Source of the DNA: Pseudomonas syringae KCTC 12500
GTDB lineage: Bacteria; Pseudomonadota; Gammaproteobacteria; Pseudomonadales; Pseudomonadaceae
DNA: 64,000 nucleotides
NCBI RefSeq assembly: GCF_000507185.2
Contig: NZ_AYTM02000002.1
Coordinates: 643,501 to 707,500 of the forward strand
Reading direction: 5' to 3'
Part shown: piece after piece, positions 1 through 64,000 of the stretch
How the letters are laid out: the number at the start of each line of letters is the position of its first letter
How positions within the stretch are numbered: position 1 is the stretch's first letter
Translations under genes and position numbers: made by a program
Notes under the pieces: model-generated
Seen by the model: the letters and a program-made list of their open reading frames with translations, nothing else
The model's database searches: none
What the model was told of the DNA's origin: nothing

Positions 1-359
1 GAATCACCAGCGACGTTTTCGCCAGGCAGGACTCGCTCAGTGAATTCATTGATCTCTACCTATCGATAGCCAGCCGCGATGCGGAAGACGGCGGTTGTCC
101 GTTACCGACTATGTGCCTGGAACTAGGCCAGCGCGATCAGCCCAGCATGACGACGGATAAAATCATCCTTCATCTGCTGGAGCAGTTCGACAAGCCCCTG
201 GCGGAGAATGGACTGGAGTCCAAAAGCTTGCCGGTGCTGTCCGCACTGGTAGGTGGTCTGGCACTCGCCCGCAGCGCTTTTGACGAGGAACTGTCACAGC
301 GCATTCTGGACACGACCCGCGACTATCTCAAAAAGGAGATAAAAAAGAGCACCAACTGA
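1..359 (+). CDS. TetR-family transcriptional regulator, C-terminal part (cut by window edge)
   Basis: The reading frame is open from base 3 and stops at 357-359, so the gene begins to the left of the window; the ATG at 111 is internal. The visible 118 residues are helical and carry a GGCPL segment followed by a Leu/Ala-rich C-terminal helix (LVGGLALARS), which is typical of the ligand-binding and dimerisation domain of YxaF/LmrA-like TetR repressors. The DNA-binding HTH is outside the window, so the family call rests on the C-terminal domain only. Its target cannot be inferred. It converges on the comEA-like gene and shares the hairpin at 409-445 with it. Confidence 0.7.
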   Translation, partial: ITSDVFARQDSLSEFIDLYLSIASRDAEDGGCPLPTMCLELGQRDQPSMTTDKIILHLLEQFDKPLAENGLESKSLPVLSALVGGLALARSAFDEELSQRILDTTRDYLKKEIKKSTN

Positions 360-408
360 TCCTCTGGAACAGATACTCTCTCGGAGAGCTTCCCCGGTGA
401 GAGTTTAT

Positions 409-445
409 AAACACACAGGCCGATCATCGATCGGCCTGTGTGTTT
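409..445. terminator. Bidirectional rho-independent terminator between tetR and comEA-like gene
   Basis: A perfect 17-bp inverted repeat with a 3-nt loop (AAACACACAGGCCGATC / ATC / its complement). The A-rich left edge and T-rich right edge make it work in both directions. It lies between two convergent genes. Confidence 0.85.
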
Positions 446-462
446 AGCGGATGAAACACTGA

Positions 463-825
463 TCAGTCGAGTGCAAGCTTTTCGCGATTCCTCTCCAGAA
501 TGGCCTTGCCGATTCCTTTTACTTCGATCAGTTCATCAATCGAGGTGAAATCGCCGTTGGCTTCCCGATAAGCCACAATGGCATCAGCCTTGTTCTTCCC
601 GATCCCCGCCAGTTCTTTCTGCAGTGTCTGAGCATCGGCAGTATTGAGATTGACCCTGTCCTTGCGCTGCTCATGCGCCACAGCGGGTGCTGTTTCTTCC
701 ATCATCGGCGAATGGGATACCGCGGACTGGGGGATGGCGGGCTGGGACGCAGGCGCGGCGTTGACCGCAACCGAGGTACTGGTGAGCAAGGCAAAGATCA
801 AGGCACTGAAGATAGGGGTTCGCAT
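463..825 (-). CDS. ComEA-family helix-hairpin-helix protein, secreted
   Basis: A 120-residue protein. Residues 1 to about 23 form a signal peptide (MRTPIF, hydrophobic core, then an AVNAA cleavage region). A low-complexity Pro/Ser/Ala linker follows, then a ComEA-type double helix-hairpin-helix domain over the last 60 residues (VNLNTAD, LAGIGKNKADAI, VKGIGKAIL). Such domains bind DNA non-specifically; in the periplasm ComEA proteins capture DNA during natural transformation, although short pseudomonad versions are not proven competence factors. The start at 825 is preferred over the longer frame beginning at 861 because GGAG lies about 8 nt upstream and the signal peptide begins there. A small gene of this kind follows wbpM in P. 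aeruginosa as well. Confidence 0.8.
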   Translation of the reverse strand: MRTPIFSALIFALLTSTSVAVNAAPASQPAIPQSAVSHSPMMEETAPAVAHEQRKDRVNLNTADAQTLQKELAGIGKNKADAIVAYREANGDFTSIDELIEVKGIGKAILERNREKLALD

Positions 826-983
826 AGATAAAGCTCCATAGCAGTTCAAGGCAGCATCCACATGCTGTGCCTGAAACTTAGACCAGCGTCCCCTCCTGGA
901 AAAGAAGTCGAGCGTTGCTGCCTGTTGCCGGATCGTTCAACGTATTTCCACCCCTGCCCAGAGCCCCGGCAGTGCTGATGAAA

Positions 984-2978
984 TCACGTTTCGCCGCTGC
1001 GTTCCTGATACATCCAGTCAACGATTTCACCTTCTGGCGTATAACCGTTTACCGTTTCGCGCAGCAACTGACGCACGCTGGTGTAATCATCTCGGTCGAC
1101 CGCATCCAGCAGCTTTGTCAGGCGGCCTTTCAATACATCCCATGACAGGCAATCTTCGTTTGCACTCATGATCATCGGGTGCTCGGTGGCAACCACGTTG
1201 TCGCCGATCAACAGCTCTTCATAGAGTTTTTCGCCGGGACGCAGGCCAGTGAACTCGATGGAGATATCACCGTGCGGATTTTTCTCCGAGCGAATGGCCA
1301 GACCGGAAAGATGGATCATCTTCTCGGCCAGTTCGACAATCTTGACCGGCTCCCCCATATCGAGAACGAAGACATCGCCGCCATGCCCCATGGAGCCGGC
1401 CTGAATCACCAACTGAGCGGCTTCGGGGATGGTCATGAAATAGCGGGTGATCTTTGGATGCGTCACCGTCAGCGGACCGCCTGACTGGATCTGCTTGTGG
1501 AACAGCGGGATCACCGAACCGGAAGAGCCAAGCACGTTGCCAAAGCGCACCATGGTAAAGCGGGTCTTGTTGACCTGATAGACGTTGGCCTTGTCACCGA
1601 AGATCACTGGCGCGGTTTCGCGGCTCAGTGCCTGCAATATCAATTCGGCAAGGCGCTTGGTACTGCCCATCACGTTGGTGGGGCGGACCGCCTTGTCGGT
1701 AGAGATCAGGACAAAGTTGGACACCCCTGCCTGCAACGCCGCCTGGGCGGTATTGAGCGTACCCACAACGTTGTTGATGACGCCTTCGGCAATATTGTGC
1801 TCGACCATCGGCACATGCTTGTAGGCAGCAGCGTGATAGACCGTATCGACCTTCCAGGTTTTCATGATCGACAGCAGCTTGGGGTGATTGCGTACCGAAC
1901 CGAGTATGGGCAGCAATTTCACCGAGAGTGACTCTCGAGCCGAGCGCTGTTCAAGCTCGGAGAGAATGCTGTAGAGATTGAACTCGCTATGGTCCAGCAG
2001 CAGTAATTGGGTAGGTTGCAGCAGCAGTATCTGTCGGCACAGCTCGGAACCGATCGAGCCGCCGGCGCCGGTCACCAGCACCGTCTTGCCCTTGATGCAG
2101 TGCTCGAGCAGGTTATCGCGAGCCGGGACTGCATCGCGCCCCAGGAGGTCTGCGATGTCGACTTCCTGAAGGTCATCGACCTTGACCCTGCCAGCGGCCA
2201 GATCCATGAAGCCCGGAACGCTTCGTACGTGCAGCGGGAAGCCTTCCAGAAAGCCGAGGATTTCCCGACGACGCCCACGCGACGATGACGGGATTGCCAG
2301 GAGGATTTCCTGAGCTCCCGTGGAATCGATCATTCGCTGGATGTTTCGCGGCTTGTAGACCTGAAGACCGGAAATGACCCGATTGGAAATCGACTCATCA
2401 TCATCGATGAACGCCACCGGATGCATCAGACGGCCCATGCGCAATGCGGCGACCAACTGGTTTCCCGCTGCACCGGCGCCGTAAATGGCAACCTTCTGCA
2501 AACCGTTGTCGCTCTTGGCGAAAGGCACATGCTGCGCCGCAGCGAACCAGTCGCCGAGAAAATACTGCCGCATGGCCAGGCGCAGACCACCGATCATGAC
2601 CATGCTCAGCCACCAGTAATTGAAGATCACCGAACGCGGGACCAATTGCTGGTGGTTGCTGTACACGTAGACCATGCAACCAAGGATCAAGGACGACATC
2701 GTGACGGCCTTGATGATGGCAATCAGCGCATCATTGCCGAAGTAGCGCATGACTGCGCGATACATGCCGAATCGTATGAACAGCGGGATAGCCGCAACGG
2801 GCGCACTGATGAACAGCCACGTGTGCTTCTCGAGAGGATTGATCAGCTCATCGATACCCAGCCGTACCACAAACGCCATCCACAGAGCCAGCCAGACCAG
2901 GAAGACGTCGGTAGCAACCTGAATTATTCGTTTTTTGCGGCGTGGTAGAGCCAGTAATCTGGTCCGCAATCTGCTCAT
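984..2978 (-). CDS. wbpM: WbpM/FlaA1/CapD-type nucleotide-sugar 4,6-dehydratase, inner membrane
   Basis: About 664 residues, the full length of WbpM. The N-terminus (about 15-140) holds four membrane segments. A first Rossmann-like domain follows (VAIYGAGAAG near 165), then the catalytic short-chain dehydrogenase domain with TGAGGSIGSE near 304. The segment STDKAVRPTNVMGSTK (427-442) has Met in place of the usual catalytic Tyr, as is normal for the WbpM branch. The family converts UDP-GlcNAc to a UDP-4-keto-6-deoxy sugar, the first step to QuiNAc/FucNAc for O-antigen initiation. The start is either ATG at 2978 or an adjacent TTG at 2981; GGAG lies 13 or 10 nt upstream. It is the last gene of the leftward polysaccharide cluster. 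Confidence 0.88.
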   Translation of the reverse strand: MSRLRTRLLALPRRKKRIIQVATDVFLVWLALWMAFVVRLGIDELINPLEKHTWLFISAPVAAIPLFIRFGMYRAVMRYFGNDALIAIIKAVTMSSLILGCMVYVYSNHQQLVPRSVIFNYWWLSMVMIGGLRLAMRQYFLGDWFAAAQHVPFAKSDNGLQKVAIYGAGAAGNQLVAALRMGRLMHPVAFIDDDESISNRVISGLQVYKPRNIQRMIDSTGAQEILLAIPSSSRGRRREILGFLEGFPLHVRSVPGFMDLAAGRVKVDDLQEVDIADLLGRDAVPARDNLLEHCIKGKTVLVTGAGGSIGSELCRQILLLQPTQLLLLDHSEFNLYSILSELEQRSARESLSVKLLPILGSVRNHPKLLSIMKTWKVDTVYHAAAYKHVPMVEHNIAEGVINNVVGTLNTAQAALQAGVSNFVLISTDKAVRPTNVMGSTKRLAELILQALSRETAPVIFGDKANVYQVNKTRFTMVRFGNVLGSSGSVIPLFHKQIQSGGPLTVTHPKITRYFMTIPEAAQLVIQAGSMGHGGDVFVLDMGEPVKIVELAEKMIHLSGLAIRSEKNPHGDISIEFTGLRPGEKLYEELLIGDNVVATEHPMIMSANEDCLSWDVLKGRLTKLLDAVDRDDYTSVRQLLRETVNGYTPEGEIVDWMYQERSGET

Positions 2979-3082
2979 CAATTTTTTTATGCTCCGTTAT
3001 GCTACCGGTTGCAACATGATCTGAAATCGGTACCTGTGAAACAGCTACGTGTCTGAGACAACCAGAAAAACACTTCGTTACC

Positions 3083-4093
3083 TTATTCTGCCTCGCCGGC
3101 GCCGAACCTCAACGCCAGCAGAATCAGCGGGCAGTAAGCAATGACCGCCCATATAAGCCCTTCCCCATCGCCCAGCGCAACCCATAGTGCAATGGGCAGC
3201 AACCACACCAGATTGATCAACCCCACCGCAAGCGTAACCGGCACATGCCTGCCGTAGTGACGCGAAGCAAACTGGTAAGCATGGCTGCGATGCGCCTCGT
3301 AGAGCCTTTCTTTGCGTAACAGGCGTCGCACGAGGGTTACGGTCGCATCGACGACAAACACTCCCAGCAGAATCAACCAGGACCAGAATAACTGAGGTGA
3401 AGCCCAGGAACCCTGAATGGATAGCACACCGAGCACTATGCCGAGGAAACCACTGCCCGCATCGCCCATGAATATCTTCGCCGGAGGGAAGTTCCAATAG
3501 AGGAAACCTGCTGCGGCAGCGCCCAGCATGAGCACTTCCCAGGACAGCCCGGCCTGGCCGCCAAACGCGTAGATAATGCTCATGCCCAGGCATACCGTGA
3601 CCGCCTCGATACCGGCGATGCCGTCTATTCCGTCCATGAAGTTGTAGAGGTTCAGAATCCACACCAGATAGAACGCCGCGAGCACCTGCCAGAGCCCCCC
3701 CAGGTCGACCGTCCAGCCCATGATGTCGAGCGGGGCAAGTCCGCCCAGCCAGAACAAGGCCCAGGCAGCCGCAGCAAAGTGCCCCAGCAGGCGCCACCGT
3801 GCGGCGATATGCCCGTGATCGTCCATGAAACCGATCACCGCCACCAGGCCTCCCGAACCGACAATTGCGGCAAGCGCAGAGGGAGGCAGATAACCCGCCC
3901 ACCCCAGCACAGCGATCGCCAGGATGAAAGTGATGACGATGGCAACACCGCCGCCCCTGGGCGTGGGTATGGAATGCGAACTTCGGGCGTTTGGAATGTC
4001 GATCAGACTTTTGGCGAGCGCATACTTGCGCAGCAACGCCGTTAGAATCAGAGACAGAAAGGCAATAGCGATTACCGACAGCCACTCAATCAT
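3083..4093 (-). CDS. wbpL: WbpL-type undecaprenyl-phosphate sugar-1-phosphate transferase (glycosyltransferase family 4)
   Basis: A 336-residue polytopic membrane protein of the MraY/WecA/WbpL superfamily. Signatures seen: PTPRGGG near 44, the Asp pair in FMDDHGH near 90, NLYNFMDGIDG near 148, KIFMGDAGSGFLG near 206, and a His-rich cytosolic loop (RSHAYQFASRHYGRH). It transfers a HexNAc-1-phosphate to undecaprenyl phosphate and so starts O-chain synthesis; in P. aeruginosa WbpL starts both the A-band and B-band chains. The start at 4093 was chosen because the protein then begins with the first membrane helix (MIEWLS); it overlaps the epimerase stop by 8 bp, indicating translational coupling. 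Confidence 0.88.
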   Translation of the reverse strand: MIEWLSVIAIAFLSLILTALLRKYALAKSLIDIPNARSSHSIPTPRGGGVAIVITFILAIAVLGWAGYLPPSALAAIVGSGGLVAVIGFMDDHGHIAARWRLLGHFAAAAWALFWLGGLAPLDIMGWTVDLGGLWQVLAAFYLVWILNLYNFMDGIDGIAGIEAVTVCLGMSIIYAFGGQAGLSWEVLMLGAAAAGFLYWNFPPAKIFMGDAGSGFLGIVLGVLSIQGSWASPQLFWSWLILLGVFVVDATVTLVRRLLRKERLYEAHRSHAYQFASRHYGRHVPVTLAVGLINLVWLLPIALWVALGDGEGLIWAVIAYCPLILLALRFGAGEAE

Positions 4094-5066
4094 GCTTGTC
4101 GTGTTCCAGATAATATCGGGCAGTGTCCTGCATGGCGTGTTCAATACTCACAGGTGGATGCCAATCCAGCATCGTACAGGTTTTACTGATATCGACCTGC
4201 AGCGAGTTGCACAGCCGTTGTGAAAAAGCTTTCTTGCCTAACAGTGCTGCAGCCGCTTTCAGCAGTACGGCCGGCACCGGCAACAGTCGAGCAGGTTTGC
4301 CCAGGGCCTTGCCCATTTCGCGCAGCAGCCTGGTCGTGGACAAATCTTCCCCATCACTGACCAGAAACGTCTGGTCAGCCGCAGCAGGATGATCGACACA
4401 GACCGTCACCAGGTCTGCCAGGTTATCCACCGCCACAAGGCTTCTACGATTATCGATGGACCCGAGCGGCAACGGCAGCCCCTTGTCCAGCCAGCGCATC
4501 ATGCTTCTGAAGTTAGCCTTGACCCCCGGACCGTAGACCAGTACCGGTCGAATGATCACCACCTGCATACCGGTGCGGGCAGACAACTCACGCAAGCCCT
4601 CTTCGGCCCTGTGCTTTGAAACACCATAGGCATCCAGCGGATTGCACGGGTCGCTGGCCGTGAATGGCGCACCAACAGGCGTAGACTCGCCATTGGCCTT
4701 GATGGAACTGATAAAGATGAAGCGTCTGACGCCTGCGGCTGCGGCCTGCTCGGCCAGATTCAGCGTTGCGGTGACATTAGCGCGGAAGTATTCCTGATCC
4801 GGCGCTTCAGCGGTCTCGTTCAGTACATGAACACGGGCAGCACAATGAATCACCACGTCCGCGCCAGCTACAAAACTTGCCCATTGATTGTCCGGTGCCA
4901 ATGATTGCGCGCTGACAACATCGATGCGCGGACTGGAAGCGACATAAGCGCCTCGGACTGCAACCCTCACAGCAAAGCCTGTGCGCTCGATCAGCCGACG
5001 AACCACGGCACTGCCCACGAAACCTGTCGCACCTGTTATTGCAACCAATGCAACATCACCGCTCAT
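4086..5066 (-). CDS. NAD-dependent nucleotide-sugar epimerase/dehydratase (extended SDR)
   Basis: A 326-residue extended SDR. GATGFVG near residue 12 is the NAD-binding loop, HCAARVH is the NxA-like segment, and YGVSK supplies the catalytic Tyr and Lys; IIRPVLVYGPG follows. It resembles WbpK/WbpV-type 4-epimerases or reductases that act on the WbpM product to give UDP-FucNAc or UDP-QuiNAc, the sugar WbpL would transfer. The exact stereochemistry cannot be read from sequence. Starts further upstream (to 5207) are possible, but they add a segment unlike any SDR; GGAAGG lies about 10 nt before the ATG at 5066. The 3' end overlaps wbpL. Confidence 0.82.
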   Translation of the reverse strand: MSGDVALVAITGATGFVGSAVVRRLIERTGFAVRVAVRGAYVASSPRIDVVSAQSLAPDNQWASFVAGADVVIHCAARVHVLNETAEAPDQEYFRANVTATLNLAEQAAAAGVRRFIFISSIKANGESTPVGAPFTASDPCNPLDAYGVSKHRAEEGLRELSARTGMQVVIIRPVLVYGPGVKANFRSMMRWLDKGLPLPLGSIDNRRSLVAVDNLADLVTVCVDHPAAADQTFLVSDGEDLSTTRLLREMGKALGKPARLLPVPAVLLKAAAALLGKKAFSQRLCNSLQVDISKTCTMLDWHPPVSIEHAMQDTARYYLEHDKHD

Positions 5067-5264
5067 GCAAACACGCCCTTCCAAATCGGCCAAATATTGC
5101 TCAAGTAACGCTTTTTGACAACTGAAATATGTCCAATCCATTTTATAACGTTCACGATGATGCTCAACGTGTACCAAGGTCAATGCACAATCATCATGTC
5201 CTGGCACTTACTTGCAAGAATTCGATTACCACGCCAGCCGACAACTAACGTGCTCATCGTGCCT

Positions 5265-6698
5265 TCAAGGGATAAACAGTTCCAACGGGCGTTTTTCGAG
5301 CGAGTACTTACGACTCAGAATATTACCCAGAACCTTTTTCGCAGCCGCTTCGCCATGCACCAACCGAATCTGCGTCGGCCACTCTTTCATCCCCGTGACG
5401 AATTCGACCAATTCGACCTGATCGGCGTGAGCAGAATAGCCTTTTGCGGTATGGACTCCGGCATTTATATCAAAGCGCTCGCGATCCAGCTCTACATAGC
5501 CGCCCGATGGGCCATGTAACTGAATGGCCTCGCCCGGTGTTCCCTTGCCCTGATAGCCGACAAATACCACGTTATGTCGCGTGTCGCCGAGCATGGCTTT
5601 CAGGTAATTGACGATTCTGCCTCCTGCACACATGCCGTTACCGGCAATCACAATGGCCGGACGCGCCGTACTGGCCAGGTAATTGACCGTACGCAAATGC
5701 TCTTCATGGGTGTCGACGGTAACCAGTTGCTCGAAACCCAACGGCTTTCTGCCGACGTCGAGCCTTAGCCGGGCGTCCTCATCCCAATAGTCTTCGAACG
5801 ACTGATAGACCTTGGTAAAGCGACTCGCCAGAGGCGAATCAAGGATGATCGGCAACCTCGACCAGTCTGGGGCACTCTCACCCCGGTGCTCGCTGCTTTC
5901 AGTGCAATGATTCGAAGGCATCTTGCGTCGCAGTATGTCTTCCAGCTCGTAGAGCAATTCCTGGGTTCGGCCGATGCTGAACGCCGGTATCAGCACGGTG
6001 CCGTTATCCTCCAGCGCCTTGTCTACGATGCGCTCAAGTCCAAGCTGACGAATGTTGCGATCTTCGTGAACACGATTGCCGTAGGTGCTTTCCAGCACCA
6101 GCACATCCGCGCGCTCGGGCGGCTTCGGCGCAGGCAGAAAAGGCGTATGACTCGCCCCCAGGTCACCGGAAAACACCACCCGCACAGAACGCCCTTGTGC
6201 AGGATATTGAAGATCGCATTCTATATAGGCCGACCCCAATATGTGTCCGGCGCGCTGCAAGCGGACCCGGCAATGCAAGGATTCGTTGTCGATCAGGCTG
6301 AACCAGTCATCGAATGGCAGAGCGATAATTCTCTTGTTGATGACGTCCAGGTAGCGCGCGACTTGCCCGGGGTCGTGTGCAAATTCAATTTTCAGGAGAT
6401 CTTCCATGACCAGTGGCAACAGATGGGCACTGGGCTCACTGCACAGTATCGGCCCCTTGTAACCGGATCCCAGCAACTCTGGAATACGCCCGACATGGTC
6501 ATTGTGTACGTGGCTGATCAGCAGCGCCCTGATAGCCTCGGGATCGAATCCGAATGACGCGCGTTCGGACTGCCTGCCGCGCTCCTGCACCGACCCACAG
6601 TCAATCAGCAGGCTGCTCGATACGTCGATGTGCAGCTGATGACACGAGCCCGTTACTGTATCGACAGCGCCGTGATGAATGATTTGCGGATAAGACAT
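5265..6698 (-). CDS. Beta-CASP metallo-beta-lactamase-fold hydrolase (RNA-processing/CPSF-like)
   Basis: A 477-residue protein. The metal-binding motif HVHNDH is at 63-68 and further metal ligands are in GHILGSAY and FSGDLG. A beta-CASP insert occupies roughly 210-390 (VLESTYGNR, LIPAFSIGRTQELLYEL), and GYSAHAD near the C-terminus is the usual third CASP motif with the RMMBL domain. Family members are endo/exoribonucleases or related phosphodiesterases; no substrate is evident. AGGTGA 6 nt before the ATG supports the start. It is the first gene of the leftward group that continues with the epimerase 200 bp further on, an unusual partner for polysaccharide genes. Confidence 0.85.
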   Translation of the reverse strand: MSYPQIIHHGAVDTVTGSCHQLHIDVSSSLLIDCGSVQERGRQSERASFGFDPEAIRALLISHVHNDHVGRIPELLGSGYKGPILCSEPSAHLLPLVMEDLLKIEFAHDPGQVARYLDVINKRIIALPFDDWFSLIDNESLHCRVRLQRAGHILGSAYIECDLQYPAQGRSVRVVFSGDLGASHTPFLPAPKPPERADVLVLESTYGNRVHEDRNIRQLGLERIVDKALEDNGTVLIPAFSIGRTQELLYELEDILRRKMPSNHCTESSEHRGESAPDWSRLPIILDSPLASRFTKVYQSFEDYWDEDARLRLDVGRKPLGFEQLVTVDTHEEHLRTVNYLASTARPAIVIAGNGMCAGGRIVNYLKAMLGDTRHNVVFVGYQGKGTPGEAIQLHGPSGGYVELDRERFDINAGVHTAKGYSAHADQVELVEFVTGMKEWPTQIRLVHGEAAAKKVLGNILSRKYSLEKRPLELFIP

Positions 6699-7110
6699 GC
6701 AGTCACCTTTTCTTGCCAGCCTGCTCTGAATATCCGGGATATCCGATATCAGGGCTGAACATTAAGTTTCGGCGCATTCTGCACTTGAACGAATCATTTT
6801 CAAGCCTTGACACAAGGCTGTCAGGGCAGCAGTAATCGACGCTGAAAATCAATATAACCCGTACCCCCTTTAAAATGGGTACACGATTTAAAAAAGCGAA
6901 TATTCCTACACGGCGTAGTAACTAATCTTCATATAACAGAAGAATAAACCGACAGAATTATAAGACTCTTTTTTCGACAAAACTGTTTGAAGACACAACA
7001 AAGCGTGCCAGCTCAGCAGCAGCGCATGCTGCTTCATGAACAGAAGGGAGTAAAAGACGCGCGCTATCGTGTCGCCAGATCGTTCTCCGACGACGCATGA
7101 TCAGCGCTGC
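6699..7110. other. AT-rich intergenic region at the usual wzz/O-antigen entry point
   Basis: 412 bp without a plausible gene on either strand, visibly richer in A+T than its surroundings (for example 6840-6990). An inverted repeat GTACCC-N10-GGGTAC lies at 6861-6882. It probably holds the promoter of the metallo-hydrolase gene. I see no JUMPstart/ops element and no remnant of wzz. Confidence 0.5.
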
Positions 7111-7353
7111 TCAGACAGAGCGAGGGGAAGGTGCGCGCTTTTTGCGAAGGCTGGCTATCCACGCCAGTATCGGGCCAATGACCATGCCCACGAGCAACGC
7201 GAGGACAACAGGCAATGCCAGCGGAAGCTGAGGCGCCGACCAACCGAAAAACGTCACGGCAACAGACTGCCGGTTCTCAAGCACAAACACAGTTGTTGCC
7301 AAAACAACGAGCAATACGGCGACGATCAAAATGACTCGTTTGAAGATACGCAT
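7111..7353 (-). CDS. LapA-domain (DUF1049) small inner-membrane protein
   Basis: An 80-residue protein with two membrane helices (about 6-26 and 45-66) separated by a short polar loop (ENRQSVAVTFFGW), ending in a basic cytosolic tail (SLRKKRAPSPRS). This matches the lipopolysaccharide-assembly protein A domain family. It lies 24 bp downstream of ihfB and is probably co-transcribed with it, as in other pseudomonads. Its exact role is unknown. Confidence 0.8.
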   Translation of the reverse strand: MRIFKRVILIVAVLLVVLATTVFVLENRQSVAVTFFGWSAPQLPLALPVVLALLVGMVIGPILAWIASLRKKRAPSPRSV

Positions 7354-7377
7354 CTGGTGATCCTGTGGTGAATGGCT

Positions 7378-7674
7378 TTAAAAGCCCTCTTCTTCATCTT
7401 CGTTGACGCGATCCCGCAGCTCCTTGCCCGGCTTGAAATGCGGGACAAACTTGCCATCGAGGCTGACCGACTGACCGGTCTTCGGGTTGCGCCCTACCCG
7501 CGGTGCGCGGTAATGCAGCGAAAAGCTGCCAAAGCCTCGAATCTCGATTCGGTCTCCGGTTGCCAGACACTGGGACATTTGTTCAAGCATGGTCTTGATG
7601 GCCAGCTCGACATCCTTGGATGAGAGCAGCCCTTGATGGGTGACAATTCGTTCGATCAACTCCGACTTCGTCAT
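7378..7674 (-). CDS. ihfB: Integration host factor subunit beta
   Basis: 98 residues, the expected length. HU/IHF fold from [10 protein letters not shown] to the C-terminal helix; the DNA-intercalating arm carries GRNPKTGQ with the conserved Pro. With IhfA (not in the window) it forms the heterodimer that bends DNA at specific sites and shapes promoters, replication and recombination complexes. It follows rpsA, with a terminator and about 320 bp between them, so it probably has its own promoter. Confidence 0.96.
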
Positions 7675-7954
7675 ATTTTTCCCTTCTTTTTCAAGCAGCT
7701 AGATCAGCGCTTGGAAGGTTTTAGCATGACCGGATGAATTTGAACAGCCCATCTATTGACTTATGTTCAATCCCGTCTAACCAGGCATGAACAGATTACA
7801 GCGACATGACAGGGGCGAGGCAGGGGAAGGGAGCTGGAGCAATAGACGAAACGAGACAGCCTGAGAGGCCAATGGAGGCGTTTTGCGACTCACACTGTGC
7901 GTGAGAGCAAGCCAGGAAGACCTGAACCTGTAGGGCCTGAACGATAGAAACAAA
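7675..7954 (-). promoter_or_regulatory. ihfB upstream region
   Basis: About 280 bp between ihfB and the rpsA terminator. No gene is visible. It must contain the ihfB promoter and leader; I could not pick a promoter with confidence. Confidence 0.4.
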
Positions 7955-7982
7955 AAAGGACGACCGAAGTCGTCCTTTTTTT
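7955..7982 (-). terminator. rpsA rho-independent terminator
   Basis: On the minus strand, a 12-bp stem AAAAAGGACGAC, a TTCG tetraloop, and GTCGTCCTTTTT. It begins 14 bp after the rpsA stop. Confidence 0.92.
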
Positions 7983-7995
7983 GGTCAAGCAGAAC

Positions 7996-9687
7996 TTAGT
8001 TCTGTTTTTCCATTTGCGCGCGCAGCAGGTCACCAATAGTGGTAGGACCAGTGCTTTCAGCGACTTCAGGCTTGCTACGCAGGCTCTGGATCGCTTCTTT
8101 CTCGTCTTCAACGTCTTTCGACTTGATGGACAAGCTGATTACGCGGCTCTTGCGGTCAACGCTGATGATCTTGGCTTCGATCTCTTCGCCTTCCTTCAGA
8201 ACGTTACGCGCGTCTTCAACGCGGTCACGGCTGATTTCGGAAGCCTTGAGGGTCGCTTCGATGTCGTCGGCCAGAGTGATGATGGCGCCTTTGGCGTCAA
8301 CTTCTTTAACGATACCGCGAACGATGGCGCCTTTGTCATTGACAGTGACGTACTCGGAGAACGGATCGCTTTCCAGTTGCTTGATACCCAGCGAGATACG
8401 CTCACGCTCAGGATCAACCGACAGGATCACAGTGTCGAGCTCGTCGCCCTTCTTGAAGCGACGTACGGCTTCTTCGCCCACTTCGTTCCAGGAGATGTCG
8501 GACAGGTGAACCAGACCGTCGATGCCGCCGTCCAGACCAATGAAGATACCGAAATCGGTGATCGACTTGATGGTGCCGGAGATTTTATCGCCCTTGTTGA
8601 ACTGGCCAGAGAAATCTTCCCACGGGTTAGATTTGCACTGCTTGATGCCGAGGGAGATACGACGACGCTCTTCGTCGATGTCCAGAACCATGACTTCCAC
8701 TTCGTCGCCAACCTGAACGACTTTCGAAGGGTGGATGTTCTTGTTGGTCCAGTCCATTTCGGAAACGTGTACCAGGCCTTCCACGCCTTCTTCCAGCTCT
8801 GCGAAGCAGCCGTAGTCGGTCAGGTTGGTAACACGCGCGGTAACGCGGGTGCTTTCCGGGTAGCGAGCCTTGATAGCGACCCATGGATCTTCACCCAGTT
8901 GCTTCAGACCCAGGGAAACACGATTGCGCTCGCGATCGTACTTCAGGACCTTGACATCGATCTCGTCGCCAACGTTGACGATTTCCGATGGATGCTTGAT
9001 GCGCTTCCAGGCCATGTCGGTGATGTGCAGCAGGCCATCGACGCCACCCAGATCGACGAATGCGCCGTAATCGGTGAGGTTCTTGACGATACCCTTGACT
9101 TGCTGACCTTCCTGCAGGGACTCGAGCAGAGCTTCGCGCTCGGCACTGTTCTCGGCTTCCAGGACACTGCGACGGGAAACGACAACGTTGTTGCGCTTCT
9201 GGTCCAGCTTGATGACCTTGAACTCGAGCTCTTTGCCTTCCAGGTGAGTCGTGTCACGCACAGGGCGGACGTCAACCAGAGAACCAGGCAGGAACGCACG
9301 GATGCCGTTAACGTCGACAGTGAAGCCGCCTTTAACCTTACCGTTGATAACGCCCTTGACCACTTCTTCAGCTGCGAAAGCCGCTTCCAGAACGATCCAG
9401 CACTCGGCACGCTTGGCTTTTTCGCGGGACAGCTTGGTTTCGCCAAAGCCATCTTCGACCGCGTCCAGCGCAACGTGAACTTCATCACCGATCTTGATGG
9501 TCAGCTCGCCAGCGTCGTTGTGGAACTGCTCCAGCGGGATGAGGCCTTCAGATTTCAGACCGGCGTGAACCGTAACCCAACCTGCCTGGTAGTCGATATC
9601 AACGATGATCGCGGTGATGATCGAACCGGCCTGAAGGTTGAGGGTCTTTAGGCTTTCTTCAAAAAGTTCTGCAAAGCTTTCGCTCAT
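7996..9687 (-). CDS. rpsA: 30S ribosomal protein S1
   Basis: 563 residues with six S1 OB-fold repeats. The first two (about 20-170) are the ribosome-binding type; the later four share motifs such as [22 protein letters not shown] and FKKGDE, and bind mRNA. S1 delivers structured mRNAs to the 30S subunit and binds its own leader to autoregulate in related bacteria. The start [12 protein letters not shown] has AGGAA 6 nt upstream. It sits downstream of cmk, as in most gammaproteobacteria. The long open frame on the opposite strand is a codon-usage shadow. Confidence 0.97.
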
Positions 9688-9808
9688 TTTAATTCCTGTT
9701 GATCAAGGGCGAAGGATACGCCCATCTGCCACGCTCCAGACAACGTGGGTTTCGTTCAAGTAAAAGAAAGCCTGCGGGACTATGACTGGTCTCCCACATG
9801 CTTCTTCG
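9688..9808 (-). promoter_or_regulatory. rpsA leader
   Basis: 121 bp between cmk and rpsA. It is the expected place for the rpsA promoter and for S1 autoregulation. No specific element could be proven by eye. Confidence 0.35.
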
Positions 9809-10498
9809 TCACCCGGCAATACCGCGAAGCGCGATTTCGCTCAGAATGCGTTCCAGCACCTGTTCGATGGACAATTCAGTGGAATCCAGCTGTATGGCGT
9901 CGTGCGCCGGCTTCAACGGTGCTACCGCTCGCTGGGTGTCACGCTCGTCGCGTGCACATATCTCATCTAGCAGACTCGACAGACTAACATCATCGCCCTT
10001 GGCCTTCAACTGCAAGTAACGTCGACGCGCACGCTCCTCGGCACTGGCGGTGAGGAATATCTTCAGCGGTGCATCCGGAAAGACCACGGTACCCATGTCG
10101 CGACCGTCCGCGACCAGACCCGGCTCTTCCTGAAACGCTCGCTGACGCAACAGCAACGCATCGCGCACCGCCGGCAGCGAGGCCACCTGTGATGCGCCAC
10201 TGCCGACCTGCTCGTTGCGAATGGCGTGGGTGACGTCCTCGCCTTCCAAAATGATGCGCTGCCCCTGCCCTGCCGCAGTCGCTTCGAACTGAACATCAAG
10301 ATGAGCGGCCAGAACCTTGAGCGCTTCTTCATTGGTCAGGTCGACACCGTGATTGCGCGCCGCGAAAGCCAGCAGGCGATACAACGCGCCGGAGTCGAGC
10401 AGGCACCAGCCAAGTTTCCTGGCCAGCAATCCGGCGACAGTGCCCTTTCCGGAACCGCTGGGGCCGTCGATGGTAATAACAGGAGCTTTGATTTTCAC
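9809..10498 (-). CDS. cmk: Cytidylate kinase
   Basis: 229 residues; E. coli Cmk has 227. P-loop [11 protein letters not shown] near residue 8, the substrate-binding [10 protein letters not shown] and [13 protein letters not shown] segments, and the LID region [10 protein letters not shown]. It phosphorylates CMP and dCMP. The start is a GTG at 10498 that overlaps the TGA of the upstream tyrA-aroA' gene in the sequence GTGA, with AGAGGA about 6 nt before it. The longer frame to 10582 lies wholly inside the upstream gene and is not real. Confidence 0.95.
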
Positions 10499-12099
10499 TT
10501 TTTGTCCTCTTGCGCTACACGCATGCCAACTTGAGCGCACAGCGCCAGAAAATGGGGAAACAATGCGGCGGCATCCGCGCACGCCTGGATACGGATGGGT
10601 GCCGAAGCCCTCAACGATGCAACGCGAAACGCCATGACGATACGCTGATCACCGCGAGCATCCACCTCGCCGCCACCCGGCACACCGCCTTCGATAATGA
10701 TGCCATCCAGCACGGGCTCGGCCTCGATACCGAGCGCCAGCAAACCGTCAGCCATCAGCCTGACGCACTCCGACTCATCGGCTTGCAGGGCCTGCGCGCC
10801 GCGCAGAATGGTACGCCCTTCTGCGCAGGCTGCGGCAACAAGAAGCACCGGAAATGCATTCAGCGCCAGAGGCACCAGTGCTTCGGGGATGTCAGCGCCT
10901 TTGAGCCGGGCCGAGCGAACATGCAGGTCAGCGACCGCTTCATTCGCCAGCTTGCGGACGTTCTGCAGCACGATATCGCCGCCCATCAGGCGCAAGATAT
11001 CGATCGCCCCCTCGCAAGAGGAACTGACGGGAACGTCCTCCAGCAGCAGATCGCAGCCTTCACTGATCGACGTCGCGACCATGAACAGCACCGCCGACGT
11101 CACGTCAACCGGCCCCTTGATGCGATGACTGACACCCTCAGCAGACCCACCGTGGAGTGCACGAGGCTCCTCAGGTGCGGTATCGACACGCGCACGGCTG
11201 GCGAGAATTCTGCCGAAGTGCTCCCTCGCTGCGCGTGCACGGGTAAATACATCCATCAACTGCGCGCCATCACCGGCATCCACAGCCTCGCGCAAGGCGT
11301 CGAGATCGGTGCGAAAGCTGTCCAGGGTGCGCAGTACGGCATCACGATTGGCCATGAAAATGTCATGCCACATGGTCGGATCGCTGCCTGCGATGCGCGT
11401 GAAATCACGAAACCCGCCCGCGGCATACCTGAATATGTCCAGGTTCTCATTGCGCTTGGCCAGCGAGTCGACCAGACCGAATGCCAGCAGATGCGGCAGA
11501 TGGCTGGTGGCAGCCAGCACCTCGTCGTGGCGCTCGACCTGCATGTGCTCAACGTCAGCCCCAAGGGCTGACCACAACTGGTCGACAATCGCCACCGCCT
11601 GGGGATCGGTTTCAGTCAGTGGCGTGAGAATGACCTTATGGCGACGAAACAGCGCCGCATTGGACGCCTCGACACCGCTCTGCTCGGAGCCTGCAATCGG
11701 ATGGCCGGGCACGAAGCGCGACGGCATGTGCCCGAACGCCTGACGTGCAGCCCTCACCACATTGCCTTTGGCGCTGCCGACATCGGTCAGGATTGCATGA
11801 CCCAGATCGATCGGCGCCAGCAGCGCAAGCAGCTTTTCCATGGCCAGTATCGGCACCGCCAGCTGGATCACGTCCGCACCACGGCAAGCGGTGGCAAGGT
11901 CAGCCTCACAACGGTCCACGACCCCCAGCTCTACCGCCAGCTGTCGCGACTGCGGATCGAGGTCGACGCCGACCACTTCGCCACACAGGCCGCTTTCGCG
12001 CACACCCTTGGCAAAGGAACCACCGATCAGCCCGAGCCCGACGACCACCAGACGACCGATCACCGGCCGTACTGACTGTTCTGCAATCACATCAACCAC
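10495..12099 (-). CDS. tyrA: Prephenate/arogenate dehydrogenase fused to a truncated, degenerate EPSP-synthase domain
   Basis: 534 residues, whereas the bifunctional TyrA-AroA fusion of other pseudomonads is about 745. Residues 16 to about 300 are a complete TyrA: the NAD-binding [11 protein letters not shown], the catalytic [10 protein letters not shown] near 133, the SHLPHLLA segment and [10 protein letters not shown] near 228. A short linker follows, then only the C-terminal half of AroA (about 326-534). The dehydrogenase oxidises prephenate or arogenate in tyrosine synthesis and should be active. The AroA part has lost its first ~220 residues and key active-site residues. The start is a GTG (12099) with AGGTGT upstream; a second GTG at 12090 is possible. 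It overlaps cmk by 4 bp. The gene hisC2, which lies between pheA and tyrA in P. aeruginosa, is absent. Confidence 0.9.
10498..11124 (-). other. Vestigial AroA (EPSP synthase) domain within the tyrA reading frame
   Basis: Residues 326-534 of the fusion align with the second half of Aro[76 protein letters not shown] and [15 protein letters not shown] are all recognisable. The functional signatures have drifted: the DEFP/DEYP segment with the catalytic Asp is NAFP (414-417), the KESDR motif is DESEC (441-445), the DHR motif is DQR (484-486), and SFP near the end is LFP. The N-terminal half, with the phosphate-binding GDKS and the SAQVKS segment, is gone. It cannot be an active EPSP synthase on this evidence. 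The preserved frame could reflect a structural role for TyrA, or simply the need to read through into cmk. Confidence 0.85.
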
Positions 12100-12156
12100 G
12101 CGAACACACCTGACAACCCGGCAAGGTAAAAAACAAACGAATCATGGACCACACCC

Positions 12157-13251
12157 TCAGAGCACCGCTTTCGGGTAGGAACCCAGCACCTTCAAGGCGA
12201 CGGCTTCGCTGCTGATTCGCTCCAGCACGGCCTTGACCAGCGGATCCTTGTGATGGCCGACGAAGTCAATGAAGAACACGTAGGTCCACTTGCCACTGCG
12301 CGAAGGACGGGTCTCGATACGCGTCAGGTCCAGGCCATTCTCGTGAAACGGCACCAGCAGCTCGTGCAGCGCGCCCGGCTTGTTGCTCATCGACACAATG
12401 ATCGAGGTTTTGTCATCGCCGGTCGGCGGGACTTCCTGATTGCCGATAATGAGAAAACGCGTGGAATTGTCCGGACGATCTTCGATCTTTTCCGCCAGTC
12501 GGGTCAGGCCATACAGACCTGCCGCCATATCGCCGGCGATGGCCGCCGAGTTCCACTCGCCCTTTACCCGTTTGGCAGCTTCGGCGTTGCTGGCAACGGC
12601 GACGCGCTCGACATTCGGGTAATGGGCATCCAGCCATTTACGGCACTGAGCCAGCGACTGGGCATGGGAATAAATGCGCGTGATGCTTTCCGTCTTGGTG
12701 CTTTCGCCCACCAGCAAATGGTGGTGAATGCGCAGTTCGACTTCGCCGCAGATCACCATGTCGTGTTCAAGAAAGCTGTCGAGGGTGTGATTGACCGCGC
12801 CTTCGGTGGAATTTTCCACCGGAACCACGCCGAAATTCACGGCACCGGCGACCACTTCGCGGAACACTTCGTCAATTGCAGCCATCGGCAGACTGATGAC
12901 GGCGTGCCCGAAATGCTTCATCGCGGCGGCCTGGGTAAACGTCCCCTCAGGGCCAAGATAGGCGACCTTGAGCGGCTGTTCCAGCGCGAGGCAGGAAGAC
13001 ATGATTTCGCGGAACAGACGCGCCATTTCTTCGTTGCTCAACGGCCCGCGATTACGCTCCATGACTCGCCTGAGCACCGCAGCTTCGCGCTCCGGCCGAT
13101 AGAACACCGGCACCTCGCCTTCAGCCAGCGAGGACATCTTGACCCTGGCCACCTCTTGGGCACAGCGGGCACGCTCGCTGATCAGTTCCAGAACCTTCTC
13201 ATCGAGGCTGTCGATACGGACGCGAAGCGCCTTGAGTTCTTGCTCGGACAT
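12157..13251 (-). CDS. pheA: Chorismate mutase / prephenate dehydratase (P-protein)
   Basis: 364 residues with three domains. An AroQ-type chorismate mutase (about 1-90, MSEQELKALRVRIDSLDEKVLELISERA) comes first. The prephenate dehydratase (about 95-270, YLGPEGTFTQ and the catalytic NSTRFLIIG) follows. A C-terminal ACT domain (about 280-360, GALHELLVPF and the ESRP-type segment TRIETRPSR) would bind phenylalanine for feedback inhibition. It makes phenylpyruvate from chorismate. The ATG shares one base with the serC stop (TGATG), so the two are translationally coupled. Confidence 0.96.
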   Translation of the reverse strand: MSEQELKALRVRIDSLDEKVLELISERARCAQEVARVKMSSLAEGEVPVFYRPEREAAVLRRVMERNRGPLSNEEMARLFREIMSSCLALEQPLKVAYLGPEGTFTQAAAMKHFGHAVISLPMAAIDEVFREVVAGAVNFGVVPVENSTEGAVNHTLDSFLEHDMVICGEVELRIHHHLLVGESTKTESITRIYSHAQSLAQCRKWLDAHYPNVERVAVASNAEAAKRVKGEWNSAAIAGDMAAGLYGLTRLAEKIEDRPDNSTRFLIIGNQEVPPTGDDKTSIIVSMSNKPGALHELLVPFHENGLDLTRIETRPSRSGKWTYVFFIDFVGHHKDPLVKAVLERISSEAVALKVLGSYPKAVL

Positions 13252-14336
13252 CAGCCGTGCTCCTTCTCGAAGTCTTTCATATAGGCCACCAACGCGTTGA
13301 CGGCGTTGATATCGATCGCGTTGTAGATGGATGCACGCATGCCACCCACCGAGCGATGGCCCTTGAGGTTAAGCAGGCCGTTTGCATCGGCACCGGCCAG
13401 GAACGGCTTGTCGAGACGATCGTCAGCCAGACGGAACGGGACGTTCATCCACGAACGATCAGACTTGTTGATCGGGTTGCTATACAGCTCGCTGGCGTCG
13501 ATGAAGTCATACAGCGTGCGCTGCTTGATTTCGTTGCGCTTGCCGATCGCTTCGACACCGCCCTGCTCTTTCAGCCATTCGAAGACCAGCCCGGACAGGT
13601 ACCAAGCCAGGGTCGGCGGCGTGTTGTACATCGAACCATTGTCGGCCGCGACTTTGTAGTCGAGCATGGTCGGGCACAGCGAGCGCGCACGACCCAGTAA
13701 GTCTTCGCGAATGATCACCACCACGATGCCGCTGGGGCCGATGTTCTTCTGGGCGCCGGCGTAGATCATGCCGAAACGCGAGATATCGAGCGGACGCGAG
13801 AGGATGTCCGAAGACATGTCGGCCACCAGGGGCACGTCGCCGGTTTCCGGAATCCAGTTGAATTCCAGGCCGCCAATGGTTTCGTTTGGCGCGTAGTGGA
13901 CGTAAGACGCGTCCTTGGACAGCTTCCACTCGCTCTGGCCGGGAATGGCGAAGTAACCGTAGGCCTTGGCGCTGGCCGCGACGTTGATTGCGCCATAGCG
14001 CGAAGCCTCGTCGATAGCCTTCTGCGACCAGATGCCGGTGTCGATGTAATCGGCCTTGCCATTTTCAGGCAGCAGGTTCAGCGCGATCTGGGCGAACTGC
14101 TGGCTGGCACCGCCTTGCAGGAACAACACTTTGTAATTCGAAGGAATGGACAGCAGATCACGCAGATCCTGCTCGGCCTTGGTGGCAATGGAGACGAACT
14201 CATCACTGCGGTGGCTCATTTCCATGACGGAAAGGCCTTTGCCATGCCAGTCGAGGAGCTCCGCCTGGGCACGCAGCAGAACAGCTTCAGGAAGCGCAGC
14301 AGGACCTGCGCAGAAGTTAAAGGCTCGCTTGCTCAT
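13251..14336 (-). CDS. serC: Phosphoserine aminotransferase
   Basis: 361 residues, the standard SerC length, from MSKRAFNFCAGPAALP. Class-V PLP aminotransferase: GGASQQFAQIALNL near 75 and the PLP lysine in YAGAQKNIGPSG near 197. It makes 3-phosphoserine for serine synthesis and also serves pyridoxal phosphate synthesis. The longer frame to 14501 was rejected because all extra residues lie before the conserved N-terminus. First of the serC-pheA-tyrA-cmk series, with a 1-nt overlap with pheA. Confidence 0.95.
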   Translation of the reverse strand: MSKRAFNFCAGPAALPEAVLLRAQAELLDWHGKGLSVMEMSHRSDEFVSIATKAEQDLRDLLSIPSNYKVLFLQGGASQQFAQIALNLLPENGKADYIDTGIWSQKAIDEASRYGAINVAASAKAYGYFAIPGQSEWKLSKDASYVHYAPNETIGGLEFNWIPETGDVPLVADMSSDILSRPLDISRFGMIYAGAQKNIGPSGIVVVIIREDLLGRARSLCPTMLDYKVAADNGSMYNTPPTLAWYLSGLVFEWLKEQGGVEAIGKRNEIKQRTLYDFIDASELYSNPINKSDRSWMNVPFRLADDRLDKPFLAGADANGLLNLKGHRSVGGMRASIYNAIDINAVNALVAYMKDFEKEHG

Positions 14337-14469
14337 ATCCACTCTCGTCAAATACGTTGGGTCTGTACGCGCTTGTTTCTGGTTGCTTGCCACGAGCAGA
14401 CAGACGCCGCAGCGACTGGCAGCTCCTTGCGGGAATCTTGATCCGGCCGCCGGGCTGGCCGAATACCGC

Positions 14470-14521
14470 AAGGGCTGGACTTGCCTGGAATGCAGATGCA
14501 TGCACAGACGAGCCAGCCCTT
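14470..14521 (-). terminator. Possible stem-loop after gyrA
   Basis: AAGGGCTGG and CCAGCCCTT are separated by 34 nt, starting 20 bp after the gyrA stop. There is no clear U-tract, so it may attenuate rather than stop transcription into serC. Confidence 0.3.
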
Positions 14522-14540
14522 ACCTGATTTACGTTACCGC

Positions 14541-17318
<2,778 letters not shown>

Positions 17319-17622
17319 GAGAAGCCTGATTCCTTTTTCTGGTGAAACCTCGCAAACCCATTCGGGGTATACGAAGCTCGCCGCTGCCAGCATATGCAGG
17401 GCAGCGACTTACGACAAATCAACGAGTTATGCCATGAATCTACGCAGCGTGGGCGACTACAATCAGTGTCCCCGATAACCGCCGGATATTACCACAATCG
17501 CCGAGGCGCTCACATCCTTTGCAGGCGCTGAAAGCGAGCCGCAGACACATAACACGCCTGAGAAACGCTTACAGGCCCGCCCAGCCGCATTGCACAACGG
17601 CGACGGGTCGGGCCTGTCTGCC
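17319..17622. promoter_or_regulatory. gyrA upstream region and mtnA 3' region
   Basis: About 300 bp with no gene. The left part must carry the gyrA promoter; it is A+T-richer at 17405-17500. The right part holds the inverted repeat listed at 17572-17616. Confidence 0.4.
17572..17616 (-). terminator. Possible terminator or stem-loop after mtnA
   Basis: CAGGCCCG and CGGGCCTG flank a 29-nt loop, 7 bp past the mtnA stop. There is no strong U-tract, so the assignment is tentative. Confidence 0.35.
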
Positions 17623-18699
17623 TCAGTGAAGGTGTTTACGGCTCATCAATTGAGCCATGCGCGCGGTATCGGGACGTTCGACAATGCCCTTTTCGGTCAC
17701 GATGGCGTCGATCAGGTCGGCCGGCGTCACATCGAACACCGGGTTGAAAGCCTCGACCTCGGCGCCGACTCGCTGGCCGCCCACTTCGAGCAGTTCACGG
17801 CCGTCGCGCTCTTCAATGATGATGTCGTCACCACTGGCCATGTCCATGTCGATGGTCGAGCTCGGTGCGACCACCATGAAGCGCACCCCGTGGTGCATGG
17901 CGGCGACAGCAAGCTGATAGGTGCCGATCTTGTTCGCCACGTCGCCGTTGGCGGTGATGCGGTCAGCACCGACGATGACCCAGGTGATGCCCTTGGTGCG
18001 CATCAGGTGCGCGGCGGCGGAATCTGCGTTCAGGGTCACCGGGATGCCCTCGTTGGCCAGCTCCCAGGCGGTAAGCCGCGAACCCTGCAGCCAGGGCCGG
18101 GTTTCGTCGGCGTAGACCCGCTCGATCATGCCTTCCAGATGCGCCGCACGAATCACGCCCAGCGCCGTGCCGAAGCCGCCAGTGGCCAGCGCCCCGGTAT
18201 TGCAGTGGGTGAGCACCGTCTGCAGATTACCCTGGTGCTTGCGGATCAGGTCGGCGCCCAGCTGGGCCATGGTCAGATTGGCCTCGCGGTCGCTCAGGTG
18301 AATCGCCACGGCTTCGGCCTCGAGGGCCGCCAGCGGGTCATCGCCGTGCTTGACGCGCATCAGACGATCACGCATCCGGTTCAGCGCCCAGAACAGGTTC
18401 ACTGCCGTTGGGCGCGAATCGGCCAGCAACTGCAAGTCCTCTTCCAGCGCCGGATACCAGTCTGCACCTTGCGCGATACGCGCACGTGCGGCCAGCACCG
18501 CACCATAGGCAGCACTGATGCCGATAGCCGGCGCGCCGCGCACGACCATCGTGCGAATCGCTTCGGCGACTCCCTCGGCGGTGGTATAGCGGTGCCAGAC
18601 TTCCTCGAACGGCAGTACCCGCTGGTCCAGCAGGTACAGAGCGTCGTCTCGCCAATCGATGGCCTTAACTTTCTCTGCAGCCAACATTCGATCGCGCAT
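17623..18699 (-). CDS. mtnA: S-methyl-5-thioribose-1-phosphate isomerase
   Basis: 358 residues from [16 protein letters not shown]. An eIF2B-like/MtnA fold: [14 protein letters not shown] near 55, [13 protein letters not shown] near 160 with the catalytic Cys, and [18 protein letters not shown] near 240 with the catalytic Asp. It isomerises methylthioribose-1-phosphate to the ribulose form in methionine salvage. Of three possible in-frame ATGs, the one at 18699 has GGAG at the right distance. It is divergent from mtaD, which produces an earlier intermediate in the same salvage route. Confidence 0.94.
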
Positions 18700-18746
18700 C
18701 GCCAACTCCATCTTGAACATCCGAAACCCAGCATCAAAAGCCGCTG

Positions 18747-18752
18747 ATTATA
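18747..18752 (-). promoter_or_regulatory. Candidate -10 box for mtnA
   Basis: A perfect TATAAT on the minus strand about 48 nt before the mtnA start, in the 120-bp divergent mtnA-mtaD region. No convincing -35 was found. Confidence 0.35.
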
Positions 18753-18819
18753 GCGAGCCGCCTGCGAAGACGCTCGGGTATACTTCGTCATCAACGTAAT
18801 AAACGATGGAAACCTTCTC

Positions 18820-20151
18820 ATGCCGAACGCTACAGCACCGCTCGACCTTTTGCTCCTGCCCGACTGGCTGGTGCCGGTCGAGCCCGCAGGCGTCGTGCTC
18901 AAGGACCACGGCATCGGCATTCGCGATGGCTGTATCGCTTATATCGGTCCACGCGCCGAAGCGCTGCGGCAAAACGCCGTGCAGGTGCTGGAACTGCCCG
19001 GCATGCTGCTCAGCCCCGGCCTGATCAACGCCCACGGCCATGCGGCGATGACCTTGTTTCGCGGGCTGGCCGATGACCTGCCACTGATGACCTGGCTGCA
19101 GGACCATATCTGGCCTGCCGAAGGCAAGTGGGTCGATGAAGACTTCGTGCGTGACGGCACAGACCTGGCCATCGCCGAGCAGCTCAAGGGCGGCATCACC
19201 TGTTTCTCCGACATGTATTTCTACCCCAAGGTGGCCGCCGAACGCGTCCACGCCAGCGGCATGCGTGCGCAGATCACCGTCCCGGTGCTGGATTTTCCGA
19301 TTCCAGGTGCCCATACCACGGCTGAAGCCCTGCACAACGGCATCGAACTGTTCAACGATCTCGCCCATCATCCACGCATCAAGATCGCCTTCGGCCCGCA
19401 TGCGCCCTATACCGTGAGCGATGAGAACCTGGAGAAGGTCCGGGTAATCGCCGACGAGCTGGACGCCACGATCCAGATGCACGTCCACGAGACCGCATTT
19501 GAAGTCGAGCAGGCTGTCGAACAGCGCCAGGAACGCCCCCTCGCCCGCCTCAACCGGTTGGGCATGCTCGGGCCGCGCTTCCAGGCCGTGCACATGACCC
19601 AGATCAGCGACGACGATCTGGCCCTGCTGGTGGAAAGCAATACCAACGTCATTCATTGCCCGGAATCCAATCTCAAGCTGGCCAGCGGTTTCTGCCCGGT
19701 TGAACGACTGTGGCAGGCCGGTGTGAACGTTGCGGTGGGCACCGACGGTGCCGCCAGCAACAATGACCTGGACCTGCTCGGCGAAACCCGCACCGCCGCC
19801 TTGCTGGCCAAGGCTGTTGCTGGCTCGGCTACGGCGCTGGATGCACACCGCGCGCTGCGCATGGCAACGCTGAATGGCGCTCGCGCCCTGGGTATTCAGG
19901 CCGAGACCGGCTCGCTGGAGATCGGCAAGGCGGCGGACATGGTCGCTTTCGACCTGTCGGGCCTGGCCCAGCAACCGATCTACGATCCGGTATCGCAGCT
20001 TATATATGCCACTGGCCGCGATTGCGTGAGTCATGTCTGGGTGGCCGGCAAGCAATTGCTCGACGCTCGCCAGCTGACCCGCATGGATGAACACGCTTTG
20101 CGCGACACCGCGATCGCGTGGGGCCAGCGTATTTCCGGTAAAGCCGAATAA
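18820..20151 (+). CDS. mtaD: 5'-methylthioadenosine / S-adenosylhomocysteine deaminase (amidohydrolase)
   Basis: 443 residues of the TRZ/ATZ amidohydrolase family. Zinc ligands in NAHGHA (His72, His74), a further His in [10 protein letters not shown], the His in FQAVHMTQ and the Asp in [12 protein letters not shown]. It deaminates methylthioadenosine to methylthioinosine, the pseudomonad entry into MTA salvage, which then feeds MtnA. GGA precedes the ATG. It is followed after 85 bp by ubiG and may be read with it. Confidence 0.9.
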
Positions 20152-20236
20152 TTCGATTCGGACCGAACACATGCCAGTCAGGCTTATCTATAACCCTGAC
20201 TGATGAAAAAGAATTTTGAGTTCAAGAGGGACACCC

Positions 20237-20935
20237 ATGAGCAACGTCGACCGCGCAGAAATCGCCAAATTCGAGGCCCTGGCCCATCGCTGGTGGGACC
20301 GCGAAAGCGAATTCAAGCCGCTGCATGACATCAACCCGCTGCGCGTCAACTGGATCGACGAGCGTGTCGGCCTGGCGGGCAAGAAGGTGCTGGACGTCGG
20401 CTGCGGCGGCGGCATTCTCAGCGAGGCGATGGCTTTGCGCGGCGCCACGGTGACCGGCATCGACATGGGCGAAGCGCCGCTGGCAGTTGCGCAGCTGCAT
20501 CAGCTCGAATCGGGTGTCAGCGTCGAGTATCGACAGATCACCGCCGAGGACATGGCCGAAGAAATGCCCGAGCAATACGATGTAGTGACCTGCCTGGAAA
20601 TGCTCGAGCACGTGCCGGACCCCTCCTCGGTGATCCGCGCCTGCTACCGCATGGTCAAGCCTGGCGGCCAGGTGTTCTTCTCGACCATCAACCGTAACCC
20701 GAAAGCCTATCTGTTCGCCGTGGTCGGCGCCGAATACATCCTTAACCTGCTGCCACGCGGCACTCACGACTTCAAGAAATTCATCCGCCCTTCCGAGCTG
20801 GGCGCCTGGAGCCGTGACGCCGGTCTGCAGGTCAAGGACGTCATCGGCCTGACCTACAACCCGCTGACCAAGCATTACAAGTTGACCTCCGATGTCGGCG
20901 TCAACTACATGATCCAGACCCTGCGGGAGGCATGA
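20237..20935 (+). CDS. ubiG: Ubiquinone biosynthesis O-methyltransferase
   Basis: 232 residues. Class-I SAM methyltransferase with [16 protein letters not shown] (motif I, about 52-67), [22 protein letters not shown] and the membrane-binding region [24 protein letters not shown]. It performs both O-methylations of ubiquinone synthesis. The start MSNVDRAE at 20237 has AGAGGG 6 nt upstream; a TTG 21 nt earlier is less likely. mupP follows almost immediately. Confidence 0.96.
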
Positions 20936-20938
20936 TTG

Positions 20939-21610
20939 ATGCGCCTGAGAGCGGTTTTATTCGACATGGACGGCACCCTGCTCGACACCGCACCGGACTT
21001 CATCGCCATCGCCCAGGCAATGCTTGCAGATCGTAACCTGCCTGCGGTGCCGGACAAACTGATCCGCGACGAAGTTTCCGGCGGTGCCAGAGCCATGGTC
21101 GCGGCCAGCTTTGCGATGTCCCCCGAAGATCCACAATTCGAGGCATTGCGCCTGGAATTTCTGGAACGCTATCAGCGTGACTGCGCCGTTCACAGCAAAC
21201 TGTTCGACGGCATGGACGAACTGCTGGCCGACATCGAAAAGGCGGGGCTGATCTGGGGTGTGGTGACCAACAAACCGGTGCGCTTTGCCCAACCCATCAT
21301 GGAGCGGCTCGGCCTGTCGGAACGCTCGGCGCTGCTGATCTGCCCTGACCATGTCACACACAGCAAGCCACACCCGGAACCGATGATTCTGGCCTGCCGG
21401 ATGCTTGACCTGGACCCGGCCAGCGTTCTGTTCGTAGGCGATGACCTGCGCGACATTGAGTCCGGGCGCGACGCCGGCACAAAGACCGCCGCCGTGCGCT
21501 ACGGCTATATCCACCCCGACGACAACCCGGATCACTGGGGTGCCGACGTGGTGGTCGATCATCCGCTGGAATTGCGCAAGGTGCTGGATAACGCACTGTG
21601 CAGCTGCTAA
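20939..21610 (+). CDS. mupP: N-acetylmuramic acid 6-phosphate phosphatase (HAD family)
   Basis: 223 residues. HAD motifs: [10 protein letters not shown] (nucleophile Asp), VVTNKP (motif II), SKPHPEP (motif III Lys) and [12 protein letters not shown] (motif IV). The ubiG-mupP-SDR order matches the P. aeruginosa/P. putida gene shown to be MupP, which dephosphorylates MurNAc-6P in the AmgK-MurU cell-wall recycling route and adds to intrinsic fosfomycin resistance. By sequence alone it would be called phosphoglycolate phosphatase-like. GGGAGG lies 8-9 nt before the ATG. It starts 3 bp after the ubiG stop. Confidence 0.88.
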
Positions 21611-21622
21611 ACGAGGCTTTAC

Positions 21623-22363
21623 ATGTTTGATTACTCCGCGCACCCGGAACTGCTCAAGGGCCGGATCATTCTGGTCACTGGCGCCGCTCGCGGCATCGGT
21701 GCCGCAGCCGCCAAAGCCTACGCAGCGCATGGCGCCACCGTCCTGCTGCTGGGCAGGACCGAAGCCAGCCTGGCGCAGGTCCATGACGAGATAAATGCAG
21801 CAGGCCAGCCGCAGCCGTTGGTCATACCCTTCGATCTGCAAAGCGCCGACCCTGCGCAGTATCAAGCGCTGGCGACCATGATCGAGCGCACAGTCGGCCG
21901 TCTTGACGGGCTGCTGCACAACGCCTCGATCATCGGCCCGCGTACCTCAGTGGAGCACCTGCCCGGCGAAGACTTCATGGAGGTCATGCACGTCAACGTC
22001 AATGCCACCTTCATGCTCACCCAGGCACTGCTGCCGCTGCTTCAGCGTTCGGAGGATGCATCGATAGCCTTCACCTCCAGCAGCGTGGGCCGCAAAGGGC
22101 GCGCACAATGGGGCGCTTACGGCGTGTCGAAGTTTGCCACCGAAGGCCTGATGCAAACCCTCGCTGACGAGCTGGAAGGCGTCAGCACGGTCCGCGCCAA
22201 CAGCATCAACCCCGGCGCGACCCGTACCGGCATGCGCGCGCAGGCCTACCCGGATGAAAACCCGCAGAACAATCCGGCACCTGAAGAGATCATGCCGGTC
22301 TATCTGTACCTGATGGGGCCGGACAGCAAAGGCATCAACGGGCAGGCATTGAATGCCCAGTGA
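21623..22363 (+). CDS. YciK-family short-chain dehydrogenase
   Basis: 246 residues of classical SDR. TGAARGIGAAAA near 19 binds the cofactor, LLHNASIIGP is the NAG-like motif, and SSSVGRKGRAQWGAYGVSK carries the catalytic Ser-Tyr-Lys; NPGATRTGMR follows. It matches the YciK group (also called PA3173-like). The substrate is unknown. It follows mupP by 12 bp and is probably the last gene of the ubiG-mupP unit, ending at the hairpin at 22377. Confidence 0.85.
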   Translation: MFDYSAHPELLKGRIILVTGAARGIGAAAAKAYAAHGATVLLLGRTEASLAQVHDEINAAGQPQPLVIPFDLQSADPAQYQALATMIERTVGRLDGLLHNASIIGPRTSVEHLPGEDFMEVMHVNVNATFMLTQALLPLLQRSEDASIAFTSSSVGRKGRAQWGAYGVSKFATEGLMQTLADELEGVSTVRANSINPGATRTGMRAQAYPDENPQNNPAPEEIMPVYLYLMGPDSKGINGQALNAQ

Positions 22364-22376
22364 AGGGAAAAGGCCG

Positions 22377-22398
22377 TTGTGACGAAAAACCGTCACAA
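22377..22398 (+). terminator. Stem-loop after the YciK-type SDR
   Basis: TTGTGACG-AAAAAC-CGTCACAA, extended by GCC/GGC outside one mismatch. A T-run (GGCTTTTT) lies about 20 nt downstream rather than directly after the stem. Confidence 0.45.
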
Positions 22399-22570
22399 AG
22401 GCTGTTTCGAGCGGCTTTTTAAGTCAAGGAATTGCCGATCCGGGGCCACTGTCAGAGAGATGGCGTCAGCTAAACCACTGATTTTAATAAGTCTGGCCAA
22501 AAATGAACCGAATGGCACCACGTCCCCTCTAACCCAGCCAAGCCAGCAATATGTGCTGAGGAGCGAAGAG

Positions 22571-23497
22571 ATGAATTTTCCTACCCAGACCCATGCAATC
22601 GATTTCGATACGGCTGAACTGCAGCGCCTGGGTTTCAGAAATCGACCTGACGCCGTGCTTCCCCCCCCGTCACTGCCCGAGCTGATCTATCAGCTTGGGC
22701 GACAATTGCAAACCAGTCTGGAAGCCGAGCGGATACTGACCCTGTTCTTTCAAGGCGTACAACGGTTCCTGCCATTGAGCGGTCTGATGTATCGACATAT
22801 CGAAAGCGACTTGCACCTGCGTCTGGGCGAGATGTCATCCGACAGCGCCAGTTTTCATCTGCGTCACGAAGGCAAATGCATCGGCGAACTGGAGTTTCAG
22901 GGCTCCAGGCCATTCGATACGCGGCAACTGAGCGACCTCGAATCCCTGCTGGTGTGCCTGGTGTACCCGTTGCTGAATGCGCTGCTGTACCGCATTGCTA
23001 CCCAGACTGCCCTGCGTGACCCGCTGACCAGCACCGGCAATCGCATCGCCATGGATCAGAGCCTGGCCCGTGAAATCGAGATTTCACGTCGCCACAAGCA
23101 ACCCTTGTCCCTGCTGATGCTGGATATCGACCACTTCAAGAAAGTGAATGATGAATACGGTCATCACACCGGTGACGATGTGCTGAAGACCGTCGCGCAG
23201 AGCCTTAAGGCACAACTGCGCAATATCGACCGGGTGTTCCGCTATGGCGGTGAAGAGTTCGTGGTGATTCTTTCCAACACTGGCGCCGATTCTGCCGAGC
23301 TGATTGGTCAGCGTCTGTGCCAGGCCGTGCGAAATCTCGAGTTTCGCGAGCTTAGCCCGGCATTGACCATGACTGTCAGCCTGGGTTGCTCGACACTGCT
23401 GCCGACTGAAACAGCCGACAGCCTGCTGCGTCGTGCGGACAATGCTCTGTACGTCGCCAAGCGCGAAGGCCGCAATCGTATCGCCATGGCAAGCTAG
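22571..23497 (+). CDS. Diguanylate cyclase (GGEEF) with N-terminal sensor domain
   Basis: 308 residues, no membrane segment. Residues about 35-140 look like a GAF-type sensory domain. The GGDEF domain spans about 145-308 with YGGEEF at 225-230. RNID at 217-220 lies exactly five residues before GGEEF, so the RxxD inhibitory site for product feedback is present. It should make c-di-GMP from GTP. The start at 22571 has AGGAG 8 nt upstream; the frame to 22379 runs through the preceding hairpin and is rejected. Confidence 0.9.
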   Translation: MNFPTQTHAIDFDTAELQRLGFRNRPDAVLPPPSLPELIYQLGRQLQTSLEAERILTLFFQGVQRFLPLSGLMYRHIESDLHLRLGEMSSDSASFHLRHEGKCIGELEFQGSRPFDTRQLSDLESLLVCLVYPLLNALLYRIATQTALRDPLTSTGNRIAMDQSLAREIEISRRHKQPLSLLMLDIDHFKKVNDEYGHHTGDDVLKTVAQSLKAQLRNIDRVFRYGGEEFVVILSNTGADSAELIGQRLCQAVRNLEFRELSPALTMTVSLGCSTLLPTETADSLLRRADNALYVAKREGRNRIAMAS

Positions 23498-23524
23498 CAC
23501 TCTCTCCTGCCGTCTCGCCCGTCC

Positions 23525-24307
23525 TTACGCCTCCAGCGCGGCAACACGTCCTCGCGGCTTGACCCTGTCCATCTGCATGCAACGTTCAAGAAACAGGTAC
23601 ATATAGTCGTAGCTTTTGGTAACGGCCTGACGCAGCTCGGCCTGCAATTGCACACTCGGCTTGCTACCCACCAACGTACAAATAATCTCGAGCGCCTCCC
23701 AAGGGTGCGCGTCGTCGTACTGTGCATGCATCTTGAGCCACTTCATGGCTTTCTTGCGTGTCTCTTCAGGAAAGGCTTCGGCGTACACACCGCTGGAGCA
23801 GACCACGGCCGACCATTCGCCGGTCGCCCCCTCAATGGCGTAGTTGGTAGCCGCCATCGCCACGGCCAGCGAATCTGACGAACTGGTCTGCCAGCACCAG
23901 TGGCTCAGCGCGTGCAACTCGGGCGCTACCCGCTGATCGTGCAAGTCTTCAAGCGTCACTTCATGGGCCGCACACCAGTTCACCCAGTAGTCGGCATGAT
24001 TGAGTTCGACACGGATATTGCGCATCAGCCAGCGGCGCGCCATGTCTTCACCCGGGTGACGACCAAAACGGGTCTTGGTGAGATTCTTGGCCATGTACAC
24101 CGCAAACTGCTCGACGACTGGCCACCCGCCGATCAGGTAGTGCCGCATGATCTGCGGACTCAACTTCGCGTCACGCATTTGCTGGTACAACTCGTGCTCG
24201 ACCACCCGCGCTTTTGCAGCGCTGCAATCCTTGATCAAATGCTGCGCCCAGGCCGGATAACTGCTGGCTTCCATGAGCGGACCGGTTCTTTCGAAAGCGT
24301 CGATCAC
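23525..24307 (-). CDS. TenA/PqqC-like heme-oxygenase-fold protein
   Basis: 260 residues, all helical, of the TenA/THI-4/PqqC superfamily: HYLIGGWPVVEQFAVYMAKNL, RVELNHADYWVNW, NYAIEGATGEWSAVVC and HAQYDDAHPWEALEI. Members include thiaminases, PqqC oxidases and uncharacterised di-iron oxygenases. There are no thiamine or PQQ genes nearby, so the substrate is unknown. The start is a GTG at 24307 with AGGAG 8 nt upstream. It converges on the diguanylate cyclase with 27 bp between them. Confidence 0.75.
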   Translation of the reverse strand: MIDAFERTGPLMEASSYPAWAQHLIKDCSAAKARVVEHELYQQMRDAKLSPQIMRHYLIGGWPVVEQFAVYMAKNLTKTRFGRHPGEDMARRWLMRNIRVELNHADYWVNWCAAHEVTLEDLHDQRVAPELHALSHWCWQTSSSDSLAVAMAATNYAIEGATGEWSAVVCSSGVYAEAFPEETRKKAMKWLKMHAQYDDAHPWEALEIICTLVGSKPSVQLQAELRQAVTKSYDYMYLFLERCMQMDRVKPRGRVAALEA

Positions 24308-24338
24308 TGGGGTATCTCCTTATGAGGGTTTCAACTGA

Positions 24339-26801
24339 TTAACGTAGCGTTCCTGGCGCGCCGAACATCAGGGGGTCAGGCCGTACGGGCTGAATATAAA
24401 GACTCTCGCAAGTGAACAATTCAGGGCGGGAAATCAGATAGCCCTGTGCAAAATCCACGCCCATTTCCTGCAACGCAGCTTCGATCTGCGGCGTCTCAAC
24501 GTACTCCGCAATGGTGCGTTTGCCCATGACATGGCCGATATTGTTGATCACCTCGACCATCGCCTTGTTGATCGGGTTGTCGAGCATGTCCTTTACAAAA
24601 CTGCCATCGATCTTCAGGAAATCCACCGGCAAATGCTTGAGATAGGCAAAGGACGACATGCCCGAGCAGAAATCATCAAGGGAAAACTGACAGCCCAATC
24701 CCTTCAACTCGTTGATGAATCTGATCGCACTTTGCAGGTCGGCAATCGCACTGGTCTCGGTGATCTCGAAGCAGATCATCCCGGGCGATACGGCAAACGT
24801 CTCGAATTGCTGTTTCAGGTATTCGAGGAACGTATCATCTCCGATACTCGATCCTGACAAATTTATAGCACATAGCGCCTGTGGCACCTGATGCCGATCA
24901 TCACTCTGGCACTGAGCTATGACTTTGAACACATTGTGTACCACCCAGCGATCCAGGGTGGTCATGAGTCCGTAGCGCTCGGCGGCCGGAATGAAATTGT
25001 CCGGGACGACCATTCGCCCGGACTCGTCGCGCAGGCGCAGGAGGATTTCAATGTGTCGTACTTCACCCGCCTCGCCCTTTATCGAAGCGATTTCCTGCGC
25101 ATAAAGGCAAAAGCGATTCTCGTCCATGGCCATATGCAGGCGCTGTATCCAGGCCATCTCGCCAAAACGCATCGACAGCGTCAGATCATCCACACTGTAG
25201 GCCTGGACCCGATTGCGACCTCTTTCCTTGGCCATATAGCAAGCCATGTCAGCGGCCGACAATGATCCTTCCAGAGACGCCGGCGTGTCGCCGAGGTGCA
25301 CCAGGCCAATACTGACGGTAGCCATGAATGGCCGGCCTTTCCACATGAAATGCAGACGCTGCACCGCCTCGCGCAACGCCTCGGCAATATCGAGCGCCGT
25401 TTCGGCGGGACAATCGACCAACAACACACCGAATTCGTCACCTCCCAGCCGGGCCAGCGTGTCGCCGTCACGCAAACCCTGCGGCAAGGCCCGGCAAAGC
25501 TGACGCAATAGCTCATCACCCGCCGCATGGCCACCGGTATCATTGACCAGCTTGAACTGATCCAGATCGAGAAACATCAGGCAGTGGCTGCGGCCCTGAC
25601 CGCAGTCTTCATCGAGCACTCGCTGCAAGCGGCGTTCGAATTCACTGCGGTTGACCAGCCCCGTCAGCGGATCATGGGCAGCCTGCCAGGACAGATCGGC
25701 GATGTACTGCTGCTCCTGGGTCATGTCATGCAGCACCAGCACCGCACCACTGATCACGCCTTCGGTGTAGATCGGCGTACCTACCAGCGCGACCGACACC
25801 GTGCTGCCATCAAGCCGCTGAATCAGCTTGCTGTTGGCGCTGCCGCCCTTGAGTTTGCCGGTAATGATCTGCTCGACCAGCGTTGACTGGTCCTTCTGAT
25901 CGTTTTCATCCAGCAGATTGAACAGTGCAGCCAGAGGAAGCCCGCTGGCCTGAGTACTTTTCCAATGGGTGAGGCCCTCGGCGGCAGGGTTCATGTAAAC
26001 AATGGCGCCGGCCACATCGATGGTGATCACCCCGTCGCCGATAGACTCCAGCGTGATCTGTGCGCGCTCCTTCTCCAGTTGCAGGGCATCGGCAAATACA
26101 CGCCGCTGAACGATCAGACGTCGCACCCGCAGCAGCGCCAAGAGAATCAGTAACACGGCGGTGACCAGGTTGACCGCTATCAACAGGTTGAGGATCAGCC
26201 TGGAGCCTTCGCCCAGTGCATCACTGAAAGCGCGCGCAGCAGGCGTTACGCCTTCATCGATCACATTGATCTGCTCGCGCCATTGGTCGACCTCGGCGGC
26301 GCTCACAGCGCCCTGCCCGACCCGCTCATGAATATGCCGCGCAAGCTCGTCGAGCTGCATGAGGTAGCCGTCACCCACTTCCCAGAAATGGATGACCTGC
26401 TTCATGAAGCTGAAGCTATGGAAATTCATGTACATCCAGATGATGCCGTTAACATCGTCCGGGTGATTGCCGCCTTGAATGATTCCACTTCTGGCATCGG
26501 CCAGCGACGGGTTGGGCTGATCAAGGGCTTTGCGTAGCGCCTGGCCGCCCTGAGGTACGGAAAAGGCTTTTTGATACTTGAGGTAGTCACGCTCATCGTG
26601 ACGGCTGGCGTACAGGCTCAGGTAGTGAATGGCGTCCTTCTGCCCCTTGGACCAGAGGCTCTCCCCCGCCACATAGCTGCGTACCGCAGACATGGTGTAG
26701 AGACTGACGCACCCCAGCAACGCCTGAAACAGGGCGACGGCAATGAAAGGCCACACGATGCCCAACAGACGGGGCTTGGAGAAGGTCCATGCTTGCTTCA
26801 T
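24339..26801 (-). CDS. rbdA: RbdA-type membrane PAS-GGDEF-EAL c-di-GMP phosphodiesterase
   Basis: About 820 residues, as in P. aeruginosa RbdA. Membrane helix about 10-35, a periplasmic region to about 195, a second helix about 200-225, a PAS domain about 245-355, a GGDEF domain with LGGDEF near 453, and an EAL domain about 545-800. The EAL signature reads EIL (near 585) and the loop-6 motif DDFCSG; KIDGSFVKD is intact. RbdA degrades c-di-GMP and promotes biofilm dispersal, with the GGDEF part acting allosterically. The gene order from fumC to here matches the PA0854-PA0861 region. ATG at 26801 was chosen over a GTG at 26810; GGTGA lies upstream. Confidence 0.86.
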   Translation of the reverse strand: MKQAWTFSKPRLLGIVWPFIAVALFQALLGCVSLYTMSAVRSYVAGESLWSKGQKDAIHYLSLYASRHDERDYLKYQKAFSVPQGGQALRKALDQPNPSLADARSGIIQGGNHPDDVNGIIWMYMNFHSFSFMKQVIHFWEVGDGYLMQLDELARHIHERVGQGAVSAAEVDQWREQINVIDEGVTPAARAFSDALGEGSRLILNLLIAVNLVTAVLLILLALLRVRRLIVQRRVFADALQLEKERAQITLESIGDGVITIDVAGAIVYMNPAAEGLTHWKSTQASGLPLAALFNLLDENDQKDQSTLVEQIITGKLKGGSANSKLIQRLDGSTVSVALVGTPIYTEGVISGAVLVLHDMTQEQQYIADLSWQAAHDPLTGLVNRSEFERRLQRVLDEDCGQGRSHCLMFLDLDQFKLVNDTGGHAAGDELLRQLCRALPQGLRDGDTLARLGGDEFGVLLVDCPAETALDIAEALREAVQRLHFMWKGRPFMATVSIGLVHLGDTPASLEGSLSAADMACYMAKERGRNRVQAYSVDDLTLSMRFGEMAWIQRLHMAMDENRFCLYAQEIASIKGEAGEVRHIEILLRLRDESGRMVVPDNFIPAAERYGLMTTLDRWVVHNVFKVIAQCQSDDRHQVPQALCAINLSGSSIGDDTFLEYLKQQFETFAVSPGMICFEITETSAIADLQSAIRFINELKGLGCQFSLDDFCSGMSSFAYLKHLPVDFLKIDGSFVKDMLDNPINKAMVEVINNIGHVMGKRTIAEYVETPQIEAALQEMGVDFAQGYLISRPELFTCESLYIQPVRPDPLMFGAPGTLR

Positions 26802-26924
26802 GGGTTTCACGTCACCACATGCCTGAATAAACGTCTAGCGCAGAGACTAGGCTAAATTCGCCCGTGATGGCAGGTGATTCTCCCGCAATCGAGCCAACCT
26901 GTGCGCTGATAGAGGCTTCGCACA

Positions 26925-28751
26925 TCAGATTTGTTGCAAATGTCCGTACAGTTTGGCGTACAGACCTCCATCGGCAATCAACTGCTGATGGTCACCGTCT
27001 TCAACAATACGCCCGCCATCGAACACCAGCACCCGGTCAGCCTGCTTCACGGCCGACAGGCGATGGGCAATGATCAGCGTCGTGCGGCTGCGTAGAAAAC
27101 GTGCGAGCGCCTGATGCAGGTTGTACTCGGTGGCAGCGTCCAGCGCCGAGGTGGCCTCATCGAGGATCACCACTTTGGGGTCGGACAGCACCATGCGCGC
27201 GATGGCCATGCGCTGGCGCTGGCCACCCGACATTCTGACCCCGGAGCGTCCGACAACGCTGTCCAGACCTTGTGGCAGATCGCGGATCGCAGGGTCGAGT
27301 TGCGCAACCTCCAGCGCGCGCCAGCAGTCTTCATCGCTGCAGTCACGGCCCATGGTCAGGTTGGCGCGTACGGTGTCATTGAACAGGGCCGGATGCTGCA
27401 GCACCACGGCGACGTTCTCACGCACGGTCTCCAGGCCGATATCCTGCTGGCTGACGCCGCCAAATCGGATCACCCCGGTACGGGCCGTATAGAGCCCGAG
27501 CAGCAACTGCACCAAGGTGCTCTTGCCGCCGCCGCTGGCACCGACAATGGCGACCTTTTCTCCCGGCGCGATGTTCAGGTTCAACTGGTCCAGCACCAGG
27601 TCTTCGCCATAGCCGAAAGTCAGGCCACGCACTTCGACCCCTACTGTTTCCTTGCCCTCGAACGGGTCGGTGCCACCGGCATATTGCGGCTCGTCGGCAC
27701 GCGCCAGCAGCTCGTTGATGCGCGTCAGAGCTCCGCCGGCTGCGTAGTAGGCGTATTGCAGGTTCAGCAGTTGCTCCACCGGCGTCATCATGAACCACAG
27801 GTAGCTGAACACCGCGAGCATCTGCCCAATGGACAGGTCCGAGAACAACACGGTAAGCATTGCCGCGGCGCGAAAGATATCGATACCGAACTGGAACAGC
27901 AGCCCGCTGGCACGGCCCGAGGCGTCGCTTTTCCATTGTGAATTGATTGCGTAGTCACGCACTTCCTGCGCACGCACGCCCAGGCGCCCCAGAAAGAAGC
28001 CTTGTCGGTTTCCCGCCCGGACTTCCTGAATCGCATCCAGCGTCTCGCTCAGCGCCTGGGTGAACCGCGACGTGCTGTCGTTCTCCAGCTTCTTGAGGTG
28101 CTTGACGCGCTTGCCCAGTTTTACCGTGAGGAGGATGACCAGCGGGTTGAACAGCATAATCAGCAGTGCCAGCTTCCAGTGCATCCACATCAGAATGCCC
28201 GCGGTGCCTGCCAGGGTCAGCGTGGCCACCAGCAGACGACTGAGGGTTTCACCGACGAACTTGTCCAGCGTATCCAGATCGGTGACCAGGTGCGTGGTCA
28301 CCGTGCCGCTGCCCAGGCTTTCGTATTCACGCAGGGAAATGCGCTTGAGCCGCTCGATCAGCCGCAGCCGGATACGATAGACGATGTCCTTGGCCAGCCC
28401 GGCGAACAGCCGCGCCTGCAACACATTGAACACCAGCGCTCCGACCCGCAGCACCAGTGTCAACGACAGCATCAGGCCAATGTAGCCCGCCGCCTTTTGC
28501 CAACTGCCAGGCAGTAGGTGATCCATGACCTTGAGCGCAGCATCGCCACGGCCCAGCAACACCTCGTCGACCAGCAACGGCAGCAGCAACGGGATAGGCA
28601 CACTGCACAGTGTGGCCAGCACCGCGACACCGTTGGCCAGCCACAGGGACTTTTTATGCCGCAAGGCGAGACGACGGATCTCGGCCCAGCTCAATGCATC
28701 GCTGCGCGTGGCGTGCGACGGTCGGGCAGCCTCAGTCACCTCATCATGCAC
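26925..28751 (-). CDS. ABC exporter, fused permease and ATPase (MsbA/MDR type)
   Basis: About 608 residues. Six transmembrane helices over about 30-320, then an ATPase domain with Walker A GASGGGKST, signature MSGGQRQRM, Walker B VVILDEATSALD and the switch His in LIIAHRLS. It is a homodimer half-transporter; the substrate is not predictable, and the arrangement next to a DsbA-like protein is conserved in pseudomonads. Candidate starts are GTGs at 28760 and 28751; the latter has GGAG at 10 nt and is preferred. Either lies close to or inside the end of the upstream dsbA-like gene, so translation is coupled. Confidence 0.86.
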   Translation of the reverse strand: MHDEVTEAARPSHATRSDALSWAEIRRLALRHKKSLWLANGVAVLATLCSVPIPLLLPLLVDEVLLGRGDAALKVMDHLLPGSWQKAAGYIGLMLSLTLVLRVGALVFNVLQARLFAGLAKDIVYRIRLRLIERLKRISLREYESLGSGTVTTHLVTDLDTLDKFVGETLSRLLVATLTLAGTAGILMWMHWKLALLIMLFNPLVILLTVKLGKRVKHLKKLENDSTSRFTQALSETLDAIQEVRAGNRQGFFLGRLGVRAQEVRDYAINSQWKSDASGRASGLLFQFGIDIFRAAAMLTVLFSDLSIGQMLAVFSYLWFMMTPVEQLLNLQYAYYAAGGALTRINELLARADEPQYAGGTDPFEGKETVGVEVRGLTFGYGEDLVLDQLNLNIAPGEKVAIVGASGGGKSTLVQLLLGLYTARTGVIRFGGVSQQDIGLETVRENVAVVLQHPALFNDTVRANLTMGRDCSDEDCWRALEVAQLDPAIRDLPQGLDSVVGRSGVRMSGGQRQRMAIARMVLSDPKVVILDEATSALDAATEYNLHQALARFLRSRTTLIIAHRLSAVKQADRVLVFDGGRIVEDGDHQQLIADGGLYAKLYGHLQQI

Positions 28752-29376
28752 TGGCTGCACGCTCCAGCCATCGACCCAGCAAGGGCGAAAGGCTGCTCAG
28801 TGGCTGATAACCGTTGGTCAGCAGCGCCAGCTGACCATTGCGCTCGGCCAGCAGGGTCGGGAAGCCGGCAATGCCCAGATCCTGTGCCCAGGCAAAATCG
28901 GCAGCGGTGGCCGCTTGCCGCGGAGGACTTTCAAACTCATCGGCAAATGCCTGACGCGACAGCCCCGTCTGCTCCGCGAGCTCAGCCAGCAATGACGGAC
29001 GCGTTACGTCACGGGCTTCGCTATAGAAAGCCCGCTGGATGAGTCCGACCAGTTGCCAGGCGCGATCCGGGTCCAGCTGCCGTGCCGCAGTGACGGCCAG
29101 GCAGGCAGGTGTAGTGTCGTAGACAAACCCTTCCGGCAGCGCACCTTCGCGACAAAACGGCTGGCCGGTGGCCTCTTCGACCGCCTGCCAGTGTTCAAGA
29201 ATGTAACGACGTTTGGCAGGCTCCAGCGCCGCACCTTCGGAGCGCAGCCCGCCCATCACCAGATGCAGCGGCACGCCCGCCGCCCGAGCCTGTTGCACCA
29301 ACGCGTCGGCAACCGGGGCAAAGCCCCAACACCAGGAACACATCGGGTCCATGACATAGATCAGGCGGGCAGACAT
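28744..29376 (-). CDS. DsbA-family thiol oxidoreductase (FrnE-like), cytoplasmic
   Basis: 210 residues without a signal peptide. The redox motif CSWC is at 13-16, followed by an all-helical insert and a thioredoxin-fold end (AGFPTLLAERNGQLALL with the cis-Pro). The FrnE/DsbA group includes cytosolic disulphide isomerases and glutathione-dependent isomerases. GAGG sits about 8 nt before the ATG inside the trhO stop region. It overlaps the ABC exporter. Confidence 0.8.
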   Translation of the reverse strand: MSARLIYVMDPMCSWCWGFAPVADALVQQARAAGVPLHLVMGGLRSEGAALEPAKRRYILEHWQAVEEATGQPFCREGALPEGFVYDTTPACLAVTAARQLDPDRAWQLVGLIQRAFYSEARDVTRPSLLAELAEQTGLSRQAFADEFESPPRQAATAADFAWAQDLGIAGFPTLLAERNGQLALLTNGYQPLSSLSPLLGRWLERAASA

Positions 29377-29379
29377 GGC

Positions 29380-30333
29380 TCAGGCCTCGGAGGGTAAACG
29401 ATAGTTGCGACCGATCGGATGAGGCTGGTTACGTGCCTTGGCCAGTTCGATCTGCTTTTGCCGGTCGATGGCGCTGCGACGCGTCTTCTCGCTCAGCGAA
29501 TCCCAGCAATGCGGACAACTGACGCCCGGCGAGTAATGCTCGCTGGCGCGGTCTTCGGCACTGATAGGCGTACGGCAGGCGTGGCACTGATCATAATCGC
29601 CTTCGGTCAGGTCGTGTCGCACCGTGACCCGATTGTCGAACACGAAACACTCGCCGCGCCAGTGACTTTCCTGCTCGGGGACCTCTTCCAGATACTTGAG
29701 AATGCCGCCCTTGAGGTGATAGACCTCTTCGAAGCCCTCGCCGAGCATGTAACTCGACGCTTTTTCGCAGCGGATGCCACCGGTGCAGAACATGGCGACT
29801 TTCTTGTGTACTGCCGGGTCGAAATGCGCCTTGATGTATTCCGGAAACTCTCGAAACGACGTGGTTTTCGGATCGATGGCGCCCTCGAAGGTGCCGATCG
29901 AGACTTCGTAATCGTTGCGGGTATCGATCAGCAGCACTTCGGGATCGCTGATCAGGTTGTTCCAGTCCTTGGGCTCGACGTACGTACCGACGCTCTTGTT
30001 CGGGTCGACGCCTTCGACGCCCAGGGTCACGATCTCTTTCTTGAGCTTGACCTTGGTGCGATAGAACGGCTGCTCGTCGCAGTAGGATTCCTTGTGGTCG
30101 ATGTCGACCAGGCGCGGGTCGTTCTTCAACCACGCCATCAGGCCATCGATGCCTTCGCGACTGCCGGACACCGTGCCGTTGATGCCCTCGTCGGCGATCA
30201 ACAGCGTGCCCTTGATGCCGTTGTCGATCATCGCCTGCAACAGCGGCTCGCGCAGTTCCACGTAATCGCTGAGGGTAACGAACTTGTACAGCGCAGCCAC
30301 GACGATCGGCTGAGTCATCGGCTCTTGAGTCAT
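29380..30333 (-). CDS. trhO: tRNA uridine(34) hydroxylase, rhodanese family
   Basis: 317 residues. An N-terminal acylphosphatase-like domain ([26 protein letters not shown]), a rhodanese domain with [13 protein letters not shown] bearing the active Cys, and a C-terminal Cys-rich zinc-like segment ([13 protein letters not shown]). TrhO (YceA) hydroxylates U34 of certain tRNAs on the way to 5-carboxymethoxyuridine. The start [12 protein letters not shown] at 30333 has GGAGAG upstream; the frame to 30432 has no conserved extension. Confidence 0.92.
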
Positions 30334-30504
30334 GTATCTCTCCAGTGGCGACCCTCGCAAAGGGCCTACCGGGTAAAAAATTGCGGACCAAAAAAACGCA
30401 CCGGCCAGGCGGCGCGGTGCGGATTCTAGCAAAAACCGGAGTACAGCAGGCAGCTCGGCGGGTCAATCGCCCCGGCAAGGGGGCCGGATCAGTAAAAGCC
30501 CTGA

Positions 30505-30798
30505 TCAATGCCCGCCGGCACAGGTCGGCGAAGCAGGCGCTGCACCGATCTTCGACCATTCTTCAGGCGTGTACGTGTGCAGCGCCAGCGCATGAAACTC
30601 GCCCATGAGCGGGCCCAGCGTGGCGTAAACCTTCTGGTGCCGCTTGACCGAGTTCAGGCCCTGAAACTGATCACTGACCAGAACAGCCTTGTAATGGGTC
30701 TGCTGACCACGACTGTGCATATGACTCTCGTCGAGCACTTGCAGGTGGTGCGGTTGCAGCAGCGCAAGCGCCGACTCGATTCGTTGTTGCATGGTCAT
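30505..30798 (-). CDS. BolA-family protein
   Basis: 97 residues. BolA fold: IESALALLQPHHLQVLDESHMH (with the conserved His), HYKAVLVSDQFQGLNSVKRHQKVYATLG. BolA proteins partner monothiol glutaredoxins in Fe-S handling and act in stress and morphology control. ATG at 30798 or 30792; no strong ribosome site distinguishes them. It lies between trhO and the DUF2059 gene on the same strand. Confidence 0.88.
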   Translation of the reverse strand: MTMQQRIESALALLQPHHLQVLDESHMHSRGQQTHYKAVLVSDQFQGLNSVKRHQKVYATLGPLMGEFHALALHTYTPEEWSKIGAAPASPTCAGGH

Positions 30799-30813
30799 GA
30801 TGGAAATCGCCTG

Positions 30814-31341
30814 TCAGGGCTTTTTGGCCGGAGCCGGAGCAGCTGCCTTGGCAGGTTCCAGTTCGGCAGTCATGTCAGCCAGCAGCTTGTTGACGACTGG
30901 AACAGCGCTTTCCAGCTTGCTCTGGGTCAGCTGGGCCGACTGCTGAGCCAGCTCAGGCATCTTGGTCATCACTTTCTTGCCCAGTGGAGACTGGTAGAAC
31001 GCAACCAGATCCTTCAGCTCGCTTTCGGTGAAGTTGGCGGTGTAGAGCTTGACCATCTCAGGCTTGAGCTTGTTCCAGCCAATGGCTTGGTCCAGAGCGG
31101 TATTGGCCTTGGCCTGATAAGTTTCAAGCAGGGCTTTTTTCGACGCAGGTGCCTTGGTTTCAGCAAAACGCTGAGCGAACATCTGCTGAACCTGAGCGTA
31201 GACCGGAGCGCCCAGGCGATCGGCGTTGGCAAGCTTCAGGAACGTTTCGGCGCTCGCGTTGTGACTGGCGGTGTCGGCGAAAACCTGGCCGCTGGCACAG
31301 ACCAGGGCTACCGCGGTACAAATGGCACGAAGACGGGTCAT
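30814..31341 (-). CDS. DUF2059 periplasmic protein
   Basis: 175 residues. Signal peptide with cleavage near VFA-DT (residues 1-22). The helical DUF2059 core includes FTESELKDLVAFYQSPLGKKVMTKMPEL. An Ala/Pro/Lys-rich tail ends the protein. The function is unknown; the place beside fumC and bolA is conserved in pseudomonads. Confidence 0.85.
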   Translation of the reverse strand: MTRLRAICTAVALVCASGQVFADTASHNASAETFLKLANADRLGAPVYAQVQQMFAQRFAETKAPASKKALLETYQAKANTALDQAIGWNKLKPEMVKLYTANFTESELKDLVAFYQSPLGKKVMTKMPELAQQSAQLTQSKLESAVPVVNKLLADMTAELEPAKAAAPAPAKKP

Positions 31342-31510
31342 CGAGTTTCCTTATCTAGCAAACGAGGCATTACCCCAGGGCCGACCATTCTGCGCTTATC
31401 TGGGCTTTTGGCTCAACCCCCGGTTCACCCAGCGGTTAAAAAGCACTGCGCGGGAACCCTGTGGGCATATGGACACCTAACCCTGCAACGTACTTAAAGG
31501 AGTAAGACCA

Positions 31511-32905
31511 GTGAGCCGCACCGAAACCGACAGCATTGGCCCGATCGAAGTCCCCGAAGATGCCTACTGGGGCGCGCAGACCCAACGCTCACTGATCAAT
31601 TTTGCGATTGGCGACCAGCGAATGCCGCTGCCCGTCCTGCACGCGCTGACACTGATCAAGAAAGCCGCCGCACGGGTCAACGACCGAAATGGCGATCTGC
31701 CTGCCGATATCGCCCGCCTGATCGAGCAGGCCGCCGACGAAGTGCTCGACGGTCAGCATGACGCGCAATTTCCGCTGGTGGTCTGGCAGACCGGCAGTGG
31801 CACGCAGAGCAACATGAACGTCAACGAGGTGATCGCTGGCCGCGCCAACGAGCTGGCTGGCCAAGGTCGTGGCGGCAAGTCGCCAGTCCATCCCAACGAT
31901 CATGTCAATCGCTCGCAAAGCTCCAACGACTGCTTCCCGACAGCCATGCACATCGCCACTGCCCAGGCGGTCAAGGAGCAACTGCTGCCCGCCATCGCCG
32001 AGCTGTCCAGCGGTCTGGCCGAACAGGCGGCGCGGCACATGAAGCTGGTCAAGACCGGGCGCACGCACATGATGGATGCGACGCCGATCACCTTCGGCCA
32101 AGAGCTGTCGGGATTTGTCGCGCAACTCGATTACGCGGAAAAAGCCATTCGCGCCGCTCTGCCCGCCGTCTACGAGCTGGCTCAGGGCGGTACAGCAGTC
32201 GGCACCGGGCTCAATGCACCCAAAGGGTTTGCCGAGGCCATTGCCGCAGAACTGGCCGCACTCTCAGGCCTGCCATTCGTCACCGCCCCCAACAAGTTCG
32301 CCGCGCTGGCCGGTCATGAGCCACTTGCTGCGCTGTCCGGCGCATTGAAGACGCTGGCCGGTACGCTGATGAAAATCGCCAACGACCTGCGCCTGCTGGG
32401 CTCAGGCCCACGTGCCGGGCTGGCAGAAGTCAGACTGCCTGCCAATGAGCCAGGCAGTTCGATCATGCCCGGCAAGGTCAATCCGACCCAGTGCGAGGCC
32501 TTGTCCATGCTGGCCTGCCAGGTCATGGGTAACGACGTGACCATCGGTTTTGCCGCCAGTCAGGGTCACCTGCAACTGAACGTTTACAAGCCGGTGATCA
32601 TTCATAACGTTCTGCAGTCGATTCGCCTGCTGGCCGATGGCTGCAGCAATTTCAACGAGCACTGCATCGCGGGCATGGAGCCGGATGGCGAAAAAATGGC
32701 CGAGCACCTGGAGCGCGGCCTGATGCTGGTCACCGCCCTCAATCCGCATATCGGCTATGACAAGTCGGCGCAGATTGCCAAGAAAGCCTACACCGAAGGT
32801 CTGACCTTGCGCGAGGCGGCATTGGCGCTGGGTTACCTGACCGATGAAGAGTTCGACGCCTGGGTGCGGCCGGACAAAATGCTCGAGGCAGGCAGTAATG
32901 GCTGA
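31511..32905 (+). CDS. fumC: Class II fumarate hydratase
   Basis: 464 residues. Signature [13 protein letters not shown] near 318, active-site segments [10 protein letters not shown] near 97, [12 protein letters not shown] near 130 and [12 protein letters not shown] near 180. It is the oxygen-stable, iron-free fumarase, active in the TCA cycle and often used under iron limitation or oxidative stress. The start is GTG with AAGGAG 8-9 nt upstream. It overlaps the next gene by 8 bp. Confidence 0.96.
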
Positions 32906-33512
32906 TGCCAGAAGCGGCGCAACGCCACTGGAAGGTAATGGCAAACGAATCCTGATGGTCTACGGCACGCCGAAGGCCATCAGTTTCTGTCACGCCCTGG
33001 GTGACGCCTATGCGCATACCGCGCGTGGCGAAGGGCACGTGGTGCGGGTCATCAAGCTGGGCGAACTGGACTTCGATCCGATTCTGCACAACGGCTACGA
33101 TCAGACTCAGACCCTTGAACCCGACCTGCTCGAAGCCCAGCGTCAGATCCACTGGGCCGAGCATCTGGTCTTCGTCTACCCGGTTTGGTGGGGCGGCTTG
33201 CCTGCCTTGCTGACTGGCTTTTTCGACCGGGTACTGACACCCGGGTTTGCGTTCAAGGTGCATGGCCGCAAGCACTCATCCAATGAACTGCTTCGCGGCC
33301 GGACGGCGGAACTGCTGGTCGCCATGGACACGCCGCCGCGCTACTTTAAATGGATTTACGGCGCGCCGGCGCACCGCCAGATGGTGCGGACCATACTCGG
33401 CTTTTGCGGGATCAAGACCAAACGCCTGACCGAGTTTGCCCCGGTACACAGCGCCAGCGAACAGCAGCGCCAGGAATGGATTATTCAGGCGCAGGGGCTG
33501 GGCAGACGCTGA
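32898..33512 (+). CDS. NAD(P)H quinone oxidoreductase (flavodoxin-like fold)
   Basis: 204 residues. [17 protein letters not shown] binds flavin phosphate, [30 protein letters not shown] is the hallmark of the MdaB/KefF/NQO1 family, and [14 protein letters not shown] ends the fold. It reduces quinones by two electrons and lowers redox cycling. The ATG at 32898 lies inside the fumC end with GAGGCAGG upstream, so it is coupled to fumC. Confidence 0.88.
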
Positions 33513-33532
33513 TCTGCCCCACCACCCGCACG

Positions 33533-34492
33533 TCAGGCCTGCGCAAGCCGCGCCTTGCGCGCCCTGAGGCCGGCGACCAGCGAAGGGCCAAGCGCAGTCA
33601 GCGCCGACCCGGCCACCACCAACAGCGCACCGCCGTATCCCAGCATGTTCAACTCTTCAGCCAGCACGTAATCCGGCCACAGCCAGGCGGCAACCGCCAC
33701 GGCGGTTAGCGTGACCAGGGGCGTCAGCGCCAACGTCGCACTGACCCGCGAAGCCTCCCAGTGCGCCAGCGCTTCGGCGAAGGCACCGTAGGCCACCAGC
33801 GTGTTCAGACAGCAGGCCAGCAGCAGCCAGCCTTGCAACGGGCTCAACAGCAACGCCTCGGCAGGGTGCGCCCACGGCGTGAGCAACAACGCGCAAAACA
33901 GGTAGATCACCATCATCACCTGCAGCGAATTCCATACCGTCAGGAGCTGCTTCTGACTCAGCCCGTAAAACGTCCATATGGTCGAGGCCAGGAGCACCAC
34001 CAGCACGCCCAGGGTGTAGTCACCCAACGAGGTGAAAAGCTCCACCAGACGCTGATTGAAAAAGAATCCGAAGCCCACCAGCAGTACCATCAGGCCGATG
34101 CCCTGCCCCAGACTGAAACGCTCCTTGAACAGAAAGATGCTGCTGATCAGCAGAAAAATCGGACCGACCTGAACCAGCAATTGCGTGGTGCCCGGGCTCA
34201 GCAGGCGCAAGCCAATGAGGTACAGCACATAGTTGCCGACCAGACCGAACACAGCCAGCCCGACCAGCACCCTGCCCTTGCGCCCCAGCACTTTGAAGCT
34301 GGGCAGGCGCTTGACCGACGCCAGCCAGATGAACAACAGCGCACCGGACACAGCCAGGCGGAACCAGGTCACTGTCACAGGATCCATCACCTGCAGCACC
34401 TGCTTGAGCTTGATCGGCAAAATGCCCCACAGCAGCGCGGTCAACAGTGACAGACAAAGGCCATAGACCCAGCGACCAGACGAGATATGCAT
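33533..34492 (-). CDS. EamA/DMT-superfamily transporter
   Basis: 319 residues with ten predicted membrane helices in two EamA repeats (LTALLWGILPIKLKQVLQVMDPVTVTWFRL, then SQKQLLTVWNSLQVMMVIYLFCALL). RarD/YdcZ-like permease of unknown substrate, probably an exporter of amino acids or metabolites. The start MHISSGR at 34492 has GGAAG about 6 nt upstream. Convergent with the quinone reductase. Confidence 0.85.
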   Translation of the reverse strand: MHISSGRWVYGLCLSLLTALLWGILPIKLKQVLQVMDPVTVTWFRLAVSGALLFIWLASVKRLPSFKVLGRKGRVLVGLAVFGLVGNYVLYLIGLRLLSPGTTQLLVQVGPIFLLISSIFLFKERFSLGQGIGLMVLLVGFGFFFNQRLVELFTSLGDYTLGVLVVLLASTIWTFYGLSQKQLLTVWNSLQVMMVIYLFCALLLTPWAHPAEALLLSPLQGWLLLACCLNTLVAYGAFAEALAHWEASRVSATLALTPLVTLTAVAVAAWLWPDYVLAEELNMLGYGGALLVVAGSALTALGPSLVAGLRARKARLAQA

Positions 34493-34594
34493 TGCAACTT
34501 CCGCAAGAGGGTTAAAACAGAACATTCATTCTAGGCGCTGATCGGCAAAGCAACAGTTACAGCTGGGTGCAGTTAACGGCGCGAATTGTGTTCC

Positions 34595-35194
34595 TTATCC
34601 CTGCCCGCCGTGATTGCGCTGGTAGGTCTCACTGCCCATGGCCTGAATCTGACCTTCGATCAACGCATCGAACGGCTTCAGCAACGCCTCGAACGAGGTG
34701 GGTGCTTCCAGCGTCTGCAAGGTATGCACGATGGCCTCGAGCGTCGACAAGGCCTCCGGGCCCGGCGCCTTGCGCAAGCGATAACGCGAAACAGGCACGT
34801 CGCCCGGCGTCACCCTTGGCAGCTCGGCGAGCAAGGGGTTGAGGTGCAGCAGTTTGCGCGCCTTGCGCCACGTGCCATCCGGCACGACCAGCAGCGTGGG
34901 CAGTGAATCCTGCGCATAAGGCGTCAGCGTCTGCGCAGCCTCACCCGGAAACAGCAATCGAGGCTGATAACCGGGCGGATTCAGAATCCGCTGCAGATCG
35001 TCGAACACTTCACCCACCAACAACTGCGCATTGACCAGACCGAGCGCGGCCAGTCGGGCGGTGTTCAAGGCATGGCCGACTTCATCGGGATGCTGCAGGA
35101 TCAACACTCGCGTGCGACTGTCCAGCTGTGGAATCAGGGCGCACAGACAATGCGTGGCAGGACGCAGACAACGTTCACAACGGGCGCGGGACAT
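34595..35194 (-). CDS. DTW-domain tRNA-uridine aminocarboxypropyltransferase
   Basis: 199 residues. N-terminal zinc-like Cys cluster (CERCLRPATHCLC), ILQHPDE segment, and the DTW signature as DGTWRKARK, then RLRKAPGPEALSTLEA. TapT/YfiP-type enzymes attach an acp group to U47 of tRNA using SAM. The start at 35194 (MSRARCERC) fits the conserved N-terminus; a GTG at 35218 is possible. No strong ribosome site is seen for either. Confidence 0.85.
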   Translation of the reverse strand: MSRARCERCLRPATHCLCALIPQLDSRTRVLILQHPDEVGHALNTARLAALGLVNAQLLVGEVFDDLQRILNPPGYQPRLLFPGEAAQTLTPYAQDSLPTLLVVPDGTWRKARKLLHLNPLLAELPRVTPGDVPVSRYRLRKAPGPEALSTLEAIVHTLQTLEAPTSFEALLKPFDALIEGQIQAMGSETYQRNHGGQG

Positions 35195-35419
35195 CGATGG
35201 GTACTCGGTCAATCTCACAAGGTTAAAGAAGCTGCACTGCGCGATGAATCAGCATTGCCGCAAACCGCTTGTCGAACAGCCAGGCATTTTAAACAAATCA
35301 GCCTCCCAACGGCGGAGCAATCCGCAGCCGCAACGGCGATTTGAGCTAGCCTCATGGGTCTGGGCTGGAGAAATGAAGTACGCCTGCTGTATCTGACAAG
35401 ATCCACATCAGGGGCTTTC

Positions 35420-35716
35420 ATGAATCGCGAAGAGATCAGGCAAAAGGTATTCGACGCCCTGGGTATCATTCTAGTGGACAAGAGCGCCATTCAGGATGAC
35501 GCAACGCTCGCCGATCTGGCCCTTGATGACGAGGATATCGAGCGCTTTTTCAGCGCGCTGGAGGAAGCCTTCGATTTCACCCTCCCTGAAGCCATCAGAA
35601 GACAGGCAACCGCCAGACCAGATCAGTTTGCGCTGGACAGCATCGTCAAGCTGATTTTGCATGAGCTGAAAAAGGAACCGGGAAAGTCAGAGGAAAAGCC
35701 CGGGCATCAGCATTGA
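35420..35716 (+). CDS. Acyl-carrier-protein-like small protein lacking the phosphopantetheine serine
   Basis: 98 residues. Residues 1-75 follow the ACP four-helix pattern: a first helix MNREEIRQKVFDALGI, then LADLALDDEDIERFFSALEEAFDFTLP, which aligns with the ACP segment [20 protein letters not shown]. The DSL triplet is DDE, so the attachment Ser is missing. A charged tail (KKEPGKSEEKPGHQH) follows. It cannot be a normal carrier; a regulatory or protein-binding role is possible but unproven. AGGGG precedes the ATG at 7 nt. No synthase genes are nearby. Confidence 0.72.
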   Translation: MNREEIRQKVFDALGIILVDKSAIQDDATLADLALDDEDIERFFSALEEAFDFTLPEAIRRQATARPDQFALDSIVKLILHELKKEPGKSEEKPGHQH

Positions 35717-35802
35717 AAGCCAGCCCTTGTATCGGGACGCCCTGTGCGCCCCGACGAAATTCAACATGCGCATTACCCTGTGACCAGGGTCAGGCGAGAG
35801 GC

Positions 35803-35925
35803 TTACCGGCGTTGGCGGCGACGATCATCGTCGGCACGAACCGGAATGGGTTGCAGTTTTGGGCGTTCTATCAGACCCAATGCAACGCCTACATCGTGGA
35901 GCCATTCTTGCAGTTTGCTATTCAT
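35803..35925 (-). CDS. Small basic protein, 40 residues (PA1414-family-like)
   Basis: A short frame beginning MNSKLQEWLHDVGVALGLIE with an Arg-rich end (ADDDRRRQRR). AGGGGG lies 5-6 nt before the ATG, an excellent ribosome site. The amphipathic N-terminal helix and IPVR segment resemble, from memory, the PA1414 family of very small pseudomonad proteins; this was not checked. The function is unknown. About 200 bp of non-coding DNA upstream (to 36125) would hold its promoter; I did not find a clear ANR box there. Confidence 0.65.
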   Translation of the reverse strand: MNSKLQEWLHDVGVALGLIERPKLQPIPVRADDDRRRQRR

Positions 35926-36125
35926 AGAGCCCCCTTGAGGGAAATACTCGGCAGTCGATCCGTACTCATCACTCACTAGAGATCATAGAAGCAAATGAAC
36001 TGTTAGCCGAGTGCAACGAGAAACAATTTTCCCGATGGAGCCAATGTGACATTTGTGCAGGATCGCTTCTAGTCTTTGCGACGGACGGCCTGTTACTGAA
36101 CATTACGCCGACGAGTCGACCAGAC

Positions 36126-37604
36126 TCAGTCTGGCGGACTGATCAGGCCATCGCCGTCGGTCATCGCCCGCTCCAGTAAATCGGCGGGCAGACTCTTGCT
36201 GGCGCGCGCCCCCAGCAGTTTGAGCTGCTCGCTGCGGCTGATCAGGTTGCCACGCCCTTCCGTCAGCTTGTTTCGCGCAGCCGAGTAAGCCTTGTCCAGT
36301 TGTTGCAGGCGGTTGCCCACCTCATCCAGATCCTGGATGAACAATACGAACTTGTCATACAGCCAGCCTGCGCGTTCGGCGATCTCACGGGCGTTCTGGC
36401 TCTGACGCTCCTGCTTCCAGAGGCTGTCAATCACCCGCAAGGTGGCCAGCAGGGTCGTGGGGCTGACAATAACGATGTTGCGGTCGAAGGCTTCCTGGAA
36501 GAGGTTCGGCTCGGCCTGCAGGGCGGCAGAAAAAGCGGCCTCGATAGGCACGAAGAGCAGAACGAAATCCAGGCTATGAAGCCCTTCGAGACGCTTATAA
36601 TCCTTGCCCGACAAGCCTTTGACATGGTTACGCAACGACAGTACGTGCTGCTTCAGCGCAGCCTGACCAATGACCTCGTCATCGGCAGACACATATTGCT
36701 GGTAGGCCGTCAGGCTGACCTTGGCGTCGACCACCACCTGCTTGTCGCCCGGCAACATGATCAACACGTCAGGCTGAAAGCGTTCGCCGTCCGGCCCCTT
36801 GAGGCTGATTTGCGTCTGGTACTCACGGCCCTTTTCAAGCCCGGCATGCTCCAGCACGCGCTCCAGGATCAGCTCGCCCCAGTTGCCCTGGGTCTTCTGC
36901 CCCTTCAAGGCGCGTGTCAGGTTGGTCGCCTCATCACTCAAACGCTGATTCAACTGCTGCAGACGTTCTAGCTCCTTGGCCAGGGAAAAGCGTTCGCGCG
37001 CTTCGTTCTGGTAACTCTCCTCGACACGCTTTTCGAACGACTGGATACGCTCCTTGAGCGGCGTGAGCAATTGGCCCAGCTGCTGCTGGCTGGTCTCGGC
37101 GAAGCGCTGCTCGCGCTCATCGAAAATCTTGCCCGCCAGTTCAGCGAACTGCGCGCGCAGCTCATCCCGGGACCCCTGCAGATCGTTCAGGCGCTGCTGA
37201 TGGCCATCCTGCTGTTCGCGCAGCTCAGCGTTAAGCGCTGCACACTGCGCATCAAGGCGACGCAACTCTGCCTCTCTGGCGGCACGCTCATGATTCCAGT
37301 CCTGTGCCGTTTCGCGCGCGTTATCGCTTTCCTGGCGCAACAACTCGACCTCGCGGCGCAAAGCCGCCAGATCAGCCTGCTTGGCGGCATTGGCCTGACT
37401 GAGGTCGCTGACCTCGTCACGGCACGCATCCAGCTGGGCGTTGAGACCTTCCTGCGCCATTTGCGCCATGCTCAAACGCTCATCGAGCAACGCGCTCTCG
37501 GCCTGACGAGCGGCCAGACGGCGCTGCAGATGCCAAAGCAGGCCCAGCAAGGGCAACGCTGCTGCGCCAAGCCCCAGTAACAGGCTGTTCAGGTCCAGTG
37601 CCAT
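36126..37604 (-). CDS. rmuC: DNA recombination protein RmuC
   Basis: 492 residues. An N-terminal membrane helix (about 5-22), a long coiled coil rich in Gln/Glu/Arg/Ala (about 25-200), then the RmuC nuclease-like domain (KGQKTQGNWGELILERVLEHAGL, RFQPDVLIMLPGDKQVVVDAKVSLTAYQQY, VSPTTLLATLRVI). RmuC limits recombination at inverted repeats. ATG at 37604 has GGAG at 6-7 nt; the ATG at 37616 is less well placed. Confidence 0.93.
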   Translation of the reverse strand: MALDLNSLLLGLGAAALPLLGLLWHLQRRLAARQAESALLDERLSMAQMAQEGLNAQLDACRDEVSDLSQANAAKQADLAALRREVELLRQESDNARETAQDWNHERAAREAELRRLDAQCAALNAELREQQDGHQQRLNDLQGSRDELRAQFAELAGKIFDEREQRFAETSQQQLGQLLTPLKERIQSFEKRVEESYQNEARERFSLAKELERLQQLNQRLSDEATNLTRALKGQKTQGNWGELILERVLEHAGLEKGREYQTQISLKGPDGERFQPDVLIMLPGDKQVVVDAKVSLTAYQQYVSADDEVIGQAALKQHVLSLRNHVKGLSGKDYKRLEGLHSLDFVLLFVPIEAAFSAALQAEPNLFQEAFDRNIVIVSPTTLLATLRVIDSLWKQERQSQNAREIAERAGWLYDKFVLFIQDLDEVGNRLQQLDKAYSAARNKLTEGRGNLISRSEQLKLLGARASKSLPADLLERAMTDGDGLISPPD

Positions 37605-38242
37605 TAAAGACTCCATGCGGGCTGAATAATAAAGGCCAGCGGCAGATTGAGTAGAGCGTGATAGTGCAGCAGAAACATCATCTCGGGTGAGACGGGATCA
37701 ACAGGCGGGGGCAAATCGGGGGAACGGATTGTACGCGCTTTCAGCACGGCACACAGCCCCTATTAGGGGGACATTTGCGCGGGACAATCCACAGAAGCTG
37801 TGGATAACTCAGTGGACAACCGCCCTTTAACTTCCGCAAACGCAAGCAGCATGGGGCCTGCGCTCAAACTGACGATTTTTTCACCAGCTAAAAAAAACGA
37901 TGTTTTTCATTGACTTAATAATTCACCATCATAAATCAAACCCTTAGCTTCGCTTGTGACAGTGATGTCGCAGATTGTGGCGCTAATGTGCACAACTCCT
38001 CATCAGGGCCGTTTTTGGTCATTTCATGCATCATTTATTGCGTGCCCGAACGCATCGCATTCTCAATGAATACAAGGCTCTCAGCAGGTTTTCGGTTTCT
38101 GGTTCGACATTGATGAAGAGGCATTTTGCGCATTATTCAGGGCAATGAAAGCAACACAGGCGACAAATTGCACATAGTGCGGTCCAAGCACTGCCAAAAA
38201 TGCTCCCCATCCTAATGAACCAACGATTCAGTGAAGGAATCC
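37605..38242. other. Long intergenic region upstream of rmuC
   Basis: About 640 bp with no convincing gene on either strand. It contains the DnaA-box cluster at 37785-37819 followed within 100 bp by an A+T-rich stretch (37876-37945, with runs of A and T). It must also carry the rmuC promoter and that of the small membrane protein at 38243. Confidence 0.5.
37785..37819. promoter_or_regulatory. Cluster of three DnaA boxes
   Basis: TGTGGATAA at 37799-37807 is a perfect DnaA box (complement of TTATCCACA). CAATCCACA at 37785-37793 faces it, forming the palindrome ATCCACAG-AAG-CTGTGGAT. AGTGGACAA at 37811-37819 is a third box with two mismatches in the same orientation as the perfect one. The spacings are short (5 and 3 nt). 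Confidence 0.6.
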
Positions 38243-38548
38243 ATGAAGGAGATCGCCCAGTTCTTCCTGCTGCTGTTGGCTGTTTGCTTCGTCGCCCTGG
38301 CAGTCAGTATCGTGCTGCCACCCCCGGACGGCGGCGTGTTCGCCTACAGCGTGCTGCTGTCAGCGATCGCCCTGATGCTGATCATCTGCGGTGACCTGAG
38401 CAGCGGGCGCATCAACGCGACAGGCGACATCATGCGCGCCATCGAAAGCCGCAGGTCGCTTCGGCTTACTGTCACCGCCTACGTGCTGGGCTGCTCGATG
38501 GTTGCGTCAATCACCGTACTGATCTATAGATTGGCCGGGCACTGGTGA
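38243..38548 (+). CDS. Small integral membrane protein, unknown function
   Basis: 101 residues (105 if the GTG at 38231 is used). Three hydrophobic helices (about 4-25, 33-52 and 77-98), with a cytosolic loop SSGRINATGDIMRAIESRRSLR between the second and third. AAGGA lies 4-5 nt before the ATG. I do not recognise the family. The gene stands alone between two long non-coding stretches. Confidence 0.6.
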   Translation: MKEIAQFFLLLLAVCFVALAVSIVLPPPDGGVFAYSVLLSAIALMLIICGDLSSGRINATGDIMRAIESRRSLRLTVTAYVLGCSMVASITVLIYRLAGHW

Positions 38549-39029
38549 AGTTTTATACACTGCCACTTGCAATGTCCAGATGAGGCGGGTAATATCGCCA
38601 CCGTTAGTACCAAGCTGAAAATCAATTCCGGTCGACAAGTCCCCCGACAGACACTCCTCCATGCGACGAGAATGTTGGCAACAAGGGATCGACCACCTCG
38701 ATGGTTTCCAGACATGAACCTTTCGCGCTGATGCACCATTTGGGGTGACAGTGCAGTCATGGCCCTCATGGTCTGCTTCAACCAGCCTGCAATTGATCAG
38801 GATCTTCACCCGGAGCGTAGAACCTTTGCTCCTGTTGTGTTGCCTGCCCTCCTAAGTACCTACCGGTCAGCCAGAGCGCCATACGATAAAGCGCGCTTCA
38901 ACTGCCTGTCTTTGTTCCAGTCAGGTTCTCCGCCCAGCCAGGCTTTTGTATCAAATGTCGGCCCGCGTTTACTGGAATCTTTATTTTTGCACGGTATTGT
39001 TCCGTGTTGCTTCAGGAAACACCTTGAAT
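38549..39029. other. Non-coding stretch upstream of the small gene at 39030
   Basis: About 480 bp. Short frames exist on both strands (for example 38507-38809 minus and 38759-39142 plus), but they lack ribosome sites and recognisable protein features. No transposon ends, tRNA or known RNA element was recognised. It could be a long leader or degenerate coding DNA. Confidence 0.4.
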
Positions 39030-39248
39030 ATGAATACTCAGACTCAACATGCAATTCACACATTGACCAACGCTTTTGCCCCAATGAACTGCCTGATCAT
39101 GGCCGCTCGCAAAGGCTGCTTCAGTTTCACCATCGTCAATGAACACGGCATCGCCCGCCACAGCGAACGCCTGTACCCCGATCAGTACGCCAGCGCCGAA
39201 CCGCTGCAGGCCGTGATCGAGCGTACCCGTCAGGCCCTCATCGCCTGA
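39030..39248 (+). CDS. Small conserved-looking hypothetical protein
   Basis: 72 residues beginning MNTQTQHAIHTLTNAFAPMNC and ending IERTRQALIA, with a mixed alpha/beta core (GCFSFTIVNEHGIARHSERLYPDQY). AGGA is 14 nt before this ATG but 8 nt before an in-frame TTG at 39024, which could be the true start. It ends 22 bp before a strong terminator, which supports a real gene. Function unknown. Confidence 0.65.
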   Translation: MNTQTQHAIHTLTNAFAPMNCLIMAARKGCFSFTIVNEHGIARHSERLYPDQYASAEPLQAVIERTRQALIA

Positions 39249-39270
39249 CAAAAACGTTGCACCGCAAGCC

Positions 39271-39301
39271 AAAAGCCCCGCACTGCAAAGGCGGGGCTTT
39301 T
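39271..39301 (+). terminator. Rho-independent terminator
   Basis: AAAAGCCCCGC, 9-nt loop, GCGGGGCTTTT, followed by further T residues. Confidence 0.93.
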
Positions 39302-39487
39302 TTTATGCGCGCTTTATAACAGTGTCATTATGCGACGATAAGGCTCTGGAACTGCGCTAATTCGAAGTTCCTACTCCTTCGGCAGGATTGTCCTACAAGA
39401 ATAGCTCTAAATCGGGCTCCTCAGCCTATAGCGCGCCGTCGAAAATGTTGGTAATTTTCGACCGGTGAACAACAAGGAGTTCTAATA

Positions 39488-40771
39488 ATGAAAATAATGA
39501 CAAAAGCACTGAACCGGACAACGCTTGGACTCGCACTGGGTCTGGCCTCTTCTCAACTGCTCGCTGCCGGCTTTGCCCTCAACGAACAAAGCATCAGCGG
39601 CATGGGCACCGGCTTTGCAGGTCGCTCCTCGTCAGCCGATGACGCAAGCACCGTATTCGGCAACCCTGCCGGTATGTCCCGCATCAAACGCGAACAAATC
39701 AGCGTGGGTGCAGCGGCAGTGATCGCCAAGACCGATATCGACAATGGCCGTGGCACATTTGGCGGCAGCAACGACGGCGACATGGTTCCGGTGGTCGGCG
39801 TACCCATGGGCTACTACGTCAAACCAATCGATGATCACTGGGCATTTGGTCTGGGCGTGTACGTGCCGTTCGGCCTGGTCACCGATTACGAAAAAGGCTT
39901 CGCTGGTCGCTACTGGGGTGACAAGAGTCACGTCCAGGTCGTGACCTTCCAGCCGACTGTCAGCTATGCATTCAATGACAAGGTGTCCATCGGTTTCGGC
40001 CCGACGATCAACCGTATCGACGGCGAGCTAACGTCGGCAACATTGAACGCCGCAACACCGGGCCGTAACGACGGCAAGGTGAAGATCGAAGGCGATGACA
40101 CCGCAATCGGCTTCAATGCCGGTATTTTGGTGCAGGCTACCGACACCACTCGCCTGGGCCTGACTTACCACTCCAAGGTCGATTACAAGCTCAAGGGCAA
40201 GACCAAGATCGAAGGTTCGGGTTTCGGACCTTTCGGCGGTCAGAAGTATGACGCTTCGCTGGATATCTCCACGCCTGAGTCCGTGGACTTCTCCATCACC
40301 CAGCAGATCGACGAGAACTGGACGGTCTATGCCGGCAGTACCTGGACTCGCTGGAGCCGCCTGCAAGACATCACCGTCAACAACGATGGCGTCCCTGCCC
40401 TGCTGGGCGGTTCTGCCGGTCCGATCGGCACCATCACTGAAGAGCAGAACTGGCACGACACCTGGGCGCACGCCATCGGTGCTTCGTACAAGGTCAATAA
40501 AGAGTGGACGCTGCGTACCGGTTTCTCCGTTGATCAGTCGCCGACTAACAACGTCAACCGCTCCCCACGCATCCCGACGGGCGATCGCAAGATCATCAGC
40601 TTCGGTGCAGGCTGGAGCCCGACCGACGACCTGACCATCGACGTGGCGTACTCGTACCTGCGTGAAGACGAAACCAAGATCCGCGACTCAAGCGCGACCA
40701 AAGGTTCGTACAGCGCCGACTACCGCAACACCGCTCACGGCCTGGGCACTTCGGTTACCTATCGCTTCTGA
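39488..40771 (+). CDS. OmpP1/FadL-family outer-membrane transporter
   Basis: 427 residues. Signal peptide to about residue 27 (LGLALGLASSQLLAAG). The mature start GFALNEQSISGMGTGFAGRSSSADDASTVFGNPAGM is the hallmark N-terminal hatch of FadL/TodX proteins, and the C-terminus ends in an aromatic residue (TYRF) as for outer-membrane barrels. It takes up long-chain fatty acids or other hydrophobic compounds. AAGGAG lies 8 nt before the ATG. A terminator follows at once, so it is a single-gene unit. Confidence 0.92.
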   Translation: MKIMTKALNRTTLGLALGLASSQLLAAGFALNEQSISGMGTGFAGRSSSADDASTVFGNPAGMSRIKREQISVGAAAVIAKTDIDNGRGTFGGSNDGDMVPVVGVPMGYYVKPIDDHWAFGLGVYVPFGLVTDYEKGFAGRYWGDKSHVQVVTFQPTVSYAFNDKVSIGFGPTINRIDGELTSATLNAATPGRNDGKVKIEGDDTAIGFNAGILVQATDTTRLGLTYHSKVDYKLKGKTKIEGSGFGPFGGQKYDASLDISTPESVDFSITQQIDENWTVYAGSTWTRWSRLQDITVNNDGVPALLGGSAGPIGTITEEQNWHDTWAHAIGASYKVNKEWTLRTGFSVDQSPTNNVNRSPRIPTGDRKIISFGAGWSPTDDLTIDVAYSYLREDETKIRDSSATKGSYSADYRNTAHGLGTSVTYRF

Positions 40772-40791
40772 TAAGCACCTGCCAGGCTGAA

Positions 40792-40827
40792 AAAAAGCCC
40801 GCAACCAGTAATGGTTGTGGGCTTTTT
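40792..40827 (+). terminator. fadL-like gene terminator
   Basis: A 16-nt stem from AAAAAGCCCGCAACCA with a GTAA-type loop and matching arm ending in TTTTT, with one G-U pair, starting 20 bp after the stop. Confidence 0.92.
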
Positions 40828-40894
40828 AGTGCGTGTCTGGTGCGCTCATATCTGCATTGATTGAATAGCGTGCAGATACTCCGCGTCATTGACT

Positions 40895-40970
40895 GACTAT
40901 CGTGCCGACGCTCAGCGTCGGCATGCAGTTCTGGACGCTCCGCGTCCTCTATGTGGCGCTCCGCGTCACA
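40895..40970. repeat. Palindromic repeat cluster (ACGCTCCGCGT family)
   Basis: Three small hairpins in a row: CCGACGCT-C-AGCGTCGG (40905-40921), GGACGC-TCC-GCGTCC (40933-40947), and GTGGCGC-TCC-GCGTCAC (about 40952-40968). The 20-mer GCATGCAGTTCTGGACGCTC at 40921-40940 recurs at 53920-53939. Intergenic, between convergent genes. Confidence 0.7.
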
Positions 40971-41029
40971 CAAGGGCTCTGCGATGCCAGGTCGATTCAG
41001 ACAAGACTCAAGCCGCCCTTTTTTGCCCC

Positions 41030-41581
41030 CTAAGGCTTAGACGCAATCGCCTTCTCAATGGCTGCGATCAGCTCAGGATCATCCGGCTTGGTCATGCTGG
41101 AGAAGTTGGCGATGACCTTGCCCTGGCGATCGACCACGTACTTGTAAAAGTTCCAGCGCGGCGCACTGCTTTGCTCGGCCAGCACCTTGAACAAATGGGT
41201 CGCATCATCACCGCGCACGGCCTGCGGCTCGGTCATGGTGAAGGTCACGCCATAATTGACGTAGCAGACCTTGGCAGTCTCCTCACCATCCTTGGCTTCC
41301 TGTTTGAAGTCATTGGACGGCACGCCCAATACTTCGAGCCCCTGCCCCTTGTAGCGCTGACTCAGCGCTTCAAGGCCTTTGAACTGCGGGGCGAAGCCGC
41401 AGAAGCTGGCAGTATTGACCACCACCAGCGGCTTGCCGGCAAAGCGCTTGCACAGGTCGATGTTTTCCTTGGCGCGCAGCTTGGGCAACTCGCCTTGCAG
41501 CAACGGCGGGCAGTCGGCGGCCATTGCAACACCGCTCATGGCCAGCAGCAAAAGAGGGATCGAAAAAAAGCGAATGTTCAT
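41030..41581 (-). CDS. Glutathione peroxidase-family protein, periplasmic
   Basis: 183 residues. Signal peptide [21 protein letters not shown]. The peroxidatic Cys is in [10 protein letters not shown] (Cys61), with the family segments LGVPSNDF and, near the C-terminus, [13 protein letters not shown] carrying the catalytic Trp/Asn. Most bacterial enzymes of this type use thioredoxin rather than glutathione; the signal sequence makes this one a periplasmic peroxide defence enzyme. ATG at 41581 or 41584; AGGG lies upstream of both. Confidence 0.86.
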
Positions 41582-41642
41582 CATGGCGGCCCTGAATATT
41601 GTTTTGGTCTGCCGACACGCTACCCCATGCAGGAGCGTCTGC

Positions 41643-41765
41643 CTAGCAAGCGCCCATTCCCAATTGCAATGCGCCCAGCCCGACATGCTGCCAGGCCCAC
41701 CAGAGCAATCCCAGCACCACGGCGCCCACCAGCAGCGCCGCCAGCAGAGGCCAGCGCCGACTCAT
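41643..41765 (-). CDS. 40-residue membrane peptide translationally coupled to the MFS transporter
   Basis: A short frame starting [26 protein letters not shown] and ending LQLGMGAC: one transmembrane helix with an RR-W start. Its ATG overlaps the TGA of the MFS gene in ATGA, the same arrangement used between the cob genes, so it is very likely translated. Function unknown; a small accessory subunit of the transporter is one option. Confidence 0.65.
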
Positions 41766-42970
41766 GCCAGACCGCCCTGCGCCTGCAATCGTGCCACCGG
41801 CCGCTCGCGCACCGGCCAGTTGAGCGCCGCGGCGAGCAGACTCAGGAGTATCGAGACTTGCCAGATCAGGTCGTAGCTACCGGTGCGGTCATACACCAGC
41901 CCGCCCAGCCAGCCACCGAGGAAGGCGCCTAGCTGGTGAAACAGGAAGACAATGCCGCCCAGCATCGACAGGTTGCGCACACCGAACAGTGTCGCGACCG
42001 TACCGTTGGTCAGCGGCACGGTCGACAACCACAGCAAGCCCATCGCCACGCCGAACAGATACGCTGTGGTCTGACTCAAGGGTATCCAGAGAAACAGCAC
42101 GATCACCACCGCACGCAACAGGTAAAGCACGGTCAGCAGTCGGGGCTTGGACATGCGTCCGCCCAGCCAGCCTGCGGTGTAGGTGCCAAAGATATTGAAC
42201 AGGCCGATCAGGGCCAGCACCGTAGTGCCGACCTTGGCGGGCAAGTGCTGATCCACCAGATAGGCCGGCAAATGCACGCCAATGAACACCACTTGAAAGC
42301 CGCAGACAAAGAACCCCAGCGCCAACAGCCAGAACCCCGAATGCGAGCACGCCTCACGCAGCGCCTCGCCCAGGGTCAATTCGACGCCGGTGGATACGCT
42401 CGGCGTATCCTTGAGCATACCCACCAAAGGCAGGATCAACGCCACCATCACGCCCAGCACCAGCAAGGCACCGGACCAGCCCAGCCAACTGATCAAGCCC
42501 AATGTACCGGGCAGCATGGCGAACTGACCGAATGAGCCGGCTGCGCTGGCGATCCCCATGCCAATGCTGCGTTTTTCCGCGGGCAGCGCTCGCCCCACGA
42601 CACCGAGGATGACCGAAAACGATGTGCCGGACAGACCGATACCGATCAGCAGACCGGCGCTCAGTGAAAGGCTGAGGGAAGAGTCGGCGGTACTCATGCA
42701 CAACAGACCCGCGGCATACAGCACACCGCCGACGAAGACGACTTTCGCCGCACCAAATCGATCTGCCAGCGCCCCGGCGAATGGCTGCGCCAGACCCCAC
42801 ATCAGGTTCTGCAAGGCAATGGCAAAGGCAAAGACTTCACGCCCCCAGCCAAACTCGGCGCTCATGGGTGCCAGAAACAGACCGAAGCCGTGCCGCGTGC
42901 CCAACGAAAGCGCAAGAATCAGCGCACTCCCCAGCAGAACCCAGCCACTGGTACGCCAGATCGATGTCAT
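41762..42970 (-). CDS. Major facilitator superfamily transporter
   Basis: 402 residues with twelve hydrophobic helices. Motif A-like segment GALADRFGAAKVV near 65 and its repeat GWLGGRMSKPRLLTVLY near 265; the N-terminus (LALSLGTRHGFGLFLAPMSAEFGWGREVFAFAIALQNL) resembles the OxlT/monocarboxylate group. The substrate is unknown. GGGAG precedes the ATG. It lies 98 bp downstream of cobS on the same strand, with a weak inverted repeat (TTTTACC/GGTAAAA, 43002-43041) between. Confidence 0.88.
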   Translation of the reverse strand: MTSIWRTSGWVLLGSALILALSLGTRHGFGLFLAPMSAEFGWGREVFAFAIALQNLMWGLAQPFAGALADRFGAAKVVFVGGVLYAAGLLCMSTADSSLSLSLSAGLLIGIGLSGTSFSVILGVVGRALPAEKRSIGMGIASAAGSFGQFAMLPGTLGLISWLGWSGALLVLGVMVALILPLVGMLKDTPSVSTGVELTLGEALREACSHSGFWLLALGFFVCGFQVVFIGVHLPAYLVDQHLPAKVGTTVLALIGLFNIFGTYTAGWLGGRMSKPRLLTVLYLLRAVVIVLFLWIPLSQTTAYLFGVAMGLLWLSTVPLTNGTVATLFGVRNLSMLGGIVFLFHQLGAFLGGWLGGLVYDRTGSYDLIWQVSILLSLLAAALNWPVRERPVARLQAQGGLA

Positions 42971-43068
42971 GGTTAAGCTCCCTGCGCTTTGTGTTACATG
43001 GTTTTACCCGCGATTCGCGAAGCTACGCGCTGCCGGTAAAAGCTGTCAACAAAGCGATGCGCAGGGTC

Positions 43069-43800
43069 TCAAAGCAGCGCCAGCGTCAGCAGCACCGCCA
43101 ACTCCAGCAGCTCAAGCAATGCCCCGGCTGTATCACCGGTGCATCCGCCCAGACGTCGCATCATCAGCTGCCGCAACCAGAAGAAGCAGGCGGCGCAGAC
43201 CAGCAATACCATTACCCCTGACCAGCCGGCGAGCAGCACGCACACAATGGCAGTGGCGAGCAAAACCTTGCGTCCAGGGCCACGCGGCAGATGATCGGCC
43301 AGCGCCTGCCCCAACCCTCCGGAACGCACATACGGCGTCCCCAAAAACAGCCCAAGCATGGCAGCGCGCCCGATTACCGGTGCCAACAGCAGCCAAGCAC
43401 TGGCATGGCTCTCGATCAGCGCCAGAATCGCGGCAAACTTGAGCAGCAGCACCAAGACCAGCGTGACCACGGCGATAGGCCCGCTGCGTGGATCTTTCAT
43501 GATCTTCAAGGTGCGTTCACGGTCACCGAAGCCGCCCAGCCAGGCGTCAGCACTGTCGGCCAGACCATCCAGATGCAGGCCGCCGCTGAGCAATACCCAG
43601 GCAGTGAGTACCAGCGCGGCGTGCAGCATCAGCGGCGCACCACTGAGCAGCGTGTTGAAACCCAGCAGCAGGGTGCCGAACACCGCCCCCACCAACGGGT
43701 AGAACAGCAAAGAACGCCCCAGCTCTTCGGGACGCGGCATACCGGGCAGCCTGATCGGCAGGCTGCCGAGAAATTGCAGAGCGATCCAGAACGGCAGCAT
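43069..43800 (-). CDS. cobS: Adenosylcobinamide-GDP ribazoletransferase (cobalamin synthase)
   Basis: 243 residues, a polytopic membrane protein. FLGSLPIRLP at the start, GGLHLDGLADSADAWLGG near 80 (Asp-rich motif), and KDPRSGPIAVVTLVLVLLLKFAAI near 108. It joins adenosylcobinamide-GDP to alpha-ribazole(-phosphate) to give the complete nucleotide loop. The start MLPFWIALQF at 43800 is 1 bp from the upstream phosphatase stop. Last cob gene of the operon. Confidence 0.94.
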   Translation of the reverse strand: MLPFWIALQFLGSLPIRLPGMPRPEELGRSLLFYPLVGAVFGTLLLGFNTLLSGAPLMLHAALVLTAWVLLSGGLHLDGLADSADAWLGGFGDRERTLKIMKDPRSGPIAVVTLVLVLLLKFAAILALIESHASAWLLLAPVIGRAAMLGLFLGTPYVRSGGLGQALADHLPRGPGRKVLLATAIVCVLLAGWSGVMVLLVCAACFFWLRQLMMRRLGGCTGDTAGALLELLELAVLLTLALL

Positions 43801-43801
43801 C

Positions 43802-44374
43802 TCAGATCTCCGTGAGTACGCGATCAGCAGCGACCTGAATCGACAACAGCGCGCCATGCCCGACCACCACCTGCAACAGTTGCTCACGCGGCAAACCACG
43901 CGCCTGCGCCACCAGCAGGCGCATGACACCACCATGACTGACCAGCAACACGCGCTCACCGGCATAAGCCTGATGCAGACGCTCAACGGCACTCAATACG
44001 CGATTCGAGAAATCCAGCACCGGCTCGCCGTTGGGAGGTGTGAAGGCGTAGGGATCCGCCCAGAACAGCCCCAGGCCCTCGGCATCGGTCTCCATGAGTT
44101 GCGCAGGGCTGTGCCCTTCCCAGTCACCGAAATGCAGCTCCTGCAAACCCGGCTCCAGGTGCAGAGGCAACGACAAGCGCTGCGCCAGCTCTTCGGAAAA
44201 ACGGGCGCAACGTTGCAGCGGCGAGCTGACAATCCGCGTCCAGGGGCCGCTACCCGCCACTGCCGCATGCATCTGCTGCCAGCCAGACTCGGTCAGAGCG
44301 TCGTCGATGCTGCCGCGCAGGCCGCCGCCCAGTTCGGTTTCGCCGTGACGCAACAAGTCCAGGTGCAAGGTCAT
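43802..44374 (-). CDS. cobC: Alpha-ribazole phosphatase, histidine phosphatase family
   Basis: 190 residues. Phosphohistidine motif [11 protein letters not shown] near residue 7, [14 protein letters not shown] near 50, and the second His in [12 protein letters not shown]. It removes phosphate in the final steps of the nucleotide loop (Salmonella CobC; not the P. denitrificans CobC). The ATG overlaps the cobT stop by 4 bp. Confidence 0.9.
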
Positions 44375-45423
44375 GCGGGACGATCCGCCACAGCCGCTTC
44401 GGCAAACGTCGCCATGCCGTTGTGCAGCTCGCACGCCAGGCGCACCAGCGGCACCGCCAGTGCGGCACCGCTGCCCTCGCCCAAACGCAAACCGAGGTCC
44501 AGCAACGGTTCGGCCTGCAACGTTTCCAGCAGATGCCGATGGCCCGGTTCGGCGCCCCGATGACCGAACAGCAGCCAGTTACGGCAGGAAGGGTTCAGGC
44601 GCACCGCCACCAGCGCGGCCACGCTGCAAATGAAACCGTCGACCAGTACCGCAATTCCTTCCTGCGCGCAGGCCAGGTACGCACCAGTCAGTGCGGCGAT
44701 TTCGAAGCCGCCCAGACAGAACAGGCTGCTCAACGGGTCACCGGCCTGCTCGGCGTGCAATGCCAGTGCGCGCTCGATGACACGCGTCTTGTGCTGAATA
44801 CCCTCGGCGTTCAGCCCGGTGCCCGGACCGACCAGCAATGGCGCGGCGCACTCCAGCAGCGAGCAGGCGACTGCGCTGGCGGCTGTGGTGTTGCCGATGC
44901 CCATCTCGCCACCGATGAACAGTTCGGTGCCGACAGCTTTGGCGCGCAATACGCTGTCACGCCCGGCCTGCAGGGCGGCTAGCCCCTGCTCGACACTCAT
45001 GGCCGGCCCCTGGGCAAAATTGGCGGTGCCCGCGCCAATGCGCAGATGGCGCACCCCGGGCAGATCCATTGGCGACACGGTGCCCAGATCGACCACGTCC
45101 AGTTGCGCGGAGAGCTGACGCGCCAGCACGCTGATCGCGGCGCCGCCGTTGACGAAGTTGTGCAGCATCTGACCGGTGACTTCCTGTGGGTACGCCGACA
45201 CACCTTCAGCGACGACACCATGATCAGCGGCAAAAACCGCGATCCACAGTTGATCGACGGCCGGACGCTCACGTCCCTGCAGACCGGCCAGCTGTACCGC
45301 CAGGCGCTCCAGTTGTGCCAGTGAACCGGCGGGTTTGGTCAGTTGCTGCTGACGGGCCAGTGCCGCCTCGCGCATTGGCACATCAATGGCCTGTGCAGGC
45401 TTGAGCCACCAGGAATTACTCAT
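44371..45423 (-). CDS. cobT: Nicotinate-nucleotide--dimethylbenzimidazole phosphoribosyltransferase
   Basis: 350 residues from [34 protein letters not shown] near 63, [14 protein letters not shown] near 172, and the catalytic Glu in [12 protein letters not shown] near 318. It makes alpha-ribazole-5-phosphate from NaMN and DMB, the lower ligand supplied by BluB. 4-bp overlaps at both ends. Confidence 0.96.
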
Positions 45424-45941
45424 AGCGCGGTTCCTTTCAACGTCAGGGGCAAGCCGGCAACGGTCAACACGACACGCTGGCAACGCTCGGCCAGCGCCTG
45501 ATGCAACAGGCCGGCTTCATCGACATAGCGACGGGTCAGTTCGCCAAGCGGCACGACGCCGAGCCCGGTTTCGTTGCTGACAAAAATGATTTCACCCGGC
45601 AGCCCGGCAAGGCTGTCGAGCAGGGATTCACGTTCTTGAAGCAGGCGCTCGGGGTTGTCGAGCATCAGTAGATTGGTCAACCAGAGGGTCAGGCAATCGA
45701 CCAACAGGCAGCAATCGGGCGCCGCGTTTTCGCGCAGTACCCGCGCCAGTTCGATCGGCTCTTCGACCAACCCCCAGTGCTCGGGACGGCGTGCGCGATG
45801 ACTGGCAACACGCTGATTCATTTCGCCGTCCAGAGGCTGACTGGTGGCGATGTACGTCACCCTCAGCGCGCTGTCGGCGGCCAGTTTTTCCGCCAGACGA
45901 CTCTTGCCGGAGCGCGCGCCGCCGAGGATCAATTGCAGCAT
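45420..45941 (-). CDS. cobU: Adenosylcobinamide kinase / adenosylcobinamide-phosphate guanylyltransferase
   Basis: 173 residues. P-loop [15 protein letters not shown] at 4-18, [10 protein letters not shown] near 49 with the guanylylated His, [12 protein letters not shown] near 83, and [12 protein letters not shown] near 117. Called CobP in P. denitrificans. It activates cobinamide as its GDP derivative. Its stop overlaps the cobT start (ATGA). Confidence 0.95.
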
Positions 45942-47402
45942 TCAGTTCGCCTCCAGGCCACACAGTTCGCGAAGCAATGGGCCGTCCAGGTGCTTTTCCA
46001 CCAGGTCCGCCAGACGTTCGATGTCGCGCTCGCGCAAGGCGTGATAATCGACGGACTGCACGTTCGTCAACCCCGCCCAGCGCAGCAACGCGCTACAGGC
46101 AGCAGGTGATTCGAACAGGCCGTGCAGGTAAGTCCCCAGCACCTGGCCGTCGGCACTCTGCGCACCATCGCAACGCCCGTCGTCCAGTTGCACGGCAGCC
46201 TGCTCCAGCGCCGGCCCTGTCGTTACCCCGGCATGAATTTCGTAGCCACTGACCTCGGCGTCTTCCAGGGTCAGACGACCGCGCACATTGCGCAGTTGCT
46301 TTTCCGCTTCCAGCACCGTGCTCATTGCCAGTAGGCCAAACCCTGGGCTGGACCCGGCTGCGCCTTCCAGCCCGAGTGGATCGTGTACCTGCTCACCGAG
46401 CATTTGCAGGCCACCGCAAATCCCCATCAGCTTGCCGCCATAACGCAAATGCCGCTCGATGGCGGTGGCCCAGCCATTGTTGCGCAGGTAGTTCAGATCG
46501 CTGCGCACACTCTTGGAGCCGGGCAGAATGATCAGGTCCGCAGGAGGAATCGCCTGGCCGGGGCCGATGAATTGCAGATTGACCTGAGGGTGCAGACGCA
46601 ACGGATCGAAATCGGTGTGATTACTGATGCGAGGCAGCACCGGGACCACCACGTTCAGCACATGCTCGACCTTGTCGGTCTGACGCTGGTCCAGGCCGTC
46701 TTCGGCCTCCAGGTGCAGATCCATCACGTAGGGCAGCACGCCAACCACCGGCTTGCCGGTGCGCGCTTCCAGCCAGTCCAGGCCCGGCTGCAACAAGGCG
46801 ATGTCGCCGCGAAAACGGTTGATGATGAAACCCTTGACCCGCGCCTGCTCGCTGGGCGACAGCAGCTCGAGCGTGCCGACCAGATGGGCAAACACCCCGC
46901 CACGATTGATGTCGGCAATCAGCAGCACCGGGCAGTCGACCGCCTCGGCAAAGCCCATGTTGGCGATATCGTTGGCGCGCAGGTTGATCTCGGCCGGAGA
47001 ACCCGCACCCTCGACCACAATCACCGGATAGCTCTCACCCAGGCGCCGATGCGATTCCAGCACTGCCTGCATGGCGATCTCTTTGTAGCCGTGATACGCC
47101 ACCGCGTTCATGGTGGTCACGGCGCGGCCGTGAATGATCACCTGCGCGCCGGTGTCACTATTGGGCTTGAGCAGCACCGGGTTCATGTCGGTGTGCGGTT
47201 CGAGGTAGCACGCCTGGGCCTGCACGGCCTGTGCGCGACCGATCTCGCCGCCGTCTGCCGTCACCGCGCTATTGAGCGCCATGTTCTGCGGCTTGAACGG
47301 CACAACCTTGACGCCCTGACGAGTCAGCCAGCGGCACAGGGCCGTCACCAGGGTGCTCTTGCCGGCATCGGAAGTGGTGCCTTGTACCATCAGCGTGCTC
47401 AT
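45942..47402 (-). CDS. cobQ: Cobyric acid synthase
   Basis: 486 residues. A dethiobiotin-synthetase-like ATPase domain ([32 protein letters not shown]) followed by a glutamine amidotransferase domain with the nucleophile Cys in [11 protein letters not shown] and a later His in [10 protein letters not shown]. It amidates four carboxylates of adenosylcobyrinate a,c-diamide. It starts 4 bp inside the end of the upstream decarboxylase gene. Confidence 0.96.
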
Positions 47403-48403
47403 GGGTATTCCTTGCGGTATTCAAGCAGAACATCGTGCAGCCGCAGCCAGTCGGCCTCGTCGCAGGGCAGACCGAAACGCAGACTGGACGACTCGGAGCT
47501 GTCACCCTTGAACAGGCGCAGCAGCACGCCACGCTGCGCACAAAACTCATAGAGCGTCTGCGCTTCAGGGGTCACCAGCCATTGGAACAGCGCGCAGCCG
47601 CCTTGCGGGCTCAGACGGTAGCGGTCGAGCAACGCCACCAGCCGCTCGCGGGCCTGCTCACAGCGCTCACGCTGGCGCGTCTGCCCCTGCTGATCGCTAA
47701 GGCACACCTGACCGATGATCCGGGTTGGCCCACTGACCGACCAAGGGCCGATTTCCTGCGCCAGCATCCTTAACAGCACCGGCTCGGCCATGACAAAACC
47801 AAGCCGGACGCCGGCCAGGCCGAAAAACTTGCCAAACGAACGCAGGACAATCAGTCCGCTGCGCCACGTCTCGGCCGCCAGGCTCATGCCCGGCGTGTTA
47901 TCCATGAACGCTTCATCGACGACCAGCCAGCCACCGCGCTCGGCCAGTCGCGCATGCCACTCCAGCAGGCGCTCGGCGCTCAGGTGCAGGCCGGTTGGGT
48001 TGTTGGGGTTGACCACCACCAGCACGTCCAGGCTGTCGAGGAAGTAGTCGACCTCCTGCTCACCCACCTCACGGACCACGAAGCCGTTCTTGCGCCAGGC
48101 ATGCGCGTGCTCTGCGTAGCATGGCGACAGTACGCCAACCCTCCCTCCGCTGCGCACCCGCGGCAGTGCCTGAATCGCAGCCTGCGAACCGGACACCGGC
48201 AATAACCGGGACACGCCATAATAAGTGCAGGCCGCCGCTTCCAGACCATCGTCAGTCTCGGGCAACCGCGCCCAGGCACGCGTCGGAATCTCCGGGATGG
48301 GCCACGACCAGGGCGCGATCCCGGTGGACAGGTCCAGCCAGTCGGCCAGAGGGATACCGTAATGCTGCGCCGCCGCGCGCAACCGCCCGCCGTGCTCAAG
48401 CAT
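47399..48403 (-). CDS. cobC: Threonine-phosphate decarboxylase, PLP-dependent
   Basis: 334 residues from [18 protein letters not shown]. Class-I/II aminotransferase fold: NPNNPTGLH near 150, DEAFMD near 180, and the PLP Lys in [17 protein letters not shown] near 210. It makes (R)-1-amino-2-propanol phosphate, the linker of the nucleotide loop. P. denitrificans calls this CobC, Salmonella CobD; the symbol therefore clashes with the phosphatase at 43802. The ATG lies inside the end of cobD (8-bp overlap). Confidence 0.9.
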
Positions 48404-49304
48404 AAAATTCAGCCGCCACGCAGATGACCAGCAGCCATAACCAGACGCCGCGCTGCACCAGTTGCCAGCCGCGATCGATCGAGTCCGCATCGGCAGGCGT
48501 ACCCTCACCCAGTTGCGGACGCTGATGCAGCTCGCCGTGGTAGATCGCTGCGCCACCCAGCTCGACACCCAGCGCGCCTGCGCCAGCGGCCATTACCGGG
48601 CCGGCATTCGGACTGTCCCATGCCGGAGCCTGCGTACGCCAGCAACGCAGCGCCAGTCGGGTCTTGCCCAGCAAGGCGTAGGTCAAAGCCACAAGACGTG
48701 CGGGAATATAGTTGAGCAGATCATCGATCTTCGCCGCAGCCCAGCCAAAACGCTCAAAGCGCTCATTGCGGTAACCCCACATGGCGTCCAGCGTATTGCT
48801 CAGCCGGTACAGCACCACGCCGGGCGCGCCAGCCACCACGAACCAGAACAGCGCCGCGAACACCGCATCGCTGCCGTTCTCCAGCACCGACTCGGTGGCT
48901 GCGCGGGCGACTTCGGTAGCGTCCAGCTCAGTGGTCTGGCGACTGACCAGATAACCGACCCGCTGACGGGCTTCAACCAGATCATCACTGCGCAGCGCTT
49001 GCGCCACCGGCTGAACGTGCTCACCCAGGCTGCGCATGCCCAGCGCGCAATACAGCGCCAGAATATCGAACAGCCAGCCCACGCCAGGCAACCAGCTCAG
49101 CAGCGTGGCCAGCAGCGTCAGCGGTACAACGGTGATGACCCAGGCAGTAACGCCATGACTGCGCCAGCCACGACCGCCACTGTTGAAGCGCTGCTCGACC
49201 CGACTGGCGAAGTTGCCGAACGCCACCAGCGGATGCCATCGTTTTGGCTCACCGAGCAGCGCATCCAGCGCGACCCCGGCGACGCTCAACAGCGCCACAC
49301 TCAT
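48396..49304 (-). CDS. cobD: Adenosylcobinamide-phosphate synthase (CbiB)
   Basis: 302 residues, a membrane protein. [24 protein letters not shown] near 14, a Tyr-Leu-Val-Ser-Arg segment, [18 protein letters not shown] near 138, and a domain boundary [16 protein letters not shown]. It attaches the aminopropanol linker to cobyric acid. ATG at 49304 overlaps the bluB stop (ATGA) with GGGGAG 9 nt upstream, which decides it over the ATG at 49319. Confidence 0.93.
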
Positions 49305-49951
49305 TGACTCACTCCCCATTGATTCTCGTACAGCAGCTCATGCAGCGGACGCGCCTGCGCCCAGCCTTCCATCACCAGCATTGGCGCAGGATAAAATTCT
49401 TTGACCGGGCCCAGACATATGATCGCCAGCGGCTTGGCGCCGTCAGGCATGCCCAGCAGTTCGGCCAGCGCCTCGGGGTCGAACAGCGACACCCAGCCCA
49501 TGCCCAGGCCTTCTGCACGCGAGGCCAGCCACAGGTTCTGGATCGCGCAGGACAGCGAGGCCATGTCCATTTCCGGCAAGGTGCGACGGCCGAAAATGTG
49601 CTGCTCTCGCCCTTCCATCAGCGCGGCGACCAGCACTTCTGCACAGTCGTTGATGCCTTCGACCTTGAGCTTCATGAACTCGTCGGTTCGCTCACCCAGC
49701 GCCTCGGCGGTACGGATACGCTCTTCCTCTACCTGCGCCTGCATCCGGTCGCGCAATAGCGGGTCGCTGATGCGGATGAAGCGCCACGGCTGCATCAGCC
49801 CGACGCTGGGAGCCTGATGCGCGGCCTCCAGCACGCGTGCCAGCAGCTCGGGCGCGACCGTGCCGCCGATGAAGTGGCGCATGTCGCGACGTTCGGCGAT
49901 GGCGCGGTACACCGCAGCCCGCTCTTCGGGGCTGAACGCTTGCTCGGTCAT
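49301..49951 (-). CDS. bluB: 5,6-dimethylbenzimidazole synthase
   Basis: 216 residues, nitroreductase fold. [17 protein letters not shown] near 22 and [15 protein letters not shown] near 46 are the BluB flavin-site signatures. It cleaves FMNH2 with oxygen to make DMB, the lower ligand. The presence of this oxygen-dependent gene and of CobT means the operon can complete true B12. Overlaps cobB (upstream) and cobD (downstream) by 4 bp each. Confidence 0.94.
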
Positions 49952-51243
49952 GGTTTGAACAGCGCCGCTATCGCCCGAGGGCAGGACGGAAAATAGAAAT
50001 GCACGTAGGACGCGGTCAGGCGACCCAGGCGATAAACCGCTTCTGCGCCGCGTCCGCCATTGGGGCTGACGCCGCGCGCGATCGGCTGCAGCTCGGTGCT
50101 GGTCAGCGAATGATGATAAGTGTGACCGTGCAGCGTGCCCTCGGGTAACTCGACGGCTTGCAAGGCCAGCGCCGCCAGACGCTTCTGCATGACGGCGTCA
50201 CCGGACAGCAAACCGACCAGTTCGGCACGCACGCCCTCGACATCGGTCAAGGCTTCGAGCAAATAGAGCATGCCGCCGCACTCGGCCAGAATCGGCTTGC
50301 CGGCAATATGGTGAGCCCTGATCGAAGCCTGCATCGCGCCATTGGCGGCCAGCGCGACGTGGTGCAGCTCCGGGTAACCACCTGGCAGGTACAGGCTGTC
50401 GGCGTCGGGCAACTCGCGATCATGGATCGGCGAGAAGAAACTCAGCTCGGCACCCATGTTCCTCAGCAGGTCCAGACTCGCGCCATACAGAAAGGCAAAG
50501 GCCTCGTCGCGCGCGATGGCGATGCGTACGCCGCGCAGCAGCGGCTCGACCTGAACCGGGTCGGGCGCAGTGAAGGTCACGGCCGGCGGCAAGGCCACTT
50601 CACAGGTGCTGGCAAGCGCCGCAGCCGCCATGTCCAGACGCACGTCCAGATCGTTGAGCTCACTGGCCTGGACCAGCCCCAGATGGCGGCTGGGCAGTTC
50701 GAAGCCGACTTCCCGGGACAGTGCGCCGTACCAGCGCAGGCCTTCGGTCAGGCTGTTCTCCAGCAATTGCGCATGGCGTACCGTGCCGACGCGATTGGCC
50801 AGCACACCGGCGAACGGCAGATCAGGCTGATAGCGCGCCAGGCCCAGCGCCAGTGCGCCAAACGTCTGCGCCATGGCCGTGCCGTCGATCACACCGAGTA
50901 CCGGCACGCCAAAATGCCGGGCCAGGTCGGCGCTCGACGGCGTGCCATCGAACAGGCCCATGACCCCCTCGATCAGAATCAGGTCCGCCTCATCAGCCGC
51001 TTCCCACAACAAGCGACGGCTTTCATCCGCACCGACCATCCACATGTCCAGTTGATAGACCGGCGCTCCACTGGCCCGCTCGAGAATCATCGGGTCGAGG
51101 AAGTCCGGGCCGCACTTGAACACCCGGACCTTGCGCCCCTGGTTGCGGTGCAGGCGTGCCAGTGCAGCGGTCACCGTGGTTTTGCCTTGCCCGGAGGCAG
51201 GCGCAGCGATCAATACTGCCGGGCAATCACGCGGGGCTCTCAT
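49948..51243 (-). CDS. cobB: Cobyrinate a,c-diamide synthase
   Basis: 431 residues. ATPase part with IAAPASGQGKTTVTAALARL near 12 and VFKCGPDFLDPMIL near 39; amidotransferase part with the nucleophile Cys in PILAECGGMLYLLE near 330 and HTYHHS near 385. It amidates the a and c acetates. Not to be confused with the CobB sirtuin. It begins 25 bp after cobO. Confidence 0.95.
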   Translation of the reverse strand: MRAPRDCPAVLIAAPASGQGKTTVTAALARLHRNQGRKVRVFKCGPDFLDPMILERASGAPVYQLDMWMVGADESRRLLWEAADEADLILIEGVMGLFDGTPSSADLARHFGVPVLGVIDGTAMAQTFGALALGLARYQPDLPFAGVLANRVGTVRHAQLLENSLTEGLRWYGALSREVGFELPSRHLGLVQASELNDLDVRLDMAAAALASTCEVALPPAVTFTAPDPVQVEPLLRGVRIAIARDEAFAFLYGASLDLLRNMGAELSFFSPIHDRELPDADSLYLPGGYPELHHVALAANGAMQASIRAHHIAGKPILAECGGMLYLLEALTDVEGVRAELVGLLSGDAVMQKRLAALALQAVELPEGTLHGHTYHHSLTSTELQPIARGVSPNGGRGAEAVYRLGRLTASYVHFYFPSCPRAIAALFKP

Positions 51244-51268
51244 TGCAATGCGCTCAATGATGAAGGGG

Positions 51269-51880
51269 TCACAGCTCGATACCTTTCTGCGCGCGAATAC
51301 CGGCCTGAAACGCGTGCTTGACCACGCCGATCTCGGAAACGGTATCGGCCAGGTCGATCAATTCGGCTTTGGCGCCGCGGCCAGTCACCAATACGTGCTG
51401 CATCGGCGGACGTGCCTGCAGATCGCTCAGCACCTGTTCAAGGTCGAGGTAGCCATGTTTGAGGGCGATGTTCAGTTCGTCGAGCACCACCAGACCAATG
51501 GCCGGATCGCGAAGCATTTCCTGAGACACGGCCCAGGCGGCTTCAGCGGCGGCGATGTCACGCTGGCGATCCTGGGTTTCCCAGGTGAAGCCCTCGCCCA
51601 TCACGTGATAGCGCACCTGCTCGGGGAAACGGCGGAAAAACATTTCTTCGCCCGTGCTGTTGCGGCCCTTGATGAACTGCACCACACCACACTGCATGTC
51701 GTGGCCCATGGCCCGGGCGAGCATGCCGAATGCCGAACTGCTCTTGCCCTTGCCATTGCCGGTCAATACCAGCAGCAGGCCGCACTCGTTGGGCGAGCTG
51801 GCAATACGCTGGTCCATGAAGGCTTTCTTGCGCTGCATGCGCGCCAGATGGCGTTCGTCGCGTTCGGGGGATTCGTTCAT
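51269..51880 (-). CDS. cobO: Corrinoid adenosyltransferase (CobO/CobA type)
   Basis: 203 residues from MNESPERDERHLARMQRKK. P-loop LVLTGNGKGKSSSAFGMLARA, VQFIKGR, and VVLDELNIALKHGYLDL. It adenosylates Co(I) corrinoids using ATP. First gene of the operon, about 100 bp downstream of the cobalamin riboswitch. The frame to 51952 adds sequence with no similarity and is rejected. Confidence 0.95.
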   Translation of the reverse strand: MNESPERDERHLARMQRKKAFMDQRIASSPNECGLLLVLTGNGKGKSSSAFGMLARAMGHDMQCGVVQFIKGRNSTGEEMFFRRFPEQVRYHVMGEGFTWETQDRQRDIAAAEAAWAVSQEMLRDPAIGLVVLDELNIALKHGYLDLEQVLSDLQARPPMQHVLVTGRGAKAELIDLADTVSEIGVVKHAFQAGIRAQKGIEL

Positions 51881-51984
51881 CTGGGTTCTCCGCTCGGGGC
51901 AGGCGACAACAGACGGAAGGACAGCACTGGACAGCACGGCAACGCCCTGCACAGAACATCACCCTCCGTGATGTCATTGAATGA

Positions 51985-52170
51985 TTCAGGCCGGTCTCCG
52001 GGCTCATGAGCGGGTCACCCCGGCTGCGCGCCTTCCCATGTCGAAACACAGTGGCGTCAGGCACAGCCTTGACTCATTTACCGTTGCGGGGGCAGCGCCG
52101 GGATCGGATCTGTCGACCCACACCGGCTTCCCTGTTTCACTCTGCCAATCGAGGATTGCAGAGCACCTGA
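51985..52170 (-). ncRNA. Cobalamin riboswitch controlling the cob operon
   Basis: Read on the minus strand, the conserved elements come in order: AGGTGC, GGGAAGCCGGTGTGG, GCTGCCCCCGCAACGGTAAA (complement of 52080-52092 and flanks), the B12 box GCCACTG (complement of 52049-52055), and the 3' half ending in GAGCCCGGAGACCGGCC. This is the standard cobalamin (B12-element) riboswitch core. It should lower cobO-to-cobS expression when adenosylcobalamin is plentiful. The exact ends are approximate. Confidence 0.95.
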
Positions 52171-52304
52171 AACAAACCGCGAAGGGTAGAGGGTTGGACC
52201 GGGAGCGTCAATCGACACCGTCGCCGCGGAACGTTATTGAACCTAGCGGGTTGGCGGCGCCTCTATCAGTTACTGGACCACGCCTTTGTTAATGGAGATC
52301 GATC

Positions 52305-53633
52305 ATGTTCAAACTCAGACCCCACTACGCAGTGTTGCTGCTGGTCGCCGGCGGCCTCGCTGCCTGCGGCGAGTCGTCGAGCCTGCAAGTCTCGGATGGA
52401 ACAGGCCCCTCGCCCAAGCTGCCGGAGCCCAACAAGACGCTGATTCCGACCGTCAACATCGCACCCGCCGTAGGCTGGGAAAAAGGCGCCAAGCCGGTCG
52501 CCGCGCCGGGCACACAAGTGGCTGCGTTCGCCGAAAACCTTGATCACCCGCGCTGGCTGTATGTGTTGCCCAACGGTGACGTGCTGGTGGCAGAAACCAA
52601 TTCGCCCGCCAAACCGGATGACTCCAAAGGCATTCGCGGCTGGGTGATGGAAAAAGTCATGGGCCGCGCCGGTGCCGGTGTGCCCAGCGCCAACCGCATT
52701 ACCTTGCTGCGCGACGTGGACAAGGACGGTGTGGCAGAGACCCGCACGGTTTTCCTGCAAAACCTCAATTCGCCGTTCGGCATGACCCTGGTGGGCAACA
52801 AGCTGTATGTCGCCGACACCGACCGCCTGATCAGCTTCCCTTATGAATCCGGGCAGACCTCGATCAGCGCGCAAGCGACCAAGGTCGTCGACCTGCCGGG
52901 CGGTACGCTCAATCACCACTGGACCAAGAACGTCATCGCCAGCAAGGATGGCAGCAAGCTGTACGTGACCGTGGGCTCCAACAGCAACGTGGCCGAGAAC
53001 GGCATGGACAAGGAAGAAGGTCGTGCGGCGATCTGGGAAGTGGACGCGGCTACCGGTAACCACCGGATCTTCGCTTCCGGCCTGCGCAACCCCAACGGCA
53101 TGGATTGGGAACCGAAGACCGGCAAACTGTGGACGGCGGTCAACGAGCGCGACGAGATCGGCAGCGATCTGGTGCCTGACTACGTGACCTCGGTGCAGGA
53201 CGGCGCATTCTACGGCTGGCCTTACAGCTACTACGGCCAACACGTCGACGAGCGCGTCAAGCCGCAGAACCCGGCACTGGTCGCCAAGGCGATTGCCCCG
53301 GATTACGCAGTCGGTCCACACACCGCCTCGCTGGGCCTGGTGTTCGCCGACGGCAAGACACTGGCTGCACCGTTCAACGAAGGTCTGTTCATTGGCCAGC
53401 ACGGCTCGTGGAACCGCAAACCGCACAGCGGCTACAAGGTGGTGTTCATTCCATTCAGTGGCGGCAAACCCAACGGCACACCGGTCGATGTGTTGACCGG
53501 TTTCCTCAACAAGGATGAAAAAGCCATGGGTCGTCCGGTTGGCGTAGTCAATGACCAGCGCGGCGGATTGCTGGTGGCCGACGATGTCGGCAACAAGATC
53601 TGGCGCGTGACATCCGCCAAGGCTGCTCAGTAA
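52305..53633 (+). CDS. PQQ-dependent sugar dehydrogenase-like lipoprotein (sorbosone dehydrogenase family)
   Basis: 442 residues. Lipoprotein signal peptide with lipobox LAAC (Cys21). A six-bladed beta-propeller follows: [82 protein letters not shown] and [18 protein letters not shown], matching the soluble aldose/L-sorbosone dehydrogenase family. It probably oxidises a sugar in the periplasm; the substrate and use of PQQ are not proven. GGAG lies 8 nt before the ATG. It is transcribed away from the riboswitch. Confidence 0.85.
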
Positions 53634-53712
53634 CGCCGAGCGTAGAGGTTTGACGCAGAGCGTCGGACGATAGTTGAGATCATCGTTCCCTACGCTCAGC
53701 ACTCGGCGTTAC
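53631..53712. repeat. Imperfect inverted repeat after the sugar dehydrogenase gene
   Basis: TAACGCCGAGCGTAG at the left pairs with the right arm that ends in CACTCGGCGTTA. The interior contains GACGCAGAGCGTCGGACGAT, related to the repeats near 40.9 and 62.2 kb. It may also end transcription of the dehydrogenase gene. Confidence 0.5.
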
Positions 53713-53766
53713 ACACAAGTCCTGGAGAGCCCGGAATACGTGCCTTTCAGGGTTCAGCCCGAAGGG

Positions 53767-53858
53767 CGTAGGAGCGAACTTGTTCGCGAAGGCGGTGTTT
53801 CAGAAGATGCATTTTCGGCGATCATACAGGCCCTTTCGCGAACAAGTTCGCTCCTACG
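53767..53858. repeat. REP doublet (REPIN) of the GTAGGAGCGAACTTGTTCGC family
   Basis: A perfect 24-bp inverted pair: the left arm at 53767-53790 begins CGTAGGAGCGAACTTGTTCG, and the right arm at 53835-53858 is its exact complement. They are separated by 44 bp. This is the well-known pseudomonad REP consensus; pairs in this orientation are mobilised by RAYT transposases. Confidence 0.85.
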
Positions 53859-53889
53859 GCCTACGGCCAGAATCAAAAGCAGACTTAGG

Positions 53890-53972
53890 TGTGACGTTGA
53901 GCGCTCCGCGTGGGCGTGGGCATGCAGTTCTGGACGCTCTTGAGCGCGCGCAGAGCAATCAGCGCGAAGCGC
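53890..53972. repeat. Second repeat block sharing a 20-mer with the 40.9-kb cluster
   Basis: GCATGCAGTTCTGGACGCTC at 53920-53939 is identical to 40921-40940; GAGCGCTCCGCGT just before it is a family variant. It reaches the end of the neighbouring NlpC/P60 gene. Confidence 0.6.
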
Positions 53973-54518
53973 TTAAGGCCGATTCTGCGCCAGGCTGGAG
54001 GGCTGAATTACGCGCTTGGCGTTGAGGTAGGCTCTCTGCCAGTAAGGCTTGTCGAGGCTGTCGAGCTTGACCGTGCCGCCGGTGGCAGGTGCATGCACGA
54101 AGCGGCCTTCGCCGACATAGATCCCGGCGTGGGACACCTGAGAACCGCCCGATGTGGCGAAGAACACCAGATCACCTGACTGCAATTGCTCGCGACGAAT
54201 ATTCGGTGCGCCCATCACGATCATCTCGCGCGTGGAACGCGGCAGGGAAATGCCCGCCGCATCACGATAGACATAACCTATAAGACCGCTGCAATCGAAA
54301 CCGGAGTCAGGCGTGTTGCCGCCCCAGCGATAAGGCGTGCCAACCAGCCCCAACGCACGAAACAGGACGTCTTCGGCAGCCGGAGAGAGAATCTGGGGAG
54401 GTGCAGTGACCACCGGACGCTGAACGATCCGGGGCGCTTTGGGCGGAGGCGGCGCACTGGCGCAGGCACCGAGCAACGCAGCAACAGAGATGACTAACAG
54501 CCGCAACGCAATCGACAT
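53973..54518 (-). CDS. NlpC/P60 (C40) peptidoglycan endopeptidase, lipoprotein
   Basis: 181 residues. Lipobox LLGAC (Cys19), a Pro-rich linker, then the NlpC/P60 domain with catalytic Cys76 in FDCSGLIGYVY, His130 in VSHAGIYVG and the third residue His142 in FVHAPA. It would cleave the gamma-D-Glu-mDAP bond in peptide stems, as E. coli Spr/MepS does. Paralogue of the next gene. No strong ribosome site separates the ATG at 54518 from a GTG at 54524. Confidence 0.9.
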   Translation of the reverse strand: MSIALRLLVISVAALLGACASAPPPPKAPRIVQRPVVTAPPQILSPAAEDVLFRALGLVGTPYRWGGNTPDSGFDCSGLIGYVYRDAAGISLPRSTREMIVMGAPNIRREQLQSGDLVFFATSGGSQVSHAGIYVGEGRFVHAPATGGTVKLDSLDKPYWQRAYLNAKRVIQPSSLAQNRP

Positions 54519-54575
54519 AACCACAACAACCCATCCGGATGCGGCTTACGCTGCCGAGAAGCTCAAAAACGCAGA

Positions 54576-54591
54576 AAGACCCGAAGGTCTT
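54576..54591 (-). terminator. Terminator after the second NlpC/P60 gene
   Basis: On the minus strand AAGACC-TTCG-GGTCTT, with a GTTTTT run a few nt later, in the 89-bp gap between the paralogues. Confidence 0.5.
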
Positions 54592-54607
54592 GTACTGCGC
54601 GTTCTAT

Positions 54608-55336
54608 TTATTTACGCCGCTTGGACGCGGTCTTGACTGTAGTCGAAGTCATCGCCGTTGTCTGCGTGACTTCAGGTGTCGATTTTACTGCAACAGTACC
54701 TGGGGCCATCGCCAGAGGCCGCTTGGCCTCGATGAAGGTCTTGCTCCAGTAGGCGTCATCAAGGCTGTCGATGCGCACACCGCCGCTGCGGCGACTGCTG
54801 GAGTGGATGAACTGCCGATTACCGGCGTAGATCGCTGCGTGGCTGACCTGACCGCGACCGCGGGTACTGAAGAACAGCACATCGCCCGGCTGAAGCTTGT
54901 TGCGCGCCACCAGAGGTGCGTCGACGTTGATCATTTCACGCGTGGAACGTGGCAGGCTCATGCCGGCCTCTTCGCGAAACAGATAACCGATGAAGCCGCT
55001 GCAATCGAAACCCGAAGAAGTCGACGTGCCGCCGAACTTGTAGCGTGTGCCGATCAGCGACTTGCCACGCTCCAGGATGCTGTCGGCCAGGGCCGGCAGT
55101 TGGTAAGACCTGTTATCAGCGAACTGGGACAGTTCGTCTTCGGTAGCGAGCTCGTCCTGCAGGACTGCCGCGTCGGCGCGACGGGCTGCGGACTGGGCGT
55201 TGGCATTGATTGCGCTCTGATAGCGTGGAACTGGCTGGGCCTGTTCCTGCTGTGCGACCGGCATATTGGCCGAGCAACCGAAGAGAAATGTAACGAGTGC
55301 GAGAGGCACGAGGGGTGCGAAGCGAACAACTTGCAT
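54608..55336 (-). CDS. NlpC/P60 (C40) peptidoglycan endopeptidase, lipoprotein (second copy)
   Basis: 242 residues. Lipobox LFGC (Cys21), a helical linker of about 70 residues, then the NlpC/P60 domain with Cys112 in FDCSGFIGYLF, the His in VSHAAIYAG and the His in QFIHSSS. A basic Thr/Lys-rich tail ends the protein. It shares GTRYKFGG and LPRSTREMI motifs with its neighbour, showing tandem duplication. Likely a cell-wall hydrolase for growth or separation. Confidence 0.9.
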   Translation of the reverse strand: MQVVRFAPLVPLALVTFLFGCSANMPVAQQEQAQPVPRYQSAINANAQSAARRADAAVLQDELATEDELSQFADNRSYQLPALADSILERGKSLIGTRYKFGGTSTSSGFDCSGFIGYLFREEAGMSLPRSTREMINVDAPLVARNKLQPGDVLFFSTRGRGQVSHAAIYAGNRQFIHSSSRRSGGVRIDSLDDAYWSKTFIEAKRPLAMAPGTVAVKSTPEVTQTTAMTSTTVKTASKRRK

Positions 55337-55411
55337 GGGCACAACCGTGACTGACTAGTTAAGATGGCGAGACTATGCCTTTTATGAAGGTGATTTGCAA
55401 ATTCAATCGAA

Positions 55412-56176
55412 CTAGATGTGACTTATGAGTTCGGCCATGACATGTGCCGCGCGGTACGGTAAAAAGACGTCCATCTGCGCGCTGTGATCCGTCGGCTGCG
55501 GATTGATTTCTGCGGTAAAACCCCCGGAAACCCTGGTGCGAATGACAGGTTCGTGAATGTAGGGGAAGCTTGCGGTGGTGCCGATACTCAGGACCGCGTC
55601 ATAGCCTTTAGCCAGCTCTTCATGCAGTGTTTCCAGCGCTTTTTCGGGGAGCATTTCCTGAAAAAGAACGACGGACGGTCGCAAAATGCCACTACATGCC
55701 GGGCATAAGGGGGGCAAAGGGCGCTGCAAGTGCTCGCTCAATTGAGAATCCTCAGCACCGCAGGATTGGCAAAACAGTGGCGAGAGTTGCCCGTGAATTT
55801 CGATCAGGCGCTCCGGCGGACTGCCCGCCGCGCGATGGTAACCGTCGACGTTCTGGGTCAGTACCCAGCACTCGGGTTTGATGCGCTGCAACTGGGCGAT
55901 GGCGTAATGCGCGACATTCGGCTCGCCACCCAGGCACGCCTTGCCCAGTTCGGCGATGTATTTCCAGCACAGCTCAGGGTCACGACGCAGCATGGGCCCG
56001 GACAGGGCCATTTCGATAGGCAGGCCATCGTCGGTCTTGCCATTGTAGAGCCCGCCCACGCCACGATAGGTCGGCAGCCCTGAATCGGCAGACAGCCCCG
56101 CCCCGGTGATCACCAGAATCCGCCGTGCATGGCGCAAGGCAGCCGCCGTCTGCATCAACAGCGCCTGATCTACCAC
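55412..56176 (-). CDS. Sir2-family NAD-dependent protein deacylase
   Basis: 254 residues. Sirtuin motifs: ITGAGLSADSGLPTYRG near 23, TQNVDGYHRAAG near 106, the catalytic His in IEIHG, two Cys pairs for zinc (CQSC and CPAC), and LSIGTTASFPY near 195. It removes acyl groups from lysines with NAD. The GTG start at 56176 overlaps the hda stop by 7 bp, so the two are likely co-translated. No ribosome site stands out beyond GAG-rich bases within hda. Confidence 0.9.
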   Translation of the reverse strand: MVDQALLMQTAAALRHARRILVITGAGLSADSGLPTYRGVGGLYNGKTDDGLPIEMALSGPMLRRDPELCWKYIAELGKACLGGEPNVAHYAIAQLQRIKPECWVLTQNVDGYHRAAGSPPERLIEIHGQLSPLFCQSCGAEDSQLSEHLQRPLPPLCPACSGILRPSVVLFQEMLPEKALETLHEELAKGYDAVLSIGTTASFPYIHEPVIRTRVSGGFTAEINPQPTDHSAQMDVFLPYRAAHVMAELISHI

Positions 56177-56874
56177 CCGAGGGTCTCTTTAAGGAAGGGA
56201 ATGGTCAGCTTGCGCTTTTCCTGGAGTGACGCCTGATCGAGGCGCTCGAGCAATTCGAACAACGCGCTCATGCTGCGTGTACCACGCGTCAGGATGAAAT
56301 GCCCGACATCGTCGGTCAGGTGCAGGCCCCGGCGTGAAGCACGCAGTTGCAAGGCGCGCAGCTTGTCTTCGTCGGACAGCCCGCGCATCTGGAACACCAA
56401 TGCCATGGTCAGGCGCGATTTCAGGTCGGGAAGCTTTACCGGCAGTTCGCGGGGCGATTTGGACGCGGCAATCAGCAGGCGACGCCCGCTGTCACGCAGA
56501 CGATTGAACAGATGAAACAGCGCTTCTTCCCAGTCCGGCTTGCCGACGATCGCCTGCAGGTCGTCCAGACACACCAGCTCATATTGCTCCAGATGATCGA
56601 ACAGCTCGATGCCTTCATCTATCACTTCGGCCAGCGGCAGATACACCGCAGGCTCACCAAGCTGTTCGAAACGCAGGCAGGCAGCCTGCAGCAGGTGCGT
56701 GCGCCCTACCCCGTCCTTGCCCCACAGATAGATGAGGCTTTCGGTCCAGCCAGCGTCGGCTTCGCACAGCCGCTCGACATAGCCGAGTGCAGCGGCGTTG
56801 GCGCCTGGATAGTAATTGACGAAAGTGGCGTCATCACGCAGACGCACACTCAGGGGCAGCTGAATCGGTTTCAT
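56170..56874 (-). CDS. hda: DnaA regulatory inactivator Hda
   Basis: 234 residues from MKPIQLPLSVRLRDDATFVNYYPG, which contains the clamp-binding motif QLPLSV. AAA+ domain: GKDGVGRTHLLQAA (Arg in place of the Walker A Lys, as usual for Hda), LVCLDDLQAI as Walker B, and the DnaA-like lid. With the DNA-loaded sliding clamp it triggers ATP hydrolysis by DnaA and prevents over-initiation. The frame to 56970 has no conserved extension. Confidence 0.93.
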   Translation of the reverse strand: MKPIQLPLSVRLRDDATFVNYYPGANAAALGYVERLCEADAGWTESLIYLWGKDGVGRTHLLQAACLRFEQLGEPAVYLPLAEVIDEGIELFDHLEQYELVCLDDLQAIVGKPDWEEALFHLFNRLRDSGRRLLIAASKSPRELPVKLPDLKSRLTMALVFQMRGLSDEDKLRALQLRASRRGLHLTDDVGHFILTRGTRSMSALFELLERLDQASLQEKRKLTIPFLKETLGW

Positions 56875-57053
56875 GCTGACTAACGGCTCATGCAAACCGT
56901 CAAGGGCCTCTGTGTAAAGAGCGCAAAGTTTATACCCGTGACGCTGGTCGCACAATGCGACAGACCTCAAGCAAAATCAAAGGTTTGCGTCAGGGTGAGT
57001 AAAGCGCCGCCCAGTACGGGGCGTTTGAAGGCGGGCATGCACTCAGGGCATGA

Positions 57054-57081
57054 GCCTCTTCACCGGTCGGCGAAGAGGCTT
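57054..57081 (-). terminator. Possible terminator after perM
   Basis: A 9-bp stem AGCCTCTTC/GAAGAGGCT with a 10-nt loop, 10 bp after the perM stop. No clear U-run. Confidence 0.4.
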
Positions 57082-57090
57082 GCGTCGACC

Positions 57091-58164
57091 TTACAGCTCC
57101 GGATCTTCCGCGCCTGCGTAGATTTCCGAGTCCTTGTACAGATCATGCATGTGACGCACCAGCACCATGATCACCGCCGCCACCGGCAGGGCCAGCAGAA
57201 TGCCGGTAAAGCCGAACAGCTCGCCACCTGCCAGAATCGCGAAGATGACCGCGACCGGGTGCAGGCCGATGCGATCACCGACCAGCAATGGCGTCAGCAC
57301 CATCCCCTCCAGCGCCTGACCGATCATGAACACCGCCACAATCCCCATCATCGGGTACAGGTCACCGCCAAACTGGAACAGCCCGGCCACCAGCGCCGAA
57401 CCGATACCGATCACGAAACCCATGTAAGGCACGATGGCCGCCAGACCGGCAATGACGCCGATCAGCAGGCCCAGTTCCAGCCCGACCAGCATCAGACCGG
57501 CCGCGTAGATCACGCCAAGGCCGACCATCACCAGCAACTGACCGCGTATGAACGCGCCCAATACTTCATGGCACTCGCCCGCCAGCTTGACGATTTGCGC
57601 TTCACGCTGACGCGGCAGCAGACCACGAATCTTGCCGGTCATGATGTCCCAGTCGCGCAGCAGGTAGAAACACACCACGGGAATCAGCACCAGGTTGGTC
57701 AGCCAGCCGATCAGCGCAAGGCTGGACGCAGTAGCCTGGGACAGCACGATAGAGACGATGTCCCCGGCCTGGCCCATATGCTCGGAGATGGCTGCCTTGA
57801 TCTTGTCGAACTTCCAGAACCCGTCTGCCAGCCCGAACTTGGCCTGAACCCACGGCAACGCCGCGTGTTGCAGCCAGTCGAGAATCTGCGGCGCCAGTTC
57901 GTAGAGGCGGAACAACTGCTTGGCCAGCATCGGTACCAGAATCAGCAGCAACGCCATCAGCACCAGCGTGAACAGCCCGAAAACGACCACCACGCTCAGG
58001 GTTCTGGACAGTCCGGCGCGCTCCAGTCGATCCACCAGCGGATCGCCCATATAGGCCAGTAGCAATGCCACCAGAAAGGGAGTGAGGATTGGGTGCAACA
58101 GCACCACGAATGCGACCAGCAAGGCCAGGCCGCCGATCCAGAACCAACGCCGCATATCAGTCAT
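57091..58164 (-). CDS. AI-2E family (PerM-type) membrane transporter
   Basis: 357 residues. About eight membrane helices with the family segments LHPILTPFLVALLLAYMGDPLVDRLERAG near 22, LLRDWDIMTGKIRGLLP and GFVIGIGSALVAGLFQFG. Members include the quorum-signal exporter TqsA and sodium/proton antiporters; the role here is unknown. AGGG lies 6 nt before the ATG at 58164. It is downstream of the DUF2066 gene with 39 bp between them and upstream of hda on the same strand. Confidence 0.88.
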   Translation of the reverse strand: MTDMRRWFWIGGLALLVAFVVLLHPILTPFLVALLLAYMGDPLVDRLERAGLSRTLSVVVVFGLFTLVLMALLLILVPMLAKQLFRLYELAPQILDWLQHAALPWVQAKFGLADGFWKFDKIKAAISEHMGQAGDIVSIVLSQATASSLALIGWLTNLVLIPVVCFYLLRDWDIMTGKIRGLLPRQREAQIVKLAGECHEVLGAFIRGQLLVMVGLGVIYAAGLMLVGLELGLLIGVIAGLAAIVPYMGFVIGIGSALVAGLFQFGGDLYPMMGIVAVFMIGQALEGMVLTPLLVGDRIGLHPVAVIFAILAGGELFGFTGILLALPVAAVIMVLVRHMHDLYKDSEIYAGAEDPEL

Positions 58165-58203
58165 CAATATCCCTCAAGCCAATAGAAAAGCGTTCTTGCC
58201 GGG

Positions 58204-59307
58204 TTACCAGCGGAAATAAAGCTGTGGCGCGGACGCCGGAACAATCATCGGTGCGGGCGCAGGTGCCGCAACAGGAGCAGCTCCATTCGCTGGCGCCATC
58301 GGCGCAGTTGCATCGACAGGCGCAGCAGGCGGCGTTGCAGTAGCGGCTGCCTCGGCTGCAGGCACTTCCTGCAATTTGGCCAGCGACAACTGCGAGCGTA
58401 GCTGATCGGTGCTGCCACTGACCTCAAACACCACTTTATCGCCTTCGACAGAACTCAGACGCACGCCGAACGGTTCGAGTAACTGAAGCAGTTGCGCATA
58501 GCGCTCCAGCGTCATGCCCTGAACCTGGATCAGCATGCCGGTCGACGCACCTGGCTTGGCAACGAAGCGCGGCGCCAGACGCTCGCTGACCGAGAGCAGC
58601 ACCGCATCGGCCAACGCCTCGGAGGTGGCACCGGTTGCGCTGCCCTGTTCGCGCTGATCACCCAGCCACAAGCGCCATTTGCCCTGCCACTGACCGCCAT
58701 CTTCCCTGGCGTGCACGGCCAGTATCGCGTCAGCACCATAGCGCTCCGAGGCTTCCTTGAGCGGCGCAGGGTCAGTGCCCTCCAGGGTTTTCGCATTACC
58801 GATACCCTGCTCGCTCAAATCAGCCAGCGGCAGGCGCAGTGGCAGTCCGCGGTGCTGAGCGGCCTGGCGCAAGGGTTCGGCGGCGGCCTGACCGTCGCCG
58901 ACCAGATTCGAGCCTTCCACCGAGTCATTCAGCCACCAGCCGAGAATCGATGGGCGATTACTGCCCCAGATCGACAGACCCGCATCGTGCAGCGCACGGT
59001 CGGTGGTTGCCGGATCGAAGTCGACCAGCAGGGTTTCCGGCGGTCCGGCCTCGTAGCCGAACTGGCTAATGATCTGCTGCGGGTCTTTGCGCAGCGCGGC
59101 GATGGCCGAACCCTGCACGGCCTTGGCGTCGCCGGTCAGGCGCAGCACTAGGGTTTCAACGGCGGCCTGCGTGGCCCGCGTGCGTTCATCGGGCGACTGG
59201 CCATTGACCGGCTCGCGAACCTGATAAAGGTTGCTGACCGTTTCGGCAAGGCTGGGAAGGCTGATCAGGGACAGACAGCCGATTAGAAGAATTCTGGAAA
59301 AACGCAT
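58204..59307 (-). CDS. DUF2066 periplasmic protein
   Basis: 367 residues. Signal peptide to LPSLAE (about residue 21). The DUF2066 core spans about 23-300 (YQVREPVNGQSPDERTRATQAAVETLVLRLTG, PSILGWWL, YGADAILAVHARE). A low-complexity Ala/Pro tail (about 315-360) ends in LYFRW. Function unknown; its place between purM and perM-hda is conserved in pseudomonads. Confidence 0.85.
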   Translation of the reverse strand: MRFSRILLIGCLSLISLPSLAETVSNLYQVREPVNGQSPDERTRATQAAVETLVLRLTGDAKAVQGSAIAALRKDPQQIISQFGYEAGPPETLLVDFDPATTDRALHDAGLSIWGSNRPSILGWWLNDSVEGSNLVGDGQAAAEPLRQAAQHRGLPLRLPLADLSEQGIGNAKTLEGTDPAPLKEASERYGADAILAVHAREDGGQWQGKWRLWLGDQREQGSATGATSEALADAVLLSVSERLAPRFVAKPGASTGMLIQVQGMTLERYAQLLQLLEPFGVRLSSVEGDKVVFEVSGSTDQLRSQLSLAKLQEVPAAEAAATATPPAAPVDATAPMAPANGAAPVAAPAPAPMIVPASAPQLYFRW

Positions 59308-59648
59308 GGACAGTTCCCGAACGGAAAAAAGTAAAAAGAAGCTGTTTCAGCAGGTGTACAGGTCTGGGACAGACGTGAGCCACCTATCATTCAGTTCGCG
59401 CATAAAGTACACCCTAAACGTCCAGGCCCGCACTGACAGGCCACCTGGTTGAGGTTTATTTGGTGCAACACCGCCCTGTTGTCGGCGCAAGGATGGCCCC
59501 TGATGAGCAAGCCTGATAAAATCGCGCGCCTTCGCAGACCGGCAATCGCCATGGCCCCAACATTACCACCGCATGACAGCGCGGTGCTGAACGGGCCCTA
59601 ACGCAGCGGTCGATACCTCCGAATCCCCCCTAAAGGCCTGGATTTTCT
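59308..59648 (+). promoter_or_regulatory. purM upstream region
   Basis: About 340 bp between divergent genes. A GATAAAAT segment (59514-59521) about 130 bp before purM could be a -10, but no matched -35 is obvious. I found no PurR-like operator and no gene. Confidence 0.35.
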
Positions 59649-60707
59649 ATGAGCAAGCAACCCTCCCTGAGCTATAAAGACGCCGGTGTAGACATCGACG
59701 CCGGTGAAGCATTGGTCGAACGCATCAAGAGCGTCGCCAAGCGCACCAAGCGTCCGGAAGTCATGGGCGGCCTGGGAGGCTTCGGCGCCCTCTGCGAAAT
59801 CCCGGCCGGCTACAAGCAACCGGTTCTGGTTTCCGGCACCGACGGCGTGGGCACCAAGCTGCGTCTGGCGCTGAACCTGAACAAGCACGACACCATCGGC
59901 ATCGACCTGGTCGCCATGTGCGTCAATGACCTGGTGGTCTGCGGTGCAGAGCCGTTGTTCTTCCTCGATTACTACGCCACCGGCAAACTGAACGTCGACA
60001 CCGCCGCTCAGGTCGTCACCGGCATCGGCGCCGGCTGCGAACTGGCCGGTTGCTCGCTGGTGGGTGGCGAAACCGCTGAAATGCCGGGCATGTACGAAGG
60101 CGAAGACTACGACCTCGCAGGCTTCTGCGTCGGCGTGGTGGAAAAGGCCGAGATCATCGACGGCTCGAAAGTTGCTGCCGGTGACGCCCTGCTCGCCCTG
60201 CCATCGTCCGGCCCGCACTCCAACGGTTACTCGCTGATCCGCAAGATCATCGAAGTGGCAGGCGCGGACATCGAGAACATCCAGCTGGACGGCAAACCGC
60301 TGACCGAACTGCTGATGGCGCCGACCCGCATCTACGTGAAGCCGTTGCTCAAGCTGATCAAGGAAACCGGCGCAGTCAAGGCCATGGCCCACATCACCGG
60401 TGGCGGCCTGCTCGACAACATTCCACGCGTACTGCCTGAAGGCGCTCAGGCCGTTGTCGACGTCGCCAGCTGGCAGCGTCCGGCCGTGTTCGACTGGCTG
60501 CAGCAGCAAGGCAACGTTGCGGAAAACGAGATGCACCGCGTGCTGAACTGCGGCGTGGGCATGGTGATCTGCGTCGCTCAGGAGCACGTTGAAGCGGCAC
60601 TCAAGGTGCTGCGTGAAGCGGGCGAGCAGCCTTGGGTGATCGGCCAGATCGCCACCGCTGCCGAAGGCGCAGCACAGGTCGAGCTGAAAAACCTCAAGGC
60701 GCATTGA
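59649..60707 (+). CDS. purM: Phosphoribosylformylglycinamidine cyclo-ligase (AIR synthetase)
   Basis: 352 residues. [20 protein letters not shown] at the N-terminus, [12 protein letters not shown] near 64, [29 protein letters not shown] near 85, and [11 protein letters not shown] near 140. Fifth step of purine synthesis. Its TGA overlaps the purN ATG (TGATG). Confidence 0.97.
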
Positions 60708-61357
60708 TGCCAGCCATCTGCGACGTCGTGGTGCTGCTGTCCGGCACCGGCGGCAACCTTCAAGCAATGATCGACAGCTTCAAGGACGGGGCCAGCCCCG
60801 TCCGCATCCGCGCGGTGATATCCAACCGCGCAGATGCGTTCGGCCTGCAACGCGCCCGGGACGCAGGCATCGAAACCTGCGTACTGGATCACACCGCGTA
60901 CGAAGGCCGTGAGGCTTTCGATGCTGCGCTGATCGAACGGATCGACGCCTTCCAGCCACAGTTGGTCGTACTGGCCGGGTTCATGCGCATTCTCAGCGCA
61001 GGATTCGTTCGCCACTATCACGGCCGTCTGCTGAATATTCACCCTTCCCTGCTGCCGCGTTACAAAGGCTTGCACACGCACAAGCGTGCGCTGGAAGCCG
61101 GCGACACCGAGCATGGCTGCAGCGTGCATTTTGTTACCGAGGAACTCGATGGCGGCCCACTGGTCGTACAGGCAGTTATTTCGGTACAGTTGCACGACAC
61201 GCCCGCAACGCTCGCGCAACGGGTCCATGTTCAAGAGCACCGTATTTACCCACTGGCCATTCGCTGGTTTGCCGAAGGCCGACTGAGCCTTGGTGAACAA
61301 GGTGCGTTACTCGATAGCCAGTTACTCCCGGCCAGCGGCCATCTGATTCGACATTAG
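60707..61357 (+). CDS. purN: Phosphoribosylglycinamide formyltransferase
   Basis: 216 residues. VLLSGTGGNLQAM near 9, LAGFMRILSAGFVRHYHGRLLNIHPSLLPRYKGLHTH near 85 (catalytic Asn and His), and EELDGGPLVVQ near 140 with the catalytic Asp. Transfers formyl from 10-formyl-THF to GAR. Coupled to purM through a one-base overlap. Confidence 0.96.
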   Translation: MPAICDVVVLLSGTGGNLQAMIDSFKDGASPVRIRAVISNRADAFGLQRARDAGIETCVLDHTAYEGREAFDAALIERIDAFQPQLVVLAGFMRILSAGFVRHYHGRLLNIHPSLLPRYKGLHTHKRALEAGDTEHGCSVHFVTEELDGGPLVVQAVISVQLHDTPATLAQRVHVQEHRIYPLAIRWFAEGRLSLGEQGALLDSQLLPASGHLIRH

Positions 61358-61365
61358 GAGATACT

Positions 61366-62079
61366 ATGCGTCGCGCTCTGCTCTTCGCTTTCGCTCTGCT
61401 CGCATTGCCTGCCGTACAGGCCGCAGACCTTCAACCCTTCTCCGCCAGCTACACCGCCGACTGGAAACAGCTGCCTATGAGCGGTACGGCTGAACGCAGC
61501 CTGGAAGCCGGCGCCAACGGCACCTGGACCTTGAGCTTCAAGGCCTCGATGATGATCGCCAGCCTGACTGAAGTCAGCACACTGAAGGTCGACAAGGACA
61601 CCCTGCTGCCGCAGACCTACAGCTTCGAGCGCAGTGGCCTGGGCAAATCCAAGAAGGTCGATCTGGCGTTCGACTGGAACACCAAGTTCGTCACCGGCAC
61701 CGACCGTGGCGATGCGATCAAGTTGCCGCTCAACCGTGGCATCCTCGACAAGTCCACCTATCAGCTGGCCTTGCAACATGACATCGCTGAGGGCAAGAAG
61801 AGCATGAGCTATCAGGTTGTCGATGGTGATGAAGTGGACACCTACGACTTCCGCGTGCTGGGTTCGGAAAAAGTCACCACCAAGACAGGCCAGGTCGATG
61901 CGATCAAGGTCGAGCGCGTACGTGACCCGACGCAAAGCAAGCGCACCACCGTGCTGTGGTTCGCCAAGGACTGGGATTACCTGCTGGTCCGTCTGCAACA
62001 GGTCGAAACCGACGGCAAGGAATACAACATCGTCTTGCTGGACGGCACCGTCAACGGCAAAGCCGTCAAAGGCAGCTGA
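61366..62079 (+). CDS. DUF3108 periplasmic protein
   Basis: 237 residues. Signal peptide to VQAAD (about 20). The rest is a beta-rich DUF3108 domain (FSASYTADWKQLPMSGTAERSL, TYSFERSGLGKSKKVDLAFDW, TTVLWFAKDWDYLLVRLQQVETDG). Function unknown. It lies 8 bp after purN and is probably co-transcribed, ending at the terminator at 62104. Confidence 0.86.
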   Translation: MRRALLFAFALLALPAVQAADLQPFSASYTADWKQLPMSGTAERSLEAGANGTWTLSFKASMMIASLTEVSTLKVDKDTLLPQTYSFERSGLGKSKKVDLAFDWNTKFVTGTDRGDAIKLPLNRGILDKSTYQLALQHDIAEGKKSMSYQVVDGDEVDTYDFRVLGSEKVTTKTGQVDAIKVERVRDPTQSKRTTVLWFAKDWDYLLVRLQQVETDGKEYNIVLLDGTVNGKAVKGS

Positions 62080-62103
62080 TAGCCTTGACCGCCCGCACCA
62101 CAG

Positions 62104-62129
62104 AGCCCCGCTTTTTAGCGGGGCTTTTT
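62104..62129 (+). terminator. purMN-DUF3108 operon terminator
   Basis: AGCCCCGC-TTTTTA-GCGGGGCT followed by TTTT, 24 bp after the stop. Confidence 0.93.
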
Positions 62130-62149
62130 ATTGGCTGAAGGCATGCGAC

Positions 62150-62335
62150 GCAGAGCGCCGCACGATAGTCGCGCCGGCACCGGCCCCTTCGTGAGCAAGC
62201 TCACTCCCACGCCCTTCGGGCAGAAGCGCAGAGCATCGGGCACGATAGTTGAGGTTATCGTTTCGCACGCTCCAGCGTGGGAATGCAGTTCGCGACGCTC
62301 CGCGTCGCAAAGAGGACGCGGAGCGTCTGGAACGG
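62150..62335. repeat. Mixed intergenic repeat block (REP half-site and ACGCTCCGCGT hairpins)
   Basis: Contains a diverged single REP (CTTCGTGAGCAAGCTCACTC, about 62188-62208), the GCACGATAGTTGAG segment also seen near 53.67 kb, the hairpin GCGACGC-TCC-GCGTCGC (62292-62308) preceded by ATGCAGTTC as in the other two clusters, and an inverted copy GGACGCGGAGCGTCTGG just after. Confidence 0.65.
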
Positions 62336-62587
62336 CGTATCCAGGCGCGTTCGGACGAGCCGACAGCGCACCCGAAGCACATGAAACATCCTTCATTTTG
62401 CCACCACTGCGCTGTAAGCCTCGTCAAGCAAGGGCTGCAGAAGATCGATTAGTTTCTGACCACCGGGGAACCTGAACAGGCTATTTACTTAGGCAGCTAA
62501 CAAATCCTATAAAAGAGTCCTGCGCCACATCGCCGCAGTATCCAGAGGCCTAACCATCAAGGCCATCAAAGTCAGGAGCTTACTACT

Positions 62588-62767
62588 ATGACTGTCAGAG
62601 TTACTGAACGCGACGACGCCCACCTCTCTCACGAAGCCGTTGCCGACGGCATCCAGATCTGGGACGTACACCAACAGGACCAACTTGTCGGCATGTTCCA
62701 CGTTGAGTCCGATGCCCTTCGTTATAAGGAAGAGCTGGAAGCACTGGAAAGCCAGGGTAACCACTGA
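62588..62767 (+). CDS. Small acidic protein, 59 residues, unknown function
   Basis: A short frame beginning MTVRVTERDDAHLSHEAVADG and ending YKEELEALESQGNH. A two-strand beta start (GIQIWDVHQQDQLVGMFHVES) followed by a helix. AGGAG 9 nt before the ATG and a strong terminator 23 bp after the stop support it as a real gene. I do not recognise a family. Confidence 0.75.
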   Translation: MTVRVTERDDAHLSHEAVADGIQIWDVHQQDQLVGMFHVESDALRYKEELEALESQGNH

Positions 62768-62790
62768 ACAATTCCAAGAACAGGAAAAGA

Positions 62791-62815
62791 CAAAACCCGC
62801 TGAATGCGGGTTTTG
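62791..62815. terminator. Bidirectional terminator
   Basis: CAAAACCCGC-TGAAT-GCGGGTTTTG, between convergent genes, with T-rich and A-rich flanks on the two sides. Confidence 0.9.
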
Positions 62816-62845
62816 TTTTGACAACTCAATGACAGCGCCGTGGGC

Positions 62846-63385
62846 TTACCACATCAGATCGTCAGGCACCTGATACGCCGCGTACGGGTCGTCTGCATCC
62901 GGCGCTTCGGTCGGGGTGTTGAGCAGCACAATACGGCGCGGGTCACGCTCCTGGATCTTCAGCGCAGCCTCACGCGGAATGATCTCGTAACCGCCACCGT
63001 GGTGAACGATGGCCAGTGAACCGCTGCTGAGCTTGTTGCGCACCATGGCGTTGACCGGGATGCGCTTGACCTTCTTGTCGTCAACGAAGTTGTAGTAATC
63101 CTCGGTGATCAGCTTGGGCAGGCGCGACACTTCGATCAGTTGCTTGACCTGAGCAGTACGGGCCTTCTGCTCGACCTTCTCCTGCTGCTGACGGTTCAGC
63201 TCCTGATCACGCTTGGCCTTCTCGGCCATGGCCTCCTGGGCCGCACGCTTTTGCGAGTCATCGGCCTGCGCCTGACCCTTGTGCACCAGACGCTGCTCTT
63301 TCTGCTTTTCTTTGCCGACCTGCTTGGCCTGCTTTTGGTTGACCAGACCTGCCTTGAGCAACTGATCGCGAAGGGAAAGGCTCAT
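62846..63385 (-). CDS. DUF2058 (YaiL-like) protein
   Basis: 179 residues. MSLSLRDQLLKAGLVNQKQAKQVGKEKQKE, then a long charged helix or coiled coil (about 20-85), then the conserved core ITEDYYNFVDDKKVKRIPVNAMVRNKLSSGSLAIVHHGGGYEIIPREAALKI. This matches the nucleoprotein/polynucleotide-associated DUF2058 family. Function unknown. It follows mazG by 30 bp on the same strand. Confidence 0.88.
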   Translation of the reverse strand: MSLSLRDQLLKAGLVNQKQAKQVGKEKQKEQRLVHKGQAQADDSQKRAAQEAMAEKAKRDQELNRQQQEKVEQKARTAQVKQLIEVSRLPKLITEDYYNFVDDKKVKRIPVNAMVRNKLSSGSLAIVHHGGGYEIIPREAALKIQERDPRRIVLLNTPTEAPDADDPYAAYQVPDDLMW

Positions 63386-63415
63386 TGTCTACTCACTTAT
63401 ACCGTTACCGCACAC

Positions 63416-64000
63416 TCAGCCACAGCCGGGCGTGCTTTTTTCCTGACGTTTGGCTTCGCCCCACAACGCGTCCATTTCTTCGAGCGAGCACGCTTCGATA
63501 GGACGCTGCAGGTGGCGCAAAGCCTGTTCAATGAATCGGAAGCGTCTGTCGAACTTGCTATTGGCCGAGCGTAGCGCAGTTTCCGGGTCGACCTTAAGAT
63601 GTCGGGCCAGGTTGACGACGCTGAACAGCAGGTCGCCGACTTCCTCGGCAATGCCCTCGGCGTCATTGTCGACCATGGCCTCAAGAATTTCATCGAGTTC
63701 TTCACGCACCTTGTCGACCACCGGCAAAGCCGCAGGCCAGTCGAAACCCACCTGCGCCGCACGCTTCTGCAGTTTGGCCGCACGACTCAACGCCGGCAAG
63801 GCCCGAGGCACGTCGTCGAGCAGCGACAACTGCTCGGGAACGCCGGCCTTTTCGGCACGCTCCTCGGCCTTGATTTCGTCCCAGCGAAGGTTGACCTGCT
63901 CGTCGGTCAGGCGCGGCGTTTCTGCCGGCGCGTACAGCTCGCCGGTCGGAAACACGTGCGGATGGCGACGCAGCAACTTGCGGGTAATACCGTCGATCAC
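63416..64000 (-). CDS. mazG: Nucleoside triphosphate pyrophosphohydrolase MazG, C-terminal part (cut by window edge)
   Basis: 194 residues are visible and the frame runs off the right edge; the family has about 270. The visible part holds the C-terminal MazG domain: REELDEILEAM and EEVGDLLFSVVNLARHLKVDPETALR, with the acidic residues that bind magnesium, then SANSKFDRRFRFIE. Hydrolyses NTPs (and ppGpp precursors) to NMPs. The N-terminal MazG domain and the true start are outside the window. Confidence 0.92.
   Translation of the reverse strand: MIDGITRKLLRRHPHVFPTGELYAPAETPRLTDEQVNLRWDEIKAEERAEKAGVPEQLSLLDDVPRALPALSRAAKLQKRAAQVGFDWPAALPVVDKVREELDEILEAMVDNDAEGIAEEVGDLLFSVVNLARHLKVDPETALRSANSKFDRRFRFIEQALRHLQRPIEACSLEEMDALWGEAKRQEKSTPGCG

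Follow-up and report, generated by a model that had tools for sequence, protein, structure and literature searches.

The tyrA gene in the window, by which we mean the whole analysed stretch of 64,000 nucleotides from Pseudomonas syringae KCTC 12500, raises the question why a TyrA protein carries one half of an EPSP synthase (EPSPS, AroA) at its C-terminus, with the catalytic motifs of that half changed. The anatomy of this type of locus was already published in 2005, together with a suggested regulatory role. Passages of Song et al. 2005 (BMC Biol 3:13, PMC1173090) describe an N-terminal deletion of about 200 EPSPS residues in the tyrA-aroF fusion of P. syringae and a stand-alone EPSPS gene acquired by this species, presumably by lateral transfer, and suggest that a regulatory domain might arise from the remnant. 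The present analysis deals with the same locus type, deletion and acquired gene. Compared to those passages, it adds a test for selection, sampling across the clade, the link to cmk and inactive EPSPS domains in other lineages.

Gene anatomy and neighbourhood

The open reading frame runs on the minus strand from a GTG start at 12099 to a stop codon at 10497-10495 and encodes 534 amino acids. A sequence-only reading of the window had given the same location, to which the strand is added here. Pfam domains found in the protein are PDH_N (residues 29-183), PDH_C (189-285) and EPSP_synthase (303-518). The last match (PF00275) scores 91 bits, which is above the threshold of 22.8 although only half of the profile is covered (positions 206-414 of 417). 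Full-length fusions fetched from the genus have a length of 746-753 aa, all but one of them 746-748 aa. These results confirm the earlier description of a 534-codon TyrA fused to the C-terminal half of AroA, compared to about 745 for the fusion of other pseudomonads.

With 711.4 bits, the protein falls below the cut-off of 902 bits of NCBIfam NF011381 (bifunctional prephenate dehydrogenase/EPSP synthase), and with 114 bits below that of the AroA equivalog TIGR01356 (287.25 bits), which matches residues 314-526 over profile positions 208-414 of 415 only. Full-length TyrA-AroA proteins (NF011381/PRK14806) share a homologous TyrA part and C-globule and are also located before cmk in the Pseudomonas loci inspected, but their N-globule and motifs are intact; L024, for example, reaches 1269 bits. 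The window protein is a member of TyrA, with PDH_N, PDH_C and the family-invariant residues present; all 70 near-invariant family residues examined in the TyrA part are unchanged in each of 15 truncated loci.

The features of the locus are listed in Table 1. According to the ORF list, hisC2/hisHb is absent from the pheA-tyrA interval in the window. Its absence is also stated for P. syringae, P. fluorescens and P. putida in the passages of PMC1173090. A simple scan of 10300-10800 found no sigma-70 promoter or terminator pattern, and no Rfam family was found at E ≤ 0.1 within 9700-13300, a region that spans the conserved last ~75 nt of tyrA.

Table 1. Features of the tyrA locus; positions refer to the window and residues to the 534-residue protein
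Feature	Position	Strand	Basis
tyrA with AroA remnant, 534 codons plus stop	10495..12099	-	ORF list, Pfam, NCBIfam
TyrA (cyclohexadienyl/prephenate dehydrogenase) part, residues 1-299	11203..12099	-	PDH_N, PDH_C, conserved residues, omega 0.05
Linker, residues 300-324, predicted disordered	11128..11202	-	pLDDT, alignment
Deletion junction S324/H325	11127..11128	-	Alignment; exact base inferred
EPSPS C-globule remnant, residues 326-534	10498..11124	-	
NAFP, former DEFP motif, residues 414-417	10849..10860	-	Translation and family alignment
DESEC, former KESDR motif, residues 441-445	10765..10779	-	Translation and family alignment
DQR, former DHR motif, residues 484-486	10642..10650	-	Translation and family alignment
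Last 26 tyrA codons, under DNA/RNA-level constraint, less clearly under protein-level constraint	10498..10575	-	Synonymous rates
AAGAGG, Shine-Dalgarno-like sequence for cmk, within the tyrA frame	10506..10511	-	Sequence
cmk (cytidylate kinase), GTG start overlapping the tyrA stop as GTGA	9809..10498	-	Place and sequence, without family search
pheA (AroQ-PheA), immediately upstream of tyrA	12157..13251	-	Place and sequence

Extent of the deletion and predicted structure

Alignment of the truncated loci with their full-length sister group shows that residues 324-536 of the full-length protein (213 aa) are missing. The join, GGxVS on one side and (H)RIxGP on the other, is common to the aligned truncated loci. 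The missing piece corresponds approximately to the N-globule of EPSPS, which leaves a nearly domain-exact remnant. The E. coli construct 1p88 (216 aa), which we take to be the isolated N-domain of EPSPS, starts at full-length residue 335 and thus near the same point, placing the deletion close to the N-globule.

The predicted structure of the window protein has a mean pLDDT of 84.7 and a pTM of 0.55. Its TyrA part is mostly confident, residues 301-321 have pLDDT values below 50, indicating a disordered linker, and the remnant is mostly confident, with block means of 73-97 over about residues 331-500 and of 51-79 thereafter. Working homologues were part of the alignment behind the model, which therefore shows compatibility of the sequence with the fold rather than proof of folding. 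Foldseek and VIA listings for the predicted structure include TyrA, EPSPS and MurA chains. Residues 324-534 align to EPSPS chains from near the first to near the last residue, e.g. with 211 aligned residues in 3tr1 (range 12-435, 2.2 Å). Judged from the model, the remnant is one globule of a two-globule enzyme, and it would probably fold. Given the disordered linker and the pTM of 0.55, the prediction gives no sign of a fixed interface with TyrA.

Distribution of the truncated form

Twenty truncated loci were fetched, five of which were identical to another, leaving 15 distinct loci. They include P. cerasi, P. congelans, P. caricapapayae, P. amygdali, P. tremae, P. avellanae and a P. syringae pathovar. 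The same length class was observed in proteins labelled P. coronafaciens, P. viridiflava and P. floridensis, and 12 clustered public proteins of this form are 516-545 aa in length. Among 398 sampled genomes of the genus, 11 match across all 534 residues. In the TyrA tree, the 15 truncated loci form a single clade (support 100), the sister of which (support 94) is the P. capsici type with a full-length fusion and intact motifs.

Stand-alone EPSP synthase

Since an EPSPS half with altered motifs was not expected to be active, the sequence-only reading had called for a second EPSPS gene, possibly of a different class. A genome search revealed such a gene. Three places in the window genome match PF00275, namely MurA, the tyrA remnant and a stand-alone AroA (G000:C2:3557864-3559117, 418 aa), in which KECDR and DHR are present and which passes the NCBIfam aroA cut-off. 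Comparison of the stand-alone protein with E. coli EPSPS (1g6s) yielded an E value of 8e-61 and with CP4 EPSPS (2gg4) one of 6e-34, while the order is reversed for the intact fusion P0012 (5e-37 for the E. coli type, 2e-110 for the CP4 type). By sequence similarity, the stand-alone AroA is thus of a different type, nearer to E. coli-type EPSPS, with the intact fusion nearer to the CP4 type. It would be the expected source of EPSP in the P. syringae group and hence the enzyme to count when herbicide effects in this group are predicted from gene lists.

A stand-alone AroA was found in all 11 truncated genomes and in 116 of the 398 sampled genomes of the genus (E ≤ 1e-100), whereas passages of PMC1173090 describe the gene as absent from other members of its clade. 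Of 28 genus genomes that have a stand-alone copy, nine show in-frame loss of AroA sequence, compared to none of the 61 without one (p = 1e-5, Fisher test ignoring kinship). The nine losses represent three events on the TyrA tree, so that these counts treat related genomes as independent; the broken-frame genomes G034, G076 and G080 were scored as not lost.

Catalytic motifs of the remnant

DEFP, KESDR and DHR are the PEP-site motifs of EPSPS. When examined for the PEP-site motifs of TIGR01356, the window protein was found to read NAFP, DESEC and DQR instead; LFP, in place of the usual SFP, corresponds to L513-F-P515. The motif readings of the sequence-only analysis therefore stand, with the correction that some motif residues persist in part or all of the clade: R486 is present in all 15 truncated loci, E442 in 14 and D414 in eight. 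R362, K441 and H485 are kept in none of the 15 and R445 in one. The KESDR and DHR patterns are also missing in all 12 clustered truncated proteins.

Of 82 columns near-invariant among 35 homologues, 39 are unchanged across all 15 truncated loci, mostly glycines and hydrophobic residues. The changed columns include KESDR, DEFP, DHR and NPTR positions. The divergent fusions L094 and L103 were left out of this 'functional' set, and L107 was still in; many columns are scored invariant at 34/35 because L107 proved to be degenerate, as did L094 and L103. Based on these replacements, the remnant is probably unable to make EPSP.

Selection on the remnant

The absence of stops and frameshifts noted for the window extends to all 15 distinct loci. 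None has a stop, and the 208-codon remnant is free of indels, while the linker does have indels between species. In neutral simulations with the fitted branch lengths, 10.9 of 15 loci acquired a stop on average (minimum 6, 300 runs). With branch lengths reduced to 1/4 or 1/10, zero stops occurred in 1% and 8% of the runs, respectively.

Codon models of the 15 loci yielded an omega of 0.140 for the remnant (residues 327-508; bootstrap interval 0.111-0.180) and of 0.049 for TyrA (0.034-0.060), with the intervals based on 60 replicates at fixed branch lengths. For the remnant, omega = 1 is rejected (2dlnL 579), and 14 of 16 fifteen-codon windows reject it individually. Pairwise counting gave a median dN/dS of 0.128 and a maximum of 0.18 (43 of 105 pairs, TyrA dS 0.05-1). 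A dN/dS near 1, which had been named as an argument against a retained function, was thus not observed. The case for a selected domain rests on the overall omega, and pseudogene status is rejected since stops and frameshifts are absent and omega is far below 1. Terminal branches (0.12) show no extra relaxation compared to internal ones (0.16; 2dlnL 3.9). Together with the junction common to the whole clade, this rejects the earlier suggestion of a recent loss after the deletion.

In intact fusions, omega of the AroA C-globule is 0.034 without a stand-alone copy, and 0.046 and 0.097 in two groups with one; the group FULL+S_2 contains L045, which is itself degenerate. Relative to the intact AroA of genomes that lack a second copy, constraint on the remnant is thus weaker by a factor of about four. 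For site classes, the comparator was FULL+S_1, an independent intact-fusion group with a stand-alone copy that took no part in defining the class. The FULL_noS value for invariant polar sites (0.003) is low by construction, because the class was defined on FULL_noS plus three loci. From FULL+S_1 to the remnant, omega rises from 0.033 to 0.159 at invariant polar sites (about five-fold), from 0.018 to 0.172 at Gly/Pro sites and from 0.033 to 0.104 at hydrophobic sites. Variable polar sites show no relaxation (0.175 and 0.177). Catalysis by the domain is no longer selected, but its protein sequence still is. The remnant shows three features of a pseudoenzyme domain, namely enzyme homology, loss of catalytic residues and continued selection at the protein level. 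As far as sequence can tell, these results support the earlier proposal of selection for a folded, non-catalytic domain.

The 3' end of tyrA and coupling to cmk

All 15 truncated loci share the GTGA overlap and an AAGAGG eight bases before the tyrA stop. Overlapping stop and start codons with a ribosome site inside the upstream gene suggest that tyrA and cmk are a translationally coupled pair. Stop/start overlaps also occur in the other Pseudomonas loci inspected, L014 excepted. Relative to the gene mean, the synonymous rate in truncated loci is 0.07 in the last 15 codons and 0.23 in the preceding 15. A terminal drop was also observed in full-length fusions with a stand-alone AroA (0.12, 0.20), compared to 1.06 in those without. 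The last ~26 codons are thus constrained at the DNA level, cannot serve as evidence for protein selection and were left out of the main omega. Consequently, the open frame as a sign of selection, as read earlier, holds for the main part of the remnant, but at its end the open frame likely has another cause, the DNA-level constraint next to the cmk start. In the complete-loss lineages, roughly the final 5 codons remain, with AAAGAGG and GTGA, and the cmk signal therefore needs little of the gene.

Fates of the AroA domain in other lineages

The whole AroA domain was deleted in two Pseudomonas lineages, represented by five loci and one locus, which shows that TyrA can do without it. In the five-locus lineage, the omega of TyrA is 0.060, the usual rate. 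Among 34 full-length Pseudomonas loci, motif loss was observed in one, L045, which comes from a genome with a stand-alone AroA. Of the full-length proteins among the matches listed, 105 of 107 have all five motif patterns, with P0016 and P0018 lacking one.

Outside Pseudomonas, degenerate motifs were found in three of four fused genomes with a stand-alone AroA (G113, G124, G135) and in none of 20 without one. This order-level set comprises 24 of the 25 genomes with a frame of at least 737 aa, G139 being omitted for one internal stop and G099 and G138 for shorter frames; the Fisher test on it ignores kinship.

By its nearest named proteins, G113 belongs to Marinomonas. All 39 Marinomonas genomes examined have both a full-length fusion match and a stand-alone AroA, G462 with a stop in both. 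From these genomes 20 loci were fetched and 19 used for the fits (L134 was dropped for an internal TGA), and the motifs are degenerate in all 19. Of 120 Marinomonas-like proteins listed, the best 100 all lack KESDR and DHR. Among the other 20 listed, which include Neptunomonas, both are missing in 12, and all five patterns are present in eight. The six closest Marinomonas pairs have dN/dS values of 0.05-0.13 for AroA and 0.04-0.08 for TyrA, and a recurring new sequence replaces the old motifs. In the four Marinomonas loci inspected, cmk starts 18-19 nt past the tyrA stop with its own Shine-Dalgarno sequence, and a stop/start overlap is therefore no explanation for retention in this genus.

In the genus of G124, all eight genomes have a stand-alone AroA. 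The C-globule drifts: one of the six closest pairs is near-identical, and in the other five its dN/dS is 0.17-0.40. The N-globule keeps most motifs. This is the half opposite to the one kept in P. syringae, indicating that no single half is universally needed. Motif decay is partial in the genus of G135, where a stand-alone AroA is present in six of six genomes. Both genera misfit a simple rule that TyrA needs the C-globule. Retention thus recurs, as full-length EPSPS domains with degenerate motifs are still attached to TyrA in other lineages.

Explanations for the retained domain

We consider it fairly probable, judging from the sequence evidence, that the remnant is retained for a non-catalytic function. 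The product would be a functional TyrA that carries the EPSPS C-globule as a pseudoenzyme domain at its C-terminus, on a flexible linker of ~25 residues. An ancestor with a working TyrA-AroA fusion would first have acquired a stand-alone AroA, as supported by the distribution. As the alignment shows, one deletion then took residues 324-536, about the N-globule. The codon models show that the PEP-binding residues decayed, whereas purifying selection has acted on the remaining domain for as long as the clade has existed. The remnant may have been kept for a non-catalytic service to TyrA; most likely it stabilises or positions the dimer, or else binds a partner or ligand. As the other genera suggest, this second job of the fused domain may predate the loss of catalysis.

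More tentatively, and with a chance that we rate slightly below even, the AroA domain of TyrA-AroA fusions generally has a second job for TyrA and is repeatedly freed as a pseudoenzyme once a stand-alone EPSPS takes over. The cases would be the half domain of the P. syringae group and the full-length degenerate domains of Marinomonas, the Neptunomonas-type set and the two further genera. If true, the label 'bifunctional enzyme' would conceal a whole family of regulators or scaffolds of pseudo-EPSPS type bound to TyrA.

The strongest alternative, which we regard as rather unlikely, is a trapped passenger without useful function. The frame would be read through for cmk, a misfolded tail would be costly and clean in-frame deletions would be rare. 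The cmk start signals in all 15 truncated loci, the low synonymous rate of the last 15 codons, the persistence of the signals in the complete-loss lineages and the dispensability of the whole domain there all fit this explanation. However, frame-keeping alone predicts an omega near 1 and is rejected as the sole cause by the value well below 1. Selection against misfolding is needed in addition, and this poorly explains why variable polar sites evolve at 0.177 in the remnant, compared to 0.175 and 0.125 in intact fusions. Marinomonas moreover keeps degenerate domains although cmk lies beyond the stop in the four loci inspected.

A residual role of the remnant in enolpyruvyl transfer or in binding a ligand of the shikimate pathway, e.g. 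paired with the stand-alone AroA, is very unlikely. The conservation of R486, nearly always of E442 and often of D414 would fit such a role, but the N-globule, which carries most shikimate-3-phosphate contacts of EPSPS, is gone, and at least 14 of the 15 loci have replaced each of K441, R445, R362 and H485. Moreover, invariant polar sites show an approximately five-fold relaxation compared to the independent intact group, and the stand-alone AroA, which differs in type, is complete by itself. Neutral decay of a pseudogene fragment yet to meet a stop is still less probable: the lost motifs and the approximately four-fold weaker constraint agree with it, but 10.9 loci with stops are expected where none was observed, and omega is 0.140 with tips that are not relaxed. 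An assembly or sequencing artefact, as which the deletion might have been dismissed, has nothing in its favour and a negligible probability, given that the same form occurs in 15 distinct loci, among clustered public proteins and in separately sequenced named genomes, of which those of P. cerasi and Pseudomonas sp. KUIN-1 are titled complete.

Comparison with known systems

The TyrA of Bacillus anthracis was matched in the structure comparison (5uyy, 7mqv). By the titles of these entries, 5uyy carries a C-terminal ACT domain, a non-catalytic attachment to TyrA like the remnant, and in 7mqv ACT is removed. ACT is a small ligand-binding fold of no known enzyme origin, unlike the remnant, which is an EPSPS globule.

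A closer likeness is found in Aro1 of Candida albicans, also a shikimate-pathway fusion with a dead domain, the step of which is covered by a separate enzyme of another type. According to passages of PMC9074039, Aro1 keeps an inactive DHQase domain, stand-alone Dqd1 can perform the reaction, and the separate gene is present in all Candida species with inactive domains. The same passages report that the DHQase domain mediates the homodimer and that DHQase mutants, including one with a linker in place of the domain, showed no growth effect. Aro1 is fungal, concerns another enzyme and a whole domain and was tested experimentally, whereas the TyrA of P. syringae is bacterial, has half a domain and is known from sequence data.

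Among the titles listed in a literature search, in which subscription journals were thinly covered, which included the 2005 paper, none concerned selection on the remnant or dead EPSPS domains of Marinomonas, and no experiment on the remnant turned up. The results turn the remark of 2005 into a testable case, for which related genomes offer natural controls: the intact fusion both without and with a redundant enzyme, the full-length degenerate domain, the half domain and the clean loss. They also show that annotation can mislead. The Marinomonas-type fusion L107 has lost KESDR, DHR, NSGT and SAQ, yet scores 914 bits against the NCBIfam cut-off of 902 and is thereby labelled bifunctional.

The last ~26 codons of tyrA in front of cmk (window 10498-10575, minus strand) show strong conservation of synonymous sites, and the same was observed at this place in related loci. 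This conservation is present in groups with a stand-alone AroA, but absent from the group without one. A simple scan of window 10300-10800 found no sigma-70 promoter or terminator pattern, and no Rfam match was obtained for window 9700-13300 (E ≤ 0.1).

Full-length TyrA-AroA fusions of the Marinomonas type (loci L107 and L127-L146) have lost KESDR, DHR and further EPSPS motifs, as have the full-length fusion proteins P0121-P0220 (best 100 of 120 listed). New motifs, e.g. HQSRESLYL and LLEEFNEL, recur in the AroA part of the Marinomonas-type fusions. Despite its motif loss, L107 still scores above the threshold that NCBIfam sets for the bifunctional enzyme.

In the genus of genome G124 (L147-L154), the C-globule of the fused AroA drifts while N-globule motifs are mostly conserved; the preserved globule is the opposite of that in P. 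syringae.

The frames of fusions L115 (G034), L116 (G080) and L118 (G076) are broken, possibly due to assembly errors. Loss of EPSPS motifs is under way in the full-length Pseudomonas fusions L045 (G020) and P0016. Genome G020 is a single contig, whose two ends each carry part of a split stand-alone AroA.
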